Under the pieces are notes generated by a model. The model saw only the letters and a program-made list of their open reading frames with translations. It had not been told where the DNA came from and searched no databases. Shown here in pieces: positions 1-37,219 of a DNA stretch of 37,219 nt. Location: positions 1 to 37,219 of IMG/VR virus record IMGVR_UViG_3300047322_000189. One strand, 5' to 3'. Position numbers and translations under genes: made by a program. This DNA is from a virus. Position 1 is the first letter of the stretch. Each line of letters starts with the position of its first letter.

Positions 1-207
1 CATGGCTCCCAATATCTTCCCGCCATAGGGGAGGAGAAGCCGCACCAGTATCAGGATACAGACCAGAGCAAAGATCACCCAGAGGATCTGAATAACCTTG
101 GCCGGTATCGGTACTCCGATAACGCTCGTAAGCACCCAGATCACCAGGTAGATGACCAGGGCAAGAAGGCAGATCGTGATGAGTGCGTAGATTATAGCCT
201 CGATCAT
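1..207 (-). CDS. Small two-helix membrane protein, cut by the left edge
   Basis: The frame is open from an ATG at 207 to the window edge (69 codons, no stop), so the protein is partial. It begins MIEAIIYALIT and holds two strongly hydrophobic segments, roughly residues 4-30 and 37-60, separated by a short V-P-I-P-A-K turn. This is the layout of a class II holin or another small phage inner-membrane protein. It starts 5 bases after the stop of the InlB-like gene, and a GGGAG sequence overlaps that stop, so the two are probably co-translated. Its place next to a single-span membrane protein and a double-psi barrel protein makes a lysis role plausible, but nothing in the sequence proves a holin. 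Confidence 0.75.
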   Translation of the reverse strand, partial: MIEAIIYALITICLLALVIYLVIWVLTSVIGVPIPAKVIQILWVIFALVCILILVRLLLPYGGKILGAM

Positions 208-212
208 GGTCG

Positions 213-644
213 TTACTCCCGTGGCCGCTCGATAACAAAAAGCTCTTTTCCGTCGCGCAAGAGTGCATGCGTGATGCCGTCCTCCCGCACAGTGACGTAG
301 ATGACGTGAGCTGGGTTAACCCAGACTGATCGTTGTTGGATCCCCTCGTTGTCGCATTGCGTCAACTTGACGAGATCAAAAACAGTTTTGTCGTAGCGAA
401 AGTGCGCAGTCAGATCAGTGGCGGTGTTGAGGGCGAATGTGTACGAGGGCTCCGTGCTCGCCTCGAGGCCGTTGACGTAGGCCCAATGACTGAATGCGTA
501 ATCGGGATACGCCGTGGCGATGATCGTAACTTCGGTGCCTTGAGGAAAAGTGCCGTCGCCGGCCGTGTCGCCACCGATGCGCGGGAAGGCGGCCGTCGAT
601 AGCGGCACCATCACCGGTGTTGGTTGGATGACATCGTCGCTCAT
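213..644 (-). CDS. Small protein with a divergent InlB B-repeat-like domain
   Basis: The product has 143 residues. Residues about 22-83 follow the pattern of the divergent InlB B-repeat/SHIRT-like beta domains: GDGTFPQGTEVTIIATAYP, then an F-x-x-W core (FSHWAYVNG), then a strand pair ending LTAHF. Such domains in bacterial surface proteins and phage virions mediate binding or act as spacers. The C-terminal half (about 84-143) is a separate beta-rich region without a recognised motif. The start overlaps the stop of the double-psi barrel gene in an ATGA, so the two are coupled. It could be a minor tail or surface-binding protein or an accessory of the lysis cassette. The fold assignment is by pattern only. 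Confidence 0.7.
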   Translation of the reverse strand: MSDDVIQPTPVMVPLSTAAFPRIGGDTAGDGTFPQGTEVTIIATAYPDYAFSHWAYVNGLEASTEPSYTFALNTATDLTAHFRYDKTVFDLVKLTQCDNEGIQQRSVWVNPAHVIYVTVREDGITHALLRDGKELFVIERPRE

Positions 645-1054
645 GCTTCCACTCGCGGCGGCAACACAATGATCTCTAGTTCATCATCCGTATCCACACC
701 CAGCGCATCCATGAGGCCTGGGGAGATGTCGCAGATGCGTTCCGTGCTTTCGGCTGGTCCCCAATCTGCTGGCCTCGCCCAGAAAGCTCTGCCAGTAGCC
801 GGCGATCGAACCAGGCATATCGTGTCGAGCAGATCTTCCTTGGAGATCTCATCGTAGTCCCACCGCATGGCGATGTAGTATTCTTCACCATCCAGGTTTC
901 GACCAAGCGCCTCAGTGGCGCCATCGACAAAAAGGTCTGGTGCCTGCGATACCTCAAAAATAAATGCGAGTGGCTCGCTTTCGGCCATTCCAGTATCGTC
1001 CGATCCCCCAAACCAGCTGCATCTTCCAGAATTTACTTTGCCGGTTACCGTCAT
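641..1054 (-). CDS. Double-psi beta-barrel (RlpA/expansin-like) protein, possible cell-wall enzyme
   Basis: The product has 137 residues. The N-terminal GRCSWFGGSDDTG resembles the G-x-x-S-W-Y-G opening of RlpA and related double-psi barrels. Near the C-terminus, P-A-D-W-G-P followed by ICDISPGLMDALG matches the family's D-R-G-P...ID-L-S...LG signature, including the Asp that is catalytic in RlpA-type lytic transglycosylases and expansins. There is no signal peptide, so an enzyme acting on the wall would need a holin or virion delivery. A good ribosome site (GAGGTGATGCC before ATG) precedes the gene. It sits between a single-span membrane protein and an InlB-like protein, which fits a lysis or wall-remodelling cassette. 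No classical endolysin is visible elsewhere in the window. The fold call is fairly strong; the enzymatic role is inference. Confidence 0.72.
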   Translation of the reverse strand: MTVTGKVNSGRCSWFGGSDDTGMAESEPLAFIFEVSQAPDLFVDGATEALGRNLDGEEYYIAMRWDYDEISKEDLLDTICLVRSPATGRAFWARPADWGPAESTERICDISPGLMDALGVDTDDELEIIVLPPRVEA

Positions 1055-1064
1055 GGCATCACCT

Positions 1065-1373
1065 CTAGCAACTTGTTGGCGACCATTTCAGCGCATCAGC
1101 TCGCGCGCGTTGATAGGCAACGATCGAACTCTGCAGTCCAGCTGATGCTCGGTCTGGCTGCTGGTGCGGATCCTTGAGCCAGCCAGTGAACAGATGCTTC
1201 ACGTTATCTTTGAACGCAGTATCAACCGCCTCGAGAACCTGCGCGCGAATGTGGACACGATCTTCGTCAGTGACGCAGGTTGGCACCGCTGGCGGTTCTG
1301 AGTGTGCGGCAAGAATAATGGCGCCGATAACAACCAGCAGGATCAGCGACACGATGGCCCTGGCCTGTGTCAT
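1065..1373 (-). CDS. Single-span membrane protein with a soluble C-terminal domain
   Basis: The product has 102 residues. Residues 5-23 (ARAIVSLILLVVIGAIILA) form one hydrophobic helix, followed by a short Pro-rich linker and a mostly helical domain containing H-L-F-T-G-W-L-K-D and an alternating Tyr/Arg/Ala segment near the end. It lacks a lipobox directly after the helix, so a signal-anchor topology is likelier than a lipoprotein. It starts inside the stop of the preceding gene (ATGA). The topology and the left-end position resemble an inner-membrane spanin, but the coiled coil expected of Rz is weak, so the function is left open. Confidence 0.75.
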   Translation of the reverse strand: MTQARAIVSLILLVVIGAIILAAHSEPPAVPTCVTDEDRVHIRAQVLEAVDTAFKDNVKHLFTGWLKDPHQQPDRASAGLQSSIVAYQRARADALKWSPTSC

Positions 1374-1816
1374 TTCTTTTCTAGTTTTTCTAAACGCGCG
1401 ACAATCGCGTCGAGCGCAGACATGATTTGTTTTTCTATTCGTGTCGCTTGCGGCGGCGGCGGCGGAGGAGGATCTGTAAAAGATCCATCGGCAGGATTAT
1501 AAATCTTGTTTCTAAAATCTTTGACAGGATCGGTGCCGGTATAATCAGTAACCTCAAATACCATCGCGTTAGGAGGAACTACTGCTGTGGGGTCATACCC
1601 TACAGGCCCAACAATATAAGTGCTGTCTGCTTGAATATACGCCGCTCCAACCACGTGACCAGAACCAAAATTACTATTTCCGTTAGTAGCGTGACAATAA
1701 ACATACCAATCGACCTGATCACCTTGTCTTTGAAAAAACAAAGCTGATTTAGGAACGCCAAGAGCTGGCTCTTCTGGTTTGTAACTGACCCAAAACCCGT
1801 GATCTATAACGGTCAT
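1370..1816 (-). CDS. Unknown protein downstream of the tail fibre genes, with C-terminal coiled coil
   Basis: The product has 148 residues. The first 105 or so are beta-rich with many aromatic residues (W, Y, F). A run of seven prolines at about residues 115-123 then breaks to a short amphipathic helix, QIMSALDAIVARLEKLEKK, that looks like a trimerising or docking coiled coil. Globular domain, polyproline spacer and coiled coil is a common arrangement for small virion-attached or chaperone proteins. It directly follows the tail fibre genes, so a fibre assembly or tip role is plausible. The ribosome site is AAGGATCTCATC before the ATG. No family is recognised. Confidence 0.72.
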   Translation of the reverse strand: MTVIDHGFWVSYKPEEPALGVPKSALFFQRQGDQVDWYVYCHATNGNSNFGSGHVVGAAYIQADSTYIVGPVGYDPTAVVPPNAMVFEVTDYTGTDPVKDFRNKIYNPADGSFTDPPPPPPPQATRIEKQIMSALDAIVARLEKLEKK

Positions 1817-1827
1817 GATGAGATCCT

Positions 1828-2685
1828 TTATACACTGTCAACGGTAAACCAAGTTCCATAAGAATTTTGAAGTTGCAGGTAAGAAAAACCAAAACTCGCC
1901 GAAGGTGCTCCCTCGCCCGCAACAAAATAAGCATAAGTGCAAACCGATCCACCATAACCATTGCCTGCGCCAGCAACCAATCGTCCGCCAATAACAGCGG
2001 AGCCGGGATTTGGGAAATCACGCGATGTCCAAATTTTTGCGTTGGTTCCCCAAGACCAGCCACCAATCCAAAAATTTCCATGATCGTCCATACCAAGATT
2101 GGCACCAAACGCGCCAGCAACAAGAAAAGAAATCATAGGCTGATTGCCGGCGGGGGCATTGATCAGCATGGTGCCTGGGCCAGCCTGCCCAATATAACCA
2201 GGAGAATAATTTGTAAGGCTTAGGCTATTAACGAGGCCGTTGATATTGGCAGCAGCGGCCGTCAAAGTACCGCCTGCGGTAATGTTGCCATTGGCGTACA
2301 GGCTGCCATTTACACTTGGATTTGTGATCGGCAAATAATATCCAGACACCCAAGCCGTGTTTGGTATTGAAGCTGTTGCGTTGCCAGCAGCCGGAGTAGG
2401 AACGCGAGCGTCTCCAGTAAACAAAGGGCTAGCAAGCGGCGCGCGTGTGGTGTCAGTCGGGTGGACGTGATCCTCACGCGAATAAGGAATTGCCGATCCG
2501 ACAGCGGCCCCCGCATCCATCAATGGCAACTGCACACTCGGTGGCGCTAGCGCACCTCCGCCAATTCCGCTCGAGATCGTTGTCCATTTTTCGCCATCCC
2601 ATGTGTAAACAGGCAGACCAGGCACAGCAGGAACTGGCCACCTGTCTCCAGGTGCTGGCGAGTTTGGAAAGTTAATTGCCGCCAT
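1828..2685 (-). CDS. Tail fibre or appendage protein with DHVHP motif
   Basis: The product has 285 residues. The N-terminus (FPNSPAPGDRWP, then YTWDGEKW) and the R-E-D-H-V-H-P-T-D motif at about residue 70 are typical of phage tail fibre and tail spike proteins, as is the following block with LASPLFTGDA. The Gly/Asn/Ser-rich remainder fits a trimeric beta fibre, and the C-terminal 100 residues are rich in Gly, Trp and Tyr as in a distal receptor-binding tip. It lies 8 bases downstream of another fibre gene and probably forms the host-recognition apparatus with it. The ribosome site is TGAGGTGACAA. The receptor cannot be inferred. Confidence 0.8.
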   Translation of the reverse strand: MAAINFPNSPAPGDRWPVPAVPGLPVYTWDGEKWTTISSGIGGGALAPPSVQLPLMDAGAAVGSAIPYSREDHVHPTDTTRAPLASPLFTGDARVPTPAAGNATASIPNTAWVSGYYLPITNPSVNGSLYANGNITAGGTLTAAAANINGLVNSLSLTNYSPGYIGQAGPGTMLINAPAGNQPMISFLVAGAFGANLGMDDHGNFWIGGWSWGTNAKIWTSRDFPNPGSAVIGGRLVAGAGNGYGGSVCTYAYFVAGEGAPSASFGFSYLQLQNSYGTWFTVDSV

Positions 2686-2693
2686 TTGTCACC

Positions 2694-3710
2694 TCACGCA
2701 AAGCCCTTTGAGAAAACGCAATACAGGTTCGCGCCATCGCAGGAATATGTGAACGTATCGATCGCGCCCCCTGCTGTTGACAACACCGGCTTAACGCCAC
2801 CAGGGAACTTGTACTTAGATCCCCACGTCGTAATAGTTTTGCTGCCGCCGCTGTCCTGGATCAAATAAAACGTGCCGCGCTGCCCAGGCTTTATGTTGAT
2901 TGGATTGTTCAGCACGGAAACACCGCTACTGATCGTCCACGTTACATCAAGGCCGATAGCAAAATCCGGCGTAATCGTTCCTGCTGTGCCTGCGCCATAC
3001 GGCGGCCCCATGTACATGAATGAATTAAAATCAGGCTGTGGACAGGCGATAACCCACTGCACACTGTCGCCATCGTCATAGCGCATATAAAGCAGGCCGG
3101 TGTCAGTCTCCCACCACATGGTGCCTGGAACAGCTATCGGCGGAGGAGTGGCTGACGGGATCACCGCGATGCGGGCGTCGACGTATTGCTTTGGAACGGC
3201 ATGCAATAAGGCGGTGGGATCTCCCGACAAAGTTAAAGGTCCGGTCATTGTATCGCCGGCCTTGAGAACAAAGTCAGCCACGCTTCCGATCGCCCACGCA
3301 GCCCACACACCGGCGACCTTAACGCGCGCATACACCGTATGCTTGGCGTCAGTCATATCTCGCGCTTCGATCGCGATATTATTGTTATCGCTCTGGTAGC
3401 AGATGCCTATGAAGCTGTGCCCATCGATTGGTTCGTTGGTAGCGCCGGCACCCGAATAAAACGAGCCAGCTACGAAAGGGAAGCTGTCGTAATTGTCGAC
3501 AAGCTGCAGTGCCTCTTCGGCGCCTAGCGAGGCCAGCGCGCCTGCTGCACTGCTCGCGCCAGTACCGCCGGCAACGACCGGCCTCGGTGCATTGAGATCC
3601 TGCTCAACATCGTGCGCAAACGTATTGTACTTTGCGCTCTCGATCGTTGTGTCGGGCGCGCCCTCTGTACCCAGCGGGATATGATAAACTTGTGAGCCAT
3701 CGCGTGGCAT
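2694..3710 (-). CDS. Tail fibre protein
   Basis: The product has 338 residues. The N-terminal 50 residues contain the fibre-base pattern YNTFAHDVEQDLN followed by PRPVVAGGTGASS, which is common in podophage fibres at the end that joins the particle. Around residues 150-180 there is a classical fibre-shaft repeat, VLKAGDTMTGPLTLSGDP then AVPKQYVD. The C-terminal third, with TWGSKYKFPGGVKP and YSCDGANLYCV, resembles a C-terminal fibre domain seen in many phages. The start overlaps the upstream stop as TAATG, so expression is coupled to the putative ejection protein gene before it. The call as a fibre is confident; order relative to the 285-residue protein in the particle is unknown. Confidence 0.85.
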   Translation of the reverse strand: MPRDGSQVYHIPLGTEGAPDTTIESAKYNTFAHDVEQDLNAPRPVVAGGTGASSAAGALASLGAEEALQLVDNYDSFPFVAGSFYSGAGATNEPIDGHSFIGICYQSDNNNIAIEARDMTDAKHTVYARVKVAGVWAAWAIGSVADFVLKAGDTMTGPLTLSGDPTALLHAVPKQYVDARIAVIPSATPPPIAVPGTMWWETDTGLLYMRYDDGDSVQWVIACPQPDFNSFMYMGPPYGAGTAGTITPDFAIGLDVTWTISSGVSVLNNPINIKPGQRGTFYLIQDSGGSKTITTWGSKYKFPGGVKPVLSTAGGAIDTFTYSCDGANLYCVFSKGFA

Positions 3711-5083
3711 TACTGCCCCCTATTCTGATTAACCAGTGCCTGGGTGATGGCGTTACGCATAACAAAATTCTGCGCTGGTGTTCCTGGGTAATAAAGCGGG
3801 TTTGCATTGTCTGCAGCTTGCCGCTCGAGAAAGAGGGGTGAGTCCTGGCGCACCATATTGCCGGCTTTTTCAACGGCACTACGGCGAGCTACACCAGATC
3901 CATATCTAAGACCACCGGCGACCGTTTCTGGAATTAGTGCAGCCGCTGGCGCTACAGCAGGGCCGCCAAAAAAGGCAGCAACAGCACCAGGTCCGCCGGC
4001 GAGAGTACCGCGAATAAGCTGTCCAGACAGCGTCTTACCGCCAACAAGGTTAGCTGCTGTATCAAGAGAATTGATAAGAGGTGTGCCGTGATACGCCTTG
4101 TCTATTGCGGCAACCTGTTCGTCAGTAAACCCGCGAAGTCGCTTGCTTTTGTTTTCAACTAAGGCTCGCGTTTGTGCAGCTATAGATTTTCCTTCATCGC
4201 CGGTGGCGCCAGATCCTCTCGACAAGATGGTATCTGTGATCGCACCGCGGCTGCCAGCTCCATAATCTCCAACAAACTTTTCTACGCTAGGATCTCCGGT
4301 GCTCTTTAGATAATCGTAGAGCATCGTCTTGCCTTCTTGGCCGGCAGCTTCCCCCTTCTTGCCGGCTTGGCTTAAGCCAAAGCGCAATTGATTGATGTCC
4401 TCCGGTGTAATGAACGGTTGAGTTTTTGCTTTCTCGGCAAAGACATCGACAGACTTGTGTGCCAACGGCGCAGATCCAGGGATGTCAAACTGGCTTATCT
4501 GACCAAACCTATCCTTCATGCTTGACGCCAGCTGTGTCGCATCAGCTGACGGCCAGATCTGCGGTGATTTCACAAACTCATTAAGCCGCTGAATGCCGCT
4601 GGCCTTAAGCTGATCACTTGATGGCGATGCCAGAAACTCGCGCGCGGGGTTCTCAGCAAAGTTGAGCGGGATCCTGGTTGCGGCATTGACGCCTTCACTC
4701 AACGCGGCCTTGCCTAAGCTTGCACCAGGTATCACACCGATTGAGCTGATGGCCGCCTTACCGTAATCGCCCTGGTTAGCGTAGTGCTGTACATCGGCCC
4801 CGGCCATCAATGGGCCGGCTGGCGTCAACCCCAACACGTCGCGTGTGCCTCGGCCAAACTTTCCGGCTGTATACGGATCCGCTCCTAATGCGCTGTAGGC
4901 ATCTTGCAGCTTGTTACCAACCCATTCCGACCAGCTCGGGGTGTATGGTTTCAGTTCGCCAAAAGGTTGGTTGAGCTTTCCTTGCTGCACAAACGGATTA
5001 GGCGAAGCAGCTTGTTCCGGCGGCTTCTCATCATCTGGCTTTATAAACGGATTGGGGCTGTCGAAAGAATAGGTATCACTCAT
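3710..5083 (-). CDS. Probable internal virion (ejection) protein
   Basis: The product has 457 residues. The N-terminus carries two copies of a short motif, S-P-N-P-F-[IV], at about residues 9-14 and 27-32. Most of the rest is alpha-helical, low in cysteine, with a Gly/Ala/Pro-rich hydrophobic stretch near residues 345-390 (GGPGAVAAFFGGPAVAPAAA) that could insert in a membrane. It ends with RNAITQAL, a peptide also present in the protein encoded at 9456-9929. It is the third of three large genes after the nozzle gene, the position of P22 gp7/gp20/gp16-type ejection proteins. The start overlaps the upstream stop (ATGA). Function is inferred from position and composition. Confidence 0.7.
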   Translation of the reverse strand: MSDTYSFDSPNPFIKPDDEKPPEQAASPNPFVQQGKLNQPFGELKPYTPSWSEWVGNKLQDAYSALGADPYTAGKFGRGTRDVLGLTPAGPLMAGADVQHYANQGDYGKAAISSIGVIPGASLGKAALSEGVNAATRIPLNFAENPAREFLASPSSDQLKASGIQRLNEFVKSPQIWPSADATQLASSMKDRFGQISQFDIPGSAPLAHKSVDVFAEKAKTQPFITPEDINQLRFGLSQAGKKGEAAGQEGKTMLYDYLKSTGDPSVEKFVGDYGAGSRGAITDTILSRGSGATGDEGKSIAAQTRALVENKSKRLRGFTDEQVAAIDKAYHGTPLINSLDTAANLVGGKTLSGQLIRGTLAGGPGAVAAFFGGPAVAPAAALIPETVAGGLRYGSGVARRSAVEKAGNMVRQDSPLFLERQAADNANPLYYPGTPAQNFVMRNAITQALVNQNRGQ

Positions 5084-7974
5084 GGGGATGTAGCTCCCCT
5101 TCGCCGCGCCGCGCGTTCAGCGCGAGCCAACTCTAGATCTGCTGCACCAGTACCGTAGACGCTATCAAAGTGCTGACGCACACCAGGATATTTCTGACTG
5201 TCCAGCTCTATTAGCTTTTTGATTGCATCCGCTGGCGCCGTTTCATAGTTGGTGATTTCATAGCGAGCCCTTGCATTAGCGAGAGGACCGTCAAGCACCT
5301 TACCGATTTTATCTTCGTAAGTATTTAGACGTTCACGCGCATCACGTTCATTCTGTGCAATCAATTTCTTGATCGTGCTCAATTGATACGTTGGATCAGC
5401 ACCAACACCGCCGCGGGCGATATCAAGTTCTGTCGGGCTGACCCTGTTGCCAAGACCCACCTTGCCTGCACCGCCGCGGATAGTTTCAACACCGGTAGCC
5501 AACATTGCGTCAGCTGCAGCCTTAAACATTTCAGTATTGGAAGCCTCGTCTCCGGCACCGGGATTTTTAGACATCCATGCGTGCAGCTTCGCTATGTTTA
5601 ATTTTTGATCTGCACCTAGTCCGGTTATGATACCATTGTTAATAGCTTCTCTGACGATGGCAGCCTGCCGCAACAGGCTATTGCTTTTGGTTGCTTCGGC
5701 TTTGTCTGCATCAAGGCCGGCATAGACAGTGTTCACATCTTGGCCGCCAAGCCAGCGTTTCACATCGGCGTCGTATTGCTTGCCCTGCAGCTCGAGCCTT
5801 CCGGTCGCTGCTTCTCGTTGACCTTTAGGTGTTGCCTCTTCGCGCCTAGCGGCCTCTTGAGCATCCCAGGCAGTTTTGTCTCGTGTATACCGATCCAGTA
5901 GCTCTGCGTTGTACTGCTCACGCTGTCTAGCGCCAATGTCTGCAAGGGCTTTAGCGCGAGCAGCAAGAGCAGGCGTACCCGCAAGAGCTGGGTTACTTAG
6001 TATTTTCTGTGCCTCTAGTTCGTTTGGAGATGCGGGCATCATCGTTGGGTACACCGGTTCTTTCAGCTGACGCGGAGCTACCTCAACGCCAACTTGCGGC
6101 GCTGGCGGCCGTGGTTCGATGGTTGACGTTGGCGGAGGTGCCAGTTGTCCTGGCGGCACTTGCGGCGCGCGCGCTTGCGGTACGCTTGGATAGCCACCCA
6201 ACGGAACGCCAGCCTGCGCCGTGGCGCCCATCGGCGGCGCCGGCGCCATGTCCACAACGGTCGGTGGGTTAGAAGAACCCCCCGTCAAATCCACCCCAGA
6301 GGTCGCCGGGGCTGTTGGCCCCGACTGAGTAGGGTCCGGCTGCGGCACCCCCGGTACCGTGGCAGGTGGCTGACCCATGGATGCACCAGTGATGGCATCA
6401 CGGCGCGCATTGATTGATGCGGTGGGATCCAGAGATCCCATCGGGCTTAGACCAGGCTGTGGTGCATCGCTAACAACGCCGGCCCTGCCAGCGTCCAATG
6501 ATGCTGTGGCGCGGAATGGGGATCCTGGCCTGCGGGTATTGCCGGCAGCAATCTCGAGCAGCCGCGCATCTGGTGCATTCTCTTCTGGTGAGGCCTGCTG
6601 TGGCTGTTGCGCCTGCTGCGCCAGCATCGCCAAGGCAATGCCGTCGCGTCCTGGTCCTGGTCCGGCAGGGCTACCCTGTGCGACAGCCGGGACACCGCCT
6701 CCGCTACCACCCCCGCCACCACCGCTGCCATCAGGAGCTGCATTTGGATCCAGGCCGGCAAGATATTGTCTGCCATAGTCTCTAACAGTCAGCCTGCCAA
6801 ACCTGTCCGTAGCATTTGGATTTTGCATGCCGCGCTCGCCGGCATACCAAGCCCTTGCGGCGCCCTCTTCGCCATACTTGCCGACCAGGCGCGTACCAAA
6901 CTCACCGGTGAAGACTGCGTCTTGTGCTTCTGGATTATTTTTGAATTGGTTTGGCGTCATCGCCTTACCAAGATATTTTTCCGTCAGAGCTGGGATTTCT
7001 TTTCCGGCGACTTGATATTTTCCATAAACGTAGTCGCCTCTCCCAGTATTCGTCACCAGAGAATACGGATCTTTAGCGCCACCGCTTTCAATGCCGCCAA
7101 TCGACCGCTTGCGCGCAGTCATCAGATCGGCGCCGGCGTCGATCGCGTTGAACCCACCCTCTTCCGGCGTTGCGTTAGCGAGATCACGCGGCATAGGCGG
7201 CCGCGGTGGCGGCATTGGCGTCCCAGGTGCAGGCACAGGAGAGCCACTAGGCCGCGCAAAAGCGGCAAGCTGCGGCTGCGCCATTGTCGATGGATCGATT
7301 GCGTTGTTGCCGCCAGACAGCTGCGCCCGCATGTTGGGGTCGACTGATACCGGCGGCACCGGCCTCTGCGCTGGCGGCAGCACGTCATTAACGGCAGAAA
7401 AACGCGATGCCACACTCGCTGGAAATGGGCTCTCTGCTGGTGGCGGCGCCGGCGTACCGAAATCACCGGCAGTCAATCCCGCCGTTGCAAATTGCGACAG
7501 GTCTGGAACGCCCCCGCCAGGGGCGTCTTGCGGCTCGGTTGCGGCCGCCATGCTGGCAGGAGTAACAGCGGCGTCAGCAGTCGTTGTTGGTGCCGGCTCC
7601 ACAGCAGCTGGCGCCTGACTTGTTTTCTGTGGAGCCGATAGGACGGCTGGCTTGCCGTTAGGAGCGACAGGGATTGGAGCTGCATCGATCGGCTTGCCAC
7701 TGATGGCAGCTTGCTGGGCGAGGTATCGCTTTTCCGCCATGTCGAGGCCGATACCCTGCAGAGCATTGCCTATGCTCTCGCCCAGGTACGTCATCCCCTC
7801 GCCTTTGTTCTTGGGGAAGCCCTTCTGCCTCGAGGCCAACGCCAGCGCGATCGCGCGGCGCCGCTGCAGCTCCTCATAGGTCAGTGGCGTATTGCCGCCA
7901 AAAATCGATGGCAATTGGCCGCCACCAAAAAGACTACCAAACGAGCTGTCAGTTGTTGTGTTGTCGTCTGCCAT
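5080..7974 (-). CDS. Large internal virion protein with lysozyme-like transglycosylase domain
   Basis: The product has 964 residues. Residues about 288-408 match a lysozyme-like lytic transglycosylase domain: S-I-G-G-I-E-S-G-G with candidate catalytic Glu296, VYGKYQV, a helix with Q-D-A-V-F, then AARAWYAGE. The regions before (about 95-270) and after (about 410-640) are Pro/Ala/Gly-rich and probably unfolded, and the C-terminal 320 residues are charged and helical. Such proteins are packaged in the head or tail and open the peptidoglycan during DNA entry, as T7 gp16 does. Its place between two other putative ejection proteins supports this. The start codon lies one base after the upstream stop. 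Confidence 0.8.
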   Translation of the reverse strand: MADDNTTTDSSFGSLFGGGQLPSIFGGNTPLTYEELQRRRAIALALASRQKGFPKNKGEGMTYLGESIGNALQGIGLDMAEKRYLAQQAAISGKPIDAAPIPVAPNGKPAVLSAPQKTSQAPAAVEPAPTTTADAAVTPASMAAATEPQDAPGGGVPDLSQFATAGLTAGDFGTPAPPPAESPFPASVASRFSAVNDVLPPAQRPVPPVSVDPNMRAQLSGGNNAIDPSTMAQPQLAAFARPSGSPVPAPGTPMPPPRPPMPRDLANATPEEGGFNAIDAGADLMTARKRSIGGIESGGAKDPYSLVTNTGRGDYVYGKYQVAGKEIPALTEKYLGKAMTPNQFKNNPEAQDAVFTGEFGTRLVGKYGEEGAARAWYAGERGMQNPNATDRFGRLTVRDYGRQYLAGLDPNAAPDGSGGGGGGSGGGVPAVAQGSPAGPGPGRDGIALAMLAQQAQQPQQASPEENAPDARLLEIAAGNTRRPGSPFRATASLDAGRAGVVSDAPQPGLSPMGSLDPTASINARRDAITGASMGQPPATVPGVPQPDPTQSGPTAPATSGVDLTGGSSNPPTVVDMAPAPPMGATAQAGVPLGGYPSVPQARAPQVPPGQLAPPPTSTIEPRPPAPQVGVEVAPRQLKEPVYPTMMPASPNELEAQKILSNPALAGTPALAARAKALADIGARQREQYNAELLDRYTRDKTAWDAQEAARREEATPKGQREAATGRLELQGKQYDADVKRWLGGQDVNTVYAGLDADKAEATKSNSLLRQAAIVREAINNGIITGLGADQKLNIAKLHAWMSKNPGAGDEASNTEMFKAAADAMLATGVETIRGGAGKVGLGNRVSPTELDIARGGVGADPTYQLSTIKKLIAQNERDARERLNTYEDKIGKVLDGPLANARARYEITNYETAPADAIKKLIELDSQKYPGVRQHFDSVYGTGAADLELARAERAARRRGATSP

Positions 7975-7975
7975 G

Positions 7976-9454
7976 TCATGCCATCCCCAAAACTGAACCC
8001 AGTTTTGCTTTGTTGATGTATTTGATGCCGCGGTGCTCGAGCACGGCGGTCGGGTCGATCTTCTCTACGTCCTGCGCCATCGGGCCAAGGCGCCGCGCGC
8101 CGGTCGGATCTTTCTTGAAGCTGTACGAATAGATCGGCAGTTCGTCTGCGTCTTTCTTCATTGGCTTGTAGCCGCCGCCGGTGGCGTCCACGTCGATCGC
8201 ATGTGGCCGCAAGATGCTGCCAACCTTGGTGATGTTTTCTTTCTCGCGCACGTCTGACTTCATCAGGCCAAGACCGCCGCCCAGAATGCCGCCAATCATT
8301 CCGTACATGCCGGCTTGCTGCTGATTGTAGTTCTGACTTTCCTGCTGATAGATGCTCATGTCCTGGCTGAAACGATTGTTGATCAAGCCAGCGACGTCAG
8401 TGGTCGGGATCTGGTTGTTCGGCGTGTTCACGAAATTCGGGTTGTTGATTTGCGAGCCAGACAACAGCGAGCTGATCTCATTGATTGGTTGATTGCGCAG
8501 CGCGTACTGCTCGTTCATGTACTGATTGCGCGCCATGTTTTCGGCGTTGAAGCCGGTCTGCGCTTGCGCGACCTGCTGCGCCAATCCGGCGTTGGAATAG
8601 TCTGCGCGCGCGCCAGCTTGCCGGAAGTTTTCCTGCTGTGCCTGGTTGGCGAACTGGCCGGTCTGTTGCGATTGCGTGTAGGCCTGTTGTTGCGCCGCGT
8701 TCTGGAAGCCGGCCTTCTGCGCAGCCATGTCCATCATGCGCTGCTGCTCTTGTCCCGCCTGACCGATGGCTGAGAAGCGAGCGTCGTTGGACTGACGATT
8801 GTAGTTGTCCATCGCGGACTGATAGGCCTGCGATCCATAACGAATGCCCTGATCAGCGAGCTGCTGCGTGAGCTGGTCTTTCTCAACGGCAAGCTGCGGA
8901 TTGATCCGCGCCATCAGCGCGTCCTGCACGTTCTGTCGATCGGCACTGAAATTGTCGCTTGGTCCGTATGTGCTTTGAATGTTGCCGGCAGACGCAGCTC
9001 CACTTTGATCAAACGTAGACTGCTGCTGACCTACGTCACCAAACGTCGTAGCTGCTTGCGGGATGCCGGTAATGCTGCTGGCCTGACCGGCATCTGGCGC
9101 GTTACCCAAATTGATTTCACTGCCAAGCAGCTTGCTTAAACGGTCGCTCTGGTTGGCGGCCAAACCAGCCAAGTTAACTTTGGCTGTATTGCCCTGATCT
9201 TGGATTGCCTGCTGCGCTGGCGACAGCGTCTGTGTCGCCGTAAACCTGGGAATACTGATGTTGGTGCCGGTGTACGGATCCACCCAATTGTAAGTGTCGG
9301 TCTGGTCGTAGCGCAGAGATCCGTCAGGCGTGTTCTGGTTAGTGTTGTTCAAGAACGCATTAGTGATCGCCGTCGCGACATTGGTCGATGTCGAGGCGCG
9401 CGCAGTGTCGACGGGATTAGGTGCCGGCGGCGGCGATGGCTGCGACTTACCCAT
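7976..9454 (-). CDS. Gln-rich virion protein with a C-terminal S74-type chaperone/autoprotease domain
   Basis: The product has 492 residues. The first 380 are rich in Gln, Asn and Ala, with long helical segments (about 200-310) suited to a packaged or needle-like protein. A glycine-rich hydrophobic segment (MYGMIGGILGGGLGLM) precedes SDVREKENI at residue 400. This matches the start of the intramolecular chaperone/peptidase S74 domain, where cleavage occurs before the Ser and a Lys five residues later (here Lys405) completes the active site. The rest also fits: YSYSFKK, then GPMAQDVEKIDP, then YINKAKL. S74 domains normally end tail spikes and fibres, and finding one on a protein in the ejection-protein position is unusual. 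Cleavage itself is inference. Confidence 0.78.
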   Translation of the reverse strand: MGKSQPSPPPAPNPVDTARASTSTNVATAITNAFLNNTNQNTPDGSLRYDQTDTYNWVDPYTGTNISIPRFTATQTLSPAQQAIQDQGNTAKVNLAGLAANQSDRLSKLLGSEINLGNAPDAGQASSITGIPQAATTFGDVGQQQSTFDQSGAASAGNIQSTYGPSDNFSADRQNVQDALMARINPQLAVEKDQLTQQLADQGIRYGSQAYQSAMDNYNRQSNDARFSAIGQAGQEQQRMMDMAAQKAGFQNAAQQQAYTQSQQTGQFANQAQQENFRQAGARADYSNAGLAQQVAQAQTGFNAENMARNQYMNEQYALRNQPINEISSLLSGSQINNPNFVNTPNNQIPTTDVAGLINNRFSQDMSIYQQESQNYNQQQAGMYGMIGGILGGGLGLMKSDVREKENITKVGSILRPHAIDVDATGGGYKPMKKDADELPIYSYSFKKDPTGARRLGPMAQDVEKIDPTAVLEHRGIKYINKAKLGSVLGMA

Positions 9455-9455
9455 G

Positions 9456-9929
9456 TCAGTAGTTTCCTGGGTTTAATCCTGGCGGCATAAGGTTGGCGTT
9501 TGGCGGCTGTATCAACGGACCCTGCCCAAGTGATTGCTGCACGTTTGGCTGCGGACCTTGCGGCATTCCGCTCGCCGGCGAGGGTGGCATGACTTGCGGC
9601 GGCACTTGCGGGCGCGCCAACGCTGTCGGCGCCATGCCGGCTTGCTGCATGATCCCGCCAGGTTGAGCACCAGGCATAGCGCCGGCGGCATTCAGCGGAT
9701 CCTGTGGCCCAGGCATTGTCGGTCCCAACACATTTGGCGGCCGCGACAGATCTGGCCGCATTCCACCGTAACCAGGCCCCTGCTGAGGCATTCCGGTGTT
9801 GGGTGGCGGGTTAGCAACGCGCATCAATGCTTGGGTGATGGCGTTACGCTGTTGATCTGCGCCGGCGGTAGCAGGCCCCGTTGGCATCGCAGTGGCGCCA
9901 ACGCCTTGCGGGTTTGAATAATCAATCAT
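9456..9929 (-). CDS. Pro/Gly/Gln-rich disordered protein with RNAITQAL motif
   Basis: The product has 157 residues, dominated by Pro, Gly, Gln, Met and Ala from about residue 40 on, with no visible folded domain except one short helix, RNAITQALMRVAN, at about 28-40. The first eight residues of that helix recur at the C-terminus of the 457-residue virion protein (3710-5083). Such proteins in phage structural cassettes are often flexible linkers or are packaged with ejection proteins. The gene starts inside the stop of the GNAT gene (ATGA). No family is recognised. Confidence 0.65.
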   Translation of the reverse strand: MIDYSNPQGVGATAMPTGPATAGADQQRNAITQALMRVANPPPNTGMPQQGPGYGGMRPDLSRPPNVLGPTMPGPQDPLNAAGAMPGAQPGGIMQQAGMAPTALARPQVPPQVMPPSPASGMPQGPQPNVQQSLGQGPLIQPPNANLMPPGLNPGNY

Positions 9930-10405
9930 GCTGCTTCCTCCAGAGCATCTTGCGTCAGGTGATGCTTGAACCGTTTGTTAAAGCGATTGTCAGCCCAAGC
10001 CTCGGCGGTCAGCAGGCACAGGACGCCGTCCTTGCCGCGACCAAACATCCTCGGCACTTTGATAAACGTATAATCGTACACAGCGAGCTGACGCAGCAGC
10101 CGCTCATTCTCGATCGGCGTTCTCTGCACGAGCATCTGGCAGCCGCATGTGATGAAGGGATAGCGGTACATGCGCTCGATCGTGCCGCGCATCAGCCAGT
10201 GTGGATCGATGGCGGCGCCACTCAATTCGATCAGGCCGCTGTCTTCGTCGTAGTTGTGATAGACGAGGCCGCCGATCAGGATGCCGTCTTCGTTGAGCAC
10301 ACCAATGCCGCGCGCCGTATCGGGGAAGCCTCGATGGCAATGCGGCACCAGCTGCGAAACAAATTTCGCCACCATTGCATCGTGCCCGTACAGATACTGA
10401 AGCAT
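9926..10405 (-). CDS. GNAT-type acetyltransferase-like protein
   Basis: The product has 159 residues. The pattern of strands and helices fits the GNAT fold: GIGVLNEDGILIGGLVYHNY (strands 2-4), LIELSGAAID (strand with the following MRGTIERMYRYPF helix), then MLVQRTPIENERLLRQLAVYDY, where an N-E-R-L-L-R helix follows a strand as in the acetyl-CoA-binding half of N-acetyltransferases. Small GNAT genes inside podophage structural cassettes are known, but their substrate is unknown; modification of virion proteins or host factors is possible. The canonical R/Q-x-x-G-x-A loop is not obvious, so cofactor binding may be altered or lost. The ATG is one base after the upstream stop. Confidence 0.65.
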   Translation of the reverse strand: MLQYLYGHDAMVAKFVSQLVPHCHRGFPDTARGIGVLNEDGILIGGLVYHNYDEDSGLIELSGAAIDPHWLMRGTIERMYRYPFITCGCQMLVQRTPIENERLLRQLAVYDYTFIKVPRMFGRGKDGVLCLLTAEAWADNRFNKRFKHHLTQDALEEAA

Positions 10406-10406
10406 T

Positions 10407-10892
10407 TCAATCCCAAATAAATCTCATGCCACCGGTTGGATCTACCGGAGCCGGCGCCGGCTGGCTTGCTGCTGCCTGTGCGTTGGCCGCAAGTCTCGCT
10501 GCGATCGCACTGCGTCTTCCGGCAAAGTCATACTTTCCGCCCTGCGCCAATGACTGCAACGCCAGTGGATCGACCATTCCCTTTGGATCGCCATAAGCCT
10601 GCGTCATTGGGATCGGCCCACCGTACACACCATCTCCCTTGCTCATGGCGGACGGAGGTGCATACGGATTTGGCATCCGCGTCTCATCGATGTTGGCGTA
10701 AGTCACCGGATGGTTTTGAGCATTCCACGCCGATACGGCATCTTCCGATGCCTTCAGCCCATGGATATAGGCGGGCGCAAACAAGCCACCCATGGCGCCT
10801 TGCGGGTTGTAGTCCTGATACAAGCTAGCCAACACCGCGGCGTTATCAGTTGCCGGCGGCGCTGGTGCGGGGGTTGGCGCTTCCTCAGCCAT
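10407..10892 (-). CDS. Unknown small structural-cassette protein
   Basis: The product has 161 residues with a Pro/Ala-rich N-terminus and C-terminus flanking a central region that includes ALASLYQDYNP, an HGLKASEDAVSAW helix and many Gly/Pro/Tyr residues. It ends in G-M-R-F-I-W-D. The gene follows the nozzle-like gene by 10 bases, with GAGGATTAGGTC as ribosome site. Composition and position suggest a minor virion component or ejection-protein partner. No family is recognised. Confidence 0.62.
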   Translation of the reverse strand: MAEEAPTPAPAPPATDNAAVLASLYQDYNPQGAMGGLFAPAYIHGLKASEDAVSAWNAQNHPVTYANIDETRMPNPYAPPSAMSKGDGVYGGPIPMTQAYGDPKGMVDPLALQSLAQGGKYDFAGRRSAIAARLAANAQAAASQPAPAPVDPTGGMRFIWD

Positions 10893-10902
10893 GACCTAAT
10901 CC

Positions 10903-12528
10903 TCAGACGTTGACGCCCAGGCGCTCGAATGTTGCTGCGATCGAAACCAATTCGACATTTGGGTTGCCTTGCTGCGCGACCGTCACCTGACAGATCGGCG
11001 CGTGAGAAAAGCCCACCTCTCCGATCGACACCCAGCCAGTGTTTTTCACCACCGGACTAAACAGCGTCGACGCCTGATCCCACTTGGCGCTGTCCCACAG
11101 GCCCTGATCCCAGACGTCTGGCGTACCAGGATCTGGGCCGGCCGGCGGTGCCGGAGGAACCTTGATGACGTAGTCAGTACAAGCCGCAAGCTGCGGCTGG
11201 AACGGTTCGCTTGGCGCCGACAAAAACGCTGCGCGCGCCTGATGCCAGACCACAGTCGCCGGCGCTTGCTGAAACATCTCCCAGCCACCGACCAGCGTTG
11301 CCGTGTATGGAATGCCGTCATCGTAGCCAGTGCGCTCGGCCTGCATGACGATGCCCTTTTGGGTGCCAAAGAACACACGCCGGAAGCAGTACATAAAACA
11401 CAGCGCGTCATAGCCAACGATACGGCCCCACGCGCCAGTGGCGCTGTTGATAACGCCGACATACTGAGAACCTGGAGATCCTCCAGGCCATGTCACATAG
11501 GTGCCACCCCACTCGTCCCATTTTTTCATTGACCATGGGAAAGTGTTGCGCGTGGCAGCCATCTCACGCCATAGCGGCTTGATGGTGCGCGTGACGGCAG
11601 CCAGTTCGAGCTGCTCGAATGTTTTGGTGATGGCCTGCGAAAGCGGAATGATGCCATCGACGCAAGCGATAAGCAGATCGCCGCCGATCGGTATGTGAGC
11701 ATTCATCCCCATCGGCCTGCTGACGCTGTAGCGACCTTCCTGGCGCCAGTTGCTGATGTCAGATGGGTTGCTGCCGCTGAAGATTATTGCTTCACCCTCA
11801 CTGGTGAAAAACACGCACTTGTCATCGACACCGTCACCGGCATCGATTGACCAGACGGCGCCAAACACAAGCTTACCGCCTTTAGTGGCGGACCCAGATA
11901 GCGGAATTAATTGTAACGCGCCTTGTACGGCATTGATGTCTAGGTACCAGGCATTCATGCTTTCTTTTTCGATGAAGAACAGCCGATTGCGATATTTCCA
12001 AACGTAGGAAAGGTTGCGACCGTGCTCGACCGCCGATCCCACCGGACCAGTGATCTGGCTGGCATTCAGTGTTGTCCACGTTGCGCCGTCAAACCTCAGC
12101 GGAAAGTCACCGGCATCGTTAACTACCACCATCCAATCGCCGCCTTGATTGAACAATGGCGCGGCGCTGTAATTGCCGGATGTCTGCCCAGACTTAACCA
12201 ACACAGGGGCGCCTGAGTTGGTCACGTCATACAATTTGTCGAGCTGGGCTGCGAACATGCGTTCGTCAGTTGCGCTCTTGTATTCAAATCCCGAGATGAT
12301 CGGGCTGACGTCTGGCAAAACACACCAGCGCGAGCAACCACCGCGCAGCTTCACACCGCGCATGGTTGGTATCCAATTGTCTGAAACAATCGCACCACCA
12401 GGCTGCATGAACGTATAGTTTTCGTTCATGATGATGCCGCGCGTCGGCGCCGGGATTGTCACAGTCTTCAGCTGTTGCGCTGCTTGCGCCGGTACCTGTT
12501 GACGCTTGAATGCCTGGTAAATGCTCAT
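10903..12528 (-). CDS. Tail nozzle / stabilisation protein-like (P22 gp10 or T7 gp12 type)
   Basis: The product has 541 residues, beta-rich throughout, with many short strands separated by Gly/Asp turns, as in the beta-propeller tail nozzle proteins of podophages. Family-like landmarks are the N-terminal PTRGIIMNENYTFMQPGGA and NWIPTMRGVKLRGG, and the central YRNRLFFIEKESMNAWYLD, where a propeller blade strand is followed by an aromatic turn. It follows the adaptor gene with an ATGA overlap, the conserved adaptor-then-nozzle order. It should form the lower part of the short tail. The assignment rests on gene order and composition. Confidence 0.75.
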   Translation of the reverse strand: MSIYQAFKRQQVPAQAAQQLKTVTIPAPTRGIIMNENYTFMQPGGAIVSDNWIPTMRGVKLRGGCSRWCVLPDVSPIISGFEYKSATDERMFAAQLDKLYDVTNSGAPVLVKSGQTSGNYSAAPLFNQGGDWMVVVNDAGDFPLRFDGATWTTLNASQITGPVGSAVEHGRNLSYVWKYRNRLFFIEKESMNAWYLDINAVQGALQLIPLSGSATKGGKLVFGAVWSIDAGDGVDDKCVFFTSEGEAIIFSGSNPSDISNWRQEGRYSVSRPMGMNAHIPIGGDLLIACVDGIIPLSQAITKTFEQLELAAVTRTIKPLWREMAATRNTFPWSMKKWDEWGGTYVTWPGGSPGSQYVGVINSATGAWGRIVGYDALCFMYCFRRVFFGTQKGIVMQAERTGYDDGIPYTATLVGGWEMFQQAPATVVWHQARAAFLSAPSEPFQPQLAACTDYVIKVPPAPPAGPDPGTPDVWDQGLWDSAKWDQASTLFSPVVKNTGWVSIGEVGFSHAPICQVTVAQQGNPNVELVSIAATFERLGVNV

Positions 12529-13235
12529 GGCACTGGCACCGGAAAGTCAACGGTAGAGGAAACGACAGCAGCAGAAATAGGAAGCCTGTCCACGATGATT
12601 GGCGACGGGCTGTCGTTGCCCATGGCGATCAGCATGGCATCGCCAAAGGATCCCAGATCCTCGGCGTAAGGAGATCCCTTCTGAGCCTTCCATTGCCAGA
12701 TCATTCCAAGCTTGAGCAGGCGATCGCCCAACAGAAAGCTGTCGTTATCAGTCAAGAAGCTGTCGTTGGCGCCGCCGCTCGCGAGCGAAACACAGTTTTT
12801 ATCCATGTAGGCAAACGTCGCAGTCACGCCGGCAGGCATCGGCGGATGAATGTGCATCTGATTGCCATAGATCGTCCACTCGCCGTGGCTGTCGAAATAA
12901 CCGCGCATGCGGCGGTGCATCCAATCATTCAGATCTGGATAGAACCGCATGGGGTATTGCGTGGTGATCGATCGCCACACCTGCGCGGTGAGCAGCATGC
13001 GTTTAAAGTTTTGCGGAAGATCGAAATCTATTTTGACGCCATCGCCGGTGTAAGTCTGCACCGCCTTGAGCGTCTGCCATTCGCGGCTGTCGTAGGCGAT
13101 GCGCTGTGCCATCTCGTTGGCGAGCGAAAGCATCTCCGCCATTGTGCGGTTGCTAGTGATTGCAGAAAACACGGATGTCGGGATTGCCGCCCCGACACTC
13201 GTGCAAACATCCCTAACAACCGTCAACAATGACAT
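12525..13235 (-). CDS. Head-tail adaptor (gp4 / tail tubular A-like)
   Basis: The product has 236 residues. It opens with a helical region (EMLSLANEMAQRIAYDSREWQTLK), then a strand-rich middle with YTGDGVKIDFDLPQNFKRM, and WTIYGNQMHIHPPMPAG, a pattern that recurs in podophage adaptor proteins that bind beneath the portal. The late helix DRLLKLGMIWQWKAQKG followed by Y-A-E-D is also typical. The position after the coat gene and before the nozzle gene agrees. The ATG is three bases after the upstream stop. Confidence 0.78.
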   Translation of the reverse strand: MSLLTVVRDVCTSVGAAIPTSVFSAITSNRTMAEMLSLANEMAQRIAYDSREWQTLKAVQTYTGDGVKIDFDLPQNFKRMLLTAQVWRSITTQYPMRFYPDLNDWMHRRMRGYFDSHGEWTIYGNQMHIHPPMPAGVTATFAYMDKNCVSLASGGANDSFLTDNDSFLLGDRLLKLGMIWQWKAQKGSPYAEDLGSFGDAMLIAMGNDSPSPIIVDRLPISAAVVSSTVDFPVPVP

Positions 13236-13238
13236 TCG

Positions 13239-13943
13239 TCATGCGGCTTTCTGCTGGGCCTCTGTTGCCATCCGCACCAGCGTTTTCCGGTTCAGCGAGC
13301 CGTGCGGCGCGTGTCCGGTGTTGGTCGCAATGAAATCACGCAGTTGATCGAGCGACATATCATCGAATTGATTATCGGCTTTTTGCCCGCTCGCTAGTGC
13401 GCGCTTTAGATCTTCCTCGATGATTGCATTGCGCGCCTTGAGTGCTTCCAGGTCGGCCGCCATCTGCAGGTTTGGCGCGTTGGACTTACTCTCTGCGATG
13501 TACTCTTGCGCCTTGTTCTTCAGTTCGCGCCCGCCATGGCCCAGGTTCTTCAGCTCCTGGCCGTCAACGACCGCAAGCGCCTCAAGCGTGTAGATATTGA
13601 GGGCGCGCAATTCCGCTCGACGCGCCTCTGTAAGAAAAGGAACGTGCGCAAGTGGCGTACCGGATTTGGTTTGCGCCGCCTGCGACTTGAACTGTTGGTA
13701 CTGGCGAGAAAAGCGTTCGGCATAGGTCACAGCCGTCTGCTCGCCGGTGGTGAAATCTTCCGCCCAATGTGAGAACGCCGTGGCTGGAAACACCGCCACG
13801 TTGCGTGATCCAGGGAAGCGGATCTCAACGACCTCGATGTCATCAAAGATCGGCCGACCCTCTTTCAAGCTTTTAACCTCGTTCTTTTTCGCCAGGTTCT
13901 TGAACAGTGCAACAGCAGCAGCATCAGGATCTCTTGTAGGCAT
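13239..13943 (-). CDS. Virion-associated protein with HhH-like and LEM/HeH-like segments
   Basis: The product has 234 residues. The N-terminal 60 or so form a compact beta region (FDDIEVVEIRFPGSRN). Residues about 104-147 resemble a helix-hairpin-helix: LTEARRAELRALNIYTLEAL, then LKNLGHGGRELKNKAQEYI with the hairpin G-x-G-G. The C-terminus, MSLDQLRDFIATNTGHAP then LNRKTLVRMA, resembles a HeH/LEM or Rho-N module. These small modules bind DNA or nucleoprotein. The location right after the coat gene suggests a head-completion or DNA-contacting role. The ribosome site is GGAGAAACTCG. The domain calls are by pattern. Confidence 0.68.
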   Translation of the reverse strand: MPTRDPDAAAVALFKNLAKKNEVKSLKEGRPIFDDIEVVEIRFPGSRNVAVFPATAFSHWAEDFTTGEQTAVTYAERFSRQYQQFKSQAAQTKSGTPLAHVPFLTEARRAELRALNIYTLEALAVVDGQELKNLGHGGRELKNKAQEYIAESKSNAPNLQMAADLEALKARNAIIEEDLKRALASGQKADNQFDDMSLDQLRDFIATNTGHAPHGSLNRKTLVRMATEAQQKAA

Positions 13944-13977
13944 CGAGTTTCTCCGTCTGAGGGAGTGGGTTGACTGA

Positions 13978-14021
13978 CGCCGCCGCGGGAGGGAGCAAGG
14001 GACACCCTTTGGGCGGCGGCG
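13978..14021. repeat. Nested inverted repeats after the coat gene
   Basis: Nine-base GC-only arms (13978-13986 and 14013-14021, CGCCGCCGC and its complement) enclose a loop that itself contains AAGGG-ACA-CCCTT (13998-14010). The structure sits in the 95-base gap between the coat gene and the next gene downstream. There is no T-run on either strand, so it is not a standard terminator; it could be an attenuator or an mRNA-stabilising hairpin that raises coat expression relative to downstream genes. Confidence 0.5.
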
Positions 14022-14038
14022 CCAGCAGTCGCGACATC

Positions 14039-15061
14039 TTACGCAGCAGGATTGCTGTCGTAGAACCGCCAGTTAAACATCGGATTGGTCTGGGTGAGTT
14101 CACCCATCCATCCGATGAACTGGGCAACGGCGTCCTTGTCGATCGGCATTTGACCATCGCCGTCGAACAGGTTGTCGAAGTTTCTGTTCGGGTGATACCG
14201 CATGCGGAAGCTGTCGGTATTTAGACCAAACGTGGTGTTTGCCGGCATGTTGGATCCGATGCCGCCATCGAGGACGATCTCGGCCCGCTTGCCGCCACCG
14301 ATGTACTCGATCGCGCTGAAGCCAAGCTGGCCCAACGAGGTCGAGTTTGTCTGTCGCTGGATGGCGATCGTCGCCGCATCGTAAGCCGCATAATGCTCGG
14401 GGCTCATGATCAGCAGGTCGGCGTAGTCCTTGCCGCGAGACTGCTTGGTCATGATGTAGTTGAGGTACGGTCGGATCGTGGTCGCGCTGACCTGGGTACC
14501 GATTGCCGCCACCATCGACTGAGCATCATAGGTCTTGGTCTGCCAGATCACCGCAAGGTTGCGATCGATGCCGCCGTAGGTGCCGCTGGTGTTGACGATC
14601 GGCACGGCGGTCGCCAGCCCAGTGATCTGCTTGCCGCCGTTGGCGGTGCCATCACCATAGATGCCGGCATCCATCGTATCCTCGAGGGCGCGTTCGGCAG
14701 CCGCGATATAGCTGTCGTACACGTCCATGAGCTGTGAGCTGCCTTCGTTGTTCAAGATCTCCTGCATGGACAGGATGACCGGAACGACAACCATTTTCGG
14801 ATCGAAATAGGCGTCGTTGAACAGATCGAGTGCGGGGTTGAGCAGCTGATCATAGCCGCTGTACCACTGGGCGACTTGCTTGGAGATCTGCAGCGTCTGG
14901 CGAATGCGCGGACCTGAGTAGGTATGCCACAAGCCCTTACGCCGCATTACTGCAAGCATTGCGTTGTTGTTGGAGACGAGGTCTTGGTAACCGTCAGACC
15001 GGTCCTCCAGAGCCATAGAAAGGATCTGCTGATAAGCAGCATTAGCGTTGATGTTTGGCAT
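14039..15061 (-). CDS. Major capsid (coat) protein, HK97-like fold
   Basis: The product has 340 residues and resembles a widespread podophage/siphophage coat family. It starts with a short helical arm (NINANAAYQQILSMALED). Recognised landmarks are SGPRIRQTL, a W-Y-S-G-Y-D turn, VVVPVILSMQEILNNEG (spine helix entry), and the AERALEDTMDAGIYGDGTAN segment followed by KQITGLATAVP, which precede the G-G-I-D-R and YDAQ elements. It lies immediately after a scaffold-like gene, as in P22. Ribosome site GAGGTTGGCGA. Highly expressed genes like this often have downstream hairpins, and one is seen at 13978-14021. Confidence 0.88.
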   Translation of the reverse strand: MPNINANAAYQQILSMALEDRSDGYQDLVSNNNAMLAVMRRKGLWHTYSGPRIRQTLQISKQVAQWYSGYDQLLNPALDLFNDAYFDPKMVVVPVILSMQEILNNEGSSQLMDVYDSYIAAAERALEDTMDAGIYGDGTANGGKQITGLATAVPIVNTSGTYGGIDRNLAVIWQTKTYDAQSMVAAIGTQVSATTIRPYLNYIMTKQSRGKDYADLLIMSPEHYAAYDAATIAIQRQTNSTSLGQLGFSAIEYIGGGKRAEIVLDGGIGSNMPANTTFGLNTDSFRMRYHPNRNFDNLFDGDGQMPIDKDAVAQFIGWMGELTQTNPMFNWRFYDSNPAA

Positions 15062-15075
15062 TCGCCAACCTCAGA

Positions 15076-16326
15076 TTAGACGCCGCCATTCACACGCTGG
15101 ATTGCGCGCTGAATAGCTTCGCGTCGGCCAACGGGTTTATCGCTCCTGCGGCGCTGCCCGTCTGAGGGGCCGGTATCTGGAGCGCCACGGATCGACTTAT
15201 CGGGTCGGGTCTGAGCCGGCGGGTTGCGGGTCTGAGCCGCGCGGGTTGTCGGAGGTCGAAGGCGGGCGGCACGTTGGTAGGCCTCTTCAAGGCTGAAACC
15301 AAAGTGCAGCTCCTGTTCGATTAGATCTCCTAATTCATCAAAACCAGGATGGCTGTCAGCGAACTGATCAACCTGCGACCTGGTGTGATTGAACTGCAGG
15401 CCAGTATGCAGCTGTTGTATGGTGGATTTCAAGTCTTCCACCTCGCGGTGGAGGGAACCGATCTGGCTCTGGGCCGCCTGCTGACTGTTCTGCTGCTGGA
15501 TGATCTTATGCTGCTCGGGGCTCTGGTTGAGGATGTGATACGCAACATCCCGTAGTCCAAGCTTGCGGCCGTCTGACGTATGTAGGTTGAGATTGTTGAC
15601 GATTACGTCGAGGCCACCGACCAGGTCGGTGCGCAGCTTCTGCTCCATCGAGACGTAATTGTTGAGCGCCTTGTCGAGAGTGGTACCATGCTGGGTAGCC
15701 ATCTCGTGGAAATGGCGTATCGTATTCATCGTCTCGTGATCGCCCTTGAGCTTGCCGTATGCCCCGTCAAACTCCTTCGCCATCCGGTAGACCTCGCCGC
15801 GCACACTTTCGGGCGCGGCTGACCACTCTGCTTTGGCGTGGTCGGCCCAACGCCCTGGCGGCTCTCTATAGGGCGCGGTTTCGGGAAGAGGTGGCGAAGG
15901 CTTTCGCGCAGTCTGCTGCGGCTGCTGACCTGCAGCAGGATCGGCTTGCGTCGATGCGGTATCTGCAGGCGTCTTTGCAAAACGCCCGCCCTCGCGATAG
16001 CGATCTTGTGGCGGCTTACGCAAATCAAGCCCAGGCTCAGTGGCCTTCTCAGCCCTTTCAGCCTTCGCCGCCTTCTGATCTGCTTTGCGCGGTGCTGGGG
16101 TTCGCTCCTTTTCGGGGGTATTTGCCCGTTCAAACGCTTTGCGAATACTTTCGCGACGGGTTTCCGGCCGACCATGACCACGATCCAGACCGTCTACCGG
16201 CTTTTCCGGCGCCTGATCTCCAACCGGCTGAGGGTTCGCCACGGGGTTCTGATTGATCGGTACCTCGTTAGCGGGAGCTGATGGCGCAGAGGGTGGCGCC
16301 GGCGGCGCGATGTTTACGTCTGACAT
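15076..16326 (-). CDS. Scaffolding protein
   Basis: The product has 416 residues and is strongly charged, without Cys. The N-terminal 150 are Pro/Ala/Lys/Arg-rich and probably unfolded. The middle is helical with a coiled coil at about 275-310 (QIGSLHREVEDLKSTIQQL). The C-terminus ends in a basic helix, GRREAIQRAIQRVNGG, comparable to the C-terminal coat-binding helices of P22-type scaffolds. Position directly before the coat gene supports the call. Ribosome site GAGGTTTGCT. The protein should direct procapsid assembly and leave or be degraded before packaging is complete; no protease gene is visible. Confidence 0.85.
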   Translation of the reverse strand: MSDVNIAPPAPPSAPSAPANEVPINQNPVANPQPVGDQAPEKPVDGLDRGHGRPETRRESIRKAFERANTPEKERTPAPRKADQKAAKAERAEKATEPGLDLRKPPQDRYREGGRFAKTPADTASTQADPAAGQQPQQTARKPSPPLPETAPYREPPGRWADHAKAEWSAAPESVRGEVYRMAKEFDGAYGKLKGDHETMNTIRHFHEMATQHGTTLDKALNNYVSMEQKLRTDLVGGLDVIVNNLNLHTSDGRKLGLRDVAYHILNQSPEQHKIIQQQNSQQAAQSQIGSLHREVEDLKSTIQQLHTGLQFNHTRSQVDQFADSHPGFDELGDLIEQELHFGFSLEEAYQRAARLRPPTTRAAQTRNPPAQTRPDKSIRGAPDTGPSDGQRRRSDKPVGRREAIQRAIQRVNGGV

Positions 16327-16345
16327 AGCAAACCTCGAATTTGAT

Positions 16346-16669
16346 CTAGGTCAAATGCCTGGATCGGTGACCAGCCCTATATCTTTCGAGCGCCTTCTTC
16401 AGCGACTGACGCCGTTTTTCTTTTTCTTGCCGGCTGTCAGTTGCTCTTTTTTTCTCTGGAAATTTTTCGTTGCCAACCTCGATGAGGCCAAGCGAACGGC
16501 CAACAGCTCGAAAGGCAGCCTTAGACGTATAAAAGCGGCCGTCGACTTGCTCTGTTGGCTCCATGATATCAGAGATAACGTAAGGCCGCGGCAAGCTAGA
16601 CACGGCCGGTGCGATGCTGACCTTGTCTACAATCCAGCGACCAGGCTCTATCTCAATAAGCTTCGGCAC
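16346..16669 (-). CDS. Small conserved-looking protein upstream of the scaffold, GTG start
   Basis: A GTG at 16669 lies one base after the stop of the Lys-rich gene and gives 107 residues beginning (M)PKLIEIEPGRW. The core YVISDIMEPTEQVDGRFYTS followed by KAAFRAVGRSLGLIEVG is a pattern I recall from small genes next to podophage scaffolds. The C-terminal third is highly charged and helical. The frame is open further upstream to 16801, but that part runs through the Lys-rich coding region in another frame, so the GTG is preferred. The role is unknown; a capsid assembly factor is a reasonable guess. Confidence 0.7.
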   Translation of the reverse strand: MPKLIEIEPGRWIVDKVSIAPAVSSLPRPYVISDIMEPTEQVDGRFYTSKAAFRAVGRSLGLIEVGNEKFPEKKRATDSRQEKEKRRQSLKKALERYRAGHRSRHLT

Positions 16670-16670
16670 G

Positions 16671-16883
16671 TTACCTGCGTTTTTTAGATTTTTTCTTACC
16701 CTTGATTTTAGCTTTCGATCGGGGCTTTGCCTTCGCCGCCTTCTTAGCCTTTTTCTTCTTCTTCGTCTTTTTCCTTTTTTTCGCAGGCAGCGCGGTAACA
16801 TTTGACCCCGGCGGCTCGTTGATACTCTCTATTGGATCCTGCACCGGCAATGGCACTGGCACCTTTTCTGGATCTCCTTGCAT
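16671..16883 (-). CDS. Lys-rich basic tail protein with SINEPPGS motif
   Basis: The product has 70 residues. The first 34 are acidic/Pro-rich and contain SINEPPGS, which is shared with the 162-residue IPT protein (21879-22367). The rest, from AKKRKKTKKKKK to the end, is nearly all Lys, Arg and Ala, like a histone-tail or H1-like DNA/RNA-binding peptide. The coding strand has A-runs, including one of seven. It could neutralise packaged DNA, bind scaffold, or be a virion decoration tail. The ribosome site is GGGAGAGATGC. The basic half cannot be assigned a fold. Confidence 0.68.
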   Translation of the reverse strand: MQGDPEKVPVPLPVQDPIESINEPPGSNVTALPAKKRKKTKKKKKAKKAAKAKPRSKAKIKGKKKSKKRR

Positions 16884-16904
16884 GCATCTCTCCCTTGTTT
16901 TTGG

Positions 16905-18167
16905 TCACCATCTGCCTGGAACGACAAATACCTTGCGACCAAATTCCAGTCTACCTGGTTGTCCAATTATCGGAAGATGAAATTCATCGCCGCGATGAGT
17001 TAGTTCGGTGTCGTATCCTGTCAGTCTGAATTGACCGACAGCAGCCGGCATCTTTGGACGCGACCAGTGCAGGTTTGTCGCCTTGCCCGACAACACAAAC
17101 TGGCTTGGAGCTGCAGCAAAACCGCGCGGCCGGCTCAGTACGATCGGCTGGCCGCTGAAGACAAAGCTCGTCGGGGTGGCGAGAATTGTCTTGTTGGCGT
17201 GGGTAATAAGCCCCGTATTGTAGCCAGTGAGGGTGAAGACGCCGGTGTTCGCGACCAGCTTTCTGACCGTCACCTGGACAAGGTTTGCAGCCTTGCCGCT
17301 GAGAACGATCGCGCCCGTGGCGGCCGGCAACACCCGACCGATAGCAAGCCTGGTGGCATTGCCGCTTAGGGTGAATGCGCCGACCGTGACCGCCAGCCTG
17401 TAGGCCGTTGTCTTTACAAGGTTGACTGCATTGCCGGTGAGCGTGAACGCAGCCGGCGCCGCGATCAGCTGGTAGTGATTGACGAATAGGCCGTAGACCA
17501 GGTTGGCTGAGATACCGGTGAGCGTGAACGTCGCCTTCACCGCTGGCATCGTGTGCGCGGCTCGCAGTCCCGTGCTCGTGCCGGCGAGGGTGAATGTGCC
17601 CTTCGTCACCGCCAACGTGTGCGCGATGCGTAATCCCGTAGCAGTGCCAGACAGCGTGAAGGCGGCTGTCGCCGCCGTCATCACATGCGCGATGCGTAGT
17701 CCGGTTGTCGTGCCGGCCAGCGCAAACGTGCCGGGGGTCACCGACATGCCGTGCGCGTCGATGAACCCTGCAGCTCGACCAGTGAGCACAAACGCCGCCG
17801 TGGTGGCCGGCATCGTGTAGTGGTGGATGTAGACCAGGCCCGTAGTTGTGCCGGCGAGAACAAACGCCGCCGGCGCAGCAGTCAGTGTGTAGGGGGATCC
17901 GCTGGTCGGAGGTACCGGGACAGGCTTTTCACTGATCTGAGTGCCGTAAATTGCGTACTCGAGATCAGCAGTCTCGTTGATTGCGACTGCGCCAATCGGT
18001 GTCGCTATGACGTACTGGACATGCGTTGTTGACTTATAAGTCAACCCGACTGCGACACCGGCGAGCGCAAACGATCCTGGCGCAGCCGGCATGACATAGG
18101 CGGCGCCACCTACTGGGGGTTGCCAGCCTTGGATGCCGAATGTCTGTGAGCCGATGCCGTTAAACAT
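16905..18167 (-). CDS. Protein of about 14 tandem beta repeats
   Basis: The product has 420 residues. After an N-terminal NGIGSQTFGIQGWQP segment, about 14 imperfect repeats of 22-25 residues follow, each of the form (M/L)-P/A-A-x-x-G-T/A-F-T-L-[ST]-G-x-A-x-x-L, for example TAATAAFTLSGTATGLRIAH. One longer, non-repeat piece of about 45 residues separates the first and second units. Each repeat would make a strand-turn-strand, so the whole could form a beta-solenoid or fibrous surface protein. The DNA repeats are diverged, so the array is old or under selection for sequence variety. It overlaps the upstream lectin gene by 8 bases. A tail or head appendage is likely. Confidence 0.78.
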   Translation of the reverse strand: MFNGIGSQTFGIQGWQPPVGGAAYVMPAAPGSFALAGVAVGLTYKSTTHVQYVIATPIGAVAINETADLEYAIYGTQISEKPVPVPPTSGSPYTLTAAPAAFVLAGTTTGLVYIHHYTMPATTAAFVLTGRAAGFIDAHGMSVTPGTFALAGTTTGLRIAHVMTAATAAFTLSGTATGLRIAHTLAVTKGTFTLAGTSTGLRAAHTMPAVKATFTLTGISANLVYGLFVNHYQLIAAPAAFTLTGNAVNLVKTTAYRLAVTVGAFTLSGNATRLAIGRVLPAATGAIVLSGKAANLVQVTVRKLVANTGVFTLTGYNTGLITHANKTILATPTSFVFSGQPIVLSRPRGFAAAPSQFVLSGKATNLHWSRPKMPAAVGQFRLTGYDTELTHRGDEFHLPIIGQPGRLEFGRKVFVVPGRW

Positions 18168-18987
18168 GCGGGTACCAGAACGACCAAGGATCTTCTGACC
18201 ATGCCGTCAATTCTGAAAGCGTGTGAAACTTTCCAGACCACATGCAAGTCGCATAGCGCGTGTCGTTGCCGCTGGCGTTGAACTGCTCGGTGTTGAGCGT
18301 GTAGAATTTTTGAGTAGCAAGTTTGTGGATGCTGAATGAGGCGGCGCTGCCTGACCCTGCTTGCAGCGTTCCATCTTGCAAGTCACGCACAACCCAATTG
18401 GTTTTACTTCCCGCGCTTCCGCCATTGTCGCTGTCCAAAGCAACCGCCGCAAAATATGCGCGGCCAGCCTTGAAATAGATCGGCGTTGTTGGGTTCATGC
18501 CATACGGCGCAGACGAATTCGGGCAGTTGATAAACATGCCTCCGTCAGGGCCAACAGCGAAAGTAAAGCCACCATCGTTAGAGTTTTGGTTTGACATCAA
18601 CTCATAAAAACCTGCCCCGTTAGGGTCGAGCGACGAGGCATAGCGAATGATGCAAGCCATCGTTTCTTTGTGATCATCGACGTAAGGCACTGAAGACGTG
18701 CCCCCAGCATTAAACCAACACAACCGGCTGTATGGCCCGCAAGCGTAGCAAGGCCCTATAATGCCATCCATAAAATGGCCGATGTTACTTTGATTACTGG
18801 CGATGTTGACGCCATGTAGAAGATCAAAAAATCCGTTTTGATTATATCCGCTGCCGGTCGTCTTGCCGTTGCCAAGATAGACGCCGGAAAGCCGCACAAG
18901 AGCTGACGCTGCAATATGATTGCTATCGTAACCCGGAGTTACTCCAGTTGGAAACGTAAGACGATTGCGCGTGATAATTCGCGGCAC
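18160..18987 (-). CDS. Concanavalin/LamG-like lectin domain protein, GTG start
   Basis: A GTG at 18987, just after the upstream TAA, gives 275 residues starting (M)PRIITRNRLTFPTG. Longer readings start inside the previous gene and are rejected. The C-terminus, LSELTAWSEDPWSFWYP, matches the L-S-x-x-E-I-x-x-x-x-x-D-P-W-x-x-F ending of phage-encoded concanavalin/LamG-like jelly-roll domains, and the body is beta-rich with G-R-A-Y-F-A-A-V and N-W-V-V-R-D strands. It probably binds carbohydrate as a virion decoration or tail protein. It sits between a small structural protein and the 14-repeat protein. Confidence 0.75.
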   Translation of the reverse strand: MPRIITRNRLTFPTGVTPGYDSNHIAASALVRLSGVYLGNGKTTGSGYNQNGFFDLLHGVNIASNQSNIGHFMDGIIGPCYACGPYSRLCWFNAGGTSSVPYVDDHKETMACIIRYASSLDPNGAGFYELMSNQNSNDGGFTFAVGPDGGMFINCPNSSAPYGMNPTTPIYFKAGRAYFAAVALDSDNGGSAGSKTNWVVRDLQDGTLQAGSGSAASFSIHKLATQKFYTLNTEQFNASGNDTRYATCMWSGKFHTLSELTAWSEDPWSFWYPHV

Positions 18988-18988
18988 A

Positions 18989-19471
18989 TTACAAACTCTG
19001 CATGTTAACTGGAGCTGCCCGCAAGAAATTTGCAGCACTGCCAGCCGTCGTTTGACCGGAATTGTTTTGGCACACAACTTTATATTTCAGAGCTGGAAGC
19101 AGCACCAAGCCACTAGCTTTCCACACCGTCCCTGCAGTGATGCTCGCCACCGGCAGAGGGACAATAAAATCAGGTGGCCGTGGCGGCGGTAACGACGCGG
19201 TCTGCTCAAAGGTGGTGCCGCCGTCATAGGATTGGGCAAACCATCCGCAAAAGTTTGCTCCAGCAACCAGCGTAGACATCGTGCCCAGCGTCAAAAACAA
19301 TTCCGCCCACACAGCTTGCGCTGAGTTGCTATTGCTAAACGAACCTGATGACACCGCAAAACCAGTAAGAGTAGCAATCGCATTCAATTCGGTATTGAGC
19401 AGCGTGAATGCGGTCGCCGTCAGACCGTTGTTGGTTGTACCTGGGTTCCAGAGGAAATTTGCTGCAGCCAT
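18989..19471 (-). CDS. Small beta-rich structural protein of unknown function
   Basis: The product has 160 residues, beginning AAANFLWNPGTTNNG and showing an immunoglobulin-like or jelly-roll beta composition (LWAELFLTLG type strands, F-C-G-W-F, and a Pro-rich loop SLPPPRPPDF). It starts at a TAATG overlap with the upstream gene. Its neighbours are a beta-helix protein and a lectin, so it probably belongs to the same appendage or surface module. No named family is recognised. Confidence 0.7.
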   Translation of the reverse strand: MAAANFLWNPGTTNNGLTATAFTLLNTELNAIATLTGFAVSSGSFSNSNSAQAVWAELFLTLGTMSTLVAGANFCGWFAQSYDGGTTFEQTASLPPPRPPDFIVPLPVASITAGTVWKASGLVLLPALKYKVVCQNNSGQTTAGSAANFLRAAPVNMQSL

Positions 19472-19899
19472 TAGACCAACCCCGCTGCGGTTGCATCGTT
19501 GACACTAACAGGACCGCTTAAGCCACCACCGCCTTTAGCAAGCGGTGCAGTCGCCCACGGCACCAATGGTGCATCAAAGCTGTCGGTGTATGGCTTGAGG
19601 TTTGTTTGCGTCTTTGAACCGGCAGGAAACGTCGAGAGCCACAGCGCCCGCATACTGCCGTTGGGTGAAAAGTCTATGTGCTCGAGCGCAAGATTGCGCT
19701 GGATCGGTTGTTGCTTGGCGGCTTGCAGCGCAGTGTACTCGGCGCGATCTGTGCGATTGTAAATTTCCGTTGCTGGTATGCTCGCCATCGAGCGCGGATC
19801 ACCAACAACGGTCTGTGCGTTGATCCAATCGCATTTTGATTGCGTGGTGCCGGCTGGTGCTGACGCCCATTTGGTTTTCAGCGCGTCGTAGTACGCCAT
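19471..19899 (-). CDS. Unknown 142-residue protein of the appendage module
   Basis: The ATG at 19899 is chosen because AGGAGGTACC precedes it; an upstream extension to 20031 would overlap the beta-helix gene and lacks a ribosome site. The protein has a helical N-terminal half (CDWINAQTV, YTALQAAKQQ) and ends with a Gly/Pro-rich piece (LAKGGGGLSGPVSV). It is tightly flanked by structural-looking genes. The function is unknown; a chaperone or connector for the beta-helix protein is possible. Confidence 0.72.
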   Translation of the reverse strand: MAYYDALKTKWASAPAGTTQSKCDWINAQTVVGDPRSMASIPATEIYNRTDRAEYTALQAAKQQPIQRNLALEHIDFSPNGSMRALWLSTFPAGSKTQTNLKPYTDSFDAPLVPWATAPLAKGGGGLSGPVSVNDATAAGLV

Positions 19900-19907
19900 G
19901 GTACCTC

Positions 19908-21446
19908 CTAACTCAGGATCGCGAGAGGATCGATGTAGAGGCCGGCAGATGCTTTGCCGACTTTCGGATAGATCGAAATAGGGCCAGCAAACTGGATCGT
20001 ACCAGTAGTCAGCGTCTGTTTGAACCGCCACATGGCGGTGAACACTGCTGTGCCATCAGTAACGGCCACGCCATCCACGGCAGAAGTGTATGGTATGCCG
20101 GGTTGGGATGATGCCGTCGTTCCTGCCGTCGTACAAAGAAACAGTCGACCGGGACTTGATGACACTTTGAAGATATCGCCAAGATTATAGGCTGTGCTAT
20201 TGGCTCGAGCCGTCGCCGCACTATCCCACGCCGATGTCGATGCCGTCAGTGCGCTTCCTGTCGCTATCGGAGAGTTCTTGGTGCCGACAGTGGTGACGCC
20301 GATCGGCTGCGATGCGCTCGTGAGCGCCTCGACATCAAACCAGAAATCATCATTGTTTGGCAGCGCAGAGAAATAGCGAGGATCTGCGATGCCTTCGATC
20401 GTGACATTCTTTGCCGCACCGGTTGCTGTATTCCATGCGGAGATCGGCGGCAGCTTGAGCGGCAGCATCCAGTTGTTGTTTGCATTCGTGGCTATCTTCC
20501 ACGAGTACGCGGTGCCTTGCGAAGCGCCGCCAGTTCGCACTACCGTAATCGAGGTAGTTTGATTGCCACCATAATCGTAAAACTCGTTTCGATAGTTAGT
20601 GTTTCCGTTGTCGGAATTGACCACCCAAATAAACGTTTCCTGATTTCCAAGCGTCCCCGTCATGTCGAAGCCGGGGCTACTCGGAAGTTTGCAGTCCTTG
20701 AAAAAGACATCCCCGCAAGCCGGGGATGTGACTAGTACCAGAGTGCCTCCTGTGTATGCGCTAAAGTCGCAGCCCTCGAAAACAGCAGCCGATCCTGTTC
20801 CCATCTGGATGAACGGAACGGGCTGCGTTCCGCTGAAAGAGAACGTGCATCCGATGAATTTTACGCGGCTCGGTGCTCCAATAGAAAGTCCATTGATCAG
20901 GCCGTTACTATTGTTGACCGAAAGGAACGTGCAATTACGAAACTCAACGGAAGAATTATTGTTTGTAGTCATGCAATGGCAGCTCGTCCCGGTCGAGGCA
21001 ATCCCAAACGTGCATTGCTCGAAATACGCGATCTTGCTCGCGTTCGGAGCGAACACACCTTGGTTGTTTGCAGCACTGCCACCCGTTCCGGTGTTGCAAT
21101 ACAAACCGTAGACGTACATGAAGCCAGCGAATTGAACGTTGCCGGTCGTGGTCGTGACGAGCGAGCCAGCTCCATTCACTCCAACTTTCAGATCGGCTCC
21201 GGTTGGAGAGGCCTTCGTGTGATCGACGCACAAGATGGAAAGCGGCGCAGCCGCCGTAGCGGTTGTGCAGTTCAGAATGATGTTTGTCGCTACGTTTTCG
21301 GAATGATCATCACCGACAAGAAGAATGTCGCCAGCCGCCAGCGGCTTCGCGATCGCTCCCGCAATAGTCAGATAGGCATTCGCCCACGATGAGCCGTTGC
21401 CAGCACCGCCAGCTCCGCTCGCGCTGCTGACAAAGTAGCTCGCCAT
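19908..21446 (-). CDS. Right-handed beta-helix appendage protein
   Basis: The product has 512 residues. The opening, ASGAGGAGNGSSWANAYLTI, is the typical start of phage and bacterial right-handed parallel beta-helix proteins. Residues about 40-310 show repeating strand-turn units with Asn/Cys ladders (for example SVEFRNCTFLSV and VKFIGCTFSFSG). A segment at about 415-470 (YNLGDIFKVSS, then DGVAVTDGTAVF) resembles a small carbohydrate-binding repeat common in phage tail proteins. It may bind or cleave a surface polysaccharide; no catalytic acid pair can be pinned down by eye. It begins 3 bases after the preceding stop. Confidence 0.8.
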   Translation of the reverse strand: MASYFVSSASGAGGAGNGSSWANAYLTIAGAIAKPLAAGDILLVGDDHSENVATNIILNCTTATAAAPLSILCVDHTKASPTGADLKVGVNGAGSLVTTTTGNVQFAGFMYVYGLYCNTGTGGSAANNQGVFAPNASKIAYFEQCTFGIASTGTSCHCMTTNNNSSVEFRNCTFLSVNNSNGLINGLSIGAPSRVKFIGCTFSFSGTQPVPFIQMGTGSAAVFEGCDFSAYTGGTLVLVTSPACGDVFFKDCKLPSSPGFDMTGTLGNQETFIWVVNSDNGNTNYRNEFYDYGGNQTTSITVVRTGGASQGTAYSWKIATNANNNWMLPLKLPPISAWNTATGAAKNVTIEGIADPRYFSALPNNDDFWFDVEALTSASQPIGVTTVGTKNSPIATGSALTASTSAWDSAATARANSTAYNLGDIFKVSSSPGRLFLCTTAGTTASSQPGIPYTSAVDGVAVTDGTAVFTAMWRFKQTLTTGTIQFAGPISIYPKVGKASAGLYIDPLAILS

Positions 21447-21449
21447 GGT

Positions 21450-21875
21450 TTAGGTCAACGTCAAGACGCCGTTGGCACCGTCGAAATCAACAGTGAATGT
21501 TTCAGTGTCGTTGAGCGTGATGCTCGAGCCGTAGTCGTACGAGCCAACCACCTTGTTCGACGCACTGCTGTTGTAGAGCACCACATATCGGAACGGACCT
21601 ATTGTGCCACCCGATGCGGTGAACACGCTATCAGCCAGGACCAACTTGAACACGCCGGCGCTCGTTGCCGCACTCGAGGTGGTGAGCGTATTGCCGCCTG
21701 CGGTGTAACCAGCTGCAGCCGCCGGCGGCGGGTAGACGCCCGTGCTCCAGATCGTGTCGCTGGCTGGCGTCGGCGCGGTGTTGGTGAGCGCAGCTTTAAA
21801 CACCGCTGACTGCAGGTTGTGCCCGCCCTTCGATATTTCATCGATGAACAGATTATATTTTGTAAACGCAGCCAT
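21450..21875 (-). CDS. Small conserved-type phage structural protein
   Basis: The product has 141 residues. The pattern KYNLFIDEISKGGHNL, then VFKAALTNTAPTP, and GPFRYVVLYNSSASN followed by YDYGSSITLNDTETFTVDF is that of a small beta-barrel protein found in many phage structural cassettes and recalled as usually listed as hypothetical. It is probably a capsid decoration or tail-surface protein. The ribosome site is AGGGGGATAACCG. Its place among other surface-type genes agrees with decoration. Confidence 0.78.
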   Translation of the reverse strand: MAAFTKYNLFIDEISKGGHNLQSAVFKAALTNTAPTPASDTIWSTGVYPPPAAAAGYTAGGNTLTTSSAATSAGVFKLVLADSVFTASGGTIGPFRYVVLYNSSASNKVVGSYDYGSSITLNDTETFTVDFDGANGVLTLT

Positions 21876-21878
21876 CGG

Positions 21879-22367
21879 TTATCCCCCTCTTTTACTTTTG
21901 CGCTTGTGCGTCGATGCAGTCTCTGCACCGGCGGCGGCAAACGTGAAATCAACGACGTTGGACGTGAGGCTGCCGGTCTTGACCACCACCGGCACAACGT
22001 CGGCGCCGTGCCAGACATCCATGTCGATGCCGGTGGACAGCGTGCCTTCCTCGGCGTTGAAGGTTGTCGGCTCGTCCTGACCGGCAAAGTTGATGACGCT
22101 GGCGCTGGTGAAGCCGGCGCCTTCGATGTCGAGCGTAAAGCTTGGATCGCCAATGGTGCATGCATCAGGCACCAGGGCCGTTATCGCCGGCGGTAGATCT
22201 GAGCCGCCACCGCTTTCCGGCGGGATGTTGCTGCCGATCGTTGAACCAGGCGGCTCATTGATGCTGGCGAGACTGCCCTGTCCGGCCAGCGGTGTTTCGC
22301 CGTGCGCCTCTGGGGTAAGACCAGGAATATTAAGTTGTTCGGCATGTTCGTCTCGCTTTTCACTCAT
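21879..22367 (-). CDS. IPT/TIG-like immunoglobulin-fold protein with SINEPPGS motif
   Basis: The product has 162 residues. The N-terminal 55 are disordered and contain SINEPPGS (about residues 35-42), also found in the Lys-rich protein at 16671-16883. Residues 59-147 fit an IPT/TIG domain: P-A-I-T-A-L-V-P start, FTLDIEGAGFTSASVINF, and a closing VPVVVKTGSLTSNVVDFTF strand. The C-terminal end is basic (H-K-R-K-S-K-R-G-G). The gene overlaps the upstream IPT gene by ATGA, so the two are made together and probably assemble in the same structure. Confidence 0.76.
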   Translation of the reverse strand: MSEKRDEHAEQLNIPGLTPEAHGETPLAGQGSLASINEPPGSTIGSNIPPESGGGSDLPPAITALVPDACTIGDPSFTLDIEGAGFTSASVINFAGQDEPTTFNAEEGTLSTGIDMDVWHGADVVPVVVKTGSLTSNVVDFTFAAAGAETASTHKRKSKRGG

Positions 22368-23101
22368 GTGAAGGTCCAGTTCTGCGGTGCGGTGGTGACG
22401 CCATTGCTGGTGACCGTGACGGGCACCGTACCTGACGTCGCCTTCTTCGGCGCGTTGGTGACAGTCACGCTCGTCGCGCTGACGTAGTTGGTCTGATACG
22501 GCAGACCGTTGATATTGACCACACTGGCGCGGTTAAAGTTTGTGCCCGTGCATGTCAGCAGCGTTGTGCCGGCGCCAGATGCGCCGCCAGCCGACACGCC
22601 TGTCAGCGTTGGCGTTGCCGTCCCCGACAACGTCGAGGCGTGAGACGCATTCGGTCCTGCTGCAAGCGTTGCGGCCGTCTGCACTGGTCCGCTGCCGACC
22701 GACACTGTCGGACATTCGGCGCGGCTGCCTGGAGGTGTGTACGACGTCTCGGTGCCGGCACCCTCGTGTGCCACACTCGATGCGGCTGGCACTGCTCCCA
22801 CGTTGTTGATCGTGGTGCCACTGCCGGTGCCTGGGTAGCTGTTCTCGGTGCCGCCAGATGTTGCGCCAGTGCCTGACGCTAGCGCCGCCGTATTGGCAAC
22901 AAACGTCGTTAGCGGTCCTGCGCTGCCGTCATCGAAATACGGCGGCGGGTTGCTTTTCGGATATGTGGCGTTCCAGTTGTTAGGATCATTCATCGTGGTC
23001 TTGGTGTAGTTCGGCACGTTCGGCGGAGTGGCGCCTGTGCATGCAAAATTGGTCGGCGGTGTCGGGTTCGGTGGCGTGACTGTCAGTGCGTTTTGGGCCA
23101 T
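22364..23101 (-). CDS. IPT/TIG-like protein with long Pro/Thr/Gly-rich N-terminus
   Basis: The product has 245 residues. Residues about 165-245 form an IPT/TIG domain: TPTLTGVSAGGASG, then LTCTGTNFNRASVVNINGL, closing VPVTVTSNGVTTAPQNWTF. The first 160 residues are Pro/Thr/Gly/Ala-rich, with two related pieces, TENSYPGTGSG and TETSYTPPGSR, suggesting a short internal duplication. It has a good ribosome site (AGAGGAGGGGCGC). It starts a run of surface-type genes after the 170-base gap at 23102-23272. A head or tail decoration role is likely. Confidence 0.75.
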   Translation of the reverse strand: MAQNALTVTPPNPTPPTNFACTGATPPNVPNYTKTTMNDPNNWNATYPKSNPPPYFDDGSAGPLTTFVANTAALASGTGATSGGTENSYPGTGSGTTINNVGAVPAASSVAHEGAGTETSYTPPGSRAECPTVSVGSGPVQTAATLAAGPNASHASTLSGTATPTLTGVSAGGASGAGTTLLTCTGTNFNRASVVNINGLPYQTNYVSATSVTVTNAPKKATSGTVPVTVTSNGVTTAPQNWTFT

Positions 23102-23172
23102 GCGCCCCTCCTCTGGGTTGATCTTTTAGACAAGCTGCTATAGGTTCATAGGTTGTCCAAATGGAGCGTCCT

Positions 23173-23352
23173 ATGGTTAGAAAGATGGCTGAAAACGGCA
23201 CGTTTTATCACGAACCCCCTTACACGGAGGAGGAGGATCTGGATTTCTACCGGCGCATTTGCGCTGGTCCGGTTAGGATCCTTCACGGCCCACCTCCTGC
23301 GAGGAATGACGTGCAGCCGCAAAGAACGCCGCGGCGGCCGCTGGAAGAATAG
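23173..23352 (+). CDS. Candidate plus-strand small gene inside the late operon
   Basis: The frame starts at ATG 23173, six bases after GGAG (23163-23166), and gives 59 residues; an in-frame ATG at 23161 has weaker support. Residues 11-38 (FYHEPPYTEEEDLDFYRRI then CAGPVRILHGP) look like a real protein and fall mostly in the only sizeable gap between late genes. The 3' 80 bases overlap the end of the 852-residue gene on the other strand. It is the only plus-strand gene in the late region. No promoter or terminator is clear. The function is unknown; low coding chance remains because it is short. Confidence 0.5.
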   Translation: MVRKMAENGTFYHEPPYTEEEDLDFYRRICAGPVRILHGPPPARNDVQPQRTPRRPLEE

Positions 23353-25831
23353 CACCGGCCTTGAGGGCTGCTTCCATGCGATCGACCCAGCCAGGACCAC
23401 TGCCAACAATGCGGCGGAAATTCTGGATGTCCTCGCGCGGCGCGCCCCATTCCTTGCTCCAGGTCTGATCGCGCTCTAGCTTTGCCAGGGCGCGTTCAGC
23501 AATATACGGGTTATTATTAAAAGCTGTTCGTATTTCTGGCGTCACGTTGAGGTATTCCATCATCTGCCTGGTGGCGGCCTGCGAACCTACACCCTTCTTC
23601 ATCGCATCGACGTAATCAACAATATCACTATCGACCTTCACACGCTCGGGCTCTCCAAACTTGCCAAACTCGCCAGACCGCACGGCCTTGTCGAAGGCCT
23701 TGCCGCCCGTTGGCCTGGGGTAGAAGCTTGTCGACGTAATGCCTTGCCCAGTGTCCGCAACATCAGACAATCCATGCGGCGTACCGGCTTTTTGGATGCC
23801 GTACAAATCTCCCATCGCGGCAGGACCACTGCGAGGATAAAACAGAGAATTACTCTCCCCTACCGGACCACCGCGCCAAATCTTATGCCAAGCGCCGGCA
23901 TTCTGCGCGTCAGTCAAGGCGCGCACCGCTTCACCAGCATTGAGCAGAGCCCGATCGGCTGGCGTCACTGATTTGAAATCAGCGCCCTTGCCTGTGGTGA
24001 ACGTGCCAAGCGGCCGCGCGACAAAGCCTGGGTTTGTTTCAACTGCCCCGCTGGGCGTCGTATACATCCCCTGCATGTCGATCGTCGGCCGCACCCGCAT
24101 GTTGACGCCAGTGCCTGGTACGCCAAGGCCAGCATAGATCGCATCGCGGCCGCCAGGAGCCGTAGCCCATGTGCTGGCAGGATCCGCGGCAAACGCCGCG
24201 CGCCGATCCGCGCCGGCGGCAAGCGATCCCATCATGTGACCAGTGTCGGCACCAGGCTGCGCCTCGTGCGTGGCAAAGTATGTGTGCCGATCGAAGAAAT
24301 CCCCGATCGTTCTGTTGGCTCGAGCAAACGCCTCGTCGTAAGTGAGCGCAGGATTACGCGCCATGAAATCGAGCGCCTTCTGCCGCACCCACGGCGCAGC
24401 CTGCAGCTGCTCGCCCGTCCAATCCGATCGGCCGCCAAGGTTTGCTTTGTTGGCACGATCGACAGCGAGCGCCGTCTCGTAGTCCATGAATGTGTGCTGC
24501 GCCGGCGTCATTGCGTTTTTCTGCGCGCTGCCGCTTGCCTCGGTGTATCCCCAGTTCCTGGCATGACGAAAATCATTCACGCCTGTGGCGCCAGGAGGGT
24601 TGACCTGATCCGGATTGACTAGGTTTGCGTATTCGCCCGTCTTGTCACCAAGCTGGTACAGGTTTGGATCCTTGGCCTCGACCGCGGCCAGGTGTGCTTC
24701 GTGTTGCGCCGGCCGCGCGGCCTTGACCGGCATGCCGGCGATCGCGGCGTTGTTCTCCTTCAACGCAAAATGCACCTCGCTGCCAGGATCCACGCCCGCG
24801 GACCATTGCCCCTCTTGATTGGACATCCATTTGTTTTGCACGGGATCGCCGCCGGTGACCTCGTTCACCGCGGCACGATAGCGATCGTACCAATCACCAC
24901 CACGCGGATCAGCCTGGACGTATTCGTCAAAGCCCTTTCGCGCCGTAGTCAGATCCCGCTTGCCTTCCCAATCTCGAGGCGAGCCGATGTAATAACCTTC
25001 CGACTGCTCGCCAGCCTTGATGAGGTGTGGCTGCTGGCGCGCTTGTGCGATCGCGTCTTTCGTCGACAGGCCGCGAATGCTCGGCACCTCTGTTGAGACA
25101 TCAGCCGGCGCAGATCTAGGAAGATCCTTCGACCATGCCCCGTAACTGTAAGCCGGCGGCGATTGCCCGAATGGCACCCATTTATCGCCCTGCAGCATTT
25201 CCAGATTGTTAGGGCTGATTTTAGCAGTTGAAATAAAATCAGGGTGAAGCGGCCCCCTGTTTCCTTCCGGTTTGAAATCACCCGATTGGATAGTGCGGAA
25301 AGTCGGGAATTGCTGCTGTAGCTCTACGTTACCGATATGAGACGGGGCTTCAGTTGCAAAAAAAGTCCCCTTGTTCAGTCCGCCAGACCCTATCCCAGCC
25401 AAATTATCGGCGGACGAAACGTGATAGAGATACGGCGCTTGACCACCCTCAATCGGCTCCGGCGGCATGTTGTGACCAATACCGGCCGGCGGGATGTATT
25501 CGTCTTGCGCCGCTAGTTCTGACATTCGCGGCCGCGGGCGCATCCTAGCGCCGGCCATGCCCAGAGATCCTTCTGGCGCCATGCCGTAACCAGAGCCAAC
25601 AATCATCATGCCAAGATCAGCACCTGGCTTGATCATCTGTTCGGTGGTGATCGGATTATCTGGTGTCGACTGATAAGCCTGACCTGGAGCTGCTGCAATT
25701 TTCGCGGCGCCGGCAACAATGGGATCCGTATGCCACGGCACACCAGGACCAGACAACGCGGCCCACTGCTCTGGCGTCATGCCATAAGCATCAACCGCGG
25801 CCAGGTCGCCCATTGTGTAATCGTCTGGCAT
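23273..25831 (-). CDS. Large 852-residue virion-associated protein, possible N-terminal ADP-ribosyltransferase-like segment
   Basis: The product has 852 residues and no recognised family. Residues about 133-165 (YLYHVSSADNLAGIGSGGL then KGTFFATEAP) resemble the Y-H-x-[TS]-[ST] start and following turn of ADP-ribosyltransferase-like folds, but a complete catalytic set is not evident. The rest is alpha/beta with frequent Gly/Pro; the C-terminus has a small hydrophobic Ala/Phe stretch (AGAILPAAAAAFFAAA) that might touch a membrane. It begins at a TGATG overlap with the previous gene. It follows portal and a small protein, where some phages encode proteins injected with the DNA. The role is open. 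Confidence 0.65.
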   Translation of the reverse strand: MPDDYTMGDLAAVDAYGMTPEQWAALSGPGVPWHTDPIVAGAAKIAAAPGQAYQSTPDNPITTEQMIKPGADLGMMIVGSGYGMAPEGSLGMAGARMRPRPRMSELAAQDEYIPPAGIGHNMPPEPIEGGQAPYLYHVSSADNLAGIGSGGLNKGTFFATEAPSHIGNVELQQQFPTFRTIQSGDFKPEGNRGPLHPDFISTAKISPNNLEMLQGDKWVPFGQSPPAYSYGAWSKDLPRSAPADVSTEVPSIRGLSTKDAIAQARQQPHLIKAGEQSEGYYIGSPRDWEGKRDLTTARKGFDEYVQADPRGGDWYDRYRAAVNEVTGGDPVQNKWMSNQEGQWSAGVDPGSEVHFALKENNAAIAGMPVKAARPAQHEAHLAAVEAKDPNLYQLGDKTGEYANLVNPDQVNPPGATGVNDFRHARNWGYTEASGSAQKNAMTPAQHTFMDYETALAVDRANKANLGGRSDWTGEQLQAAPWVRQKALDFMARNPALTYDEAFARANRTIGDFFDRHTYFATHEAQPGADTGHMMGSLAAGADRRAAFAADPASTWATAPGGRDAIYAGLGVPGTGVNMRVRPTIDMQGMYTTPSGAVETNPGFVARPLGTFTTGKGADFKSVTPADRALLNAGEAVRALTDAQNAGAWHKIWRGGPVGESNSLFYPRSGPAAMGDLYGIQKAGTPHGLSDVADTGQGITSTSFYPRPTGGKAFDKAVRSGEFGKFGEPERVKVDSDIVDYVDAMKKGVGSQAATRQMMEYLNVTPEIRTAFNNNPYIAERALAKLERDQTWSKEWGAPREDIQNFRRIVGSGPGWVDRMEAALKAGAILPAAAAAFFAAARHSSQEVGREGS

Positions 25832-26148
25832 CAGAGATCGGCTTGCGTGTTACTCGGGTAGAAATAGTTTTGCATCGTTTGATCGGGTGGCATGGCGCGA
25901 GGATCTCCAGGGATCGGGATCTCGGCTTGATCTGTCGGCACGTTGCCCCAGCCACCAGGCTTTGCACCTTGGGTGGTCGGCGGCATTGGCTGCGTGAAAT
26001 AGCGGCTGAGGCTGTGAAGCGTAGGAGAATTAGAAATAGCGGCAATGTCTGGCATCGGCATTGAAGGGGCCGGCGGCATCGGCGGCCGCGACATCGGCGG
26101 CACCTGATCAATCAGACTACCAGTCGGCCGGTAGCGGTCTGTCGCCAT
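25831..26148 (-). CDS. Small Pro-rich protein after the portal
   Basis: The ATG at 26148 follows AGGAAGCTTG and gives 105 residues; the longer reading from 26181 overlaps the portal and lacks a ribosome site. The protein is rich in Pro and Met (PPMSRPPMPPAPSMPMP) with a short helix and ends YFYPSNTQADL. It is likely disordered. It is coupled to the next gene by TGATG. No family is recognised; a portal- or head-associated minor protein is possible. Confidence 0.65.
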   Translation of the reverse strand: MATDRYRPTGSLIDQVPPMSRPPMPPAPSMPMPDIAAISNSPTLHSLSRYFTQPMPPTTQGAKPGGWGNVPTDQAEIPIPGDPRAMPPDQTMQNYFYPSNTQADL

Positions 26149-26170
26149 CAAGCTTCCTATCGAATGCTGT

Positions 26171-28507
26171 CTAGATGCCACCGCGCCCTCCTGGTCGGAA
26201 TGCCTGCTGCGTTGTTCTCAGTTGATGCTGCGCGCGCCGCTGCTCTGCCTGCTCTGCCCGCTCCGATCGCTTGGCGATGTTGTCCTCGATTTGCGTCTGT
26301 GCCTTTATCAGCTCGAGATGCATGTCCTGCTGTTTTTCTTTCATGTCAGCCTGGTGGCTCTCGCGGTTTTCGATCAGCTTTTCGTTCTGCACCTGCATCT
26401 TTACGTTCTGATCGCCCTGCTTGGACGCTAGCCGCATCTGCTCGAGTTTCTGCGCATTGAACAGATCCATCTTCTTGTGATCGTCCTTTTGCTTCAGCTC
26501 TGCAGCCTGCATCGCCTGGTCCTGCTGATCCTTGTCGCGCTGGCGCTTGTCTTTCATCTGCTCGATCTGCAGTGCGGTCTTGGCATTAAGCTGCGCCGGA
26601 TTGTCCTGCTGTGGATTGTCGGCCTGCTGCTGCATCTGCGCCACCAGGTCATCGATGGCGCCATCGAGCGACCGGCCGGCACGGAAGGGCGCAGTCGCAA
26701 ACTTGAGCAGCTCACCACAGAACGTCGCCGTCTGCGGCTGCGCTGCAATCATCTGCGATAGCTGTGGCAGCAGTCCACTCAACACACCTATGAACTCGCC
26801 GCGGCGTTGTTTCTCGGCGTTTTCGTCGGCCTGGATGGTGCTGTCGGTTTCGATGTCGAGCACGAATGATTTGGTGCGGTTGTCCTTGAGGAAGGCCAGC
26901 ACCTGCTCGATCGTAGGCTTTTCCTTCAGCTTGATGATGGTGCCGCTGGCCGCCTGCTGCATCTGTTGAAACTGCTGCTGGACCTGCTGTGCCTGCTCGG
27001 GGTTGGCTTGCGCCTGCTGCATCACTTGCGGATTGCCAAGCATCTGCAGCGCCTGGTTATGATGCTGCTGCATCTGCTCGACCACCTGCTGGATCTGCCG
27101 CTGCACCATCGCCTGCGTTGGCAGCTGCGTCTGGCTCATTTCGATCATGGTCACCGCATCGAATTTCTCGGTGATGATCTCGGCCGTAATCTCAGCCAGG
27201 TCGCGCGCCAACCGCACTAGCTCGCCCTGCTTGTCGCGCACTCGCGTGGATCCGTAGTCGGTCTTTAGCTCTTGAGCGCCAAGCGTCTCTTGCGGATCCG
27301 TCTGCCCGCGCATGATGTCTGACAGTCCGATGATCTGATAGACGTCATCGATCACCTGCTTGCGCAGTGCCACCAGGGCGGTGATCGTCTGCGCAATCAT
27401 GTCGATCGGCAGCCAGATGATCACCTCTTTGCTGCCGCCAAATGCAGCCCAGTTGGAGATCGGCACGAGCATCCGCCCTGGTGTCTTCGTCTTGATCGCA
27501 GCTTGCACTGCATCGGAGATCTCAGCCCCGCCGGCGGGATAAAATCCTTTCGCCTCGAGCGCATCTGACAAAGCATGGATCCGGCCCGTGAGTAGGTTCA
27601 CCTCCTCGAGCTGGTCCTTGTACTGCAGCACGTCGGGCACCGGCACCAGCGAGTTACGCTGCACCGTGCCATAGGCCGGCTTTGGACACGGGAAGAAATT
27701 GAGCAGATCTAGGTGCGGGTCATCCTCGTCCAGAATGTCTTCGCAGCCTTCAGCAACCCATACCACACGGCGCTCGCCTTTGTGCCAGATCTCCCAGAAT
27801 TTGGCGCGTTCGCGCTTGTCGGCGCCGCCGACTGCCTTGGTGTCTTTGTCAACCTTGTAGTCCGCTTCCTGGTAGGCATCGCCGCTGCTTTCCTTGAACC
27901 GTTTACGCGCCTCGCCCCTGGTCAGGTAGCTGGCGGCCGCAACCCACGTCACCTCGTACCAACTGCGTGAGATCGAATGCAAAAAGTCGCGTCGGTTCTT
28001 GTACTCGATGCAGACACGTTCGGTTGAATAGTAGCCGGTCTGGTCCTGCTTGCTTTCATAGCGACACCAGGGAACGCCGCGGCCGATCAATGCGACGTCA
28101 TCGCGCAGCTGCATCATCACGTCATTGATGCGCGCGAGATCAAAAGCGACCGTCGTACACCGCTCGAGCAATTCCGATGCAGCCTGCGGCACGGGTCGCC
28201 GGTCCTTGAACTTGGGCACCACAACGGGGACAGGCGGCTTGGCATAGATCGAAGGCTTGAGCACCTCGCAGTTCGCCCAGAAGATCTGGTATTCCTTGTC
28301 GCGCGCCATATCCGCCAGCCGACCCAGGCTCGCATATCGTTTCTCGATGTTGTCGCAGTGGTCGTTCCATGGCTGGAATGCCTTCTCGCTCTCGCTCAAC
28401 AGATTGAGCCAGGCTTTCGCCTTCTTGGGCTCGATCGCCGGATTGTATTCTTGATCATCATGCCTGATGTCTTCCGCGGCCGGCTTGGTGTCATCAGCGT
28501 CAGCCAT
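26171..28507 (-). CDS. Portal protein, podovirus (P22-like) type
   Basis: The product has 778 residues, close to the 725 of P22 gp1. Landmarks are the N-terminal helical region with NDHCDNIEKRY, then IFWANCEVLKPSIYAKPPVP, a stretch recalled as hallmark of this portal family, YTEVTW-type strand region (SRSWYEVTWVA), and the stem/crown area with QVIDDVYQIIGLSDIMRGQT. Residues about 470-530 and 640-770 are Gln/Lys/Glu-rich helices, probably the crown or barrel helix at the C-terminus. It should form the dodecameric ring that terminase and adaptor bind. It lies 2 bases after a small coupled gene. Confidence 0.86.
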   Translation of the reverse strand: MADADDTKPAAEDIRHDDQEYNPAIEPKKAKAWLNLLSESEKAFQPWNDHCDNIEKRYASLGRLADMARDKEYQIFWANCEVLKPSIYAKPPVPVVVPKFKDRRPVPQAASELLERCTTVAFDLARINDVMMQLRDDVALIGRGVPWCRYESKQDQTGYYSTERVCIEYKNRRDFLHSISRSWYEVTWVAAASYLTRGEARKRFKESSGDAYQEADYKVDKDTKAVGGADKRERAKFWEIWHKGERRVVWVAEGCEDILDEDDPHLDLLNFFPCPKPAYGTVQRNSLVPVPDVLQYKDQLEEVNLLTGRIHALSDALEAKGFYPAGGAEISDAVQAAIKTKTPGRMLVPISNWAAFGGSKEVIIWLPIDMIAQTITALVALRKQVIDDVYQIIGLSDIMRGQTDPQETLGAQELKTDYGSTRVRDKQGELVRLARDLAEITAEIITEKFDAVTMIEMSQTQLPTQAMVQRQIQQVVEQMQQHHNQALQMLGNPQVMQQAQANPEQAQQVQQQFQQMQQAASGTIIKLKEKPTIEQVLAFLKDNRTKSFVLDIETDSTIQADENAEKQRRGEFIGVLSGLLPQLSQMIAAQPQTATFCGELLKFATAPFRAGRSLDGAIDDLVAQMQQQADNPQQDNPAQLNAKTALQIEQMKDKRQRDKDQQDQAMQAAELKQKDDHKKMDLFNAQKLEQMRLASKQGDQNVKMQVQNEKLIENRESHQADMKEKQQDMHLELIKAQTQIEDNIAKRSERAEQAEQRRAQHQLRTTQQAFRPGGRGGI

Positions 28508-28508
28508 G

Positions 28509-28697
28509 CTACGGCTCCATCTCTCTGATCACTGCGATGGCAGCAGACGCTGCATCATCGTATTTACCGTCTTTCACCGGACAGTCCAAGCGACTGCGGT
28601 TCGCCGGCCATTGGCAGCACCGGTTACCTTCACACGTTCGCGACATGCAGATCGCTTCTGCAACGGTCCTGAGTACCACGTCTACGATCGATCTCAT
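28509..28697 (-). CDS. Small Cys-rich protein between terminase and portal
   Basis: The product has 62 residues. It has five cysteines in the first 40 (I-C-M-S-R-T-C-E-G-N-R-C-C-Q-W-P, then L-D-C-P-V-K-D-G), a spacing that could hold a metal ion, followed by a helix YDDAASAAIAVIREME. The start overlaps the stop of the 41-residue gene upstream (ATGA), with AAGGATCTGGA as ribosome site. The chain of overlaps from terminase to portal supports translation. The function is unknown. Confidence 0.65.
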   Translation of the reverse strand: MRSIVDVVLRTVAEAICMSRTCEGNRCCQWPANRSRLDCPVKDGKYDDAASAAIAVIREMEP

Positions 28698-28819
28698 TCC
28701 AGATCCTTGCGGCGCCGGTACACCCTGGCGCCAAGCGCGAACGCCAGGACGTGTGGCGTGAGATTACCCAATGGAACGTGAGCCACCATCCACATCGCGA
28801 TCGCGCGCAGATGTCTCAT
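28694..28819 (-). CDS. Tiny 41-residue hydrophobic protein coupled to terminase
   Basis: The ATG at 28819 overlaps the stop of the terminase gene (ATGA), and its own TGA overlaps the ATG of the Cys-rich gene, so the three are chained. The 41 residues start MRHLRAIAMWMVAHVPLG, form one moderately hydrophobic helix through LTPHVLAFALG, and end in a very basic R-V-Y-R-R-R-K-D-L-E. A short membrane-associated helix with a positive cytosolic end is likely. No known family is recognised; the double overlap is the main evidence. Confidence 0.55.
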   Translation of the reverse strand: MRHLRAIAMWMVAHVPLGNLTPHVLAFALGARVYRRRKDLE

Positions 28820-30192
28820 AGCCTGATCCCCTTGCGATCGTCTTCCGGCGGCGGAATGTGCCAACCACGTTCGGCCTCATCGGCCGGCGGTGCGCGCTCG
28901 ACGTAGCGCCACGCCAACGACAGATAGCGGAAAGCTGCTGACGGATGTGCGGTCCAATCATGAACGTCAGTGGCGCGAAATGCTTTGCGCTCATCGTCCC
29001 ATTCGCGCCGGTATTGCTCGAGTGCAGCGATACCCGTTTCCTCTGTGCGTGGGTGGAAGATGCATAGCGGCAACGTACGGCGCACTGCGTTGATGCCATC
29101 TTGGAACGTAGCCCATGGTACGAGCATCGGGTTCAGACCGAATGCCTTCATACTTGCCACGCGCGTCCGGCCGGCTCCCCACTCTTTGATCTTTGCGTCA
29201 TGCGGCACCCAATCAGTGCCATCGACCCAGCCATATGTTTTGCGGCGCAGCTCGATCTGTTCGGCAAAGTGCTCGACGTCGCCGCCACTGCGCGCGTAGT
29301 GGTCTAGGATTATTATCTGGCCGCCCTGGAGCTGGAACCACCACACAGACGTGTCATCACGCACACCAAGATCCCAAGCGCGATGTACCTGCTCGCCGGA
29401 GATCGCATCGATGTCGATGATGCGCTCTTCACTGCGTACCTGCGCCATCTCGAGCGCAAAGTACGCGCCCAGGATCGAAGCCTGCCAATCACAGAAATAT
29501 TCCTGGCGATACTGCGCGCGGCCGACATCGGCGCCGTAGAGCGCAGTGTATTCCTTCAAGGTTTCGGCAAGAGCTTCCTTGGTGAGAGCGCCGGTATCAT
29601 CCGCGGTGAGGAGTTGGCTAAACCAATCGGGCGATTGAACTGAATGCTGAAACATGGCGAACGCATGATTGCGTCCTCGGGGAGTAGTGATGAACGCCGC
29701 CCAGCCGTTGTTTTCCTCGAGCATTGGTCGGTGGTAGGCCCAGGCGCTGGGATTAGCGAGCGCCCACTCTGAGTAGACAATGCCGGCGACACTCGCGCCA
29801 ACTGTTGCGTTGTACGTGTCACTACCGATGCATTGCCACGTCGAACCATTCTTGAGCCGGATAAACATTTCGTTGTCGTTAGTGTTAGCTCGGATCCGCG
29901 GTGGGAAGACTTCATCGATGCGTCTCTTTCCTGAGTGTGCGTTGATTGCAGTCCAGATCGCTTTGCGCGACTGATTATATTCCGGCAAGCAGTGCCAGTA
30001 ATTTCCGACACGCTCGAGCGCCGACACGGCCGTGTGGTGCAGACACACTTCGTCTTTGCCGGCGCGACGATGCCAGACAGCCATCGCGCGCTTGCCACCA
30101 CGCGCCAGGTAATTCCAAAGTTTGCTTTGATGCGACCGCGGATGCCATCCGTTGTACGGAATATCAATCTCGTCTGCAGCGAGCAGTGTCAT
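28816..30192 (-). CDS. terL: Terminase large subunit (packaging ATPase and nuclease)
   Basis: The ATG at 30192 overlaps the upstream stop (ATGA) and gives 458 residues. The ATPase half shows the variant Walker A W-H-R-R-A-G-K-D (40-47), Walker B with I-V-Y-S-E-W (138-143, catalytic Glu142) and coupling motif F-I-T-T-P-R-G (167-173). The nuclease half has the RNase-H-like A-W-D-L-G-V-R-D-D (Asp274) and a second acidic/His site V-P-H-D-A-K (His331, Asp332), which together coordinate metal ions. The longer reading from 30276 adds 28 residues inside the small gene and is not preferred. It moves and cuts DNA at the portal. Confidence 0.92.
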   Translation of the reverse strand: MTLLAADEIDIPYNGWHPRSHQSKLWNYLARGGKRAMAVWHRRAGKDEVCLHHTAVSALERVGNYWHCLPEYNQSRKAIWTAINAHSGKRRIDEVFPPRIRANTNDNEMFIRLKNGSTWQCIGSDTYNATVGASVAGIVYSEWALANPSAWAYHRPMLEENNGWAAFITTPRGRNHAFAMFQHSVQSPDWFSQLLTADDTGALTKEALAETLKEYTALYGADVGRAQYRQEYFCDWQASILGAYFALEMAQVRSEERIIDIDAISGEQVHRAWDLGVRDDTSVWWFQLQGGQIIILDHYARSGGDVEHFAEQIELRRKTYGWVDGTDWVPHDAKIKEWGAGRTRVASMKAFGLNPMLVPWATFQDGINAVRRTLPLCIFHPRTEETGIAALEQYRREWDDERKAFRATDVHDWTAHPSAAFRYLSLAWRYVERAPPADEAERGWHIPPPEDDRKGIRL

Positions 30193-30431
30193 TCGTCCGT
30201 CAACATTTTGCGAATGAGAATTTTGATGTCGCCACCATCCGCATCGCCGGCGATCGGCTGTATTGGCCTGCCCCAACCACGCTCGAGCAGAATATTAGCG
30301 GCCGCAACGCTGATGCTGTTGGATTGATCTTTGCCAGGGCTGCTGACAAGCGCAGCCAGCCTCTCGATGCAGCTGTTAGTATGAGCCCTCGCTAGCGACC
30401 GAATGTCGGGCGGTATTCGTTTTCTAGGCAA
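30189..30431 (-). CDS. Small protein upstream of TerL, candidate small terminase subunit, TTG start
   Basis: The product has 80 residues if started at TTG 30431; no ATG fits. It is helical and contains a repeat-like core, LARAHTNSCIERLAAL then VAAANILLERGWGRPIQPI, which I recall in many small genes directly before phage large terminases. It has the charge and size of a DNA-recognition subunit but lacks an obvious helix-turn-helix. The ribosome signal is unusual: a strong AGGAGG is about 18 bases upstream, with the palindrome GGGGTACCCC between. Coupling with TerL through ATGA supports a packaging role. Confidence 0.65.
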   Translation of the reverse strand: MPRKRIPPDIRSLARAHTNSCIERLAALVSSPGKDQSNSISVAAANILLERGWGRPIQPIAGDADGGDIKILIRKMLTDE

Positions 30432-30457
30432 TAGCTTAAGGGGTACCCCCCTCCTCC

Positions 30458-30673
30458 CTAGTCCTGGTTGTGTGGCGGCGGCGGCGCATTACCGCTCCCG
30501 GCAACCATCGTCAATCTGTGCTCGAGCGCATCGATACGCCGGCGCAGCTCGTCGAGCTGCTTTTGTCCATCGGCGCGTATTGCTGCGATTTCTTTGGTGG
30601 CTGTGAGTACCGCGACAGCCAATGCTGCATTCATCTCGTCACGCAACGCAGAGATCTCTCCCTTGATTGTCAT
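30458..30673 (-). CDS. Small coiled-coil protein
   Basis: The product has 71 residues. Residues about 5-58 are one long helix with heptad character (IRADGQKQLDELRRRIDALEHRL), followed by a short Pro tail (N-A-P-P-P-P-H-N-Q-D). GAGGATCCAGC precedes the ATG. It sits between the two-helix membrane protein and the small terminase candidate, at the head of the late operon. Its function is unknown; coiled-coil accessories of membrane or terminase proteins fit. Confidence 0.65.
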   Translation of the reverse strand: MTIKGEISALRDEMNAALAVAVLTATKEIAAIRADGQKQLDELRRRIDALEHRLTMVAGSGNAPPPPHNQD

Positions 30674-30691
30674 GCTGGATCCTCAAACGCA

Positions 30692-30736
30692 GAGAGGGCG
30701 CACAAACGCCCTTTGCGGGAGAATGCGCGCCCTCTC
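30692..30736. repeat. Ten-base inverted repeat between small late genes
   Basis: GAGAGGGCGC (30692-30701) and GCGCCCTCTC (30727-30736) are perfect complements with a 25-base loop. There is no T-run after the stem on either strand, so a standard terminator is unlikely. It lies in the 81-base gap between the two-helix membrane gene and the coiled-coil gene and may act as an attenuator or processing site that separates early control genes from the packaging genes. Confidence 0.5.
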
Positions 30737-30754
30737 GTAGTCTGGTCAAGCTAT

Positions 30755-30898
30755 CTACACGAGCAAGAACCAAAATCCCAGACCTAGCGGGATACCGAAA
30801 GTAAGCCCAAACACGATTAGGATCTCGGTAAAATCCTTACAAACACCTGTAAGGGAAAGACCAACGAGCAGCCAAATAATCAGCACATTCCACAACAT
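30755..30898 (-). CDS. Tiny two-helix membrane protein coupled to the HTH gene
   Basis: The ATG at 30898 overlaps the HTH stop as TGATG and gives 47 residues ending at TAG 30755. It has two hydrophobic helices, about residues 1-19 (MLWNVLIIWLLVGLSLTGV) and 26-47 (ILIVFGLTFGIPLGLGFWFL), joined by C-K-D-F-T-E. It is too small for an ordinary channel but fits small phage membrane proteins (holin-like, superinfection-exclusion-like or antiholin-like). Coupled expression with a repressor-like regulator suggests a role early in infection or in a lysis/immunity decision. The function is inferred only. Confidence 0.65.
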   Translation of the reverse strand: MLWNVLIIWLLVGLSLTGVCKDFTEILIVFGLTFGIPLGLGFWFLLV

Positions 30899-31134
30899 CA
30901 ATTGTCCCCCCTCTGCCACTTGGGTACCAAAGGCTTTTCATTGTGAGCCACCAACGATCGCAGCAGCAAAGCTGCAGCCACTGGGATCTCCGATTGCCCT
31001 AGGACGATCCTCCTGGCGGTACGTCCAGACAGCCCGATGTACCGGCCGGCGCCCACCTGGGTCATGCCCAATTCCTTGATAATTCTCTTGAACTCTCGCC
31101 CAGACATGGTGCGTTTCGATTGCCATTCACTCAT
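30898..31134 (-). CDS. Small helix-turn-helix (Cro/CI-like) regulator
   Basis: The product has 78 residues. Residues about 10-46 (SGREFKRIIKELGMTQVGAG then YIGLSGRTARRIVLGQ) follow an XRE-type helix-turn-helix: L-G-M-T-Q, then turn, then recognition helix G-R-T-A-R-R-I-V. The C-terminus, IPVAAALLLRSLVAHN, is the usual final helix of phage and plasmid HTH proteins. AGGAGGTTAAAA precedes the ATG. It is the first leftward gene of the divergent region and overlaps the next gene by TGATG. It probably binds the shared operator elements in 31160-31236 and controls both its own operon and the divergent genes. Confidence 0.82.
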   Translation of the reverse strand: MSEWQSKRTMSGREFKRIIKELGMTQVGAGRYIGLSGRTARRIVLGQSEIPVAAALLLRSLVAHNEKPLVPKWQRGDN

Positions 31135-31159
31135 TTTTAACCTCCTGTTGCGATACCCC

Positions 31160-31188
31160 TATGTAGGACGCTCAGACAGGCCTGTCAA
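31160..31188 (-). promoter_or_regulatory. Leftward sigma70-like promoter of the HTH/late operon
   Basis: On the minus strand, TTGACA (31188-31183) and TACATA (31165-31160) lie 17 bases apart. The spacer carries the perfect palindrome GACAGGCCTGTC (31175-31186 on the plus strand), which overlaps the -35. With GTCCTA reaching the -10, this site and its rightward twin share TTGACAGG-N11-GTCCTA. That is the pattern expected for an autoregulated, divergently transcribed HTH gene. The -35 is a perfect consensus; the -10 is weaker. Confidence 0.75.
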
Positions 31189-31207
31189 TATGGCCTAAAT
31201 TGACCCC

Positions 31208-31236
31208 TTGACAGGTAGGACCAGCCGTCCTATATC
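31208..31236 (+). promoter_or_regulatory. Rightward sigma70-like promoter with operator
   Basis: TTGACA (31208-31213) and TATATC (31231-31236) are 17 bases apart. The spacer holds the inverted repeat TAGGAC-N5-GTCCTA (31216-31232), a strong candidate operator whose right arm overlaps the -10. It drives the two small rightward genes. A repressor bound there would occlude RNA polymerase. The arrangement mirrors the leftward promoter. Confidence 0.8.
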
Positions 31237-31262
31237 AGCCTCATCGCAACGGAGAAATGAAA

Positions 31263-31556
31263 ATGACGAAAACGAACCTGACCACCACCATTGATGCCTT
31301 GGGCGAAATCAAGGCCCAGATCGCCGCCCTCGAGATCAAGGAAAAGGCCCTCAAGGCCAACCTCGCTGATCTCGCACCAGGCGCCTACGAGGGGGAGCTG
31401 TTCCGTGTCTCCATCTCGCAGACCGATCGCGAGACGCTCGACATGAAAGCGGTTCGTGCCAAGCTGTCGCCCCAGTTCATTGCGGCGCACACCAACGTCA
31501 CCCCGGTTCGTACCGTTAAGGTATCGGCCCGCACTGGCAAGGATCTGGCAGCATGA
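31263..31556 (+). CDS. Small rightward protein of the early control region
   Basis: An ATG at 31257 is only 2 bases from GGAG (31251-31254), whereas the in-frame ATG at 31263 is 8 bases away, so the latter is preferred; the product then has 97 residues. Residues about 10-42 form a Lys/Glu/Ala-rich helix, and the rest has a conserved-looking pattern, L-A-P-G-A-Y-E-G-E-L-F-R-V-S then ETLDMKAVRAKLSPQFI. It is divergent from the HTH gene and overlaps the next gene by ATGA. I recall similar small phage genes without assigned function. It may be an early host-modulating protein. Confidence 0.76.
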   Translation: MTKTNLTTTIDALGEIKAQIAALEIKEKALKANLADLAPGAYEGELFRVSISQTDRETLDMKAVRAKLSPQFIAAHTNVTPVRTVKVSARTGKDLAA

Positions 31557-31735
31557 GAACCGCAAATTATTCGCCAAAAGAAAGGGTGCTGGCCTATTGG
31601 GCCAGCCCCAACCGACAAACCTTCATCGACGTTATGGACCTGGACGAAGCGAAAGAGCTGATCGAAGAAAGCGGTGTGCAACAAGATCTCAAGATCATTT
31701 CCTACTTTGAAACCAGCGGAAAACCTGTAAGCTGA
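31553..31735 (+). CDS. Small unknown protein, second gene of the rightward unit
   Basis: The product has 60 residues and begins MRTANYSPKERVLAYWASPN; the following DLDEAKELIEESGVQQDLKI is a helical segment. The start overlaps the stop of the first rightward gene (ATGA). The unit ends with the terminator at 31771-31802. The function is unknown; the tandem arrangement suggests co-regulation by the divergent operator. Confidence 0.7.
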   Translation: MRTANYSPKERVLAYWASPNRQTFIDVMDLDEAKELIEESGVQQDLKIISYFETSGKPVS

Positions 31736-31770
31736 CACCATCGTAATGCGTAACCCGTTCAGCCCCGTTG

Positions 31771-31802
31771 CCCCAGCGTCTCCCCAGGCGCTGGGGTTTT
31801 TC
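31771..31802 (+). terminator. Rho-independent terminator of the rightward unit
   Basis: CCCCAGCG (31771-31778) pairs with CGCTGGGG (31789-31796) across a 10-base loop and is followed by TTTTTC. It lies 35 bases after the second rightward gene and abuts the stop of the convergent leftward gene at 31801. On the minus strand the stem is not followed by T residues, so termination is one-directional. Confidence 0.88.
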
Positions 31803-32424
31803 ATGACATCTGCGGGATCTCGTCGTTGAAGGGCACGTCAAACCCCAGCGGATCAAGCGCCTGCAGGGGGTCATCGACCTGGCGCTTGGTGCGCACCACC
31901 GTCACCCCTGGATACGTCAGCTTGGCTGCCACAAGTTCGCGATTGATCTCCAGTAGCCTCGCAATCTCGTCCAGGGTGTAGACCGCGACCTGGCGCTTTT
32001 CAGCGATCACGCTCCTCGCCATGGCGGCATCAGGTACGATCGCGGCCACCGTGCCGTCCTCGAGCGTCAGCTCCCAAACCTGCAGCGGCTTAGGCAGGGC
32101 GCCGGCGGCATGTGCTGCGACGTCGAGCGTCTCCCACGCCAGCATCATGCGGGAGCATTCGCGCCGCATATCCTCGAGGGTGCCCTTCTGGATCGCTGCC
32201 TGCAGCTTGTACCGCTGTCGATCGAATTTCTCCCTCAGTTCAGGACCGACCACGAGGCGCAGGCGATCGCAGCCCCAGTACCACTCGAGGCGCGCTGCCA
32301 GTTCGTCGACGCCATCGAGGTACGCCCGCCCCGCGATGAACGAGCCGTGCGTCCCATCCCACCGCTTGAGCACCCAATCGGGCACCGCGGGCTCCGCCTT
32401 CGCCAAGTTTTTAATTTTGCTCAT
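31801..32424 (-). CDS. Unknown 207-residue protein, end of the early leftward operon
   Basis: The product has 207 residues. The first half is helical with W-x-x-x-x-L and basic stretches (FDRQRYKLQAAIQKGTLEDM). The second half has a small alpha/beta pattern, VWELTLEDGTVAAIVPDAA followed by VAVYTLDEIARLLE, where the last helix may form part of a winged helix or PLxxD-like fold. It overlaps the zinc-finger-like gene by ATGA. No function is recognised; position after a replication gene suggests a replication or recombination accessory. Confidence 0.72.
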   Translation of the reverse strand: MSKIKNLAKAEPAVPDWVLKRWDGTHGSFIAGRAYLDGVDELAARLEWYWGCDRLRLVVGPELREKFDRQRYKLQAAIQKGTLEDMRRECSRMMLAWETLDVAAHAAGALPKPLQVWELTLEDGTVAAIVPDAAMARSVIAEKRQVAVYTLDEIARLLEINRELVAAKLTYPGVTVVRTKRQVDDPLQALDPLGFDVPFNDEIPQMS

Positions 32425-32669
32425 AACCTCACCCCAAGGTTTTGATTGGTTTTGGCTTTTATTTTTTTATCGCGTCTTTTGAAGGAGTTTCGACAATAAC
32501 TGCAAAACCCACTCAAATTTGGAGCCTTTCCGTCAGGTCCGCCAATCGTCTCCACGATAAGTATAGGCGTAATACACACCCTGCACTCGCTAGCCCACCC
32601 AGCTATGCCATCTTGAGAACCATCATCACGAGTGATGACACGATGATAAACACGTTCAAATTTCGTCAT
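32421..32669 (-). CDS. Small protein with a four-Cys zinc-finger-like pattern
   Basis: The product has 82 residues. Two C-x-x-C pairs, E-C-R-V-C (about 29-32) and F-C-S-Y-C (about 55-58), are spaced like a zinc ribbon, and a Lys/Arg-rich tail (RRDKKIKAKTNQN) follows. Such small ribbons in phages bind DNA or RNA polymerase. AAGGAGCGAAC precedes the ATG. The gene begins just downstream of the repeat array at 32730-32869. The metal site is inferred from the spacing only. Confidence 0.75.
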   Translation of the reverse strand: MTKFERVYHRVITRDDGSQDGIAGWASECRVCITPILIVETIGGPDGKAPNLSGFCSYCRNSFKRRDKKIKAKTNQNLGVRL

Positions 32670-32690
32670 GTTCGCTCCTTGCTTTGAGGC

Positions 32691-32710
32691 GCGCGGCCTT
32701 AAAGCCGCGC
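32691..32710. repeat. GC-rich hairpin between the repeat array and the zinc-ribbon gene
   Basis: GCGCGGC (32691-32697) and GCCGCGC (32704-32710) are perfect arms around CTTAAA. There is no T-run after it on the minus strand, so it is not a normal terminator. It is placed 20 bases before the zinc-ribbon gene and 20 after the repeats, and could be part of an origin or an attenuator. Confidence 0.5.
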
Positions 32711-32729
32711 CAGCCTCTCTCTTAGGGTT

Positions 32730-32869
32730 ACTTTCGTTACTTTCGTGTCAATGATTTCAATGACTTACAGCCAGACTCTCGTAAAACGAAAGCGTTACTT
32801 TCGTCCATGTTATCAGATACATAAGACAGCACTTTCGTTTTGACCCCCTTACTTTCGTGCCACTTTCGT
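32730..32869. repeat. Array of ACTTTCGT repeats, candidate origin or operator
   Basis: ACTTTCGT occurs six times on the plus strand, at 32730, 32739, 32797, 32831, 32851 and 32862. A reverse copy (ACGAAAG, 32786-32792) faces one of them to make the inverted repeat ACGAAAG-CGTTA-CTTTCGT (32786-32804). Several copies are spaced near one or two helix turns (9, 11, 20). The stretch is AT-richer than its surroundings and lies just after the primase-helicase stop. Iteron-like arrays next to replication genes are typical of origins; a regulatory array is the alternative. Confidence 0.72.
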
Positions 32870-32881
32870 GACAGAAAACCC

Positions 32882-34915
32882 TTATAAATCAGCAATTTTC
32901 TTATAGCCTTTGATGTGGTTCTCCTTGTCACGAATGTCCTCCACTATCACCTTGTTTGCTAACCATAAATCGAGTAATCGCTCGACATTTTTGGCCTTTA
33001 GTGAAAATCGCAAAACGATGTTGCGAACGGCAGCCCTAGAGCTGTTTGCTGACCGGCAAAATGGTGTGCCGCTCTTCCATTCTTGGTCGATCGCATTCAG
33101 AATTTTACGACCCACATCAAGGTTGGGAATGTCACTCGGTGGCTCCGTATCGGTGCCGTCGATCGCCAGCGAGCCGCGACCCATCGCCAGGTCGATATGT
33201 TTCACGTCGAACGCCCGCGCCCAGCCGGCTTCTCCGTCCTTTACCTTCTCTACGAATACTGAACCTGTAGACGCACCTACCTCGTATCGCGTCTCGATAA
33301 TGAAATCGGCGGCCGCTGGGATGACCGTGGATCCACGGAAGCCACCCTGCTTGTTCGTGTGGTGGATCCCGACCACCACGCAGCCATACCGCTCTCGCAC
33401 CTGGGCGCAGGCGTTGACGAAGATCGTCATGTCCTTCTGCAGGTTCTCGTCGCTGCCGGGGAGAACCTTGGACACAGTGTCCACAAACACGGCGGCGATC
33501 GGGCCGCCGGCGCGCGCCACCGCCGTCTCCAGGGTCGCCAACAGGCGGCCGATATCGTCGCCACTCATGAAATTTATACTTTGCTTGATTAGGAAGAACG
33601 GCGCGCCGTCAGCGTTCGCATTGCGGTTACTCTCCCAGGCGGCGATCCTATACTTCAAAGATGCTTGCCCCTCGGCGCAGATGTAGATCACGGCGCCTGG
33701 TTTTCTGAGGGTATAGCCCCACCAGGAGGGCTGCTTGGTGGTGATCGACAGCGCGATGTCCAGCCCGATGAAGGTCTTCAAGGATCCTGGCGGCCCGAAA
33801 ATGAAGCCTAGCGACTGCTCGACGATAATTTTTTCGACCACCCATGAGGGGTCTGGAGCGCCCTTGATGGCGGCCACGTCGAGCAGCTCGAATTGCTTGG
33901 TTGGGTCGGCCTTGGCCTGCTGCTCGCCTTGGGTCGATGCCGATGCAAAATCAGCCGACCAATCATGCGGCTGCTCGCTCTTAGGGTTAGGCTTGGCTGC
34001 ATCCGCGACCATCTTGGGCGAGCCCCAGTGGCGCACCGTCGCCTTCCACTTGCCCTCCATGGCGGTCATGCCGCGCCCCTCACGCTCGAGGCCGGCGGGC
34101 TTGTCTCCAGGCAGGCGGCTGGTGACGCGGTTTTCGTAGTCGCGGTAGGCGTCCGACAACGCAGCCGACTGCTCGAGCAGCGGCGGCAGGACCGGCGCCT
34201 TGCGGTACAGCTCGAGCACGGCGCGATAGACGATGTCGCGCATCAGCTTTTCGCGGCCGTCCTGCACGTTGCCAAAGGCGTCGTAGGCTTGTTCTGGCGT
34301 GGCTGTAGCCTCTGCCGGCGCCGCCGGCTTGCCGTGTGCCCCCAGGAGGGCTTCCAGCTCGTCCATGAGCCATTGTGGGGCGGTAAGCAGATCCACCTGA
34401 CCTGGCGCGCGCCCTTCCAGCCACCTGTAGCGGCGCCCGCTCGCATGCAGAGACGGCGGCAGCACCGCAAAGCCGGCCTGGCCTCTCACATCGACGTTGA
34501 GGGCTGTAGAGCCATTGCCGATCGATCGGCCCTCGGGACATTGAAAGAACAGCTGCCGGCCACCACCGCCGGTGATCTGCTCCCACGTCTCCAGATCCAT
34601 GCTATTGTTGTGGACTGCCAGGCAGCCGTTCCACCAATTCAGTGCCTCTGGGCCTTTGTAGGTGTCGAGGTCGAGCATAAACCTAGCCCCCGACGCCTTG
34701 CCCAGCACCACGCCAATATTGTTGGTGCGCAGACGGCCGCCTTCGGCGCACCAGGCGGCGAAGGTGGCGTCAGACACCAGCTCGTTCTGGAACTCCTTCC
34801 ATGGGCCCAGCGGCATCTTGCCTTGGCAGGGAATGACCTGGAGCCCGTGCGCGCGGTAGTGCCCAGCCCAGATCCAGGTGGGTTGATCGAACTCAAAGAA
34901 GTCTGCTATATCCAT
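32882..34915 (-). CDS. Primase-polymerase/helicase fusion (Prim-Pol plus RecA-fold ATPase)
   Basis: The product has 677 residues. Residues about 10-190 match the bifunctional primase/polymerase domain: F-M-L-D-L-D (Asp82, Asp84 as metal ligands), GGGGRQLFFQ (the usual sxH position reads Gln121), and FAVLPPSLHASGRRYRW. A linker follows. Residues about 340-590 are a RepA/KaiC-like ATPase: G-P-P-G-S-L-K-T (374-381, Walker A), A-V-F-V-D-T (475-480, Walker B), then V-V-G-I-H-H-T-N-K. The C-terminal 80 residues may be a winged helix. It should unwind and prime phage DNA; the repeat array downstream may be its origin. Confidence 0.88.
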   Translation of the reverse strand: MDIADFFEFDQPTWIWAGHYRAHGLQVIPCQGKMPLGPWKEFQNELVSDATFAAWCAEGGRLRTNNIGVVLGKASGARFMLDLDTYKGPEALNWWNGCLAVHNNSMDLETWEQITGGGGRQLFFQCPEGRSIGNGSTALNVDVRGQAGFAVLPPSLHASGRRYRWLEGRAPGQVDLLTAPQWLMDELEALLGAHGKPAAPAEATATPEQAYDAFGNVQDGREKLMRDIVYRAVLELYRKAPVLPPLLEQSAALSDAYRDYENRVTSRLPGDKPAGLEREGRGMTAMEGKWKATVRHWGSPKMVADAAKPNPKSEQPHDWSADFASASTQGEQQAKADPTKQFELLDVAAIKGAPDPSWVVEKIIVEQSLGFIFGPPGSLKTFIGLDIALSITTKQPSWWGYTLRKPGAVIYICAEGQASLKYRIAAWESNRNANADGAPFFLIKQSINFMSGDDIGRLLATLETAVARAGGPIAAVFVDTVSKVLPGSDENLQKDMTIFVNACAQVRERYGCVVVGIHHTNKQGGFRGSTVIPAAADFIIETRYEVGASTGSVFVEKVKDGEAGWARAFDVKHIDLAMGRGSLAIDGTDTEPPSDIPNLDVGRKILNAIDQEWKSGTPFCRSANSSRAAVRNIVLRFSLKAKNVERLLDLWLANKVIVEDIRDKENHIKGYKKIADL

Positions 34916-34962
34916 GGAGCACCTTGTGTGTACCTGTGAACTTTCCGGTGAGCAGGATTAAA

Positions 34963-34990
34963 GGGTCGGGCGCGTACAACCGCCCGACCC
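34963..34990 (-). terminator. Strong hairpin between the SSB-like and primase-helicase genes
   Basis: GGGTCGGGCG (34963-34972) and CGCCCGACCC (34981-34990) form a perfect 10-base stem with an 8-base loop. On the minus strand it is followed by TTTAATCC, a weak T-run, so partial leftward termination is plausible; no T-run follows on the plus strand. It lies 15 bases after the SSB-like stop and would lower expression of the helicase relative to the SSB-like protein. Confidence 0.6.
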
Positions 34991-35005
34991 TCATCATTTC
35001 ACCAC

Positions 35006-35713
35006 TTAGCCAAAATCGGAAGCGGAGATTGTGCCGGCTGACGGCGCCGCTGCACGTTGACCACCGGTAGCGGGTGCTGCACCGCTGGCCGCTTGTGCTT
35101 GTGGCTGTGTGCTGCCGTTCGTCTTCGGCGTGTGTTGTAAGTCACCACGCGGCACCCAGGCGGCGATCTTGAACGTCGGCCGGTAGTTGGTGCTGCTCTT
35201 TTCGCCGGATCCGGTTTTTACCGGTGACGTGCTCTCGAGCACGAGCACAGGCAACTCGCCAGGGTGTTGATCGACGCCGGCGGCGTTGAACTTGGCTGCT
35301 CGATAGGCTTTGACCGCCTCTTCGATGCCACCCAGAAACGCCTTCGACGTGCCGGCCAACTCACGGATCGGCTTGTCGCCGCCAATATCCTTCGACAGCT
35401 TCACCATGAAACGTAGACCGTTCTTGTGGTTGGTGCTGGGCCGATCGGGGAGCTTGGATCCAAACGGCACCAGCTTGAAATCCGGTGCGGCGCCTGGGAC
35501 AAAGTTGATCCAGCCCACCTCAAGGTTATCGAAGTCTGCGATCGCCTTGAAATTTTGCGTGATGTCGATCGGGTTGCTTTCAAACTTTCCACTGCCAACG
35601 TCGATACGATCGACACGGAAGAAACGTCCAGACCGCGCGTCGTATTTGAGGATGGGGAGAAAGTCGCCACCGCTTGACGGCTCAGTGCTAAAACCAAAAA
35701 GACTTTCACTCAT
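35006..35713 (-). CDS. Putative single-stranded-DNA-binding-like protein
   Basis: The product has 235 residues. The first 180 are beta-rich (strands such as FFRVDRIDVGSGKF, GLRFMVKLSKD and PVLVLESTSPV), then a Pro/Ala/Gln/Gly-rich linker of about 45 residues, then a short ending T-I-S-A-S-D-F-G. A folded beta domain, a disordered linker and a short acidic/aromatic tip is the layout of SSB proteins, where the tip binds partners. The neighbours are nuclease and primase-helicase genes. The oligonucleotide-binding fold itself is not provable by eye. AACAGGAGAACTGGAA precedes the ATG. Confidence 0.6.
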   Translation of the reverse strand: MSESLFGFSTEPSSGGDFLPILKYDARSGRFFRVDRIDVGSGKFESNPIDITQNFKAIADFDNLEVGWINFVPGAAPDFKLVPFGSKLPDRPSTNHKNGLRFMVKLSKDIGGDKPIRELAGTSKAFLGGIEEAVKAYRAAKFNAAGVDQHPGELPVLVLESTSPVKTGSGEKSSTNYRPTFKIAAWVPRGDLQHTPKTNGSTQPQAQAASGAAPATGGQRAAAPSAGTISASDFG

Positions 35714-35729
35714 TTCCAGTTCTCCTGTT

Positions 35730-35749
35730 GCGACAGTAAGGCCTGTCGC
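35730..35749. repeat. Leader hairpin of the SSB-like gene
   Basis: GCGACAG (35730-35736) and CTGTCGC (35743-35749) pair around TAAGGC. On the minus strand the hairpin ends next to the ribosome site AACAGGAG of the SSB-like gene. It contains GGCCTGTC, also present in the palindrome GACAGGCCTGTC of the leftward promoter (31175-31186), so it may be a second site for the HTH protein or a translational control hairpin. Confidence 0.5.
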
Positions 35750-35781
35750 GGCGCCACACCGGATGTCCCGGTATTGGATAC

Positions 35782-36126
35782 TCAGCTCTCGGGTGGGACG
35801 TGCTTCTCGTACGGCCCAGAATAATCAGTCATGTCGTGCGGCGTCGGTGACGCCCGCGTCTCGAAAAACTCTCCCAGCTCAGGGTGATTGTCCATAAACC
35901 AGCGCGACAGTTTTGGCGTCCAGTTGTTGTTGCACTTGAAGCTCATGTCGCCTTTGTCGATGTGATAGTGCCAGCGAATGCGGTGCAGAACGGCGCGCGC
36001 AGAGTAGCGCACAAACCCGCGCCGGTAAATTTCCAGCGACAGCTTCTCGAACAGGTGGACAACGTCCGCCGGAATGCCGGATACGCTTTTGCGTCTGCCA
36101 TACTCGAACAGGTCGTCGTCGGCCAT
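35782..36126 (-). CDS. Small conserved-type phage protein of unknown function
   Basis: The product has 114 residues. The centre, VLHRIRWHYHIDKGDMSFKC then NNNWTPKLSRWFMDNHPELG, is a pattern I recall from many phage early regions and it looks like a winged-helix or helical DNA-binding fold. The remaining termini are less ordered. It is two bases from the upstream stop and precedes the SSB-like gene. No function is established to my knowledge; a replication or recombination accessory is a fair guess from position. Confidence 0.72.
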   Translation of the reverse strand: MADDDLFEYGRRKSVSGIPADVVHLFEKLSLEIYRRGFVRYSARAVLHRIRWHYHIDKGDMSFKCNNNWTPKLSRWFMDNHPELGEFFETRASPTPHDMTDYSGPYEKHVPPES

Positions 36127-36128
36127 GG

Positions 36129-36305
36129 CTAGTCGGACCCAGGAAAATCATTGCCCTTGCCGCCGTTGAGGTAGTTGATGAAGGCAAAGGCTTCTTCGTC
36201 GCTGCTACAGTCGCGCAGCGAGTACCATATGGTTTCGCCACCGCTAAAGTGGTGAATGCCGACAGTCCAGATGTCCTCGCCCTGCGCTTTTTTAACGGCG
36301 TACAT
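36129..36305 (-). CDS. Small unknown protein coupled to the nuclease gene
   Basis: The ATG at 36305 overlaps the TAA of the nuclease gene (TAATG) and gives 58 residues; a longer reading from 36356 runs back into the nuclease gene. The product has a small alpha/beta pattern: DIWTVGIHHFSGGETIWYSL with a helix SDEEAFAFINYLNGG. It may be a modulator of the nuclease or an unrelated small phage protein. No family is recognised. Confidence 0.65.
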   Translation of the reverse strand: MYAVKKAQGEDIWTVGIHHFSGGETIWYSLRDCSSDEEAFAFINYLNGGKGNDFPGSD

Positions 36306-37045
36306 TAAATCCCCCAATATTCGAATGCGAGTTGGCGTGATTGCGGGTTGCCCCAATAGAAGCTGTCTACATCAGGCACCGTGATTGTCAAAAAATAATT
36401 GGGATCGCTCGACAGCGCCAGAAAGTTTTCTACGCGCATTGCAATGTTCAAGAGTGCCTGTCTGTGATCGCGGATGTTCTCGAGGCGGTAGGCTTCCAGC
36501 TTTTTCGGCGTGACGTAGATCAGACGCGCATCGATATTGTCGCTCTCGGCATAGAGCGCCACCTGGCGCGCGTGGTTGGTCTTGATCTCTGACGGCATTC
36601 TTTCCGTTGTCTTCAAGTCGCCCAGGATCCCATGCCGACCCCACTTGTAGTCAAAATAGCCAACGATCGGCAGCCGCAAGCCATCCGGCCGCCACTCAAC
36701 GAAGCCTTGCAGCTCGTCCGGCTCACCATACTGACGTAGCTCTGCAAGGGCTGACGCCACCATGCCGGGAATTGTCTCTCGGTACTTTTCACGCCGCGGA
36801 TCTGGCGTGAGCGCAGTGAGTGTGTCGTACCTGGTAAGGGCAACATCAGTGCAAGCATCGAGCGGCGCCTTCAAGTTCACCAGGCCTAGCGTAACGCCAT
36901 CCTCGACAGCCTTGCCGCGCTGCGCCGGCACACCGACAATTTGATCAACGCCCAGGATGCGCTCGAGCACGAACATCGCCGGCTCTGCAGCAAACAGGTT
37001 GAGCGATGATGGCGAGTGCCGCGGGTAGATTTCAGTGGAGATCAT
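36305..37045 (-). CDS. PD-(D/E)XK (RecB/Cas4-type) exonuclease
   Basis: The product has 246 residues. The nuclease core is visible: R-G-K-A-V-E-D-G (Glu48, motif I), Y-F-D-Y-K-W (Asp132), L-G-D-L-K-T-T (Asp143 and Lys145) and the accessory Q-V-A-L-Y (Gln161, Tyr165), the Q-x-x-x-Y of RecB-family nucleases. Before the core is a helical N-terminal region, N-L-F-A-A-E-P-A-M. It probably degrades or resects double-stranded ends in replication/recombination, with the SSB-like protein nearby. There is no four-Cys Fe-S cluster seen in full Cas4. The start overlaps the upstream gene by ATGA. Confidence 0.85.
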   Translation of the reverse strand: MISTEIYPRHSPSSLNLFAAEPAMFVLERILGVDQIVGVPAQRGKAVEDGVTLGLVNLKAPLDACTDVALTRYDTLTALTPDPRREKYRETIPGMVASALAELRQYGEPDELQGFVEWRPDGLRLPIVGYFDYKWGRHGILGDLKTTERMPSEIKTNHARQVALYAESDNIDARLIYVTPKKLEAYRLENIRDHRQALLNIAMRVENFLALSSDPNYFLTITVPDVDSFYWGNPQSRQLAFEYWGI

Positions 37046-37215
37046 TTGATGACCTCTCGCGGGCGTTTTGTCAGAACGCCTTTTTGTTTCAGAAAATCAT
37101 GCAGCACCTTGCGCACCAGTGACGCGACAGAGCGGCCATCGCTTTCGGCGTATTTTTCAGCGGCAAGTTTCAGGTCTGTCGGCACATTGACTGATAGGGG
37201 TTCGTTTCTGGCCAT
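37042..37215 (-). CDS. Small ribbon-helix-helix-like protein
   Basis: The ATG at 37215 gives 57 residues to a TGA that overlaps the nuclease ATG (ATGA). The opening, N-E-P-L-S-V-N-V-P-T-D-L-K, is a ribbon strand followed by a helix, and Y-A-E-S-D-G-R-S-V-A-S-L-V-R-K-V-L is the second helix with a hydrophobic face, the layout of Arc/CopG-type regulators. Only 4 bases remain upstream in the window, so an earlier start or promoter cannot be excluded. It may regulate the nuclease/replication genes. Confidence 0.7.
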   Translation of the reverse strand: MARNEPLSVNVPTDLKLAAEKYAESDGRSVASLVRKVLHDFLKQKGVLTKRPREVIK

Positions 37216-37219
37216 ACTG

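Follow-up and report, generated by a model that had tools for sequence, protein, structure and literature searches.

Introduction

In SaPI Rep and SCCmec Cch2, the C-terminal domain recognises iterons that lie downstream of the helicase's own gene (PMC7581432). In the satellites of Vibrio cholerae, PLE RepA and its origin are exchanged as modules, and their cognate specificity has been proven by experiment (PMC8263062). The origin of pRN1 lies downstream of the Prim-Pol gene ORF904, in a system with a winged helix, an SF3 helicase and a stem-loop, and in RSF1010 the three tasks of iteron binding, unwinding and priming are divided among the proteins RepC, RepA and RepB' (PMC4234260). The PrimPol of phage NrS-1, which is joined to a helicase domain, relies mostly on an 8-nt recognition sequence (PMC8718748, PMC7102993).

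We analysed a virus record of 37,219 bases with tail, head, portal, lysis and terminase-like genes (the window, meaning the whole stretch of DNA under study), in which an array of 8-bp direct repeats adjoins the gene of a primase-helicase. We consider it likely, judging from sequence comparison and predicted structure, that the array is the replication origin of the phage and that the adjacent protein binds the iterons through its own C-terminal winged helix. By analogy, the system probably works like SaPI Rep/SCCmec Cch2 and PLE RepA while combining parts of RSF1010 and pRN1. Comparison suggests that it shares with SaPI Rep/ori and SCCmec Cch2/ori a C-terminal specificity domain and iterons just downstream of the gene, whereas those elements use Rep/Cch/Cch2-type helicases and a separate primase; here a RepA-type RecA-like helicase is fused to Prim-Pol, the carriers are tailed phages, and a conserved spacer element lies between the iteron blocks. 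The covariation of the initiator DNA-binding domain with the origin, and their exchange as a module, resemble PLE RepA/ori, in which, however, the RepA_N domain is N-terminal, the iterons are three semi-palindromes of about 30 bp, and no primase or helicase fusion has been described. Hexameric RepA of RSF1010 (1nlf) is the structure that best matches the helicase domain (E 7e-11), which is AAA_25 by Pfam and matched neither a SaPI Rep/Cch-type helicase nor, by Pfam or structure, an SF3 helicase; instead of three proteins there is one polypeptide, in which the predicted winged helix stands in for RepC. The union of Prim-Pol, helicase and C-terminal winged helix in a single protein, with the putative origin directly downstream, recalls ORF904, but pRN1 has an SF3 helicase and a stem-loop origin of about 100 nt without iterons, whereas the present locus has a RepA-type helicase and iterons, and only a 32-nt palindrome was found to fold. 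With NrS-1 the locus shares the PrimPol–helicase fusion and an 8-nt sequence; the NrS-1 site, however, serves primer synthesis and occurs twice, and the repeats here do not follow the primase domain.

Results

An iteron array beside the primase-helicase gene

The motif ACTTTCGT occurs in six exact copies, all on the plus strand, starting at 32730, 32739, 32797, 32831, 32851 and 32862, and counting over the whole window yielded no exact copy outside 32730–32869. The sequence-only reading had thus been right about six direct copies and their confinement to this stretch; the inverted copy that it had also reported (32786–32793) is inexact, and it had missed an additional direct near copy at 32775–32782. 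The expected count was 0.69 per shuffled genome, and six copies were reached in none of 100 shuffles (largest count, 3). No 8-mer exceeded three copies per 140-bp window throughout 200 Markov-1 shuffles, nor did any in the remainder of the real sequence. The array as a whole is AT-richer, as had been noticed, with a GC content of 0.407 against 0.572 genome-wide, and it starts 12 bp past the stop codon of the Prim-Pol/helicase gene, directly beyond it as described. Because this gene reads on the minus strand, the motif in gene sense is ACGAAAGT. The stretch was taken as noncoding, consistent with the earlier description: the overlapping minus-strand frame 32737–32931, with a GTG start and without a Pfam match, was rejected as a gene. 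The features of the locus are:

32882–34915, minus strand: gene for Prim-Pol, RepA-type helicase and winged helix, the proposed initiator (Pfam, AlphaFold2)
32885–33118, minus strand: coding part for residues 600–677, with the predicted winged helix (about 599–675), the sequence class of which tracks the iteron (AlphaFold2, Foldseek/VIA, covariation)
32862–32869, minus strand: exact iteron ACGAAAGT in gene sense (motif count)
32851–32858, minus strand: exact iteron ACGAAAGT (motif count)
32831–32838, minus strand: exact iteron ACGAAAGT (motif count)
32805–32823, minus strand: weak, degenerate copy of the 19-bp spacer element, TATGTATCTGATAACATGG, matching at 12 of 19 positions (listed element of L002)
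32797–32804, minus strand: exact iteron ACGAAAGT (motif count)
32786–32793, plus strand: inverted near copy of the iteron, ACGAAAGC on the plus strand (near-copy search)
32775–32782, minus strand: near copy in direct sense, ACTCTCGT on the plus strand and ACGAGAGT in gene sense (near-copy search)
32749–32767, minus strand: 19-bp spacer element TAAGTCATTGAAATCATTG, IHF-like, kept across phages with differing iterons
32739–32746, minus strand: exact iteron ACGAAAGT (motif count)
32730–32737, minus strand: exact iteron ACGAAAGT (motif count)
32686–32717, minus strand: G+C-rich palindrome that ends the array and folds as DNA at −16.2 kcal/mol (z −3.0)
31801–32424, minus strand: gene of unknown function, relatives of which follow the array in most loci (rejected as iteron reader)

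At the site of the degenerate spacer copy, relatives usually have a better one, and the 32-nt palindrome matches in position the palindrome that follows their arrays. A palindrome past the array is a more general hairpin than the inverted pair 32786–32804, which had been suggested as one and which most arrays lack. The array region matched no known RNA in Rfam. Cumulative GC skew, named earlier as a check on the origin, has no extreme at the array in the window, nor at that of the complete Rhizobium phage RHph_N65, and lends the origin no support. A scan of the collection for ACTTTCGTNACTTTCGT returned 18 stretches, among them a near-identical relative (L085); no near DNA relative of the window was found among phage records. 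A 13.5-kb contig from another sample (L002/L085, IMGVR_UViG_3300035120_000041) has an identical primase-helicase and the same array.

The layout recurs among relatives

Scanning with the primase-helicase of the window gathered 80 loci; when the 7-mer repeated most densely in each was sought without bias, CGGAGGT and its variants came out repeatedly, located beyond the primase gene. The common layout consists of iterons, TAAGTCATTGAAATCATTG, iterons, usually a second TAAGTCATTGAAATCATTG-type element, iterons and a palindrome. The iterons of the relatives measure 8–10 bp, and their word varies between phages while the spacer element persists. Further scans with the RHph_N65 and L124 proteins revealed the same frame with very different words (GGCGAGGGTT, GGCGTAGGTT, TGCAAGT, TGCACAG and GACCAGACG). 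The array lies at most 130 bp from the end of the primase match at 30 of the 45 loci tallied, the best array being further off at the others; for L004 and L063 this tally took another repeat, and both have repeats near the gene, degenerate ones in L063. In some clades the distance to the primase-helicase gene is 0.3–3 kb, and some relatives show no array in the sequence available, partly because contigs end early. As expected of an iteron origin, direct repeats are clustered in a non-coding stretch beside the gene of the putative initiator.

Cultured phages have the same arrangement. Eight of the nine forward GGCGGAGAT copies in the RHph_N65 genome lie at 34935–35083, immediately past the gene, in an interval flanked by the 3' ends of two convergent genes, and in EBPR siphovirus 5 the array directly follows the gene. 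The circular 38-kb replicon p1 of Caenibius sp. WL has 11 TGCGGAA copies just after an AAA ATPase gene, with a minimum of detrended GC skew about 0.8 kb from the array; this minimum carries little weight because gene direction confounds skew there. Filed as a plasmid, p1 (L328, NZ_CP081845.1) contains capsid, packaging, terminase and integrase genes and looks like a phage-plasmid or free prophage. One clade (L058, L059, L064, L068–L070, L079 and L080) has its iterons in facing pairs, GGCGGAGGTA...TACTTCCGCC, which could fold into hairpins, and no spacer element was detected at these arrays. A plasmid of Methylobacterium currus has GCGCAACA repeats just after an AAA family ATPase gene and with a toprim-domain gene before (L329:6090–6215), possibly a cousin of the same layout.

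Relatives of the 31801–32424 gene occur at 35 of the 45 loci, often less than 100 bp past the array, and follow it even at several loci where the array is 1–3 kb from the primase gene. The array could instead be an operator, at which a repressor or the initiator controls transcription of a flanking gene, rather than an origin. Iteron autoregulation is common in plasmids, the relative of the following gene starts soon past the array in many clades, and a small HTH protein is encoded close by in the window (30898–31134). We nevertheless regard the operator as improbable, because the RHph_N65 array sits between convergent genes. Moreover, no sigma-70-like promoter was seen in the array region, long arrays with a spacer resemble origins more, and the following gene is 91–97% identical across exchanged iterons and has no detected relative at the loci of the N65 group. 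For the same conservation across different iterons, and for its lack of significance in the regression described below, the product of this gene was rejected as the iteron reader. The zinc-ribbon protein (32421–32669), which had been put forward as a candidate binder, was likewise dropped, since it has no relative at any other of the 45 loci examined.

The spacer element

The 18-base pattern TAAGTCATTGAWATCRTT occurs in at least 120 viral stretches, compared with 14 for the same pattern reversed. Among the matches listed, 26 of 124 occurrences are flanked, within 200 bases to either side, by a 7-mer present in four or more copies. Several occurrences adjoin other AAA_25 proteins and, in L202, a Prim-Pol/DUF5906 protein. 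Beside repeats of very different words (CCTGTGA, ACTAGTCCA, GCGTCAGGT, CTATCTA, GTGAGAA, CAGTGGC and ACTGTCGCA), the pattern was observed at L202, L215, L133, L114, L184, L183 and L102/L105. It may mark phage origins more widely. The spacer of the window, TAAGTCATTGAAATCATTG, has one mismatch to the IHF consensus WATCAANNNNTTR on the other strand. The N positions of the consensus are among the less conserved of positions 1–11, and position 12 deviates in 74% of the copies, including that of the window. We put forward an IHF site as a proposal only, because position 12 usually departs from the consensus, although the conserved positions fit its outline.

The predicted winged helix of the primase-helicase

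The primase-helicase has 677 amino acids, with Prim-Pol (PF09250) at residues 19–182 and AAA_25 (PF13481) at residues 347–524. The AlphaFold2 model of the entire protein has a mean pLDDT of 86.5 and a C-terminal domain with the order helix-helix-helix-strand-strand, which was also predicted to be a winged helix when modelled alone. The best Foldseek matches of this domain are winged-helix domains, several of them DNA-bound, with modest E-values (0.01 at best) for a small fold. No solved structure was matched by sequence at an E-value of 0.01. None of the window proteins scanned was recognised as a DNA polymerase.

Iterons change together with the winged helix

In a set of 55 proteins, winged-helix identity of at least 75% always went with iteron cores no more than one mismatch apart (47 of 47 pairs). 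Cores this close were seen in none of the eight pairs that combine N-terminal domains at least 80% identical with winged helices less than 45% identical. In a matrix regression over 36 loci, the iteron distance was predicted by the helicase (beta 0.50, p 0.001) and the winged helix (0.43, p 0.002), and not significantly by Prim-Pol or the following gene. Over 42 loci, with the following gene left out as a predictor, the values were 0.64 for the helicase and 0.24 for the winged helix (p 0.028); these p-values are rough because the pairs are not phylogenetically independent. Because, of all single predictors, helicase distance predicts iteron distance best in the whole set, the helicase part may contribute to the choice of the iteron. 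The co-exchange could in part reflect physical linkage, because the winged helix and the array are often neighbours.

Natural swaps separate the domains further. In L124 and L314 the N-terminal, middle and helicase parts share 92, 93 and 91% identity and the genes beyond the array 91%, but the winged helices only 38%, and the iterons differ (TGTCCAG versus TGCACAG). At the DNA level they are 86.6% identical as far as the beginning of the winged helix and 87.4% again beyond the array, with no significant similarity through the winged helix and array. The pairs L314/L319 and L316/L321 have N-terminal domains 97 and 99% identical and following genes 95 and 97% identical; helicase, winged helix and array have all been exchanged together, and the iterons differ. 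Within L314–L322 and L124, one N-terminal family is joined to two helicase domains that are about 21% identical to each other, even between phages with N-terminal domains 97–99% identical. The N-terminal domain of this group is called primase-like only by position, because that of L314 has no Pfam match. Conversely, the core CGAAAGT is common to the window, L003, L006 and L300, which also form their own winged-helix class, and the Prim-Pol of L300 is only 19–23% identical to those of the other three.

The iterons could instead be template recognition sites read by Prim-Pol itself, as NrS-1 polymerase reads the 8-nt TTTGGTTA when it starts DNA synthesis free of a primer. The equal length of the motif and the presence of a Prim-Pol domain in the window protein would fit such recognition, which is contradicted by the natural domain swaps: nearly identical N-terminal domains occur with different iterons (L314/L319, L316/L321), and the same iteron occurs with Prim-Pol domains 19–22% identical (window/L300, L003/L300). 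Since Prim-Pol distance also has no effect in the regression and NrS-1 has two single sites and no array, we consider recognition by Prim-Pol very improbable. Equally remote is the reading that another phage or host protein uses the array for partition, packaging or some other handling of DNA. Iterons are also present at plasmid centromeres, but the array adjoins the replication gene and not the terminase-like gene (28816–30276), a scan of window proteins showed no ParA/ParB, and a host reader would leave unexplained why the iterons change with the winged helix of the initiator.

Because the winged helix and the array have been exchanged between phages as one unit, we favour the tail end of the protein as the reader of the iterons. 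The N-terminal region of the helicase had been suggested as the binder; given domain swaps with different iterons, the C-terminal winged helix is the likelier one.

Discussion

The interpretation of the array as an iteron origin, first drawn from the sequence of the window, gains support from the recurrence of the layout in dozens of phages and from iterons that change with the predicted DNA-binding domain of the initiator. In this comparison, initiator and iteron change together, as expected of an iteron-type origin with a cognate initiator. In the proposed mechanism, the primase-helicase would bind the 8–10-bp iterons via its C-terminal winged helix, and a RepA-like helicase ring would be assembled at the iterons. 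The neighbouring DNA might then be opened, with help from bending or melting of the TAAGTCATTGAAATCATTG spacer, and the N-terminal Prim-Pol domain would prime, so that the origin could fire in this order of steps. The coding end for the winged helix and the array would together constitute an exchangeable cassette setting the specificity of the origin.

A search of open-access literature found no published account of the array or the spacer element. We regard it as evenly balanced whether these loci represent an undescribed, widespread class of replicons in which priming, unwinding and origin recognition reside in one polypeptide, and whose last approximately 80 residues and array form an exchangeable specificity cassette. 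The cassette would be swapped while primase, helicase and spacer are kept, perhaps escaping origin-directed nucleases, satellites and competing phages.

If this is true, the origins of a large and mostly uncultured group of tailed phages would be readable from sequence alone, and nature would have matched a specificity domain with its cognate iteron in dozens of alleles. This set of alleles would be ready material for learning how a winged helix picks an 8-bp word. The recurrent cassette swaps suggest selection on origin specificity in phages, as has been proposed for PLE satellites (PMC8263062), and would make incompatibility and superinfection between such phages testable.
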